IMG/VR virus record: IMGVR_UViG_3300035688_000038
Span: 1 to 32,993 of that record
Length of the DNA stretch: 32,993 nucleotides
Reading direction: 5' to 3' (one strand)
From: a virus
In this document: positions 1 to 32,993 of the stretch, one piece after another
Layout of the letters: the number at the start of each line of letters is the position of its first letter
How positions within the stretch are numbered: position 1 is the first letter of the stretch
Translations under genes and position numbers: made by a program
The notes under the pieces: generated by a model
What the model was told of the DNA's origin: nothing
What the model saw: the letters and a program-made list of their open reading frames with translations, nothing else
The model's database searches: none

Positions 1-158
1 GTGGGAAGTTTATTGAAAGATGGACAAGGGTCTTTTATGATAGCCAGATGAAAAATGAAAAAGGTGGAATGACATGGCCTTGTATTGAAACATTTGAAGA
101 GAAAAAAAGAAAATTGACAATGATGCTTCAAGAGATTCCCGTGTCAATCAAGGAATAG
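1..158 (+). CDS. C-terminal end of a hypothetical protein (truncated by window edge)
   Basis: An open frame runs in from the left edge (codons from base 3) for 52 codons to a TAG, so only the C-terminus is present. It ends MMLQEIPVSIKE and carries KFIERW near its visible start. The gene at 11725-12135 ends with the closely similar QMLQEIPVRIKEK and carries KFINDW at a comparable place, so the two are partial paralogues. The DNA of the last 33 bases is 31/33 identical between them. Function is unknown. Its stop lies nine bases before the next gene, with a GGAGG ribosome site between, so the two are co-transcribed. Confidence 0.6.
   Translation, partial: GKFIERWTRVFYDSQMKNEKGGMTWPCIETFEEKKRKLTMMLQEIPVSIKE
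123..155 (+). repeat. Direct repeat A, copy 1
   Basis: These 33 bases match 12097-12129 at 31 positions, with 21 consecutive identical bases. Both copies encode the C-terminus MLQEIPV-IKE of otherwise divergent genes 12 kb apart, pointing to a recent duplication or recombination seam. Confidence 0.8.
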
Positions 159-167
159 GAGGAAAAA

Positions 168-371
168 ATGAAAATCGGAGACAGAGTAAAAATAAAAACT
201 GATTACGGTTTTTGGAAAGAAGGACACGAAGGAATCATTAAAGCAAAAAAGATGAAAGGAATAGTTTTCAATGGACGAAGACATGTTAAAATCTATGATT
301 TTGGAATTCAACTTGATGGTGATGGTTTCTGGTCTGGTTTTGATAAATCAGAAATTGAAGTAATAAAATAA
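168..371 (+). CDS. Hypothetical small basic protein, 67 aa
   Basis: This ATG has a very strong upstream site (AGGAGG, 5-6 bases away). The product begins MKIGDRVKIKTDYGFWKEGHEG, a pattern of the type IGDRVKI-G-EG-I seen at the start of small SH3/KOW-like beta-barrel domains in many phage proteins. That fold is only suggested by the short motif. No signal peptide, membrane segment or cysteine motif is present. It directly follows the truncated left-edge gene. About 120 bases without a gene follow it and contain a repeat, a hairpin and a promoter-like sequence. Function is not recognised. Confidence 0.65.
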   Translation: MKIGDRVKIKTDYGFWKEGHEGIIKAKKMKGIVFNGRRHVKIYDFGIQLDGDGFWSGFDKSEIEVIK

Positions 372-375
372 TCTT

Positions 376-410
376 GTCCCTAAACTTACCCCCAATCTTG
401 TATAAAAGAA
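376..410 (+). repeat. Direct repeat B, copy 1
   Basis: These 35 bases, running from GTCCC to GTATAAAAGAA, match 1618-1652 at 27 of 35 positions, with a 12-base identical 3' end. The two copies bracket a 1.2-kb block holding the HEIAH protein, the membrane peptide and the HNH endonuclease. Confidence 0.55.
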
Positions 411-432
411 GTCAACAAGTTGTAGAGACGCT

Positions 433-448
433 ACGCAAACATTTGCGT
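433..448. promoter_or_regulatory. Short perfect inverted repeat (hairpin or operator)
   Basis: ACGCAAACATTTGCGT is a perfect inverted repeat (7-bp arms around CA, or 6-bp arms with a 4-base loop). It lies in the 118-base gap upstream of the promoter-like sequence at 471-500. No T-run follows it, so it is not an obvious intrinsic terminator. An operator or a small RNA hairpin is possible. Confidence 0.4.
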
Positions 449-470
449 GGATACATACAAAAAAAATAAC

Positions 471-500
471 TTGACTTTAATTTTTAGGTATGATTAAAAT
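471..500 (+). promoter_or_regulatory. Candidate sigma70-type promoter for the 490-1177 genes
   Basis: TTGACT at 471-476 is followed 18 bases later by TAAAAT at 495-500 (each 5 of 6 to consensus). Transcription would start near 507, inside the annotated reading frame. The working start codon may therefore be the in-frame ATG at 514, giving a nearly leaderless message. In such AT-rich DNA a chance match cannot be excluded. Confidence 0.4.
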
Positions 501-948
501 GAATTCAAGCAAAATGAGAATAAAAATAATTGAAGGCGACAATAAATTATATGTCAATTGGATTTTTGAAAATAGAAAAATTACAACATTTGAACAATTT
601 CAATTTAAAGATGGTGGCAGAGCCACCGAAATAGTTATTGGAAAAGCAGGGAAATACTGGAAAATGGGAGCTTGCCACGAAATTGCACATTTATATGTTG
701 CCAAAAAATTTAAGATGAGTGAACTTGAAATTGGTTATAATAAACATCCATCGAGAGTCCCCAAAAAAATCGCAATAAAGGTTTTCCGAAATGAATTAGC
801 CGCCTGGAGAGTTGCAAAATCATTTTGTAACCGGATTTACTGGAATGAAAAACATGCCTTATTATCTTTATCAACATTTTGTATCTATAAAAACTTGCCT
901 TATATAAATTTTAAGAAACTCAAAATTATTCCACTATATAAAATTTGA
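490..948 (+). CDS. Small HEXXH (HEIAH) zinc-metallopeptidase-like protein
   Basis: The 152-residue product carries HEIAH at residues 63-67, the zinc-binding and catalytic signature of gluzincin-type peptidases. A candidate third ligand, Glu102 in NELAAWRVAK, lies about 35 residues later, the spacing and helix context seen in ImmA/IrrE-like enzymes. It has no HTH domain and no signal peptide. ImmA-type peptidases cleave phage repressors and sit close to lysogeny genes; this one is about 2 kb from the integrase, but that role is only inferred. The start is uncertain: ATG at 490, at 499 (AGG eight to ten bases upstream) or at 514 all fit. It may simply be a conserved phage protein with a fortuitous HEXXH. 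Confidence 0.55.
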   Translation: MIKMNSSKMRIKIIEGDNKLYVNWIFENRKITTFEQFQFKDGGRATEIVIGKAGKYWKMGACHEIAHLYVAKKFKMSELEIGYNKHPSRVPKKIAIKVFRNELAAWRVAKSFCNRIYWNEKHALLSLSTFCIYKNLPYINFKKLKIIPLYKI

Positions 949-961
949 AAAGGGGGCTTAG

Positions 962-1177
962 GTGTCTAAAAAGATTATATTGGTTTTGTTTATTGTTTCT
1001 CTCTTTTTTAATTTAATTTCTGGTTTCTATATAATCCTTTCTGCTCGATATTCCTACTATACAATACCTACAGAACTTCTTGCGGTCGGCATTGACTTAA
1101 AAAGAGTTAATCGGATTACTGGGACAATAGAATATCACTTAGTTAAAAATGGTTGGGTAAAAATCTTGACTAAATAG
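962..1177 (+). CDS. Small membrane-anchored hypothetical protein, 71 aa
   Basis: The GTG start is preceded by a good site (AAGGGGG about 8 bases upstream) and lies 13 bases after the previous stop. Residues 4-27 form one hydrophobic segment (IILVLFIVSLFFNLISGFYII), which would anchor the N-terminus in the inner membrane or act as an uncleaved signal. The remaining 44 residues are polar and basic with no motif I recognise. It is co-directional with the HEIAH protein. A superinfection-exclusion or lysogenic-conversion role would be typical of such a gene next to the integrase, but nothing in the sequence proves it. The last codons overlap the -35 box of the next gene's promoter. Confidence 0.6.
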   Translation: MSKKIILVLFIVSLFFNLISGFYIILSARYSYYTIPTELLAVGIDLKRVNRITGTIEYHLVKNGWVKILTK

Positions 1178-1194
1178 GTAATATCTGATATGAT
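1166..1194 (+). promoter_or_regulatory. Sigma70-type promoter of the HNH endonuclease gene
   Basis: TTGACT (1166-1171), a 17-base spacer and TATGAT (1189-1194) match the consensus at 5 of 6 positions in both boxes. Transcription should begin near 1201, which is exactly the GTG start codon, so the mRNA would be leaderless. The -35 box lies within the end of the preceding gene, and the -10 box lies inside a palindrome (1178-1199). Confidence 0.6.
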
Positions 1195-1199
1195 ATTAC
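1178..1199. promoter_or_regulatory. Palindromic operator candidate over the HNH promoter
   Basis: GTAATATC-TGATAT-GATATTAC is a perfect inverted repeat with 8-bp arms and a 6-base spacer. It covers the -10 box and ends two bases before the GTG start codon. A bound protein would block transcription directly, and an RNA copy would sequester nothing because transcription starts after it, so an operator is the better reading. A 9-base inverted match to its centre (TATCAGATA) occurs at 1655-1663, just after the gene. Confidence 0.55.
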
Positions 1200-1200
1200 T

Positions 1201-1647
1201 GTGTTTGAATACAAAAATAAAGACTGGCTTTACCAGAAGTATATAACAGAACGGTTTTCATCAAGGGGAGTTGCAAAATTGTGTAATACCAACCAAGCAA
1301 CCATCCTGAAATGGTTGAGGGTATTTAATATTCCAAGAAGACCACAAGGAAACTGGCGAGCAGAAAGGCATTATAATTGGAAGGGTGGAAGAACTTATGG
1401 TGGCGGGGGTTATATTTATGTATATCAGAGAGGTCATCCATCTGCAAGCAAAGATGAATATGTCTATGAACACAGGTTGGTAATGGAAGAAATGCTTGGT
1501 AGATACTTGAGACCAGGAGAAACAGTTCATCATAAAAATGGAATAAAGAATGATAATAGACCAGAAAACTTAGCCCTATTTGAATCAGGGGGAAAGCACT
1601 CCGCCTTTCATTTTGGTGTCCCCAAGATTACCCTCACCTCTGTATAA
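1201..1647 (+). CDS. HNH homing endonuclease with N-terminal HTH
   Basis: The 148-residue product has an N-terminal helix-turn-helix (about residues 18-45, GVAKLCNTNQATILKWLRVF) followed by an HNH domain. In the HNH, EHRLVMEEMLGRYL precedes HHKNGIKNDNRPENL, with the catalytic-site histidines near residue 113 and the final Asn/His in NLALFESGGKHS. Such freestanding enzymes cut related DNA lacking the gene and copy themselves in by repair. The core is close in sequence to the HNH at 9706-10308, but the N-terminal DNA-binding part differs. The GTG start has no SD site and coincides with the predicted transcription start of its own promoter. The gene ends within a direct repeat (1618-1652). Confidence 0.85.
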   Translation: MFEYKNKDWLYQKYITERFSSRGVAKLCNTNQATILKWLRVFNIPRRPQGNWRAERHYNWKGGRTYGGGGYIYVYQRGHPSASKDEYVYEHRLVMEEMLGRYLRPGETVHHKNGIKNDNRPENLALFESGGKHSAFHFGVPKITLTSV

Positions 1648-1652
1648 AAGAA
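1618..1652 (+). repeat. Direct repeat B, copy 2
   Basis: This matches 376-410 at 27 of 35 positions. Here it forms the last codons and stop of the HNH gene, suggesting that the 1.2-kb block between the copies arrived or could be lost by recombination. Confidence 0.55.
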
Positions 1653-1729
1653 TATATCAGATAACATCAGAATATATAACAAGTCGGCAATTTTTAAGAG
1701 GAATCTAAAATTATCGGGGAGAAGGGAAT

Positions 1730-1755
1730 CGGCGCTACGGAGGATTCGAACCACG
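1730..1755 (-). other. Candidate attP core (tRNA 3'-end-like sequence)
   Basis: Read on the minus strand, this stretch contains GGTTCGAATCCTCCG followed by TAGCGCCG. That is the T-loop signature plus what looks like the 3' acceptor strand of a tRNA. No D-arm, anticodon arm or 5' acceptor strand lies upstream, where the integrase coding sequence sits, so it is not a complete tRNA gene. Many tyrosine integrases recombine at tRNA 3' ends, and attP then lies next to int; here it starts only 11 bases from the integrase stop codon. The tRNA identity cannot be fixed from the fragment; the T-stem has mismatches on its 5' side, where attP would diverge from the host tRNA. Confidence 0.65.
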
Positions 1756-1765
1756 TTTGATATAA

Positions 1766-2848
1766 TTATATCTTCTTATCTTTCAATTCTTTAGGCAAGA
1801 GACTTTCAAAATATGTCCCTAATTTTGCAACAGCATCAGCCTTTTGTGCCTCGCCTGGGTGAGTATATTTCAGCGTGGTTTTCAAATCTGAATGACCGAG
1901 TAACTCTTTTGCTGTTCCCAAATCTGTTACAGATGTAACAAGCGTGGATGCGGTATGACGGAGCTGGTGAAAGCAGAATCCACCAATGCCAGATAATTTA
2001 CGAATTCTGGCAATGGTGGACACGAAAGCGTGAGTATCTCGGCGAGGCATCGGGAAAATGAAGTCATCTTTTGACTTTGAATCCTCAATAATTTTCATCG
2101 CAATATAGTTTAAAGGTATAACCTTAAATGCAGGATGCGACACAAGTTGTCGCCTTTTGTGTTTGGTTTGTGAAATAGGAAAGAAGATTTGACGGTCTCT
2201 AATGTATGATTCTTTTAAGTTAATAATCTCTCCAAACCTCATTCCAGTATTTAAAGCCAAGAGAATGAGGTTATAAATAATTTTCTGGTAGGGAGAGTGA
2301 GGATCGCCCTGAATTTTCCAGGCCGCGGAAAGAATGACCTTTAAATCATCTTTGTATAAACCGATCCTGGTCGGATACTCTGCGTAGGGTATATAACAGG
2401 AAACGGGATTATCAGTCAAATACTTATCTTCAATCGCAAGGTTGAAGAAATGGCGAAGCAATTCAAAATAACGATTGACGGTTGAGGCTTTCCGGCCTAA
2501 AGAAAAAAGATGCTTTTCTAAGTTTTGAATATCCCTTTTTGAGATTTCATTCAATTCGACCGTGCCAAAAAAATTTGAGATTATCTTCAACCTTTCAATG
2601 TCTCTATCCAGCGAACCTTTTCCTTGTTTTTGATTAACATATTTGTCAATATATTGCTCGAATGAAATACTATTAAAAGTTTTATACTCAATCCCAAAAT
2701 GCCTGGCAATAATTTCTTCTTCTACCTGTTTTAACCTTTGGCTTAATAAAGCTTCCTGCCCTTTCCTTAAATTCAAACTTCTATAATAAAGTTTCTTTTG
2801 TATCATTTTTTTGAAATAGTAATGATTCCCCCTTTTGTATAAAGTCAT
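1766..2848 (-). CDS. int: Tyrosine recombinase (phage integrase)
   Basis: The 360-residue protein has the three-part layout of phage integrases: an N-terminal arm-binding region beginning MTLYKRGNHYYFKK, a SAM-like core-binding domain (about 60-155) and a C-terminal catalytic domain. The catalytic set is complete: Arg204 (TGMRFGE), Lys229 (TKHKRRQ), His294 and Arg297 (HQLRH), His319 (LLGHSD) and the nucleophile Tyr328 (LKYTH). It would join attP and attB for lysogeny and, with an excisionase, reverse this. The candidate attP lies immediately downstream and the CI-like repressor upstream. A near-consensus promoter at 2937-2965 gives a leader of about 80 bases without a visible SD before the ATG. 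Confidence 0.95.
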   Translation of the reverse strand: MTLYKRGNHYYFKKMIQKKLYYRSLNLRKGQEALLSQRLKQVEEEIIARHFGIEYKTFNSISFEQYIDKYVNQKQGKGSLDRDIERLKIISNFFGTVELNEISKRDIQNLEKHLFSLGRKASTVNRYFELLRHFFNLAIEDKYLTDNPVSCYIPYAEYPTRIGLYKDDLKVILSAAWKIQGDPHSPYQKIIYNLILLALNTGMRFGEIINLKESYIRDRQIFFPISQTKHKRRQLVSHPAFKVIPLNYIAMKIIEDSKSKDDFIFPMPRRDTHAFVSTIARIRKLSGIGGFCFHQLRHTASTLVTSVTDLGTAKELLGHSDLKTTLKYTHPGEAQKADAVAKLGTYFESLLPKELKDKKI

Positions 2849-2877
2849 TTATATTAGAGAAATTGATATCAAAGTTA

Positions 2878-2945
2878 TGTTAGAATTTATATTATTATTA
2901 GTTGTAACGATTCCTTTTTTGTTGTGCTGTAAAAGGATTCTAACA
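2878..2945. repeat. 9-bp inverted repeat in the integrase leader and promoter
   Basis: TGTTAGAAT at 2878-2886 and ATTCTAACA at 2937-2945 are exact inverse copies separated by 50 bases. The right copy overlaps the -10 box of the integrase promoter and the left one lies in its leader. They could be integrase arm sites, excisionase sites or a loop-forming operator pair. Confidence 0.4.
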
Positions 2946-2965
2946 CATAATTTAGATTTTGTCAA
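2937..2965 (-). promoter_or_regulatory. Integrase promoter
   Basis: On the minus strand TTGACA (2965-2960) is followed, after exactly 17 bases, by TAGAAT (2942-2937): a 6/6 and a 5/6 match to sigma70 boxes. It lies between the repressor stop and the integrase start. Integrase can therefore be expressed apart from the repressor transcript. Confidence 0.75.
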
Positions 2966-2982
2966 TACCCAGCAACACACAG

Positions 2983-3231
2983 TCAAACTCTTTTTTCTTG
3001 TGGCTCTTCACAGGGCTCAATCGCAAGCTGAATAAACTCAAGTGGAGATACATCAAAAGCTTTGGCAATGTTTTTAATTGTGTCGAATCTGGGTGAGTCA
3101 ACATGATTCCGTTCGAGCCGACTGATGTAGCTTCGCTCGTACTGAGTTTTTCTGTAGATGTCGCCTTGGGTCATTTTTTTGCGCTTTCTAAGAATCTTCA
3201 TGGCTTTTCCGATGTTCAATTTATAGGTCAT
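2983..3231 (-). CDS. CI-like transcriptional repressor, XRE-family HTH
   Basis: The 82-residue product is essentially one Cro/CI (XRE) helix-turn-helix domain: MKILRKRKKMTQGDIYRKT, then YERSYISRLERN, with the long scaffold helix IKNIAKAFDVSPLEF. It lacks a C-terminal LexA-like peptidase or dimerisation domain, so it must oligomerise through the HTH domain or its acidic tail. It would not be self-cleaved by RecA in the lambda manner. The start has a good site (GGAGGG). It is divergent from a Cro-like gene across a 169-bp control region with three 18-bp operators, which is the classic lysogeny-switch layout. Its own promoter carries one of these operators. Confidence 0.85.
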   Translation of the reverse strand: MTYKLNIGKAMKILRKRKKMTQGDIYRKTQYERSYISRLERNHVDSPRFDTIKNIAKAFDVSPLEFIQLAIEPCEEPQEKRV

Positions 3232-3293
3232 TTTTCCCTCCTGTAATTAAAGTTTGGCTCTCACTTTCCCCTTAAAGATTCAAACCATAGATA

Positions 3294-3321
3294 AGGATAG
3301 CATACTTAACGAATTTGTCAA
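3294..3321 (-). promoter_or_regulatory. Repressor promoter (leftward, extended -10)
   Basis: On the minus strand TTGACA (3321-3316) is followed after 16 bases by TATCCT (3299-3294), preceded by TGC, an extended -10 element. It would start a message near 3287 with a leader of about 55 bases before the repressor ATG. The -35 box is part of operator O1, so the repressor should regulate its own gene. Confidence 0.7.
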
Positions 3322-3322
3322 G
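3305..3322. promoter_or_regulatory. Operator O1
   Basis: CTTAAC-GAATTT-GTCAAG matches the inverted-repeat consensus CTTAAC-N6-GTTAAG with one mismatch. It contains most of the -35 box of the leftward repressor promoter. Confidence 0.7.
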
Positions 3323-3346
3323 TAGAAAAATAAATATAAAATAGGT

Positions 3347-3364
3347 CTTGACATAAGCGTTAAC
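3347..3364. promoter_or_regulatory. Operator O2
   Basis: CTTGAC-ATAAGC-GTTAAC matches the consensus CTTAAC-N6-GTTAAG with one mismatch in each arm. Its left arm supplies TTGAC of the -35 box of the rightward early promoter. Its centre is 42 bp from that of O1. Confidence 0.65.
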
Positions 3365-3376
3365 ACTTGTTAAACT
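3348..3376 (+). promoter_or_regulatory. Early rightward promoter (PR-like)
   Basis: TTGACA (3348-3353), 17 bases, TAAACT (3371-3376). Transcription would start near 3383, about 18 bases before the Cro-like gene's ATG, and read the whole early operon. O2 overlaps the -35 box and O3 covers the start point, so repressor binding would block it. Confidence 0.75.
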
Positions 3377-3394
3377 CTTAACTGTCAGGTTAAG
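3377..3394. promoter_or_regulatory. Operator O3
   Basis: CTTAAC-TGTCAG-GTTAAG is a perfect 6-6-6 inverted repeat and defines the consensus. It begins directly after the -10 box and covers the predicted start point of the early transcript. Its centre is 30 bp from that of O2. Confidence 0.75.
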
Positions 3395-3400
3395 ATAAAA

Positions 3401-3598
3401 ATGACATCAAGAGAAGTTATCGAATCCAAGCTAAAAGAAATTGGCAAATCCAAGACTTGGCTTGCTGGCGAGATGGGCATGAGCATCGCCCAGCTATCCC
3501 ACCTAATAAACAAAACCCCAGACCCACGAATAAAGACCGCACTGAAAATCTCTGTGGCGTTAAAGACTAAAGTCGAGGAGATTTGGAGAAAATGCTAA
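3401..3598 (+). CDS. Cro-like XRE-family HTH protein
   Basis: The 65-residue product is a compact HTH: SKLKEIGKSKTWLAGEMGMS followed by AQLSHLINKTPDPRIKTALK and the closing helix ALKISVALKTKVEEIW. It is the first gene of the rightward early transcript, directly downstream of O3, and divergent from the repressor. This is the position and size of Cro-type proteins, which bind the same operators and switch off the repressor promoter. The leader is only about 18 bases and has a weak SD (CAGG 11 bases upstream), implying low or repressor-sensitive translation. Role is inferred from fold and place. Confidence 0.8.
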   Translation: MTSREVIESKLKEIGKSKTWLAGEMGMSIAQLSHLINKTPDPRIKTALKISVALKTKVEEIWRKC

Positions 3599-3819
3599 TA
3601 AGTGCACCGACGTTATTTCCAGAAATAATGGATTCAGAACTCATCTGTCGTTTTCTTAACATCAGCCTTCCCACATTAAATAAATATATCAAAGTTTACG
3701 CACTTCCAAAAATCCAGGTAGAGAAAAACGGAAAACTTCTATTCAAAAAATCTCAAGTCGAGAAATGGCTTGATAGATTCCAGAATAAACCGTTCAGAAA
3801 GGTGAGGAACAAATGTTAG
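3592..3819 (+). CDS. Excisionase-like (MerR-type HTH) DNA-binding protein
   Basis: The 75-residue product has a winged-helix pattern of the MerR/excisionase class: DSELICRFLNISLPTLNKYI as the HTH, then LPKIQVEKNGKLLFKKSQVEKWL as wing and closing helix. Proteins of this kind direct integrase to excision or act as early regulators. ATG at 3592 is preferred over an in-frame TTG at 3583. It overlaps the stop of the Cro-like gene by seven bases and has GAGGAG 11 bases and GGAG 3 bases upstream. Being second in the early transcript fits an excisionase that is made only when the repressor fails. A plain transcriptional regulator is the alternative. Confidence 0.7.
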   Translation: MLISAPTLFPEIMDSELICRFLNISLPTLNKYIKVYALPKIQVEKNGKLLFKKSQVEKWLDRFQNKPFRKVRNKC

Positions 3820-4193
3820 AAACCCGCTTAAAAGAACTTTCGGAAGGACAGATAAAAGAAATAATCGGGGCTTGCAAGAAATTGCTTGATTATTATAAAT
3901 CCGAAAACAAATGCTTTTACTGGTGTCCTTTTTGTCCGCTTGCTCGCAGCCTTGGAGAACATTTACCACAGGGTTTTTCGGGTTGTCATTATTGTCCGTG
4001 GGAAATGTTTGAAGAAATAACTTGCCATGATTTTTTATATGTCAATAAAGAAAAAATTGCTGGACTGAAAGAAAGATACGATTTCGCAGAAATAAGAAAT
4101 TTTCCATCGTGGCGTGCCTTGCGTATCCCAATGCTTGAGAATTGGATTGAGAAATTAGAGAAAGAATTGAAAGATAGAAAATGCCAACAGTAG
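3813..4193 (+). CDS. Cys-rich hypothetical protein (zinc-binding), 126 aa
   Basis: The central part carries CFYWCPFCPLA and then GCHYCPWEMFEEITCHDF, so six or more cysteines lie in CxxC-type pairs (about residues 34-71) and could bind one or two metal ions. An N-terminal helix (LSEGQIKEIIGACKKLLDYY) and a charged C-terminal helix flank them. It overlaps the excisionase-like gene by seven bases and the next gene by thirteen, so it is translationally coupled. I do not recognise the family. The metal site suggests a nucleic-acid or protein adaptor rather than an enzyme, but this is a guess. Confidence 0.7.
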   Translation: MLETRLKELSEGQIKEIIGACKKLLDYYKSENKCFYWCPFCPLARSLGEHLPQGFSGCHYCPWEMFEEITCHDFLYVNKEKIAGLKERYDFAEIRNFPSWRALRIPMLENWIEKLEKELKDRKCQQ

Positions 4194-4405
4194 AATTTAA
4201 CGTTGAAATTTGGTGTTCTTGTGGAGAAGGACTTTGCAATCAATCTTGGTCATACAAAGGAGGAATTCAGGTTGAACCCTGTAATAAATGTTTAGAAAAA
4301 GCCAAAGATGATGGGTATGACGAAGGACACAAAGAAGGATTTGACAAAGGATATGAAAAGGGCGTCGAAGAGGAAACAGAAAAAATAAAAAATGCAAACC
4401 CTTAA
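4181..4405 (+). CDS. Small zinc-knuckle protein with GxxxG-type repeat, 74 aa
   Basis: The N-terminal half has CSCGEGLCN and EPCNKC, four or five cysteines that could hold a zinc ion. The C-terminal half is a run of five four-residue units (GYDE, GHKE, GFDK, GYEK, GVEE), with glycine at every fourth position, an acidic/basic alternation and one aromatic per unit. Similar glycine-every-four repeats form packed helices in FliH-type proteins, so this segment is probably a helix-helix interaction surface. It overlaps genes on both sides. Function is unknown. Confidence 0.65.
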   Translation: MPTVEFNVEIWCSCGEGLCNQSWSYKGGIQVEPCNKCLEKAKDDGYDEGHKEGFDKGYEKGVEEETEKIKNANP

Positions 4406-4667
4406 ATTGTTTTGGGAGAAAATCTTTCATAGAAAAGAAGTTAGATTGCTGAGGAGGCATGCAAGATATTTAGATTCAATTCTTAAAATCTTAAAAGATA
4501 AAGATTACATGATTCTGAATCATTTAGAAAAATTAATGATAATCCAAGCACTCAAGGCCAAAGAATTTAGGGCGGAAGTTGAATTGCCAGCAACGCAGGC
4601 AGGAATCCGAAAGATTTATAGAGAACTAAAAGAAAAATTCGAGAACGAGATAAAGAAGGGGAGATAA
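4392..4667 (+). CDS. Hypothetical basic helical protein, 91 aa
   Basis: The product is rich in Lys, Arg, Leu and Ile, predicted all-helical, with no cysteine cluster, signal or membrane segment. The N-terminus (LFWEKIFHRKEVRLLRRHAR) is strongly basic and could contact nucleic acid. It overlaps the preceding gene by fourteen bases. A clear site (GGGGAG) for the next small gene lies at its end. No family recognised. Confidence 0.55.
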   Translation: MQTLKLFWEKIFHRKEVRLLRRHARYLDSILKILKDKDYMILNHLEKLMIIQALKAKEFRAEVELPATQAGIRKIYRELKEKFENEIKKGR

Positions 4668-4668
4668 A

Positions 4669-4821
4669 ATGAATAAAGTTAAAAGTCATAAAAAATGTCA
4701 AAAAAGATGCATCGTTAAAAAGAATGATGCTTTGAAATATTGTCCGCTTATAGATAGTTGCGATAATCATGGAAGAATTACAAGATTTTTAGCAAAAATA
4801 GAAAGATATAAAAATGATTAA
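4669..4821 (+). CDS. Tiny Cys-rich protein, 50 aa
   Basis: A strong site (GGGGAG, 5 bases upstream) precedes an ATG one base after the previous stop. The product starts MNKVKSHKKCQKRCIVKK and continues with KYCPLIDSCDNHGRITRFLA, so it has four cysteines in C-x3-C and C-x4-C pairs and many lysines. This looks like a single small zinc knuckle with a basic surface. It overlaps the following ATG by eight bases. The gene fills what would otherwise be a 146-base gap in a gapless operon, which supports it being real. Function unknown. Confidence 0.6.
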   Translation: MNKVKSHKKCQKRCIVKKNDALKYCPLIDSCDNHGRITRFLAKIERYKND

Positions 4822-5038
4822 ACTTTGCCAGATAGAATGGGTAGAAAAGATTGGAGAAATTATCGCTGAGATAAATTCTGCCAAACGCAAGTTTGAAAAA
4901 ATGAGCAAAGAGGTAAAGAAATATTCTAGTGATTCGGCGATATTTATGGCTCGGTCAAATGCTTACGACCATGCGATTTTGATTATAAAGAAAATCTTAT
5001 TAGGAGAAGAGGAAGATGAAGATATTAAAACCGATTGA
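4814..5038 (+). CDS. Hypothetical helical protein, 74 aa
   Basis: The product is acidic and helical (AEINSAKRKFEKMSKEVKKY, then HAILIIKKILLGEEEDEDI) with one cysteine and no recognisable motif. It overlaps the tiny Cys-rich gene before it by eight bases and the ATPase gene after it by 23 bases. It is therefore co-translated with the recombinase ATPase, which may point to a helper role, but this is only context. Confidence 0.55.
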   Translation: MIKLCQIEWVEKIGEIIAEINSAKRKFEKMSKEVKKYSSDSAIFMARSNAYDHAILIIKKILLGEEEDEDIKTD

Positions 5039-6044
5039 ATTTGAAATGGCTTATTTAAAAAGTGGCATTTATGGAATAACTGGCACCGGAAAGACATATA
5101 CGGGATGGCTCATCGCCATGGGTCTTTGGCATTATATCAAAGATAAAACCAAAAAGAAACCTGGTCCGATAGCCTTTGCAGATACGGAAACCGGGTCTGA
5201 TTTTATTTATGATAGGTTTAAAAAGGAGGCCGATGAGATCGGGTTGGTCAGAACAAAAACAAGGGCATTTAAAGATTTAATTGATATCGTGAAAGAGGCA
5301 GCAAAAGAATGCTCTATATTACAAGTTGATTCAATAACTCATTATTGGAATGAGGTTTTGAAGGCATATAAAGCAAAAAATAAAATAAATGTAATTAGTC
5401 CAAAGCATTGGATTCCTCTAAAAGAAACTTGGAGGGAATATTCAGATTTATATATAGACAGTCAACTGCATGTAATAATGTGCGGAAGGTCAGCTGACCT
5501 TTGGGAGGAAATACCAGACGAAGAAGGAATATTAGAACTTCATAAAAAGGGAACAAGAATGAAGGCAGAGGGAGAAATGGGATATGAAGCAAACTTGCTT
5601 ATGGAGATGACGCTTGAGCAGGTTACGGTAGCCGGAATACCAAAGTATGTTCATCGCGGCTGGATAAATAAAGATAGATTCGACGTAATGACATTTAAGC
5701 ATTTTGATGAGCCAAAATTTGAAAATTTCTTGCCTCACATATCAAGATTAAACATAGGTGGAAAACACAGCGCAATAGACTTGTCTCGAAACAGCGAACA
5801 GATGTTTGAAAAGAAAGAAAGCAGATTTGATTATATGCGACAAAAGGAAATCCTGATTGAAAAAGTCCAAACCACCATTTGGCTTATCGAGGCTGGCCGA
5901 GATGACGAATCTAAAAAAGCCAGACTTAAACTACTTGAAAAAACATTTAAAACAATTTCTTTTGAAGAACTCAAGGAAATGGACAACGAAAGACTATCTG
6001 CTGGCCTAAAGAAATTGGAAGAATTAAGGAAGGTGAAAAAGTGA
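5016..6044 (+). CDS. Sak4-like RecA-fold ATPase (single-strand annealing recombinase)
   Basis: The 342-residue protein has a Walker A motif GITGTGKT at 20-27, an ADTETGSDF segment at 55-63 and a Walker B strand ending in Asp105 (ILQVDSITHYW). It also has a RecA-core-like continuation (HVIMCGRSADLW, MGYEANLLMEM). This pattern fits the AAA/RecA-type ATPases of phages that include Sak4, a truncated Rad51-like recombinase. Sak4 proteins promote strand annealing with a partner SSB, and an SSB-like gene follows two genes later. The C-terminal 80 residues are helical and charged. The start has GAAGAGGAAG upstream; the stop overlaps the next GTG as GTGA. Confidence 0.75.
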   Translation: MKILKPIEFEMAYLKSGIYGITGTGKTYTGWLIAMGLWHYIKDKTKKKPGPIAFADTETGSDFIYDRFKKEADEIGLVRTKTRAFKDLIDIVKEAAKECSILQVDSITHYWNEVLKAYKAKNKINVISPKHWIPLKETWREYSDLYIDSQLHVIMCGRSADLWEEIPDEEGILELHKKGTRMKAEGEMGYEANLLMEMTLEQVTVAGIPKYVHRGWINKDRFDVMTFKHFDEPKFENFLPHISRLNIGGKHSAIDLSRNSEQMFEKKESRFDYMRQKEILIEKVQTTIWLIEAGRDDESKKARLKLLEKTFKTISFEELKEMDNERLSAGLKKLEELRKVKK

Positions 6045-6352
6045 AACTCAAAGAACTTGAAAAAATCAAAATCCTGGGAAAGACTTATGATATTATTTGG
6101 ACAAGCCAAGCGGAGACCGGAGAAATACTTCAAGGAAAAATTGGGGTTTCTTTTCCAAGTTTAAATAAAATCTATATAGATAATACGATTCCAGAATCAC
6201 AACAAATAGATGCGTTTTTTCACGAGTTCTTAGAATCTGTGGATGAAGAATTAGAACTAAAATTAGAACACGGAAACATTTCAAGATTGGCCTGTGCCAT
6301 CACCGCACTTTTGCTTGATAATTCAGGCAATTTAATTTTTGAAAAGGAGTAA
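6041..6352 (+). CDS. Phage metallopeptidase-like protein with altered HEXXH
   Basis: The 103-residue product follows a common phage pattern: a beta strand with GKIGVSFPSLNKIYID, then a helix AFFHEFLESVDEEL and a final LACAITALLLDN. In relatives the helix reads HEILHAI or similar. Here His61 and Glu62 are kept, but the second zinc ligand is Glu65 instead of His (HEFLE). It may bind metal through another residue or have lost activity. It starts with GTG overlapping the ATPase stop and precedes the SSB-like gene by a few bases, so it lies inside the recombination module. Substrate unknown. Confidence 0.6.
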   Translation: MKLKELEKIKILGKTYDIIWTSQAETGEILQGKIGVSFPSLNKIYIDNTIPESQQIDAFFHEFLESVDEELELKLEHGNISRLACAITALLLDNSGNLIFEKE

Positions 6353-6355
6353 ACA

Positions 6356-6805
6356 ATGACCCGATACTGTGAAGATGATTATTCTAAATTTAAACTTCCG
6401 CCAATCGGCAAAGGATACACTTTCAGAATAATGAAAGAACCGATAGCGAAGAAATCACAAACGGGAAAATCCCTTACATTTTATTTTGAAAGCATAATTG
6501 CGATTGCACCAGATGATAGCGAATATCCAATGAGAGCCTGGGTAGCATCCTGGGAAGTTGGGAGCATTTGGAGAGCATTGGGATTTGAAAAAGTCCTCGA
6601 TGTGGTTACCAATAAAATGTTCTGGGATATTGATTTCGGTAAACTTGTCGGCATGGAATTTGAGGGTGAAATTTGCCACGAAGAAAATATAAACAAACCA
6701 GGGAAGTTCCACCCCAAAATTATAAATGTTGTGATTCCGGTAGAACAGCCAGAAGACATTCCCGAACCTACAGGCGAAAAGGATGACGAAGAGATTCCCT
6801 TCTAA
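6356..6805 (+). CDS. Single-stranded DNA-binding protein-like
   Basis: The 149-residue product has a beta-rich body (KGYTFRIMKEPIAKKSQTGK, LTFYFESIIAI, GMEFEGEICHEE) consistent with an OB-fold. It ends in a Pro/Glu-rich linker and the acidic tip EKDDEEIPF. A terminal DDDIPF-like tip is the hallmark by which bacterial and phage SSBs recruit partner enzymes. It lies next to the Sak4-like ATPase, the arrangement expected for an annealing module. The ATG follows a good AAGGAG site four bases after the preceding stop. The OB-fold is inferred from pattern, the tip is seen directly. Confidence 0.7.
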   Translation: MTRYCEDDYSKFKLPPIGKGYTFRIMKEPIAKKSQTGKSLTFYFESIIAIAPDDSEYPMRAWVASWEVGSIWRALGFEKVLDVVTNKMFWDIDFGKLVGMEFEGEICHEENINKPGKFHPKIINVVIPVEQPEDIPEPTGEKDDEEIPF

Positions 6806-7307
6806 CAAAAAAATTTTTATCTTCTATATTGCAGTTTTCTGTATCGCCGCAAGTTGTATCAGTTTTGGGATTGGCATTGGATTTATTGTAAAGAAAAAAG
6901 AAGTGATTATAAAACCAGTCATAATCCAATCAACAAAAATAGTAAAAGAAATTTGGCTTGCAGATTTATATCAGACGGGAGTGACTAGTTGGTATGGGAA
7001 TCCCGAACACGGAAATATTACTGCGTGGGGCAAACCGTTTGATATGTTCGCATATACAGTTGCTCATCAAAGATTAAAATTTGGAACAGTTATTAGCATA
7101 AAAAATTTAGGAAATAACAAAGAATGCTTTGCAATGGTGACAGACCGAATTCCAGAAAAATGGGTAAAAAGGGGCAGGATTTTAGATTGTAGTTGGGCGG
7201 TAGCAAATGAATTAAATTTTATTGAAAAGGGTCTAACTAAAGTTGAAATAAGAATTTTAAGAAAGGTCAAATTTAATGAATTGCTTGAAACGGGGGTTAA
7301 GAAATGA
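6783..7307 (+). CDS. Membrane-anchored RlpA-like double-psi beta-barrel protein
   Basis: Residues 11-36 form a hydrophobic N-terminal anchor (FIFYIAVFCIAASCISFGIG). The domain after residue 66 shows the RlpA pattern in order: TSWYG (68-72), HGNITAWGKPF, AHQRLKFGT with His95, TDRIP with Asp121, and RILDCSWAVANEL with Asp135. RlpA of bacteria is a lytic transglycosylase that acts on denuded peptidoglycan strands at the septum, and these conserved polar residues are kept. Here the protein would sit in the inner membrane facing the wall. It lies in the early operon, far from the lysis genes, and overlaps the SSB gene by 23 bases. Wall remodelling in infected or lysogenic cells is one reading. Confidence 0.75.
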   Translation: MTKRFPSNKKIFIFYIAVFCIAASCISFGIGIGFIVKKKEVIIKPVIIQSTKIVKEIWLADLYQTGVTSWYGNPEHGNITAWGKPFDMFAYTVAHQRLKFGTVISIKNLGNNKECFAMVTDRIPEKWVKRGRILDCSWAVANELNFIEKGLTKVEIRILRKVKFNELLETGVKK

Positions 7308-7822
7308 GCGAACGAAGAAAATATAAAGAACGGTATATAAAAGATAACCAATTAAAAATATTCGTTGAAAATTTTATCCTGAGAAATGGGCGGATTCCCA
7401 AGCCAGAAGAGTTGCCAAGAAAAGGAAGCACGGTGGAGACTCACTTCGGATCATACGAAGAAATGATTGATATGGCTTTCGACATTCTGAACAAAACTCA
7501 TGGAAGAAAAGACGGGACGAAAAGATATTGTCGAAACTGCCACAAGGAACTTGAGTGGTATCGCTGGTATTTTTGTGACAACAACCATTGCCAGGAAGAT
7601 TTTATGGCGAAAGATTCTTGGCCGTTTGGACAATTTAAAGAAAAAGAAGAGGCAGAAAAAATCTATGGCATGATTCCAGAAGAAGAGAATAAAAAGATTT
7701 ATGAACCTTGCGTTGGGTGTGAACTCGATTGCAGAATTCGTGTGCCAGAGAAAACCGCAAGTCAATATAAAATCATGTGCAGAAAAACGGGATTTGGAGA
7801 GTTGGGTGTTGCAGAAAGTTAA
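7304..7822 (+). CDS. Zinc-finger DNA-binding protein, unknown function, 172 aa
   Basis: The N-terminal 60 residues (IFVENFILRNGRIPKPEELP, then GSYEEMIDMAFDIL) resemble the small helical DNA-binding modules found in phage regulators and endonucleases. A treble-clef-like finger follows: YCRNCHKELEWYRWYFCDNNHCQEDF, shown here as C-x2-C near residues 76-79 and C-x4-C near 92-97. A second pair, CVGCELDCRI, lies near 137-144. The arrangement could be an HNH-like nuclease without the usual His-Asn-His, or just a DNA-binding protein. It starts at an ATGA overlap with the RlpA-like gene, and its end overlaps the nuclease gene. Confidence 0.6.
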   Translation: MSERRKYKERYIKDNQLKIFVENFILRNGRIPKPEELPRKGSTVETHFGSYEEMIDMAFDILNKTHGRKDGTKRYCRNCHKELEWYRWYFCDNNHCQEDFMAKDSWPFGQFKEKEEAEKIYGMIPEEENKKIYEPCVGCELDCRIRVPEKTASQYKIMCRKTGFGELGVAES

Positions 7823-8111
7823 GAAGGGAAGTCGAAAGGAAAAACTTTGTGCAGATGAGTTGAAAGCACAAGGATACATTATTTGGAAAACTATTCGACA
7901 TCGGTTTTTGCAGATAGATGTTTTTGGTTTGTTCGATGTTCTTGCGCTCCACCCGAATGGCGAACACATACTTTTCATTCAAGTAAAAAGCAATGCTTGT
8001 CCAAACGAAACCAGAGATAAAATTCGAGCATTAAAAATGCCTACGGGTTGCGAGAAAGAGATATGGATTTGGAAAGACCGCAAGGGATGGATTAAGGAAT
8101 ATTACTTGTAA
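7806..8111 (+). CDS. PD-(D/E)XK nuclease, Holliday-junction-resolvase-like
   Basis: The product (101 residues from GTG 7806) has the minimal restriction-endonuclease fold pattern: KKGSRKEKLCADELKAQGY with the first acidic residue, LQIDVFGLFDVLAL with Asp, and HILFIQVKSN as the E/Q-x-K strand. This order matches archaeal Hjc-type and VRR-like nucleases used by phages to resolve recombination junctions. The catalytic acid before Lys is Gln, as in several resolvases. The GTG is chosen because GGAG lies six bases upstream; the in-frame upstream codons overlap the previous gene and lack a site. TTG at 7809 is the alternative. It completes the ATPase/SSB module. Confidence 0.7.
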   Translation: MLQKVKKGSRKEKLCADELKAQGYIIWKTIRHRFLQIDVFGLFDVLALHPNGEHILFIQVKSNACPNETRDKIRALKMPTGCEKEIWIWKDRKGWIKEYYL

Positions 8112-8122
8112 GGAGAAAAATA

Positions 8123-8287
8123 ATGTCAATTATTATTTTGAAATGCTTGGTTATCTTGAATGCAATCGCAGCGGGTGTTCTTACGGGGGCGATGATTGGC
8201 AGGGGTGAAATCAAGAAAATAAATATTATTGTTGTTGTTTTGGGAATTTTATATTCGGTGGGAGTTTTATTTTTTTTTCTAAAGTAA
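8123..8287 (+). CDS. Small two-span membrane protein, 54 aa
   Basis: A strong AAGGAGA site precedes ATG 8123. The product has two hydrophobic stretches (about 3-24, IIILKCLVILNAIAAGVLTG, and 34-53, INIIVVVLGILYSVGVLFFF) joined by a short basic turn RGEIKK. This is a helical hairpin in the inner membrane. Holins can look like this, but the gene lies in the early operon and the lysis cassette is elsewhere, so a different role is likely. Its end forms one copy of the 33-base repeat at 8281-8313. Confidence 0.6.
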   Translation: MSIIILKCLVILNAIAAGVLTGAMIGRGEIKKINIIVVVLGILYSVGVLFFFLK

Positions 8288-8313
8288 GGAGAAATGAAAT
8301 GACAAAAAAGAAA
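8281..8313 (+). repeat. Direct repeat C, copy 1 (initiation cassette)
   Basis: This stop-SD-start segment, from AAAGTAAGGAGAAAT through the codons for MTKKK, is 32/33 identical to 8484-8516. The two copies flank the gene at 8299-8490 and look like a duplication or recombination seam. Confidence 0.85.
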
Positions 8314-8490
8314 GGGAATAAAATAAACTCACTTGAAATGCTTTTTTTAAATTTTCCAAGCGAATTAGAAAAAGCAAAAAAATGTAAAAGTTGTATTGCC
8401 ATTACTTTGCTACTTTCAGCATTCTGTAATGAGGCAAGAGAAATTGTCAACAGCGAAATAAAACAACAAAGAAAGGGCAAAACAAAGTAA
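8299..8490 (+). CDS. Hypothetical small protein, 63 aa
   Basis: The product starts MTKKKGNKINSLEMLFLNFP and contains KAKKCKSCIAITLLLSAFCN, with three cysteines and a basic tail. No family is recognised. The start has AAGGAGAAATGAA upstream; an overlapping ATG at 8294 would stop after one codon. It is bounded by the two copies of a 33-base repeat, so it could be gained or lost as a cassette by recombination. Confidence 0.55.
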   Translation: MTKKKGNKINSLEMLFLNFPSELEKAKKCKSCIAITLLLSAFCNEAREIVNSEIKQQRKGKTK

Positions 8491-8516
8491 GGAGAAATAA
8501 AATGACAAAAAAGAAA
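8484..8516 (+). repeat. Direct repeat C, copy 2 (initiation cassette)
   Basis: This is 32/33 identical to 8281-8313 and initiates the next gene, so both genes begin with MTKKK. Confidence 0.85.
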
Positions 8517-8750
8517 AAAGAACCTGAATACATATGGTTTGATTACATCTTAATTTTAGAAAATGGAAGAACCGTTGAAATCAAAATCAGAGAAGATGCT
8601 GTTGATAAAGTTTATGAAGAAATAAAACAACACCTTGAATTGAATGGTATTTGGTGGTGTGGTAATTGGTATGGAGATTGTTTTAATGCCAAGTATCTTG
8701 GGAATTGTCTTGATTATATTGATTTCAAAAAAGTGATTGGGATTGGTTAA
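8502..8750 (+). CDS. Hypothetical protein, 82 aa
   Basis: The product begins MTKKKKEPEYIWFDYILILE and has a Trp/Cys-rich stretch (GIWWCGNWYGDCFNAKYLGN). Strand-helix-strand patterning (ILENGRTVEIKI, then VDKVYEEIKQHLEL) suggests a small alpha/beta fold. No catalytic motif or membrane segment is seen. It shares its initiation cassette with the preceding gene. Family not recognised. Confidence 0.55.
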   Translation: MTKKKKEPEYIWFDYILILENGRTVEIKIREDAVDKVYEEIKQHLELNGIWWCGNWYGDCFNAKYLGNCLDYIDFKKVIGIG

Positions 8751-8768
8751 TAAGGAGAAACAAACATA

Positions 8769-9695
8769 ATGGCATATTCAAACGGAATTGAATGGAATAA
8801 AGAAAAAATTGAAAGAGTGAAAAATCTAACGATTAAGGGATATTCAGGTTCTGAAACAGCAAATCTCCTTTCTGCGGAATTTGACGAAACGGTAACCACG
8901 GCTGCCGTAAATGGAATAAAAAGCAGGCACGGAATTTTAAACTCCCTGATACTCAAAGACAATTCCATAAAAGTTTATGACGGATATCTACAATTGCCAG
9001 ACGACAAAACATATACAATCGTATGCGATATCCATTCTCCATATCACCATACAGAATGGGTAAATCGAGCGATATTGATTTCCAGTATTTTCAATTCAAA
9101 AAATCTGGTTATCGCCGGCGATCTGTTTGATATGAATTTCGCAAAACACTGGCCCAAACAGGAAGGCGAACAAGGAACGAGTCTTGATGATGAAATTGAA
9201 CAGGTTGGGCAAATTATATGTTTCTTAGATTATTTTGACATGATTTATCTCATTCGTGGCAATCACGAAGATAGGCCCACAAGGAAAACAGAGGCACTTA
9301 TTCAAGCACGATACATCATTAAATTGATGACAGAAAAAGTATATGACAAGAAATTTATTTATAGCTATTACGACAGAGCTTATATAGGCAATGATTGGAT
9401 GGTTATTCATCCCAAGTCTTATAGCCAAATTTCTGCATCTACAGGTGTCCGCTTGGTAGAAAAATATCGAAGGAATGTAATGAATGCACACGGTCATTTC
9501 CAGGCTTTCAGGTATGACAGAAGTGGGAAGAACATTGCAATAGACCTTGGTTGTTTATTAGACCCGATGAGAATTGGATATAAAAATCTTTCAACAACGA
9601 CACACCCAGAATGGAATAATGGATTCGCTGTATTAAAAAATAATCATATTCATCTCTTCGGTGCCTATACCGACTGGGAATCTAAAGAAAGGTGA
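8769..9695 (+). CDS. Metallophosphoesterase with N-terminal HTH
   Basis: The 308-residue protein has all five calcineurin-like phosphoesterase motifs in order: DIH (87-89), GDLFD (117-121), GNHE (164-167), His214 (VIHP) and GHFQ (242-245, preceded by His241). These bind a two-metal centre that hydrolyses phosphodiesters; phage members include Mre11/SbcD-like nucleases and lambda-type phosphatases. Residues 1-55 form a separate HTH-like module (KNLTIKGYSGSETANLLSAE), so the enzyme may be directed to DNA. It sits downstream of the recombination genes and is followed 10 bases later by a HNH endonuclease. Substrate is not evident from the sequence. Confidence 0.85.
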   Translation: MAYSNGIEWNKEKIERVKNLTIKGYSGSETANLLSAEFDETVTTAAVNGIKSRHGILNSLILKDNSIKVYDGYLQLPDDKTYTIVCDIHSPYHHTEWVNRAILISSIFNSKNLVIAGDLFDMNFAKHWPKQEGEQGTSLDDEIEQVGQIICFLDYFDMIYLIRGNHEDRPTRKTEALIQARYIIKLMTEKVYDKKFIYSYYDRAYIGNDWMVIHPKSYSQISASTGVRLVEKYRRNVMNAHGHFQAFRYDRSGKNIAIDLGCLLDPMRIGYKNLSTTTHPEWNNGFAVLKNNHIHLFGAYTDWESKER

Positions 9696-9705
9696 AATTA
9701 AATAA

Positions 9706-10308
9706 ATGAATTATTGTATTGACTGTGGAAAAGAGATTTGTAGAAAGGCGAAGCACTGTCATTCGTGTGCGAATAGAAAACGGAAATTTTCAGAAGAGAC
9801 AAAAATAAAAATGAGCAAGGCACACAAAGGAATAATTTTTTCAGAAGAACATAGAAAAAAATTAAGTGAAGCCGGTAAAAAGAGATGTGTTTCTGAAGAA
9901 ACAAAAAAGAAAATAAGCATGGCGCATAAAGGCAAACATCTTTCGGAAGAAACCAAAAGAAAACTGAGTGCGATGATGAGGGGTCGAATCGGAGAAAATG
10001 CTTTAAACTGGAAAGGCGGAAGAAGATTAAGCTACGCGGGCTATGTTTTAATTTATTCTCCCAATCATCCGCATTCTGGTGGCGGAAAATGTGTTTGTGA
10101 ACATCGTCTTATTATGGAGAAATATATTGGTAGATATTTGTATCCATGGGAAACAGTCCACCATATCAATGGAATTAAAGACGATAACCGAATAAAAAAT
10201 TTAAAACTGCTTCCTGGGAATGAACACAATACAAAAATTCAAGAAATATATAAAGAGAATTTGTTTCTCAAGAAGCAATTAACAAGATTTTTAGAAATTA
10301 AGGTCTAA
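9706..10308 (+). CDS. HNH homing endonuclease with NUMOD3 repeats
   Basis: The 200-residue product starts with a C4 zinc ribbon (Cys4, Cys7, Cys18, Cys21). It continues with four NUMOD3-type DNA-binding repeats of the form SEETKxKxSxAHKGK (about 29-95), and ends in an HNH domain: CEHRLIMEKYIGRYL, then HHINGIKDDNRIKNL and a closing EHN. NUMOD3 modules guide homing endonucleases to their targets. The HNH core is closely related to that at 1201-1647. The NUMOD3 repeats resemble those of the Vsr-type enzyme at 27703-28392. It is freestanding, right after the phosphoesterase gene, with only a weak SD. Confidence 0.88.
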   Translation: MNYCIDCGKEICRKAKHCHSCANRKRKFSEETKIKMSKAHKGIIFSEEHRKKLSEAGKKRCVSEETKKKISMAHKGKHLSEETKRKLSAMMRGRIGENALNWKGGRRLSYAGYVLIYSPNHPHSGGGKCVCEHRLIMEKYIGRYLYPWETVHHINGIKDDNRIKNLKLLPGNEHNTKIQEIYKENLFLKKQLTRFLEIKV

Positions 10309-10311
10309 AGA

Positions 10312-10590
10312 ATGAAGAATCTAACAATAAATTTTTCCATCGAGGATGAATTATTTTATAGACTCAAAGACTATTGGCCATTCTTCCAAAGGGTTCACGG
10401 GCCATTCTTAATTTCGGAATTAGTGAACAGAATCATCAATGCGATAGAAAACAATGAGCAGGCTATAGAATTCAATATCGGAAAGGACAAGAATGCCGAA
10501 AACTTCCAAAAAGAGTTATCTGAATATTCATCTGAAGATTTGGGGGAACTGCGGTTGTGGCGAAACGATTGGAAACTAAATAGAAAATAG
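10312..10590 (+). CDS. Hypothetical protein, possible ribbon-helix-helix, 92 aa
   Basis: The N-terminus MKNLTINFSIEDELFYRLKD followed by FLISELVNRIINAIEN resembles the strand-helix-helix of ribbon-helix-helix DNA-binding proteins. The insert between the helices (YWPFFQRVHGP) is unusual. The C-terminal half is acidic (KELSEYSSEDLGELRLWRND). The gene follows the HNH endonuclease after three bases and may have been the original neighbour of the phosphoesterase before the endonuclease arrived. Function is uncertain. Confidence 0.55.
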   Translation: MKNLTINFSIEDELFYRLKDYWPFFQRVHGPFLISELVNRIINAIENNEQAIEFNIGKDKNAENFQKELSEYSSEDLGELRLWRNDWKLNRK

Positions 10591-10598
10591 GAGCAACC

Positions 10599-10745
10599 AT
10601 GAATATTTTAAAGGGACTTTTATTCGCTTTCCTGATGTTGTCTGGTTTAATTCTTTGTGCGATTGCTGACTTCCTGCTTTGGCCTGGAAGACTAATTAAA
10701 AAAGCAAGCACAGCATTATGGAAAAAGGCGAGGAGGTTGGTATGA
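10599..10745 (+). CDS. Small membrane protein, 48 aa
   Basis: ATG 10599 has TAGGAG seven bases upstream. The product has one hydrophobic segment at about 4-27 (LKGLLFAFLMLSGLILCAIA), followed by a basic tail (RLIKKASTALWKKARRLV). By the positive-inside rule the tail stays in the cytoplasm. Its TGA overlaps the next ATG as ATGA, a sign of coupled translation. Function unknown. Confidence 0.6.
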   Translation: MNILKGLLFAFLMLSGLILCAIADFLLWPGRLIKKASTALWKKARRLV

Positions 10746-11056
10746 AAAAAAGCAAAGAAGGATTCGGCAAACACCTCACAATTATCTTGAAAAAAATGTG
10801 CAAAGTGGTCGGCGCAAAATTCGATGAGATGGATTTTAAGGATGCACATTGGTATTACAAATACTCATGGACAGAAAAACAGGAGAAAGAGTTTATTGAT
10901 TGGATGGCTAATTATCTTTACAAAAATAAAGAAGCGAGATGGGAACTCTGCGAATTCCCACAGTCTCGTAGAAACAAAAAATATTACAGGGATGGTGCAG
11001 GACAATGGATTTGGAATTATGGGTGGCGGGTAAAAAATGAAAAAAACGTGGATTGA
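10742..11056 (+). CDS. Hypothetical protein, 104 aa
   Basis: ATG 10742 is chosen because AGGAGG lies five bases upstream and it overlaps the previous stop as ATGA; an in-frame ATG at 10718 would lie inside the membrane-protein gene. The product is rich in Trp, Tyr and Lys (HWYYKYSWTEKQEKEFIDWM, DGAGQWIWNYGWRV). That composition suggests a compact soluble protein. No motif or family is recognised. The end overlaps the next gene by 20 bases. Confidence 0.55.
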   Translation: MKKSKEGFGKHLTIILKKMCKVVGAKFDEMDFKDAHWYYKYSWTEKQEKEFIDWMANYLYKNKEARWELCEFPQSRRNKKYYRDGAGQWIWNYGWRVKNEKNVD

Positions 11057-11360
11057 CCGAGATGTGTCATTAACATTTTCGCTGGATGACGAAGATGGTG
11101 GAGAATTTGAGATTGAGGTAGAAGAAGATTTTTATCGAGATTTCAAAGAAATTGAAAATCAATACTGGGCGATGCAGGATATTTTAGAAAAGATTTATGA
11201 GGAGAAGGCAGATAAAAAATTCTTTGAGAAGTTCAATCGTTGTCCAGAATGTAATGGCGAAGGATACATAGAACAGGATGCTGGCGGTGGAAACGCCAAG
11301 AAATTCATGTGCGAGAAATGCGAGGGAAGAGGAGAGATAAAAGGAGAATCGCATGGATGA
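11037..11360 (+). CDS. DnaJ-type zinc-finger protein, 107 aa
   Basis: An acidic N-terminal half (DDEDGGEFEIEVEEDFYRD) leads to two CxxCxGxG motifs, CPECNGEG at 69-76 and CEKCEGRG near 92-99. This is the cysteine repeat of DnaJ and TsaA-type zinc centres, which bind one zinc and unfolded or partner proteins. No J-domain is present. The next gene repeats the same two motifs, so the pair arose by duplication. Overlaps with both neighbours indicate coupled translation. Confidence 0.65.
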   Translation: MKKTWIDRDVSLTFSLDDEDGGEFEIEVEEDFYRDFKEIENQYWAMQDILEKIYEEKADKKFFEKFNRCPECNGEGYIEQDAGGGNAKKFMCEKCEGRGEIKGESHG

Positions 11361-11523
11361 ACAAATCCAATGTCCACATTGTAATGGCGAAGGTGAGTTT
11401 ATTGAGGCCGATAGATTTGCCGATGATGACGGGCGAAGGAATGTAAAACATATCAAATGTGAACATTGCGGTGGAGATGGATGGATTGTGGAAGAGAAAA
11501 AGGAGAATCGGGATGAGCATTGA
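11353..11523 (+). CDS. DnaJ-type zinc-finger protein, 56 aa (partial paralogue of its neighbour)
   Basis: ATG 11353 has AAAAGGAGAA upstream and overlaps the previous gene by eight bases. The product contains CPHCNGEG (residues 7-14) and CEHCGGDG (about 36-43), the same paired motif as the C-terminal half of the 11037-11360 product. The two may form one split or duplicated zinc protein. The SD segment AAAAGGAGAATCG recurs before the next gene, supporting duplication of the whole unit. Function unknown. Confidence 0.65.
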   Translation: MDEQIQCPHCNGEGEFIEADRFADDDGRRNVKHIKCEHCGGDGWIVEEKKENRDEH

Positions 11524-11701
11524 ACACGACAAAAGAGAAATAGATAACATGAGTCAAGAAGAAATGTGTCGCTTATGGAGATTTGCACCTTCGGGTTATC
11601 GTTTATTTCTTGGAGAACTAGGTTTTTACTTTGAGAAAAAATTGAGAGAGAAGGGTGGATTTACGCCAGAAATATCAAGAAAGCTTGATTGGGAAAGATG
11701 A
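11513..11701 (+). CDS. Hypothetical protein, 62 aa
   Basis: ATG 11513 (MSIEHDKREIDNMSQEEMCR) is preferred over an in-frame GTG at 11459, since AAGGAGAA lies 8 bases upstream and it overlaps the previous stop by eleven bases. The product is helical and charged. It contains LWRFAPSGYRLFLGELGFYF, and may be a protein-protein adaptor. No family recognised. Confidence 0.5.
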   Translation: MSIEHDKREIDNMSQEEMCRLWRFAPSGYRLFLGELGFYFEKKLREKGGFTPEISRKLDWER

Positions 11702-11724
11702 GATAGAGAAAGCAAGGAGAAGCC

Positions 11725-12135
11725 ATGAAAGAGCCGACGAAAGAGGAAATCATTAATGAATTAAAAAAGGCTGATAGGTGTTGGTATTGTTCTCGATGGG
11801 GATTGGGCAAACAATATATTGACGCCACTCTCCGCCTCATCGAAAGCCAACCAGAAAAAATTGAATGGAGTCAAATTCACTGTAGCAATTGTGGTCAAGC
11901 GGTATCATCAAAGGTTCCCAAAGGAACGGTTGTTCGAGCATGGATTGAATGTGAAGATTGTGTAAAAAAAGAAAAGGATGAAAGCCAGCCAGAAGTGGAT
12001 GAAAAGTTTATAAACGATTGGTCATCCAAATTGATTTTTCTTCCATTGGGAGCAACCGAACATTGGACAAAAGCAATGCCAAAACAATTAAAACAAATGC
12101 TTCAAGAGATTCCCGTGCGAATCAAGGAAAAATGA
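11725..12135 (+). CDS. Zinc-ribbon hypothetical protein, 136 aa
   Basis: The N-terminus (EEIINELKKADRCWYCSRWG) has one CxxC pair and the middle has HCSNCGQ and CEDCVKK, so two metal sites of C4 type are likely. The C-terminal third (FINDWSSKLIFLPLGATEHW, ending QMLQEIPVRIKEK) is shared with the truncated gene at the left edge of the window, both in protein and almost exactly in DNA. An AGGAGA site precedes the ATG. The stop overlaps the next ATG as ATGA. Function unknown; a DNA-binding adaptor is plausible. Confidence 0.6.
   Translation: MKEPTKEEIINELKKADRCWYCSRWGLGKQYIDATLRLIESQPEKIEWSQIHCSNCGQAVSSKVPKGTVVRAWIECEDCVKKEKDESQPEVDEKFINDWSSKLIFLPLGATEHWTKAMPKQLKQMLQEIPVRIKEK
12097..12129 (+). 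repeat. Direct repeat A, copy 2
   Basis: This is 31/33 identical to 123-155 and encodes the shared C-terminus MLQEIPV-IKE. Confidence 0.8.
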
Positions 12136-12341
12136 ATCGAGAAGCTTGCGACATCCTGAAACTTCTTTTTCGTCTCGAACTCTGGCGACGCAAGCATAAA
12201 AAGTCAATGGAATATATAAGTCTCGAATTGGGATTGTCAAACGAAGTTTATCGGGAGTGGATGGCAGGCCAGAAACTTCCTAATCATAATTCTCTAAATA
12301 AGATTAGGGAATTTTTAGAAGGAGAGAAAACATGCAAATAG
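12132..12341 (+). CDS. XRE-like HTH protein, 69 aa
   Basis: ATG 12132 is used because it overlaps the preceding stop as ATGA. The product has a helix-turn-helix pattern, KKSMEYISLELGLSNEVYRE followed by WMAGQKLPNHNSLNKIREFL, in which the spacing and the final helix fit the XRE family. It is the third HTH regulator of the operon after the Cro-like and excisionase-like proteins. Targets are unknown; a late-gene or middle-gene regulator would be a natural role but is not shown. Confidence 0.6.
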   Translation: MNREACDILKLLFRLELWRRKHKKSMEYISLELGLSNEVYREWMAGQKLPNHNSLNKIREFLEGEKTCK

Positions 12342-12565
12342 ATATTATGAAAAGATTTTATGAATTGTGTCCGAAAATTGAAGATTTAATACAAAATGCC
12401 TATGCCGTAGATTTTTCTGATGATCACATAAAAATACAAGGAGGGTTCAATTCGAATATTGTAAAAAAATATAAAGATTCGACCAATTTTACAGTTGACA
12501 CCAATGGTTATCTTGAGGGTGTGATACAAATAGATGAACTTAATTTTCATATTGTTTTAACCTAA
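12332..12565 (+). CDS. Hypothetical protein, 77 aa
   Basis: The product has a helical start (MQIDIMKRFYELCPKIEDLI) and a beta-rich second half (DDHIKIQGGF, YLEGVIQIDELNFHIVL). The start has AAGGAGAGAAAAC upstream and overlaps the HTH gene by ten bases. No recognised motif. Confidence 0.5.
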   Translation: MQIDIMKRFYELCPKIEDLIQNAYAVDFSDDHIKIQGGFNSNIVKKYKDSTNFTVDTNGYLEGVIQIDELNFHIVLT

Positions 12566-12583
12566 CCAATAAAAGGAGTCCTC

Positions 12584-13210
12584 ATGAAAATAAATCCCAA
12601 ATTAGGAATTACAATAACGATTTCATTTTTGGTTGTGGTTGGATATTTCTATTTCTCAAGCAGGACACTGAAGGGAACACTGGCGACATCTGTTGCATCG
12701 TATAGTCAATTGAAAAAAGATACAGACAAAACGAATCTTGAACAGAAAACAATTATCGAATCCCAGCTGAAAGCCATCGCCGAGAAAAATGAAGACATCG
12801 CAAAGAGAGACAAAAAAATTGATGCCGACAAAAAAGAAATTGGAATCAAGGATGCGGGATTAAAAGAACTTGTTACCGCAAGGCAAACCCTCACAGACAA
12901 AGATGAAATTATTGCTAATTTAGACCAGCAAGTAAAACTATGGTCTGAGAAATTCTCATTAGCCCAATCCACCATATCCGAGAAAGATGGAATTATCTTT
13001 GACCTTACGCAGAAATATGATGCCCAGGTTATAATTTCCGAGACGCTGAGTAGGCAATTGGCTAACCAGATTGCTGTGACAGCGAGCTGTGACACCGCCC
13101 AGAAAAAAGCCTTGAATAAAGTCAAGGTTCTACAGTTTGAGAAGAATCTAAGCTGTGGGACAACTGTTCTAGCAATTGTGACAATTCTGTATTTGGTGTT
13201 GCATAAATAA
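12584..13210 (+). CDS. Two-membrane-span coiled-coil protein (spanin-like layout), 208 aa
   Basis: Residues 8-26 (GITITISFLVVVGYFYFSS) and about 188-207 (TTVLAIVTILYLVLHK) are hydrophobic. Between them, about 150 residues form a long coiled coil rich in Lys, Glu, Asp, Ile and Leu (IAEKNEDIAKRDKKIDADKK and similar). Both ends could be in the same membrane with the coil looping out, or the protein could bridge two membranes. Spanins use a coiled coil between two membrane anchors, but this one has no lipobox and lies in the early operon rather than the lysis cassette. Two late cysteines (CDTAQKK and LSCG) might cross-link. AAAGGAG precedes the ATG. Confidence 0.65.
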   Translation: MKINPKLGITITISFLVVVGYFYFSSRTLKGTLATSVASYSQLKKDTDKTNLEQKTIIESQLKAIAEKNEDIAKRDKKIDADKKEIGIKDAGLKELVTARQTLTDKDEIIANLDQQVKLWSEKFSLAQSTISEKDGIIFDLTQKYDAQVIISETLSRQLANQIAVTASCDTAQKKALNKVKVLQFEKNLSCGTTVLAIVTILYLVLHK

Positions 13211-13222
13211 AAAGGAGAAACC

Positions 13223-13552
13223 ATGATTATAAAAGAAAGAAAATATGAACCCTGTCCAAAATGTGGAAGTCGAAAATTAATCTCTGATGACGAATATGGT
13301 TGCGATTATTGTAAAAATCAAATTGATTTAAGTAAACCAGATTCAGACTATCTGCGATTAACTGTTTTTAAAAAGAAGCAAGAACACCCTGATGAATATC
13401 ATTTTTGTTCGTGGAATTGTGTTTTTAAGAAACTTAAAATGTTAGAGACGGATGATTTCATCTCGCTTCCTTTTCTACTGGCTGATACAGATAATTCAAA
13501 AATAAACATTAAAGCATTTTGGAAAGCAATGAAACAACTTGATAAGAAATGA
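13223..13552 (+). CDS. Zinc-ribbon hypothetical protein, 109 aa
   Basis: The N-terminal part EPCPKCGSRKL with GCDYCKNQ (CxxC pairs at about 11-14 and 29-32) is a standard zinc ribbon. A second pair occurs in FCSWNCVFKKLKML. The remainder is alpha/beta with acidic surface. AAAAGGAGAAACC lies directly before the ATG. Such ribbons usually contact nucleic acid or partner proteins. No enzyme motif is visible. It overlaps the following start by four bases. Confidence 0.6.
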   Translation: MIIKERKYEPCPKCGSRKLISDDEYGCDYCKNQIDLSKPDSDYLRLTVFKKKQEHPDEYHFCSWNCVFKKLKMLETDDFISLPFLLADTDNSKINIKAFWKAMKQLDKK

Positions 13553-13809
13553 CCGCAAAGAAATTCTTCTTAAGCTTCGTAGAAGAAGCCGTTATGAATC
13601 CTAATTACGAAGGATACATCGGTGGACGGGTAGAAGTTTTTGATGAACCTAGCGAAGATGGATACGCCATCGAGGAAATAAGATTTTTTACGAACAAGCA
13701 GAGTGAGTTTTATTATTTCAGGGAGAGGTGGGATTTTGAAACCGTGGGCAAGAAAACCCTCAATGCAATCCGACAAGCGATAAAAGAAAGATTTTCGTAT
13801 GAAACATGA
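13549..13809 (+). CDS. Hypothetical protein, 86 aa
   Basis: ATGA overlap with the previous stop. The product has FFLSFVEEAVMNPNYEGYIG and a beta-rich acidic middle (VEVFDEPSEDGYAIEEIRFF), with a helical end (KKTLNAIRQAIKERF). No recognised motif or cysteines. It overlaps the next start by eleven bases, so it is part of the coupled early operon. Confidence 0.5.
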   Translation: MTAKKFFLSFVEEAVMNPNYEGYIGGRVEVFDEPSEDGYAIEEIRFFTNKQSEFYYFRERWDFETVGKKTLNAIRQAIKERFSYET

Positions 13810-13984
13810 AATCTATCGTATATTCCAATGCCCTCGCTGTAAATTTTTCGAGTATATCTTGAGAAAATTACCGAATGGTGAGCAAGCCGTAATTTGTAAA
13901 GCAAGTGGATTACCTATCCGAGAGATTGAGAAATATGGATTAGAGAATACCGCACCCGAATGTGAGAATTGGAGGTTAAAATAA
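13799..13984 (+). CDS. Small zinc-knuckle protein, 61 aa
   Basis: The product carries CPRCKFF near the start, CKASGLP in the middle and a C-terminal CENWRLK, giving four cysteines that could form one zinc site. Its last eight codons are repeated, with three base changes, at 14177-14200 after the next gene, where they would read CENWKFK plus stop. The next gene therefore appears to have been inserted or duplicated in at the end of this one. No family name is assigned. Confidence 0.6.
   Translation: MKHEIYRIFQCPRCKFFEYILRKLPNGEQAVICKASGLPIREIEKYGLENTAPECENWRLK
13961..13984 (+). repeat. Direct repeat D, copy 1
   Basis: TGTGAGAATTGGA and the following 11 bases match 14177-14200 at 21 of 24 positions. 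Here it encodes the C-terminus CENWRLK and its stop, and it includes the GGAGG site of the next gene. Confidence 0.7.
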
Positions 13985-14169
13985 AAAAAAGAACTTATAG
14001 TTTTGAATCAAAAACAAGTCTTTTACAAATAACAGATGATACTATTCCTGGTTATTTTATGTGTCAGAATTGTGTCTATTGGAAAAAAGAATGCAATAAC
14101 AACCCAGATTGTAAATTAGTCAAAAGATTCAAAGAAAGACTTTTGGAATTATTTTCACAGATTAAATAA
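13969..14169 (+). CDS. Last early gene: small Cys-rich protein with a non-ATG start
   Basis: The open frame encodes about 62-66 residues with MCQNCVYWKKECNNNPDCKL, four cysteines that could bind metal, and a basic helical tail. No ATG fits. A perfect GGAGG (13971-13975) sits five bases before ATA at 13981, while the upstream TTG at 13969 has no site. So either a rare AUA start, a TTG start or a mutated ATG must be assumed. The gene lies between two 24-base direct repeats and closes the early operon, about 30 bases before the converging late operon. Confidence 0.5.
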   Translation: MEVKIKKRTYSFESKTSLLQITDDTIPGYFMCQNCVYWKKECNNNPDCKLVKRFKERLLELFSQIK

Positions 14170-14176
14170 CCATCAT

Positions 14177-14200
14177 TGTGAGAATTGGAAATTTAAATAA
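14177..14200 (+). repeat. Direct repeat D, copy 2 (gene-end remnant)
   Basis: This copy would read CENWKFK plus a stop, as the orphan C-terminus of the 13799-13984 gene or of a lost paralogue. It fills the only gap between the two converging operons. No GC-rich hairpin with T-run is present, so no intrinsic terminator separates them. Confidence 0.6.
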
Positions 14201-14536
14201 TTATTCCCTTTCGCTTGCCTTCAAGGATTCCATAAATAAATCAACCATTTTAAGTAGATTGTTGTAAGCCTCTGCTTTCGCCGCAAGATAAATCCCTTCT
14301 GGTTCGCTCGCCTTGCCCTCTCTCATCAATTTAAAAAGCTTGGCAGGATCACCATGTAGTTCCAAGAATGGTCGCAATACTTGTTTCCACCCCTCGGTGT
14401 CCACAATCGGTCGTAAAAGCACAGCAAGGTCTTTCCAATCTTTAATTTTATCCTCAAGGATTTTTTCTGGTTCGTTAGAATATTTCTCAAGCTTGCCCAT
14501 AAAGTCCTCACGCCCAGACGAACGACTAAATTGCAT
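14201..14536 (-). CDS. Hypothetical protein after portal, 111 aa
   Basis: ATG 14536 is chosen because AGGAGG lies just upstream and it starts one base after the portal stop; a longer in-frame ATG at 14674 would lie inside the portal. The product is helical and charged (EDKIKDWKDLAVLLRPIVDT, EGIYLAAKAEAYNNLLKMVD). Being the last gene of the late operon beside portal and terminase suggests an assembly or head-completion role, but the sequence itself does not show it. It has no recognised domain. Confidence 0.65.
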   Translation of the reverse strand: MQFSRSSGREDFMGKLEKYSNEPEKILEDKIKDWKDLAVLLRPIVDTEGWKQVLRPFLELHGDPAKLFKLMREGKASEPEGIYLAAKAEAYNNLLKMVDLFMESLKASERE

Positions 14537-14537
14537 T

Positions 14538-16292
14538 TTATCCTCCTTGGGAAAATTCAGGTGGTGCTGCCTGACCACCCATTCCACCTGCTCCGCCAGC
14601 CATGGCTCCCTGGATAATTTCGGCTCCCATCGGCGAGAGCTGAGGTAGAATTTGCTTGAAGTCTTTAATTCCAAGCTTGATAAGTAATTGTTTCACCAGC
14701 GTAGTAAGTCCTTGTGGATTCTGATTTATCACGGGAAGTTGTATAATTCTATCAAACGCTTGAAGGAATTGATTGGTGTTTAATTCTTTTATACTTACAA
14801 TAGATTCTGTGCATGGTTGAATCTGGAAGAGGTCTTTCAGTTTATTTCCATCGAGGGCATAAAATTCATCTGCCCTCGTTTCTTCTCTTGGCTTCCCAAT
14901 TATTTCTACATAATCTTCCTCTGCCAGATTCGTGTGGATATAATAAATCAGCCTTCTCCAGAATTTCTGCAAGATATAAAAATCAATCTTCCTGAGATTC
15001 CATTCGTTCCTTGCCTGGGCTGCCTGCTGAAGTCGCATGATTCCAGTTGCAGTTTCTTTCCGCCTTGGCGTTCCACCTCTCGCATAATCCCACATTGAGG
15101 TTATGTTTTGCAGGTCAAAAATAAGAGACTTCTCTTCCTCGAATGAACTCATGGTTACGTCACTAACCGAAAACTCTTTCAAGGCTTCGTGGATATTCAT
15201 TCCCATAATCACATTCCCAGGTGCGGAGAATAAAGTCTTTGGGTCAACCTCTCCAGCCAGAATGTCATACACAAAGAGTTTATTGAGAATAAGTGAAATG
15301 TTATCTCTGCGCTGGGATCGCAGGAGGTTTAAGTCAAGTTGCGTGGGCTTCATGGATTCTACAAGATTGACTCCAAAGAATTCTCCGGGTGCGCCAGTGG
15401 TTCTGCAATCAAGAATAGGAAAATTGAATTTGAATGCTCTCGTTTTATTCTTTGTCGTATCTCTAATAATTGCTCTGCGGCCACCGATGGTAATTACATT
15501 GCTATCTTGGAAGCAATCAAGAATTTCAATTTTATTTGTTTTAAAATCATATGCCTCTTGCCCAGCATCCAATCCAACCGAGCGAAGTAATTTAAAAATG
15601 GGGTCGCTCTCGCCAAGCGTTCCTTTGGCGGCATCAACATTTTTATAGTCTCCTCGCTTTTCCCATTTCTTTAATGTCTCGTATTTCTCTTTAGCTCTTT
15701 TTATAACCCAAGAAGAACGAGATAATCTTTTCGTTCCTGGTTCGACGAAAATATCGTGTGGATGCGGAGCGTGAAGATTAATTCTTGAAAGACTTTTCTT
15801 GACATCTGATTCGACAACTCCAGGATACATCGGTTCTTTCGTTTCCGAAATAACAACCTTGTCTTCGAGTATGGGGTAATTAAGTAGGTAAGAAACATTG
15901 TATATACTCATATACTTTATCATGTCTTCAAGTTCCAGAACAAATTCTGTTTCCTCGGCCATGGTAAACCGATAGATAATTTGCTCAAGTTCCATACAGA
16001 GTTCAGGGCTGACTGCATTCATCCATGGTTGGATAGAGCAGGGTGTCGGCGAAGCGAGGAAACTTAGCATCATGTAGGCGGCGAAGTCTTCGACATAAGC
16101 AAAGCTGTAAGGCACGAAAATTGAGTGCTTATACTTTGATTTTTCTGCTGAGTCTATATAACTCTTATATAGTTGGTAGTTTTTTTCTCCCGCCGTGAAA
16201 AAAGGTCGAGAATAATTTTCGCTATCTCGGAAATTCTCCAACCATGTCCTAAGAGTTTCTAATTCTTGTTCGTTTGTTATTCCTAATTCCAT
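14538..16292 (-). CDS. Portal protein
   Basis: The 584-residue product has the size and composition of podovirus-type portals (head-to-tail connectors), which form the dodecameric ring through which DNA enters and leaves. Supporting parts are an N-terminal helical region (residues 1-100), LHAPHPHDIFVEPGTKRLSR, the conserved central FFGVNLVESMKPTQLDLNLL, then MWDYARGGTPRRKETATGIM, and an Ala/Gly/Gln-rich flexible tail (GAMAGGAGGMGGQAAPPEF). It lies directly after terminase in transcription order, the usual partner. A GGAGAAG site precedes the ATG. The assignment is by pattern; the nearest family may be the P22/epsilon15-like portals. Confidence 0.8.
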   Translation of the reverse strand: MELGITNEQELETLRTWLENFRDSENYSRPFFTAGEKNYQLYKSYIDSAEKSKYKHSIFVPYSFAYVEDFAAYMMLSFLASPTPCSIQPWMNAVSPELCMELEQIIYRFTMAEETEFVLELEDMIKYMSIYNVSYLLNYPILEDKVVISETKEPMYPGVVESDVKKSLSRINLHAPHPHDIFVEPGTKRLSRSSWVIKRAKEKYETLKKWEKRGDYKNVDAAKGTLGESDPIFKLLRSVGLDAGQEAYDFKTNKIEILDCFQDSNVITIGGRRAIIRDTTKNKTRAFKFNFPILDCRTTGAPGEFFGVNLVESMKPTQLDLNLLRSQRRDNISLILNKLFVYDILAGEVDPKTLFSAPGNVIMGMNIHEALKEFSVSDVTMSSFEEEKSLIFDLQNITSMWDYARGGTPRRKETATGIMRLQQAAQARNEWNLRKIDFYILQKFWRRLIYYIHTNLAEEDYVEIIGKPREETRADEFYALDGNKLKDLFQIQPCTESIVSIKELNTNQFLQAFDRIIQLPVINQNPQGLTTLVKQLLIKLGIKDFKQILPQLSPMGAEIIQGAMAGGAGGMGGQAAPPEFSQGG

Positions 16293-16304
16293 GTCACTTC
16301 TCCA

Positions 16305-16424
16305 TTATCTTAACAGATAACATCCAAATCGGTCAATACCCATACCGCAATATGCCATTTCTTGCCACCTGGGAGGGCATTCCTGGGGTTTTCTTGGGTT
16401 AATGGCTACTTGGATATTCCCCAT
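16305..16424 (-). CDS. Short Cys-containing ORF between terminase and portal, 39 aa
   Basis: The ATG overlaps the terminase stop by one base (TAATG), a typical re-initiation signal. The 39 codons run MGNIQVAINPRKPQECPPRW, then MAYCGMGIDRFGCYLLR, to a TAA 12 bases before the portal start. Three cysteines and the pattern C-x3-W-x3-MAYC suggest a small metal-binding peptide. It fills a 131-base gap in a transcript that otherwise has almost no gaps. Size makes certainty impossible. Confidence 0.5.
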   Translation of the reverse strand: MGNIQVAINPRKPQECPPRWQEMAYCGMGIDRFGCYLLR

Positions 16425-18016
16425 TACATAAACTCTCGATTTTCCCATCTTTTTTCAAGCTGTGCCTTAATTGCGAAACCTACATCTTTATTGGCGAACT
16501 TGAGGTTACTGTTGATGAGATATTTTGCGTTATCTACATAATCGTCATTTATCTTTTTAGGTCTATTCTTAACACCCTTCTCTTCTCTTGCCCTGGATGA
16601 TGCCCAAGATTCCCACATATAATGTTCTACCTGGTCAATAAACCCTACACAACTTCTAAAGACATGAACCGTAGATTCCGGTTCTTCGACTAACATATCC
16701 GTGAACCTGTTAAAGAATGTCATAAAGTCTCTGTTCGCCTCTTTGAAATGCAAACCGTAATCTTTAAATAACCCCTGAATTGTTATCGGGCTGGCCTGAA
16801 GTTTGTTGTGTTCTTGTTTTGCATAGGTTGGGTCAATCAGTCTTTCCCAGACCTTTTCTTTACTTTCATTTTCAACACATAGAATTTCGTATGCTGTTTC
16901 CTGAACAGTGAGCGACCTGTCCTGTCCCGTAAATTCCATTTCCCTGTAAAACCACATATGTCCCCTTGGGTCTATTGCCACCCAGAGTGCATAAATGGGC
17001 TTTTGAGGATGCGGGTCAACGGCCATCGCTCGCATCCACCCTTTTGGAATCTCGAATGGTTCACAGGTATGCTTTTCATAACTGAATTTCGGAAACACCA
17101 ATCCAAGTTCACGAGTATATTTTCCACCATAAAGTCTCTCGGCATCTACTCCCCTGCCCTTCTTTATCAGTTCTTCTTCTTCCATTTTTATAGTATTTTT
17201 ATCGAGATGTGGATTATCATAACTTGTAAAATTGAAAGCCTTTTTGCGCTGGCTCTTTTTTACAGCGAACAGGATAGATTCATACATCTCAATAAATTCT
17301 GGCGTAATAACATTCCTCTTTGGGTCTGGAACCGTTCCTATAAAAAGTGCATCACTCTTAAAATCTAACAACATTGGTGAAACCGTATCAAACCAAACTG
17401 TCCAGGGAATTGCCGGGAATTCGTCAAAGACAACAAAATTAAGACCTGCACCGAGCATCGGTAATTCATCAACCGTTCCAAGAAGTTCTATCCAAGAACC
17501 GTTCCTAAGTCTTATCCAATGCTGATCCTCTCTTTTTTGCTCGACAAGAATCTCTGGCAAATAGGGCGCAAGCAATCTTCCTGTTTTTAAATCTTTTCTT
17601 GGATAAAGCATAAGCCTCCAGGCAACTCGATAAGCCTGTTTTTCCGTATGGGCAATATACCAGATTCTTGAAGCTGGTATCTTCATTGCCCTATCTATAA
17701 TTTCATTCACGGCCAAGGTCGTTTTTCCAAATCTCCTTCCGGTGATTGCCATGACAATTCGACTGGTATTCCAAGGTTTCAGGGCATCATGAATTTGAAT
17801 TTGTTTATCGAATGGCGTATATAATCCATTTTTATTGTCTGTAACCTTCTTCTTGAATTCGGGTGTTACTCTATGTCCCTTCATAACCTTTTTAATGGTT
17901 TTCCTTTCCTCTTTTATCTTTTCCCATCTGGTCGGGTCTGGTTTAACCCAGAGTTTGGCAGCCTTCTGCCGATCCTTTTCTTTTTGGGTCTCAAAATATA
18001 AATCCCAGTTAGTCAT
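16424..18016 (-). CDS. terL: Terminase large subunit (packaging ATPase and nuclease)
   Basis: Counting from ATG 18016 (530 residues), the ATPase domain has Walker A GRRFGKTT at 93-100 and Walker B FVVFDEF with Asp198-Glu199. The nuclease domain keeps the acidic set Asp334 (AVDPHP), Asp395 (LIDPTY) and Asp491/Asp495 (NDDYVDNAKY). The enzyme cuts concatemeric DNA and pumps it into the prohead. The ATG is preferred to an in-frame TTG at 18034; it overlaps the preceding ejection gene by eight bases. No small subunit is recognised in the window. Confidence 0.93.
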   Translation of the reverse strand: MTNWDLYFETQKEKDRQKAAKLWVKPDPTRWEKIKEERKTIKKVMKGHRVTPEFKKKVTDNKNGLYTPFDKQIQIHDALKPWNTSRIVMAITGRRFGKTTLAVNEIIDRAMKIPASRIWYIAHTEKQAYRVAWRLMLYPRKDLKTGRLLAPYLPEILVEQKREDQHWIRLRNGSWIELLGTVDELPMLGAGLNFVVFDEFPAIPWTVWFDTVSPMLLDFKSDALFIGTVPDPKRNVITPEFIEMYESILFAVKKSQRKKAFNFTSYDNPHLDKNTIKMEEEELIKKGRGVDAERLYGGKYTRELGLVFPKFSYEKHTCEPFEIPKGWMRAMAVDPHPQKPIYALWVAIDPRGHMWFYREMEFTGQDRSLTVQETAYEILCVENESKEKVWERLIDPTYAKQEHNKLQASPITIQGLFKDYGLHFKEANRDFMTFFNRFTDMLVEEPESTVHVFRSCVGFIDQVEHYMWESWASSRAREEKGVKNRPKKINDDYVDNAKYLINSNLKFANKDVGFAIKAQLEKRWENREFM

Positions 18017-21000
18017 TTTTCCGCAATTCTTCAAGATGGTTTTTTAAAATCTTGGGCAAGAATACAATTCTGGCCGCCGTAGAACTATTTAATAAAATAC
18101 TTTGGATTCTATCTTTTTTCTCATCGTCCCCCATCTTTTTATATTTATCAGAATTCATTATGCTATTTAAAAGATTAAATTCCTTTGGCCCTCGGAATCT
18201 TAAAAATTCTTCGTATTCTTCTCCTGTCAAATTAATCTTCTTTTTTCCAACCGAAAATGTTCTGGCTGGCATTGATGGATACAGGCCAAGTCTTTTCAAT
18301 TCTGTGTCAACTTCATTTAATTTTTCTTCTGACCGATAAATAGGCGAAACCATCTTTTCAACAACTCCACCAGTCCGCTCGACTGGCCTTCCCCACCTAT
18401 CTACTCTTATCGGTAATGTCTGGGCCACACCAGGGATTCGAGCTTTTAAAGTATCAACGAGTCCTTTTGCATCTCTAAAATATGGGTCAACCGCTCGCGC
18501 TGTCTGTGCCACGCCAGTTGGAATTGCAGAACCAATGAGTCTTTCTGCCCATTTGCCACCATATTTTTCGGGGTCGGCAATTGCATTTGTGGCCGCAGAG
18601 ATTCCAGTTAAGAATGTCTTGTTAGTTACATTCTTATAAAAAGCACTCCAAAGTTTTCCAGCAATATCTTCTCTGTCTTTTTCACTTATATCTTTCCAGA
18701 TTTCAGCGGCATCGGCAGAAATTCCGAAGACCGTTGCAAATGGTTCAATTCTGGCATAGGAAATATATTTCTTTCCAATTTTGAAAGAATAGGGTTGCCA
18801 ACCTTCCCGATACATGGCCTCTCTTTGTGATTTGTCTGTTGGACCACCTCCGGTAACCTTACCCTTTAAAGCCATCAAAAATACTGCCATTGAAGTCAAT
18901 CCACCAATCGCTACTTTAGAATATTCCATAGAAATTTCACCCTTTGGAATTTGGCCTTTTATTTGTTTGTAAATAATTCTTGGCAAGTTAATTGGTGTTC
19001 TCTCTAACCCATACTTTATTAAATTGATAGGAGTTCTTACAAATGGAACAATGTATCTTACAAAAGGAATTTCTTGTCGTATTCTTTGCACAGCCTTTCC
19101 CGCCTTTCCAAGTTCTTGTTGAAATGTCCTATAAAGCATTTCTCCTTTTGCATGATTCATCATGGGAAGTGTTGGCTCTTCTATTAATTCAGCTATTTTA
19201 TTAATTCTTTCTTGTCCTCTAAGTCCCCTTGCGGTAGCCTCTCGGTATGCCAATCCATGAGTATCAGATTCATAAATAATTGCCTTAAAGAATTCATCTG
19301 CGGCTTGTAGTGCCCTGCCTGGAATCCTGACTATTTTTCCTCCCTTTCCCTTTATTGCCGTAGGCGTGCGAACCTCAAGTTTAGTTGCCCCTTCCATTGT
19401 CATTTCATTGTTCCATGCAAACAAGGCTCGCCTCACCCCTTCTGGAATTCCTTGAATTATTCCAAAGATTTGATGGGCAGATTCACCAAAATAATGTTCT
19501 GGTTCTATTGTTTTGCCGCGCACTTTTCCCCAAATTCTTTTGGGGGCTTCAATTGTTGCCGCACCCAGGGTTTCTATTGGCTTCCCAATTAAGGTAAAAA
19601 AGTTTCCATCAATGTTTGCTGCCTGTGTAGGAATGTTTAAAAGTAAACCATTAACCCAAACCTCAAAAATCTTATCTACAAGTTTAGGATTAGAAATATC
19701 TCTCATAAATTTATTGACGGCAACTGGGTCAGACATATCGAGCATTGCCATCTTTTCGGCAATCTCGGCATTCTTTTCTCTTCCTCCCAACTGCTTTAAA
19801 ATTTTATCAAGAGCCTTAAATCTCAATTGTCCAGGTTCGGTTGTAATTCTGAATTGCTGTAATGCCCTTCCAGCCTCGGCGGTAATTCCGCTAACAACTT
19901 TCTGGATTCTTGCATGCCTTTCCAGTCTTATTCTAAAATTGGCAAGGGCTTCATCCGAACCCGTCTTTATAAATTCTTCGTGATATTTCAAGGTATCTTT
20001 AGCCGAACTCATCAGGATTTGTCTGGCCGCCAATGCTTCTTCGGCATTCATGGCCTTTCCCTTTTTAGTTCCCATTAACTTTTCTACTGTCATTCCAAGT
20101 TCTTCGGCTAATTTCTGGGTCTGGGTATTGGTAATAACACCACGCCGTTGCTCGTTAATTAAAATCTTGTTCTTATCAGCAGTATCAACAAGAAGTTTCT
20201 TGATTCCATAATCATCAAATATTCGATTGAGATTTATATTAATTGCCTTTTCTGGCAACTCCATTCCATAGGCAAGTCCACCAGCCTCAATCTTTCCTTG
20301 TGGTTTTTCAACTGTCGGCACTTCTTTAGGTATGCCGACCTTTTCTATCGGTTGCACTTTTCTTAATTTAGTCACTTCTTCTGGTGTAATGACTTGCCCT
20401 CCGAGGCGTTCTCTATGTCGAATTTCTAATCCTGGAAGTGCTTGTGCAACTTCCATATCTGTGATACCTTCTTTCTTGAATAATTCCCATGCCTCTTTTC
20501 GTGGAAGTGTCGTGACTACTTTTTTGATGGCTTCTGGAGTCCACTCGGTTACAACTTTCCCAACCGTTGCATCAATCCATTCTCCAATGTCTTTTGCTGC
20601 GGCTTCTGGTTTCAGTTCACCCGCTAAAACCTTATTTGTAGTCTCCCTCAGCTTTTCCCCATCCATAAAATCATTTTTAAGAAATGCGTTAATTTCTGGT
20701 TCGGTCTTTCCAGTCCGCTTTAAAATATCAGCCTCAGCATTTATAACTTTTTCTTGCTCAGCTAAAATCTTATTCTGCTTTTCAATATATTCTTTTGGAT
20801 AACCCTTTTTTATAATTGGAGTTTTTGGTTCTTCCATAAATCCACGAATGGGATATGTGCCAAGTTTTTCTGCCTGTTCTAACATTGCTTCTTGTTCGGT
20901 TTTGGTTGGTGGCATTCTTTTTGTTGGCTCGTATGCCTGTTCTGGTTTTGGCAAAACTCTTTTCGTCTTGGCTTTTTTCATCGTGGCGACAAATTCTGCT

Positions 21001-21644
21001 TTTTGTTCTATCGGAATTTCTTTTGATGCCTCAACTATCTTTGCGGTTTCTTCAACCGATATTGGCTTGCCAGATTTTATTGCATTAGTAATGTAATTTT
21101 TTAATAGTGGGCTGAGTAGGATTGCGGTATCTAAGGCAAGCTTAATTTCTCGTTGCGTCCCTTCCTCTGGGGCCATTTTCTGGGCTATAAAATCAGTTGC
21201 CTTCGCCAAAATCTCGAAGGGAAGTGCAGTTATGCCAGCATATTCCTTGCCAGCTTCTGTTGTGGGCTGATACTGAATAACCTCACCAACCTTGCCTGCG
21301 ATCTCCTCTGCTTTCTCTGGGCCAACAAAGGGTCGCAACCCAATTCGCGTGGCAACATTTACAGGAAAGGCGGCAAGTCCAGTTGCGCCAGCTCCCAATG
21401 CCTCGGCTGTTCCCGTAATTTCTTCAAGCTTTTTCTTGGGCCACTCGATATTTTTCTTCCATTGACTTCTTAAAATTTCTTTCGTTGTTTCCCAAGCAAT
21501 TTGTGGAATGGTAGTCTTGGCTGGTTGTAATTCTGGATGCCTTGGCAATCCAACCCCCATAGAATTTAAGATGGATTCTTCTGTCGGCACCTGGGGCAAT
21601 CCAATACCCAGTGATTTTAAAATATCTTCTTCTGTTTGACTCAT
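18009..21644 (-). CDS. Very large internal virion (ejection) protein, 1211 aa
   Basis: The protein begins with a tandem 17-residue repeat (residues 4-20 and 21-37: TEEDILKSLGIGLPQVP, TEESILNSMGVGLPRHP). A long helical, Lys/Glu-rich middle follows, then a region with LQQFRITTEPGQL and VWVNGLLLNIPTQAANIDGN, a hydrophobic stretch near residue 910 (AIGGLTSMAVFLMAL), and WQPYSFKIGKKYISYARIEP. That last segment is characteristic of large virion-borne proteins of podoviruses. These are carried in the head and ejected to form a conduit or act in the cell. It lies between two other structural genes and terminase. No polymerase or protease motif is recognised. Confidence 0.7.
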   Translation of the reverse strand: MSQTEEDILKSLGIGLPQVPTEESILNSMGVGLPRHPELQPAKTTIPQIAWETTKEILRSQWKKNIEWPKKKLEEITGTAEALGAGATGLAAFPVNVATRIGLRPFVGPEKAEEIAGKVGEVIQYQPTTEAGKEYAGITALPFEILAKATDFIAQKMAPEEGTQREIKLALDTAILLSPLLKNYITNAIKSGKPISVEETAKIVEASKEIPIEQKAEFVATMKKAKTKRVLPKPEQAYEPTKRMPPTKTEQEAMLEQAEKLGTYPIRGFMEEPKTPIIKKGYPKEYIEKQNKILAEQEKVINAEADILKRTGKTEPEINAFLKNDFMDGEKLRETTNKVLAGELKPEAAAKDIGEWIDATVGKVVTEWTPEAIKKVVTTLPRKEAWELFKKEGITDMEVAQALPGLEIRHRERLGGQVITPEEVTKLRKVQPIEKVGIPKEVPTVEKPQGKIEAGGLAYGMELPEKAININLNRIFDDYGIKKLLVDTADKNKILINEQRRGVITNTQTQKLAEELGMTVEKLMGTKKGKAMNAEEALAARQILMSSAKDTLKYHEEFIKTGSDEALANFRIRLERHARIQKVVSGITAEAGRALQQFRITTEPGQLRFKALDKILKQLGGREKNAEIAEKMAMLDMSDPVAVNKFMRDISNPKLVDKIFEVWVNGLLLNIPTQAANIDGNFFTLIGKPIETLGAATIEAPKRIWGKVRGKTIEPEHYFGESAHQIFGIIQGIPEGVRRALFAWNNEMTMEGATKLEVRTPTAIKGKGGKIVRIPGRALQAADEFFKAIIYESDTHGLAYREATARGLRGQERINKIAELIEEPTLPMMNHAKGEMLYRTFQQELGKAGKAVQRIRQEIPFVRYIVPFVRTPINLIKYGLERTPINLPRIIYKQIKGQIPKGEISMEYSKVAIGGLTSMAVFLMALKGKVTGGGPTDKSQREAMYREGWQPYSFKIGKKYISYARIEPFATVFGISADAAEIWKDISEKDREDIAGKLWSAFYKNVTNKTFLTGISAATNAIADPEKYGGKWAERLIGSAIPTGVAQTARAVDPYFRDAKGLVDTLKARIPGVAQTLPIRVDRWGRPVERTGGVVEKMVSPIYRSEEKLNEVDTELKRLGLYPSMPARTFSVGKKKINLTGEEYEEFLRFRGPKEFNLLNSIMNSDKYKKMGDDEKKDRIQSILLNSSTAARIVFLPKILKNHLEELRKND

Positions 21645-22813
21645 TTGCCTAAAAGTTTTCTTGCTATGATTCTCGCTTCTTCAATTGTAAGGAGTTTATT
21701 TGTCTGCAAATTAAATGCACCCTTAGAAATTAATTCTTTTGCCTTGGATTCAATTTGTTTTGCGGTTTCACCAGTTGGAATTATTGCTTTTTCTGTCGGA
21801 GTGGGAACATTCTTGTCCGTTTCATGTAAAGGTGGAGCTTCGGTAGATTTTAAATCTTCACCAAATTCTTTGAACTGAGCAATCTTTTCAATCGGTAGCA
21901 ATGCTCTTTTTCCAAGTCGCATCAAATCTGAATTCATTGATTTAATTTCTCTGTTTGCCTCAATTCGCAAAAGCCTCTGTTTTTCTTCTGCTGAAACATT
22001 CATGCCCTGAATTTTATCGGCCTTGTCAGGCAATCCCGTTCCGGTAAAGGCATCAATTATCATCTGCATCGTTGATTTTTCTTCTGGTCGCATCACAAGA
22101 TTCAATAATGCAGTTTTTCTCTGACTATATAATTGTGTGTTGCCAGCATATTTATCTTCGTAAGTTTGCCTTAACTTTTCAGCCTCTTCTTGTGCTTTTA
22201 ATTCATCTTGTCGTCTTTCTATTGCTGTATAAACATTAACTTTCCCAACACCACGAACAGTAATATCCATATCTTGATAAAGTTCTGGATTTGCCTGAAC
22301 GATTGCCGTAACCTTGTCTGGGTCTATCGCAAATTCTTGCTCAAGTTGCATCTCTGCTCTTTTCTTGCGTGCGTAAAGTTCTGTTTCCCTTGCCGCCTGT
22401 TCTTTTTCTTGTGTTGCCCTGAATTCTTGCATCGAAAATGGCTTGGGGAGTTGAGGCATTGTTCCCAGTAAACCCTGAGTTCCAAGGGCAACGGGTGCCC
22501 CAACCTGACCAGGCACGCCCGCCATCGTTGTTTGTCCTCTTCCAGTTTCCACATTCTCTAATGCAGACGAAATCAACGATTGCATTTCTGGTCTATCCCA
22601 AAGACCCAATGCTTTTAAAGATGTCTGAACTTCAGGCGTAGCAAAAATTCTTGGGTCTATTGTTCCCGTTTGAATACCCGTTGCGATTTTTTGAGTTGCA
22701 CTTTCTGTTTTTGGCCCCCCCAACAAGCCCATTAGTTTTGAAAGAATGAAAGGCAACGCATATCTACTAATAGTTCCAAGGGTTGTTTCTTGTCTTGGTA
22801 ATACGACTGCCAT
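21641..22813 (-). CDS. Virion/ejection protein candidate, 390 aa
   Basis: The product has an N-terminal segment with ISRYALPFILSKLMGLLGG, which could insert in a membrane, a Gln/Thr/Pro-rich stretch, a long coiled coil of Glu, Lys, Ala and Arg (about 155-250) and a helical end (ARIIARKLLGK). This is the build of ejection proteins of short-tailed phages. Its stop overlaps the next ATG (ATGA) of the 1211-residue protein, so they are made together. No enzymatic motif is seen. GGGAGAATAAC precedes the ATG. Confidence 0.6.
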   Translation of the reverse strand: MAVVLPRQETTLGTISRYALPFILSKLMGLLGGPKTESATQKIATGIQTGTIDPRIFATPEVQTSLKALGLWDRPEMQSLISSALENVETGRGQTTMAGVPGQVGAPVALGTQGLLGTMPQLPKPFSMQEFRATQEKEQAARETELYARKKRAEMQLEQEFAIDPDKVTAIVQANPELYQDMDITVRGVGKVNVYTAIERRQDELKAQEEAEKLRQTYEDKYAGNTQLYSQRKTALLNLVMRPEEKSTMQMIIDAFTGTGLPDKADKIQGMNVSAEEKQRLLRIEANREIKSMNSDLMRLGKRALLPIEKIAQFKEFGEDLKSTEAPPLHETDKNVPTPTEKAIIPTGETAKQIESKAKELISKGAFNLQTNKLLTIEEARIIARKLLGK

Positions 22814-22828
22814 GTTATTCTCCCTTTT

Positions 22829-23818
22829 TTATTTGCCGAGCCAATTTGTTCCTGGCTGAACAACATTTTCCATTGTTTGTTTTCCAAGCATAGTAGGCAA
22901 TAAATTAAGAGGAGCCATTGTTTCGCTCCGCGCTCTTACCCAATCTTGGTAGGCTTTATCGTATGCGGATGTTTTTAACCCTATGTCCTCTTTGTATGCC
23001 TGTTGTTGCATTCCTCCCAAAAGTTGACTTAGAGCATTTTGTGTTCCCGTCGCCATTTCGCCTTGACCAATAGCATGTGCTCCACCAAAATATCCACCCC
23101 TGTGTCCAAATTGGGTTGCCATCTTTTGCTGTGAACTCTCAAGATTTCTTAACGCCTCTGTTTTTGTGGGGTCATAAACTCCTGAGATATATTTCTGAGA
23201 TTCAGCTCCATAGCCCCCGACTGGATAACCGAACCTTGCCAAGACTTCTTCTTCGGTTGGCGCTGCTGTTGGAGCCATGCCTGGAGTCGCCACTTCCATT
23301 GTTGGGGCTGTTGTTGAAGCTGGTGTTGTCGGAGTCGTTGCCGGTGCCATTCCTTGTCCCCCCATCTTCCCTAAAAATTGGCTTAATATATTTCGTTGTC
23401 CAAGCATCGGTTGCCCTGCCGTTTTAACGTTTCCTGGCGTAGGATAGTTTCCGGTAATTCCTTGTGTAAACGGTTGGGCAAAAGGCTTTGTAAGCATATC
23501 TGATAAACGTATACTTCCACCCTTACCTCCACCGCCGCCTACTCCACCGCCTACACCATCAGTTTGTCCTGGTCTTTCTACTGGAATTATTCGAACGCCA
23601 TCTTTTTCTGGTATTTCCCTCACAGTCTTTTCACCAGTTTCTTGTCCTGGCCCAAATCCCCATTTCATTGGATTGTATGAACCTGGGCCACCATAGCCCT
23701 CACCCAATTTCGTTCCAGCCAACATAGGATTGATTGAGCTTATTAAATAATTATAAAACGCTTTCTGATCTGGGCTCATTGTTTCTAAATTAAAAGTTGT
23801 GGGAGTTCCTGCACCCAT
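22829..23818 (-). CDS. Gly/Pro-rich virion protein candidate, 329 aa
   Basis: The middle is low-complexity: a poly-glycine run near 88-98, and a Pro/Thr/Ala stretch (PATTPTTPASTTAPTMEVAT). Flanking parts are helical with many Gln, Met and Ala (QKMATQFGHRGG, LSQLLGGMQQQAYKED). It is the first of three consecutive ejection-type genes before terminase, and the composition fits a disordered virion-internal protein. GAGGAGG precedes the ATG. No known domain recognised. Confidence 0.6.
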   Translation of the reverse strand: MGAGTPTTFNLETMSPDQKAFYNYLISSINPMLAGTKLGEGYGGPGSYNPMKWGFGPGQETGEKTVREIPEKDGVRIIPVERPGQTDGVGGGVGGGGGKGGSIRLSDMLTKPFAQPFTQGITGNYPTPGNVKTAGQPMLGQRNILSQFLGKMGGQGMAPATTPTTPASTTAPTMEVATPGMAPTAAPTEEEVLARFGYPVGGYGAESQKYISGVYDPTKTEALRNLESSQQKMATQFGHRGGYFGGAHAIGQGEMATGTQNALSQLLGGMQQQAYKEDIGLKTSAYDKAYQDWVRARSETMAPLNLLPTMLGKQTMENVVQPGTNWLGK

Positions 23819-23819
23819 T

Positions 23820-24335
23820 TTATGCCTCCTCTAAAAGTAGATAATAAAGTTCGATATCTTTGTAGACACCGTCTGCAAATATACACTTTTCTTTTACGCC
23901 GATTTTCTTAAATCCAAATTTTTCTAAACAATATTTGGAAATTTCATTCCCTTCTATACAATTTGCACTCACGGAGTGAATGTGAAATCTTACGACCATA
24001 TCATTCTTAATCATTTCTGCAATGCTGGGTTTGTCTCCCCGTGGTTCTGTAATTATTCCTTGGTCTCTGTCGTCTTGTTTGAATAGAGCAATATTTAATG
24101 TGCAATCTCTATAGGGAATGACCCCCGTAAACCAAATAACTCCTATGGGTTCGGGGTTTCCTTGGCTGAAAATTCCGTAAACTATAGTCCGAACGTCAAA
24201 AAATATAATTGCAATCTCGACTAAGCCGCAGTAGTCATCAAAGAGCCACTGATGAATTTCTGGGTGTAAAAGGCGATTAATGATGTAAGGAATTGTTACG
24301 CCGTCAGTTTTATCAATTAACTTTATTCCCGCCAC
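23820..24335 (-). CDS. GNAT-family N-acetyltransferase-like protein
   Basis: The product (171 residues, GTG start with AAGGAGA upstream) ends in the GNAT C-terminal pattern: VRFHIHSVSANCIEGNEISK, then YCLEKFGFKKIGVKEKCIF and a final beta strand DIELYYLLLE. The N-terminal half shows the alternating strand-helix layout (GLVEIAIIFFDVRTIVYGIF). The usual acetyl-CoA loop QxxGxG/A is poorly kept, so activity is uncertain. GNAT-like genes occur among the late genes of several podoviruses, with an unclear structural or modifying role. Confidence 0.65.
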   Translation of the reverse strand: MAGIKLIDKTDGVTIPYIINRLLHPEIHQWLFDDYCGLVEIAIIFFDVRTIVYGIFSQGNPEPIGVIWFTGVIPYRDCTLNIALFKQDDRDQGIITEPRGDKPSIAEMIKNDMVVRFHIHSVSANCIEGNEISKYCLEKFGFKKIGVKEKCIFADGVYKDIELYYLLLEEA

Positions 24336-24346
24336 TTTAATTCTCC

Positions 24347-24574
24347 TTATCCTTTAATAATTTGGATGATAACCGCACCTAAAATTGCTAAAACGAAAGT
24401 AGCAATAATTTTTATGGCACCCCAGATATGGGCCAACTCATTATCTAAAATATATTTATTTAATTCCTTGATAGCCTGCAATTCATTCCAGATATCTCTG
24501 CGAGTCGGCGAAACCTCGGCCTCCCAATTATTCTGCTGCAAAACTTTCTTAATTATCTTTTCACTTTTTCTCAT
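24347..24574 (-). CDS. XhlA-like membrane protein of the lysis cassette, 75 aa
   Basis: ATG 24574 (MRKSEKIIKKVLQQNNWEAE) overlaps the preceding stop as ATGA and has GAGG six bases upstream; an in-frame TTG at 24592 would be longer but has no site. A charged helical region (TRRDIWNELQAIKELNKYIL) is followed by one C-terminal membrane segment (GAIKIIATFVLAILGAVIIQ). This layout resembles XhlA-type hemolysin/holin-associated proteins of phages, which act with holin and endolysin. It closes the lysis group. Confidence 0.6.
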   Translation of the reverse strand: MRKSEKIIKKVLQQNNWEAEVSPTRRDIWNELQAIKELNKYILDNELAHIWGAIKIIATFVLAILGAVIIQIIKG

Positions 24575-24996
24575 TTTAGAACCTCTACCCAATTAATAAT
24601 TTTGCTTGACCTTGAACAAATACCAAACAATCCTTTAAATCCACGGTTTCTTAAAAATTTATACATGTTGACATCTGGCAAAGAAGGATATGCCGAACCT
24701 TGATGACTATGAATTACAATGTCCAGGTCTTCAATTTTCAGGTTTTTTGCTTCTATATATTCAAAAGGGAAAGAAACCCTGTTATCTTCGTTATTCGTAA
24801 CAATCAATTTCAATCCTGTTTTAGTAAATATTAGAATCATTACCTCGGCAGGTTCTTTTATGAGTTCGCTATAAACATTGTCAACCTTTACCCAATAGTC
24901 TGGGTTGCCGAATGCTGTTTTATCCCGTGTCGCAATATTAGATAACACCAGAATAGTAAATATCGCAAGCAAAAAAATTTTCAGCGATTTACGCAT
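24571..24996 (-). CDS. Secreted or membrane-anchored JAMM/MPN-like protein in the lysis cassette
   Basis: The 141-residue product starts with a signal-anchor (MRKSLKIFLLAIFTILVLSN). Its C-terminal half has IVIHSHQGSAYPSLPDVN, i.e. His96-x-His98, Ser105 and Asp108, followed by LRNRGFKGLFGICS. JAMM metalloproteases use H-x-H-x7-S-x2-D; here the gap is one residue shorter (x6). An upstream Glu51 (PAEVMILIF) could be the catalytic acid. JAMM domains usually cleave isopeptide bonds inside cells or act in phage tail proteins, so an exported one beside an endolysin is unusual. The C-terminal region might instead be an unrelated peptidoglycan or spanin-like domain. Confidence 0.5.
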   Translation of the reverse strand: MRKSLKIFLLAIFTILVLSNIATRDKTAFGNPDYWVKVDNVYSELIKEPAEVMILIFTKTGLKLIVTNNEDNRVSFPFEYIEAKNLKIEDLDIVIHSHQGSAYPSLPDVNMYKFLRNRGFKGLFGICSRSSKIINWVEVLK

Positions 24997-25204
24997 CTGG
25001 TTTCTCTTCTTCGTTGTTATTGAATTTTAAATTCATCCACTGCTGAACTCGCTTTTTGGTAAAGAATAAAACTGTTAATCCGCCGATTGAACCAATGGCT
25101 TGCTCAATCGGAAAAGCGGGAATAAATGCTTTTGCAAAACACAATCCAGAAATTAGTAGCGTAGCATACAAATAAACTACCTCAGATTTTATTTTGTCTA
25201 ACAT
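24989..25204 (-). CDS. Holin candidate, 71 aa
   Basis: ATG 25204 is chosen because it overlaps the endolysin stop as TGATG and GGAGATT lies just upstream. The product has two hydrophobic spans (about 10-28, VYLYATLLISGLCFAKAFIP, and 34-50, AIGSIGGLTVLFF) with a charged tail (NNNEEEKPDA). A two-span, small, charged-tail membrane protein beside the endolysin is the usual form of class II holins, which open the inner membrane at a set time. It could instead be an antiholin. Confidence 0.65.
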   Translation of the reverse strand: MLDKIKSEVVYLYATLLISGLCFAKAFIPAFPIEQAIGSIGGLTVLFFTKKRVQQWMNLKFNNNEEEKPDA

Positions 25205-25569
25205 CAAGGCAATCTCCACCTCAGTTCAAAATGTCCTCCATCATCCCACGTTCCGCCCCATGTTCCACCATCCTGCTCCCATCGCCTGCCCAGAGTCTCA
25301 TACCCAGGGTCATCCCAAATAATCTGTCCGTTCCTCATAATGGCGATATCAATCGCAGTCCAATCTTGGTGGAAACTTTTCTTCACATAGCCATCGCAAT
25401 TTGTATTCTTTACTCCTGGCTTCGTCCTGCCGATAGCATATTTTTCCGCCTGCTCTTCAGCGGTTCTGTCAAAGTCTATAACAATGAATTCAATATTCAA
25501 ACTTGTGCCATCAATGACAAGCCTTGCCACCATCTTTAGGAATTTGCTCCTTGCTTCATCTTTGGTCAT
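25204..25569 (-). CDS. Endolysin, M15 peptidase family
   Basis: The product (121 residues from ATG 25569) shows the CwlK/VanY-type M15 layout: SFHQDWTAIDIAIM with His67 and Asp74 as metal ligands, then GGTWGGTWDDGGHFELRW with His113 as the third ligand and Asp109/Asp110 near it. Such L-alanyl-D-glutamate or D-Ala-D-Ala peptidases cut the peptide stems of murein. No signal peptide is present, so export depends on the holin. The ATG has no SD of its own; TTG at 25587 would add six residues, and a short ORF precedes it (25571-25591). Confidence 0.85.
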   Translation of the reverse strand: MTKDEARSKFLKMVARLVIDGTSLNIEFIVIDFDRTAEEQAEKYAIGRTKPGVKNTNCDGYVKKSFHQDWTAIDIAIMRNGQIIWDDPGYETLGRRWEQDGGTWGGTWDDGGHFELRWRLP

Positions 25570-25570
25570 T

Positions 25571-25591
25571 TTATTTATGCCGTGCAATCAT
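25571..25591 (-). other. Six-codon ORF before the endolysin (MIARHK)
   Basis: AAAGGAG (25605-25599) lies exactly seven bases before an ATG whose frame reads MIARHK and stops with TAA, one base before the endolysin ATG. This may be a coupling leader for the endolysin, or a sign that the endolysin really starts at the in-frame TTG 25587. Confidence 0.4.
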
Positions 25592-25659
25592 GTCTTTTCT
25601 CCTTTCAATCCGCCAAATTCGCCATCCCTGCGATATTCAGTGAAAGTGGTTTGTTCACT

Positions 25660-27411
25660 TTATTGCACCCAATACATACAATTAACCATAATCGTACTAT
25701 TATTAGCAAAGTCGGCATCCGTTAAATTCGTCATGACCCCCGCCTCTGTCACTTCTTCAAGAGATATTGTCTGTTGGCCTATAGTCGTGTACCCCTGATA
25801 TTGATTTGCAAAGGTTATTGCTGTCAACCTCATCGTTACGGCGGCATATCCCCCTACGATATATGGTAATCCGGTAATCGCCGCAGTCCCCGTTGACGAA
25901 CCCTTGGAGGTTAATGTCATATATCCAGATATAGTAACCACGTTGCCGATCTTAGTAAAATATCCCTCTTGCGTTCCATAGGTTATCCCGGTCGTTCCCC
26001 CTCCGAACGTTACCCCCATTGTCCACGTCCCCTCCTTATAATCGTCTATCGTGTTAGGGTCCGTGCTTGGAATTGCGGTAGCGGGGAAACTTAATCGTGT
26101 TCCCATAGCAGAAATTTCGCCAGTGTTACCAACGGATATAAATGATGATGGGCACATTCCCGTAACATCATCAAGTCTTCCATTACAAAAATTTCCCTGA
26201 GAACTGGCCCCCGTCGTTGCCCCCCAATGGACTGCAAAATATGCGGGGTCCATAGCTTGAGCAGCAGTCAATAAAAAAGCATTCCCAGATAAAGAAACAC
26301 CATGTGATTGCCCAAAATCTATGTAAGGACTTGCACAAGTATTAAACTCAAAATAATTCCCGGATACTTCACTTCCTCCGGTGATAGTTAAATCAAGAGG
26401 TCTTCCCGAACATCCTTCAAGAAGGTTGTTTATAAATCGAAAGCCAAGCACGGAGACACTATCGGCAAAAAAGTCTTCTCCCCACTCGATGAAATTTCCC
26501 TCAAAAGAAACATCAAGTGCTTGGGTTGAACTATAAAAAGTTCCAGCCCATTCCCTCATTATACACTTGGTGAAATAAATTGACTGAGTATAAATAGTAG
26601 ATGTCAAACATTTCATGTAACTAAAACGGCAATTAAGAAATTGAATTCTTAAAAATTTTTCTCCATCTAAAACATAAGCGGCCAATGAAGGAGAGGATGC
26701 CTCAAATTGAATATTTTCAAAAGAAATAGCCTCGGAAACAGGGTGACTACCATTTGAAAAAGATGAACTAAACATGTCAATAGCAGAGGAAACATAAAAT
26801 CCCGCTGCTTTACCCTCACCTATTATTCTAAATGCTCCTTTTGTTATAGAGAGATCTACGAGTCTATTTACAATAATTGAACTGGTTAATTTACACCTTC
26901 CAGTTATTTTTAAAACTAAGGGTCTTGTTGAATCGGCTAAACAAGCATTAACCGCTGCTTGAATTGCCGCCGTATCATCCGTTGCATCATCTCCCTTCGC
27001 TCCCCACCATTGTGGATAAACTTCTTTTACTGAACCAGAACCAAAAACAACCGTTCCCGAACCATAAAATATTTGATATAATCCAGCCTCAGTGTGACCA
27101 TTTATTGTAACGGTTTTTCCAGATGAAATACTTAATGAACCACCTTGCTGAAATTTAAGGGTTATATTTGATGGAACAGTTTTATCAGCAGTAACATTTT
27201 GCTGATTATGAATAATTAAAGTTTCTTCAGAAGAACCGATTGCATCTATGTCGGCTGAAAAGTTGACACAATAAATTCCAACTTTAATGTTTGTTGCACC
27301 CGTTCCAATATAAAGCTCATGCGTATCTGTCGTGTAACCAGGCTCACCTTCATCTAAAACAGGAAGGTCAGCATGAAGACCTCGTCTAATCTGTAATGGT
27401 AAATTTGGCAT
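25660..27411 (-). CDS. Tail spike / tail fibre with pectate-lyase-type beta-helix
   Basis: The 583-residue protein is modular. Residues 1-40 (LQIRRGLHADLPVLDEGEPG and YTTDTHELYIGTG) match the N-terminal adaptor of many phage tail fibres. WWGAKGDDATDDTAAIQAAV (about 134-153) is the entry of a pectate-lyase-3 parallel beta-helix, usual for spikes that bind or degrade surface sugars. About 460-510 (YKEGTWTMGVTFGG, GYFTKIGNVVTISG) is a widespread C-terminal module of phage adhesins. The DNA of the C-terminal part is clearly more GC-rich than the rest, suggesting module exchange. Start overlaps the upstream stop as TAATG, with GGAG upstream. Confidence 0.85.
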   Translation of the reverse strand: MPNLPLQIRRGLHADLPVLDEGEPGYTTDTHELYIGTGATNIKVGIYCVNFSADIDAIGSSEETLIIHNQQNVTADKTVPSNITLKFQQGGSLSISSGKTVTINGHTEAGLYQIFYGSGTVVFGSGSVKEVYPQWWGAKGDDATDDTAAIQAAVNACLADSTRPLVLKITGRCKLTSSIIVNRLVDLSITKGAFRIIGEGKAAGFYVSSAIDMFSSSFSNGSHPVSEAISFENIQFEASSPSLAAYVLDGEKFLRIQFLNCRFSYMKCLTSTIYTQSIYFTKCIMREWAGTFYSSTQALDVSFEGNFIEWGEDFFADSVSVLGFRFINNLLEGCSGRPLDLTITGGSEVSGNYFEFNTCASPYIDFGQSHGVSLSGNAFLLTAAQAMDPAYFAVHWGATTGASSQGNFCNGRLDDVTGMCPSSFISVGNTGEISAMGTRLSFPATAIPSTDPNTIDDYKEGTWTMGVTFGGGTTGITYGTQEGYFTKIGNVVTISGYMTLTSKGSSTGTAAITGLPYIVGGYAAVTMRLTAITFANQYQGYTTIGQQTISLEEVTEAGVMTNLTDADFANNSTIMVNCMYWVQ

Positions 27412-27689
27412 TAGAATTCTCCAAAATCAAGTTTCATTCTCGGTGTTCCTAAAAATCCACCACAATCTATTCCTGTTGCCCCAATCAATAATTCCCAAAA
27501 ATTTGGATTCTCTTTTGGAAGGAAAGAGCCCATATCAAAGTTCTCTATATAAATTGCATATAGGTCACGAAGTTGCAGTGTAGAGTTGTCTATCATGGCA
27601 GCCCGTAACTTATCAATATATTTTTTTACCTCATCAAAATTCTTAAAATCTTGTGGTTGCGGCCAAACCTTCACTCGTTTATTAATCAT
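27411..27689 (-). CDS. Hypothetical protein upstream of the tail spike, 92 aa
   Basis: The product (MINKRVKVWPQPQDFKNFDE) has a helical middle (VKKYIDKLRAAMIDNSTLQL) and a Gly-rich end (GATGIDCGGFLGTPRMKLDF). ATG 27689 is preferred to a longer in-frame start that would lie inside the homing endonuclease gene. It directly precedes the tail spike with a TAATG overlap, so it is probably a tail or chaperone component. No motif recognised. It follows the endonuclease, which appears inserted before it. Confidence 0.55.
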   Translation of the reverse strand: MINKRVKVWPQPQDFKNFDEVKKYIDKLRAAMIDNSTLQLRDLYAIYIENFDMGSFLPKENPNFWELLIGATGIDCGGFLGTPRMKLDFGEF

Positions 27690-27702
27690 TTTTAATCTTC
27701 TT

Positions 27703-28392
27703 TTAAGTTCTATTAAAATCAATGATTTTTTTAGAAAGCATATCCATATTCTTCAATTCGTTTTGCCAAATAATAAGTGTTTCAAACCCAAACTCTTTAA
27801 AAAAGCCCTTTCTTTCTTCTCCGCTCTCGTTCTGATGCCAATAATTTCCGAAGAATTCAATAATCTTTTTCTTGCCATTAATATTTATAAAATCAGGACA
27901 TTTTCCCGAGAGGATAAACTGCCCGCCTCCAACGTATTTATATTCATCTGGAAGAAGTCGTTGAAGAACTTCATTCAATTTCTTTTCACATTTATTTGGT
28001 TTTGTATTGGTTGCCTTAAACATTTTTCTTATTGCTTCATCAGAATGACGTTTCCCCCAAAAGGGATTTTTTTCTCCGCACTTTTTTCCTTTTTGGGCTT
28101 CACTCATTTTTCTTTTAGATTCTTCAGAATGATGTTTTCCTAACATCGGTGCGGGTCCTCTTTTCCTCGCCTCGCTCATTTTTTTTCGAGTTTCTTCAGA
28201 GGGATGCCTTCCGATGCTTGCCCTGAGTAACTTTTGTCTGTGTTCCTCAGACATATTATGCTTACCCATATTTGATTCGCTTATTTTTTTCTTTGTTTCT
28301 TCCGAATGGTGTTTTCCCCAGCGAGGATGGTCTTTGCCAACATTGTAATGCTTTCCTTTATTCCAATGAACCCTTTCTTTGTTCCAGCTCAC
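27703..28392 (-). CDS. Vsr-type homing endonuclease with NUMOD3 repeats (I-Bth0305I-like)
   Basis: The product (229 residues) starts at GTG 28392, overlapping the tail gene's TGA as GTGA. About five NUMOD3-type repeats (HHSEETKKKISES, HPSEETRKKMSEAR, HHSEESKRKMSEAQKGK, and HSDEAIRKMFKATN) are followed by a Vsr-like nuclease: NKCEKKLNEVL, GKCPDFININGKKKIIEFFG, YWHQNE and GFETLIIWQNEL. Asp in CPDF and the His in YWH are the expected catalytic residues. Such enzymes are mobile genetic elements that home into phage genomes. It lies between two tail genes and looks inserted into the late operon. It shares NUMOD3 modules with the HNH at 9706. Confidence 0.85.
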   Translation of the reverse strand: MSWNKERVHWNKGKHYNVGKDHPRWGKHHSEETKKKISESNMGKHNMSEEHRQKLLRASIGRHPSEETRKKMSEARKRGPAPMLGKHHSEESKRKMSEAQKGKKCGEKNPFWGKRHSDEAIRKMFKATNTKPNKCEKKLNEVLQRLLPDEYKYVGGGQFILSGKCPDFININGKKKIIEFFGNYWHQNESGEERKGFFKEFGFETLIIWQNELKNMDMLSKKIIDFNRT

Positions 28393-29915
28393 TTTCGTCC
28401 TCTCATCCAGCCAAAAAATACACAACCATGAATTTTAAATCCGTAGGGATTTGTTATGTCTTTTATTTTTACGAGAAATTCTTTTCCGAAACAATCAAGG
28501 GTTACGGGATATCTCCTAATCCCTGCATTGCCAGTTCCGTCAATTGTGTAATTAAAAGAAAAGTTCTGATTCAGTTCATTTGCCAAATCCAACCCAAAAG
28601 TTATTGTTTCGTCTGTCATTTTCTCAATCAATAAATCGGCTGCCAACACTCTCTTGTTTCTGGTTTTGTCTTTCCAGAAAGTTGGAGGAAACAAAATATT
28701 CGATTCGTAATTTGAAACACCATCCGTGTAGGCAACGATTTTCTGCTCTTTAATGTATCCGTCTTTGTTCCCAAAGATAGGAATAAAACTCAATCCATAA
28801 GCCTTGCGCTCATCTGGGCTCAGCGTGCTAAGGTCTTTCTCAAACTCGCCGTAGCAAGAATAATTTTCTGCAACCAATTCTTTCTTTGATATCAATTCAT
28901 TTCTCGAAACATCATAAATAATTTGAACATTGTTGAATGAACTTCCAGATTTCGGATAACAAAGAAAAAGTTGATTCAGATGAGGAAAAAGAAATGCGGT
29001 TGCTCGATAGTAATAAATCGGATCCATCTCGTCCATAATTAGGTTATTGAACTTTCCATCAGAAATCGAGGTTGGCACTCCGTCTCGAACCATTTGCATC
29101 AATCCTTCCTGAGATATAAAATAATGAACATCTTTATTTCCGCAGAGTGTTCCTGGGCAGAGAAGTCCTTGACGGTCGGTAACAAGTTGTGGTAGATATC
29201 CCATTGTGTCATTGTAATAAACTCGATAAATTCCTCTCGGAAAGTAAACGACAATCGTATCCTGCATAGATTTAATGCTGACAATCTTTCCTTCGACTGC
29301 GATATCAATTTTATTGATGCTTCTGAAATTCGTAATATTGCCAGGGTCGGAAATCCAAAGGCGTTGATAATTCTCCGTTCCGTCCTCTATCGTTCTTGCC
29401 AAGACTAAAAATGTATCCCAGTCTTCAATAAACCTTGCCTTGAGAACAGTAACATCTTGGGCCGTCAGGGCAAGTTCATCAAAAGTTCCGTCCCAGTAAT
29501 AAAGAATTCCAGAATCAGAAAGTGTAAAAATGAATTTATCATCGGCATTGGCATGGGTTAAAATACTGTCGTTTCCACCATAGGCAATCGTTCCAATCTC
29601 ATCCCACTCATCATTATTTATCAGGACATAAAGTCGCTTGGGCGTAACGGCCATAAGGAATTTGTCATCAGTTGAATATTTTTCATAGATAGGCAAACCA
29701 AGAATCGCTCGGTAATCAGCAATTCCTTGCTGAGTCGTGATATTATTCAGGTAATCTGTTCCTCGAATTTTCTCGACTAACCCATTTCTAATAATGATAT
29801 TATTCCCATCTTCAAGCCAAATAGGGCTTCCTTCTTCGGGAAGCAGGGTTCGACCAATTTCTGTGTTGAGGCCAGCGAAGCCTAAAATCTCACCGAGGGT
29901 TTGAAACTCTGACAC
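28389..29915 (-). CDS. Tail protein, P22 gp10-like (DNA-stabilisation/tail hub)
   Basis: The 508-residue protein (GTG 29915, GAGAGG nine bases upstream) begins with ILGFAGLNTEIGRTLLPEEG and NNIIIRNGLVEKIRGTDYLN, the opening pattern of podovirus tail-hub proteins such as P22 gp10. Their body is a long chain of short beta strands; this one has IIAYGGNDSILTHANADDKF, LYYWDGTFDELAL, IYRVYYNDTMGYLPQLV and more, consistent with a beta-propeller-like fold. It closes the head after packaging and forms the platform for the spike. An in-frame ATG at 30041 lies inside the upstream gene and was not used. The C-terminus overlaps the homing endonuclease start. Confidence 0.65.
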   Translation of the reverse strand: MSEFQTLGEILGFAGLNTEIGRTLLPEEGSPIWLEDGNNIIIRNGLVEKIRGTDYLNNITTQQGIADYRAILGLPIYEKYSTDDKFLMAVTPKRLYVLINNDEWDEIGTIAYGGNDSILTHANADDKFIFTLSDSGILYYWDGTFDELALTAQDVTVLKARFIEDWDTFLVLARTIEDGTENYQRLWISDPGNITNFRSINKIDIAVEGKIVSIKSMQDTIVVYFPRGIYRVYYNDTMGYLPQLVTDRQGLLCPGTLCGNKDVHYFISQEGLMQMVRDGVPTSISDGKFNNLIMDEMDPIYYYRATAFLFPHLNQLFLCYPKSGSSFNNVQIIYDVSRNELISKKELVAENYSCYGEFEKDLSTLSPDERKAYGLSFIPIFGNKDGYIKEQKIVAYTDGVSNYESNILFPPTFWKDKTRNKRVLAADLLIEKMTDETITFGLDLANELNQNFSFNYTIDGTGNAGIRRYPVTLDCFGKEFLVKIKDITNPYGFKIHGCVFFGWMRGRK

Positions 29916-29917
29916 GA

Positions 29918-30214
29918 TTATTTTCCTCTCACTAAATAAATATACAGTGTTCCGCTGTCTTTGCTGGCGAGGTTCATCCCGTCTAATAAAAGCCCGCCCT
30001 TTGGCGCTCTCCACAAAACAGGAGAAGCGTCTGTAGCGCAAGCCTTAATCGTTAAGGCCGCCGAACCATCTGCGTGCTGAAGCACAGCAACGTGGTCTTT
30101 CGTTGCTGCAATATAAATTACATGGTCAATTACGACTGTTTTTCCTGCTGCAACCACTTCTCCGGCAGTATCCAATGTCCATAAATAAGATTTTGGTTCA
30201 TAAGTATTTGCCAT
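29918..30214 (-). CDS. Small structural protein candidate, 98 aa
   Basis: The product is beta-rich (VVAAGKTVVIDHVIYIAATK, DHVAVLQHADGSAALTIKAC, GTLYIYLVRGK) with no cysteine pair or membrane segment. The strand-turn-strand repeats suggest a small jelly-roll or decoration protein. It precedes the gp10-like gene by a few bases. AGGAGAAAAAAATGG precedes its start. Exact role unknown. Confidence 0.55.
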   Translation of the reverse strand: MANTYEPKSYLWTLDTAGEVVAAGKTVVIDHVIYIAATKDHVAVLQHADGSAALTIKACATDASPVLWRAPKGGLLLDGMNLASKDSGTLYIYLVRGK

Positions 30215-30230
30215 TTTTTTCTCCTAAAAA

Positions 30231-30344
30231 TTAATTCATTGTCATTCTCATAAACATGCTATACAAAAAACCCCTTACCTGTTCCCACAGCTCTATTAAT
30301 CCGCCGTATGAAACAGAACCATAAGCACAGCTTCCAAAACTCAT
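30231..30344 (-). CDS. Tiny Gly/Ser-rich late protein, 37 aa
   Basis: GAGGAG lies eight bases before this ATG. The product starts MSFGSCAYGSVSYGGLIELW and ends in a Met-rich stretch (FLYSMFMRMTMN). The short repeated FGS/YGS/YGG pattern is like small peptides encoded among tail genes of other phages. It overlaps the preceding ORF as TAATG. It accounts for most of a gap of about 200 bases between annotated neighbours. Function unknown. Confidence 0.5.
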   Translation of the reverse strand: MSFGSCAYGSVSYGGLIELWEQVRGFLYSMFMRMTMN

Positions 30345-30415
30345 TAGACTAACTCCTCAAAATAAAAGTTGAACTTGCTGGGCGTATCTTTTCCGCATGT
30401 CTTACATATTTTCAT
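30344..30415 (-). CDS. Tiny CxxC ORF, 23 aa
   Basis: ATG 30415 follows the previous stop within a few bases and reads MKICKTCGKDTPSKFNFYFE plus three residues to a TAA that overlaps the next start (TAATG). One CxxC pair is present, as in half of a zinc knuckle. The tail-to-head overlap and the SD-like GGAATGAAA support translation, but a 23-residue peptide cannot be confirmed by eye. Confidence 0.4.
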   Translation of the reverse strand: MKICKTCGKDTPSKFNFYFEELV

Positions 30416-30419
30416 ATTT

Positions 30420-31157
30420 TCATTCCAAATATAAATAGCCTCCATAAATGGTTGTATTTGGATTTGTTGCCCAGGTAGGTTGAATCCCTTTTATCTCTAT
30501 ATAATCTCCAACTGCTAAGGCAATACTTAAACCAGTATTAGAAAAAACTCTTTCCGAAGCAGATACCGCAAGAGTAGCTATTAAAGTATCGGTAGCATTG
30601 TTTTTTCTAATATATAAACTCCATGATTCTGCTGTTCCGGCGGTTCCAGAATAACAATAGATTTCAGCGATTTTAATTGTCCCTGCCTTACGAATATATA
30701 TTTTACTTGTTGCGGCAACCGTTACCGGAGCTTTTGGTAACATGCCAAAATATACAGTCTGTCCATCGGTTGGAGCTGAAGTTAATGCCTGAACTTGGAT
30801 TGTATATCCTAATCCCCCCCCGCCTGCATGAGTATGAGAGGAAATTTCACCCGTTAGTTTCGCTTCAATTTCAGACTTCAGAATGTCTGAGTTTTTCTGA
30901 GCGTTCGTTGGGGCGTGTTGGGCTGTTACATGAGTTTGTATGTTGGCATTAGCGGGTTCATAGACTCCGCTGTGATTGTGGGCGGCATCGTGTTTCTTGG
31001 TTACCGCATCCGCAAGGTTAGCTTCGGTTTGAGCGTAGGTATCAAGTAAATTCTTGTTTGAATGAACATGTAAAGAAGAATCAACTTCAGCAACATCAAT
31101 GGTTTCACCCGTAGAAGCCTGAATAATGTCATTCTGACTATATTGTTCTTGTGGCAT
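30420..31157 (-). CDS. Tail fibre protein, 245 aa
   Basis: The N-terminal part is His/Asn-rich and helical (LHVHSNKNLLDTYAQTEANL, HDAAHNHSGVYEPANANIQT), a pattern of trimeric tail-fibre stalks with repeated short H-x-H segments, which in other fibres hold metal ions. The C-terminal half (IQVQALTSAPTDGQTVYFGM and YIEIKGIQPTWATN) is beta-rich and probably the receptor-binding tip. It overlaps the upstream stop as TAATG. This is a second candidate adhesin besides the tail spike. Confidence 0.65.
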   Translation of the reverse strand: MPQEQYSQNDIIQASTGETIDVAEVDSSLHVHSNKNLLDTYAQTEANLADAVTKKHDAAHNHSGVYEPANANIQTHVTAQHAPTNAQKNSDILKSEIEAKLTGEISSHTHAGGGGLGYTIQVQALTSAPTDGQTVYFGMLPKAPVTVAATSKIYIRKAGTIKIAEIYCYSGTAGTAESWSLYIRKNNATDTLIATLAVSASERVFSNTGLSIALAVGDYIEIKGIQPTWATNPNTTIYGGYLYLE

Positions 31158-31468
31158 TAAACTAATCCTTCAAATTTTACATAGAGATACCTTGTGCTTC
31201 CAATTTTGTTTTGTATCTTTAGTGTTCCACCCTCAAAATAAAAGTTAATTTTATTCGCTGTATCTTTCGTGCCAGAAAGATAAATAGAGGCTGCAATCGC
31301 CGTGAATTGTCCCTTGCCTACAAAATAAAATCCCATGTTTCCAGAGGTAACATCACAACCCCATAATAGTCCGATTGCTGAATCTGGAATTCCAGTATCC
31401 AGAATCTCGTTATTCTGAAAATTTTCGGTATTAATTACACAATATTCTGCATTTCGTAATGTTGGCAT
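31157..31468 (-). CDS. Small tail-associated protein, 103 aa
   Basis: ATG 31468 (MPTLRNAEYCVINTENFQNN) has a strong AGGAGG six bases upstream; a longer in-frame ATG at 31510 would lie inside the previous gene and lacks a site. The body is beta-rich (GMGFYFVGKGQFTAIAAS resembling GNMGFYFVGKGQF, then INFYFEGGTLKIQNKIGSTR), like a small carbohydrate-binding or fibre-tip domain. Neighbours are tail fibre genes on both sides. Exact role unknown. Confidence 0.55.
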   Translation of the reverse strand: MPTLRNAEYCVINTENFQNNEILDTGIPDSAIGLLWGCDVTSGNMGFYFVGKGQFTAIAASIYLSGTKDTANKINFYFEGGTLKIQNKIGSTRYLYVKFEGLV

Positions 31469-31476
31469 TTTTCCTC

Positions 31477-32505
31477 CTATCGGCTTGTCGAAAGTTCCAC
31501 ATGTATCCATGCCCAGTCAATATCAGTGGTTCTGGCAGTCGTTCCAGCGGATTTAACGATGGAATAAATTGCCCCAGTTTCTCGTCCTGTTCCAGTCGGA
31601 ATATTTGTCGTATTTGTCCCAACCGATATTCCATTGATGAAATATTCAACTGAAGTTCCCGCAGCATTGACCACAGCTTTGAGTCTTATCCATGCTCCAG
31701 CTACCACAGCCACGCCCGTATCGGTTGAGGTTAGTGTTGTATTACTTACCGTATTTCTATACCAGTTTGGCGTTGTTCCAGTATCGGTATATCGGAAATA
31801 TGCACCATCTACAGGTGCTATTGATAGAGCATCACCAAATCCAAATCGCAAAGTATAAGTCTCTGTTCCATCGGAAAGTGTTGTGATATAAATATCTGCT
31901 TCTAATGTATAAATTCCCGCACCAAATAAGAAATCAGTTAAATAACCAGAGTTGGCCACTCCGGCATATCCAGTATTTGTTGTTCCTGTGCTTAAACGAT
32001 GAATACCTGGCCTTAGAGCTGTTCCAAGCGTTGGCAACGCCGAACTACCCGTTCCAGAAGAAGTTCCATACCAAAGTCTGGCATTAGTTCCAATTATAAA
32101 ATCCTCAAAATTCCACCACGTCTTGAGGTTGCGACCAGTGGGGTCAAGGGTTAATCCAGCAAGTTTACCAAGGTTAATGTCGCTCATCGTATTCGCCGTC
32201 AACGCCAAAATCATTTTGTAAGTCTTTCCCGCCAAATTCTTAACCGTTGCCGAAGTCCCCTCTTGCGCTCTCGTAACGGTCAGGGTATCACTGCTTCTTG
32301 CCGTGCATCTGACAATTTCTTTATTCGGGTCATCAGCAGGGTCTGGATAACTAGTTGAATTCCACCAGACAAGATTAAATGCTCCGTCTGTTGCTGGAGC
32401 AGGTAGTTTTGCTCCATCTCCAGAGGCCAAAACAATACTCGTAGCCGAAGCATCATAACCAGTGGAAACCGTAACTTTAGCGAAGTTTTTTATTGGGTCA
32501 AGCAT
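31477..32505 (-). CDS. Tail protein with lectin-like C-terminal domain, 342 aa
   Basis: The N-terminal 100 residues (LDPIKNFAKVTVSTGYDASA, then VLASGDGAKLPAPATDGAFN and VTRAQEGTSA) follow a pattern repeated in many tail-fibre and tail-collar proteins. Residues 130-342 are beta-rich with LSTGTTNTGYAGVANSGYLT, YTLEADIYITTLSDGTETYT, IRLKAVVNAAGTSVEYFING and GWAWIHVELSTSR-like ends. This arrangement suits a concanavalin-like (LamG) lectin domain. It would bind surface glycans. AAGGAGAATAATAAA precedes the ATG. Confidence 0.65.
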   Translation of the reverse strand: MLDPIKNFAKVTVSTGYDASATSIVLASGDGAKLPAPATDGAFNLVWWNSTSYPDPADDPNKEIVRCTARSSDTLTVTRAQEGTSATVKNLAGKTYKMILALTANTMSDINLGKLAGLTLDPTGRNLKTWWNFEDFIIGTNARLWYGTSSGTGSSALPTLGTALRPGIHRLSTGTTNTGYAGVANSGYLTDFLFGAGIYTLEADIYITTLSDGTETYTLRFGFGDALSIAPVDGAYFRYTDTGTTPNWYRNTVSNTTLTSTDTGVAVVAGAWIRLKAVVNAAGTSVEYFINGISVGTNTTNIPTGTGRETGAIYSIVKSAGTTARTTDIDWAWIHVELSTSR

Positions 32506-32509
32506 TTTA

Positions 32510-32993
32510 TTATTCTCCTTTTATATTCTTCTCGTTTTCCCAGTTTGATTCCTGTGATTCCTCATCCTCCCATGCAGTTTCAACCGCAGCCTGAGATTCC
32601 CAATCTATTTCTATCGGGGCTTTATCTTGCCATCCGGGCATAGCACCGATGCTGTAAACCGTTGTAAGATTCCCGATGATTGTTTTTGCTTGAGCCATTT
32701 CTTTTAGTCCAATCGCCTCTATCTCTTCTTTTCTTTTTCCATAAAAATAAGAATAAGATTCGGACAGACCAATTGCTTCGGCCTTGCTGACCAATGCTTT
32801 CAAAAGCCATGCCTCAAATAGACCAGCAATATCTACTCCAGAACCTTTATAGATGGTCAAAACTTCGGCTGAAAAATCTTCAAAAAGTTCTATGATTTCC
32901 GATTTTGTAATAGATGGTTTCAGAGTTTCAGATTCTGATGCACCAATGGATTCAATTACTGTTTTGAATTTTCTGATGTTAATGGGAATTGAG
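32510..32993 (-). CDS. C-terminal part of a repeat-containing virion protein (truncated by window edge)
   Basis: The frame stays open from the right edge of the window to its stop, so the N-terminus lies outside. The visible 160 residues contain degenerate repeats (VIESIGASESETL, AEAIGLSESYSYF, EAIGLKEMAQA), a pattern seen in low-complexity virion proteins. The end is acidic and tryptophan-rich (DWESQAAVETAWEDEESQES, NWENEKN). No enzyme motif is visible. It is the first gene of the late operon within the window, and the late promoter must lie further right. Confidence 0.6.
   Translation of the reverse strand, partial: SIPINIRKFKTVIESIGASESETLKPSITKSEIIELFEDFSAEVLTIYKGSGVDIAGLFEAWLLKALVSKAEAIGLSESYSYFYGKRKEEIEAIGLKEMAQAKTIIGNLTTVYSIGAMPGWQDKAPIEIDWESQAAVETAWEDEESQESNWENEKNIKGE

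Follow-up and report, generated by a model that had tools for sequence, protein, structure and literature searches.

A probable compact immunity switch with both -35 boxes inside operator sites in a previously uncharacterised temperate phage

The known systems closest to the locus reported here come from temperate phages and, in one case, from a restriction-modification system. In phage lambda, three related inverted-repeat operators (OR) lie between the divergent repressor and cro genes with spacings of 23 and 24 bp, the -35 box of PR shares three bases with OR2 in the record, a second operator cluster (OL) is present, and the repressor cI is a self-cleaving protein of 237 aa. In Staphylococcus phage phi11, too, the divergent repressor genes flank three homologous operators, which are believed to overlap the promoters in part; these operators are 15 bp long, CI has 239 aa and the two regulators split the sites (PMC3991615). 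Lysogenic repressors that are not self-cleaved are known from the Gifsy phages, with repressors of 136 aa and LexA-controlled antirepressors, and from N15, where the non-proteolytic CB binds at three operators located between cB and cro, and OL operators are present as well (PMC3121763, PMC10432266, PMC4488713). Outside phage immunity, the restriction controller C.Esp1396I is an 82-aa HTH dimer with three operators, one of which (the OR site) supplies part of a -35 box (PMC3758141).

The window, meaning the whole stretch of DNA analysed here, is a virus record of 32,993 bases with a GC content of 0.38 and belongs to a temperate phage not characterised before. It codes for an SU10-like portal, an AAA protein and a terminase. 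Near its left end lies a locus that resembles a switch of the lambda type made of different sequences, and every part of it has precedent. What is particular is its tightness: both -35 boxes lie wholly inside operator sites, the repressor has only 82 aa, and the sites are spaced 42 and 30 bp from centre to centre. The features are as follows.

1766-2848, minus strand: tyrosine integrase (Pfam, 1.4e-19), adjoining the repressor gene
2983-3231, minus strand: 82-aa Xre/HTH_3 repressor (Pfam HTH_3, E 3.4e-11), with a GGAGGG ribosome site upstream and without a peptidase domain
3294-3321, minus strand: leftward (repressor) promoter TTGACA-16-TATCCT from a consensus scan, extended -10, -35 box at 3316-3321
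3305-3322, no strand: O1, CTTAACGAATTTGTCAAG, one mismatch to CTTAAC-N6-GTTAAG, leftward -35 box inside
3347-3364, no strand: O2, CTTGACATAAGCGTTAAC, two mismatches to CTTAAC-N6-GTTAAG, rightward -35 box inside
3348-3376, plus strand: rightward (cro/early) promoter TTGACA-17-TAAACT from a consensus scan, extended -10, -35 box at 3348-3353
3360-3373, no strand: possible fourth site TTAACA-CT-TGTTAA, a perfect 14-bp palindrome in the spacer of the rightward promoter
3377-3394, no strand: O3, CTTAACTGTCAGGTTAAG, no mismatches, predicted rightward start point (about 3383) inside
3401-3598, plus strand: 65-aa Cro-like HTH protein (Pfam HTH_3, E 3.3e-6)
3592-3819, plus strand: excisionase-like HTH_17 protein (E 8.2e-6, PHROG 668/66), the first gene after cro

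An earlier note, made from the letters alone, had proposed a three-site lysogeny operator here, and its main observations were borne out. The coordinates of the three CTTAAC-N6-GTTAAG repeats, their mismatch counts and their centre distances were all reproduced; the consensus scan found both divergent near-consensus promoters with the hexamers and spacers it had given, and agreed that the two -35 boxes are operator half-sites, leftward in O1 and rightward in O2. Its placing of O3 over the rightward start point also stands, in that the start predicted from standard promoter spacing falls within the site, whose first base directly follows the rightward -10 box. The note had described an extended -10 for the leftward promoter; this is so, although the rightward -10 is preceded by TG as well. 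The switch takes up about 115 bp between the leftward start and the first codon of cro at 3401.

The ORFs of 82 and 65 aa, which the note had taken as repressor and Cro-like protein, both belong to the HTH_3 family, with scores of 43.4 bits (repressor) and 27.5 bits (Cro) against a Pfam cut-off of 23. The AlphaFold model of the repressor (pLDDT 88) consists of five helices and two short terminal strands, and it resembles DdrO, C.Esp1396I and SinR in the PDB; the fold of the Cro-like protein resembles SinR, the N-terminal domain of lambda cI, P22 c2 and 434 Cro. The divergent pair of HTH regulator genes beside an integrase gene fits a temperate-phage switch of the CI/Cro type, and at the sequence level repeated operators overlap both divergent promoters. 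Lambda operators share no sequence similarity with O1-O3, the lambda-type spacing is not found, and the window holds no second cluster of the OL type; the different geometry that the note had remarked on is real yet unremarkable, as phage operators differ widely in size and spacing. Gifsy and N15 differ in repressor sequence and operators, and no antirepressor gene like that of Gifsy was identified in the window. C.Esp1396I, though among the closest to the repressor by sequence and fold, controls restriction-modification through GAC-type half-sites and has no role in lysogeny.

HTH proteins such as DdrO, C.Esp1396I and SinR bind DNA as dimers. The locus is very probably a temperate phage's immunity switch, in which a dimer of the 82-aa repressor would bind O1, O2 and O3 and control both promoters. 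Repressor at O3 and O2 would block the rightward promoter and keep the prophage silent, while at O1 it would cover the -35 box of its own promoter and so limit its own amount. Since the half-site CTTRAC contains TTGAC, operators and -35 boxes share bases, and repressor and RNA polymerase would therefore exclude each other directly. Judged by the match to the half-site word, O3 and O1 are predicted to be bound more strongly than O2. The Cro-like protein is presumed to bind some of the three sites and to shut the repressor promoter in lytic growth, and this is a guess because the recognition helices of the two proteins differ in this phage (RSYISRLE in the repressor, IAQLSHLIN in Cro).

That same difference in helices leaves room for a division of the sites, where O1-O3 would mainly belong to the Cro-like protein and the repressor would use other or overlapping sequence, such as the palindrome at 3360-3373. 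This palindrome overlaps O2 and has the TTAAC word in common with it; taken singly, it is near chance level. Precedents for divided or limited binding exist, as phi11 CI binds only O1 and O2 and Cro only O3 (PMC3991615), and the Cro of PY54 binds one site (PMC4488713). On the other hand, with O3 placed on the lytic start and O1 on the repressor promoter, one protein at all three sites makes a complete switch, and in G019, one of three related phages described below, the two recognition helices are nearly alike, consistent with shared sites in that phage. We consider ownership by Cro unlikely, and take the repressor as the protein that would occupy all three sites.

The arrangement of the sites was compared with chance expectation. 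Single CTTAAC-N6-GTTAAG sites with at most three mismatches show no excess in the 33-kb window (15 found, 14.9 expected); O1, O2 and O3 are, however, three of only four sites with at most two mismatches, and no additional site with at most one mismatch occurs anywhere in the window. As a cluster score we took the total mismatches of the best three sites of any symmetric 6-N6-6 word in the region 3232-3400. The real intergenic region (169 bp) has a total of 3, which none of 400 dinucleotide shuffles equalled. In a stricter version, both -35 and both -10 hexamers were held fixed, the remainder was shuffled and any shared spacing from 0 to 12 was allowed; here the best shuffle scored 4 against the real 3 (0 of 300 reached it), and the cluster is hence not an echo of the two TTGACA boxes. 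The word CTTRAC itself occurs five times in the 169 bp where shuffles give 0.26 on average, and 0 of 1000 shuffles reached five. The O1-O2-O3 cluster is beyond chance. A likeness due to no more than a pair of TTGACA boxes within AT-rich intergenic DNA and one chance palindrome would fit the facts that the -35 boxes themselves supply two of the six half-sites and that weak sites, taken one by one, are as frequent as chance predicts. It was already disfavoured by both sets of shuffles and is very improbable.

O3 could instead function in the RNA, as a hairpin within the leader of cro, being a perfect inverted repeat just 5' of the cro start codon. The predicted start at about 3383 leaves its left arm (3377-3382) untranscribed, the site has no Rfam match and is not terminator-like, and its word recurs at O1 and O2, all of which makes a hairpin function highly doubtful. 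Equally hard to credit is a phage-borne toxin-antitoxin or restriction-control cassette, which the 82-aa C.Esp1396I among the best PDB sequence matches and weak NCBIfam matches to HipB, PezA and HigA antitoxins (all far under cut-off) might suggest, since neither a toxin nor a methylase or endonuclease could be recognised beside the pair, integrase and an excisionase-like gene flank it, and its place and order repeat in three related phages. A lysogeny operator with the -35 boxes in its half-sites and a repressor that lacks a cleavage domain remains the best reading, as the note had proposed, and is supported by conservation of the module in those three phages.

As regards induction, the note had argued from the bare HTH protein that the switch must open by a route other than RecA-stimulated self-cleavage. 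Only HTH-type Pfam matches were obtained for the 82-aa repressor, which lacks a LexA/S24 self-cleavage domain, and no S24 domain was found in the repressors of G017, G018 and G019; with none in four repressors, self-cleavage is an unlikely route, and this part of the argument holds, while the alternative it leads to is a class already known. Phage repressors that are not self-cleaved are inactivated by an antirepressor or a protease in trans (PMC3121763, PMC10432266). In the present phage, a trans-acting factor or a stop in repressor synthesis may serve, and no gene for repressor inactivation could be named in the window. The features of an ImmR/DdrO-type system, where a separate HExxH protease of the M78/IrrE type cuts the repressor, are not seen, as the repressor model has no C-terminal domain to be cut and, in a scan that covered part of the ORFs, neither of two HExxH-like proteins matches Pfam M78. 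These two small proteins, at 490-948 (HEIAH) and 6041-6352 (FFHEFLE), belong to no recognised family; the latter matches PHROG 1233, of unknown function. The former was considered as an ImmA-like antirepressor protease, which Pfam, NCBIfam and PDB searches did not support. The window scan found no LexA-type box of the form CTGT-N8-ACAG; a single GAAC-N4-GTTC box was discarded, being inside a coding region and at chance level.

Searches with single proteins recovered very little. In scans of the viral collection the repressor query gave one weak relative and the Cro query none, and terminase, portal and integrase as single queries gave no matches. A relative was first found through the AAA protein, and its terminase, aligned with that of the window, formed a two-sequence query that recovered a group of phages with terminases 49-57% and portals 48-54% identical. 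The portal-terminase block is conserved in this group (G015-G020 with G001). No close relative was found among annotated phage records; G001, the closest by AAA protein, ends before its immunity region, and more distant AAA-protein relatives gave no usable comparison. A Sorangium MAG from the alignment of the AAA protein against genomes was dropped as a host lead, the match being 39% and too distant. GC content, where measured, ranges from about 0.38 (window and G017 immunity region) to about 0.52 (G018 and G019 immunity regions), a spread that suggests different hosts. A pattern scan of viral contigs for the operator pair returned eight contigs with coding repeats or hairpins and no divergent regulator pair recognised beside them, which we regard as coincidence. 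Elsewhere in the window, a 1211-aa protein (18009-21644, minus strand) matches PHROG 6651 (E 6.6e-45), a family of internal virion proteins, which suggests a podovirus-like ejection protein. Three lookalikes of HNH/NUMOD-type homing endonucleases, judged by eye from translations, lie at 1201-1647, 9706-10308 and 27703-28425 (minus strand), and G001 and G020 carry similar proteins.

Three relatives, G017, G018 and G019, keep the order of the module: integrase (42-48% identical and adjoining the repressor), small repressor, divergent TTGACA promoters and an excisionase-like gene nearby. Their repressors are 104-123 aa long and 22-33% identical to that of the window. G017 has a 104-aa repressor (33% identical) and no cro; its rightward promoter leads directly into the excisionase-like HTH_17 gene (L100 1397-1816). 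The 123-aa repressor of G018 lies below the Pfam reporting limit and its Cro is 46% identical, and G019 combines a 104-aa repressor with a Cro 45% identical and nearly identical recognition helices (PYISKL and PYISRL). Perfect TTGACA -35 boxes stand in the divergent promoters of all three at the same place as in the window, with weaker rightward -10 boxes in G018 and G019, two promoters that the consensus scan left unlisted. In G019 the -10 box at 1670-1675 and the cro ATG at 1682 (L102 1647-1682) predict a leaderless transcript.

CTTAAC-N6-GTTAAG sites are absent from all three relatives, so that the repeats are lost where the promoters are kept, a pattern that the note had named as refuting its reading. 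Taken literally this is what we found; we read it as a difference in immunity specificity, because the repressors are only 22-33% identical and G018 and G019 have an operator word of their own. This word, ATTGNCA, occurs eight times in the intergenic region of G018 (0.17 expected) and four times in that of G019 (0.19 expected), counts reached by 0 of 1000 shuffles in each case, and its copies include the rightward -35 box in both. In G018 the leftward -35 box sits inside a perfect 7-2-7 palindrome, ATTGTCA-AG-TGACAAT, and direct repeats ATTGACA-N9-ATTGGCA, 16 bp apart, cross the rightward promoter of G018 (L101 1656-1678) and G019 (L102 1646-1668), an arrangement unlike the three inverted repeats of the window. 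No clear operator word was seen in the intergenic region of G017. Sequence comparison thus indicates a conserved layout with an operator word that drifts along with the repressor, as expected from heteroimmune phages; the principle of sharing half-site and -35 box recurs in at least two relatives (G018 and G019), whereas sequence and arrangement do not.

For this phage group, the locus offers what is probably a complete compact lysogeny switch of about 115 bp, whose repressor has 82 aa and whose Cro has 65 aa. The operator words differ by lineage, CTTRAC in the window phage versus ATTGNCA in G018 and G019, and it is conceivable, though less likely than not, that operator words throughout the group are bound to the -35 consensus, with each lineage's repressor recognising TTGAC- or TTGNCA-like half-sites and specificity drifting around fixed -35 boxes. 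If true, each operator variant must also stay a working promoter, and fewer immunity types would be possible. The most useful product is the comparative set of three relatives, two of them with another operator word, which lets one ask how repressor specificity and promoter sequence co-evolve on shared bases.
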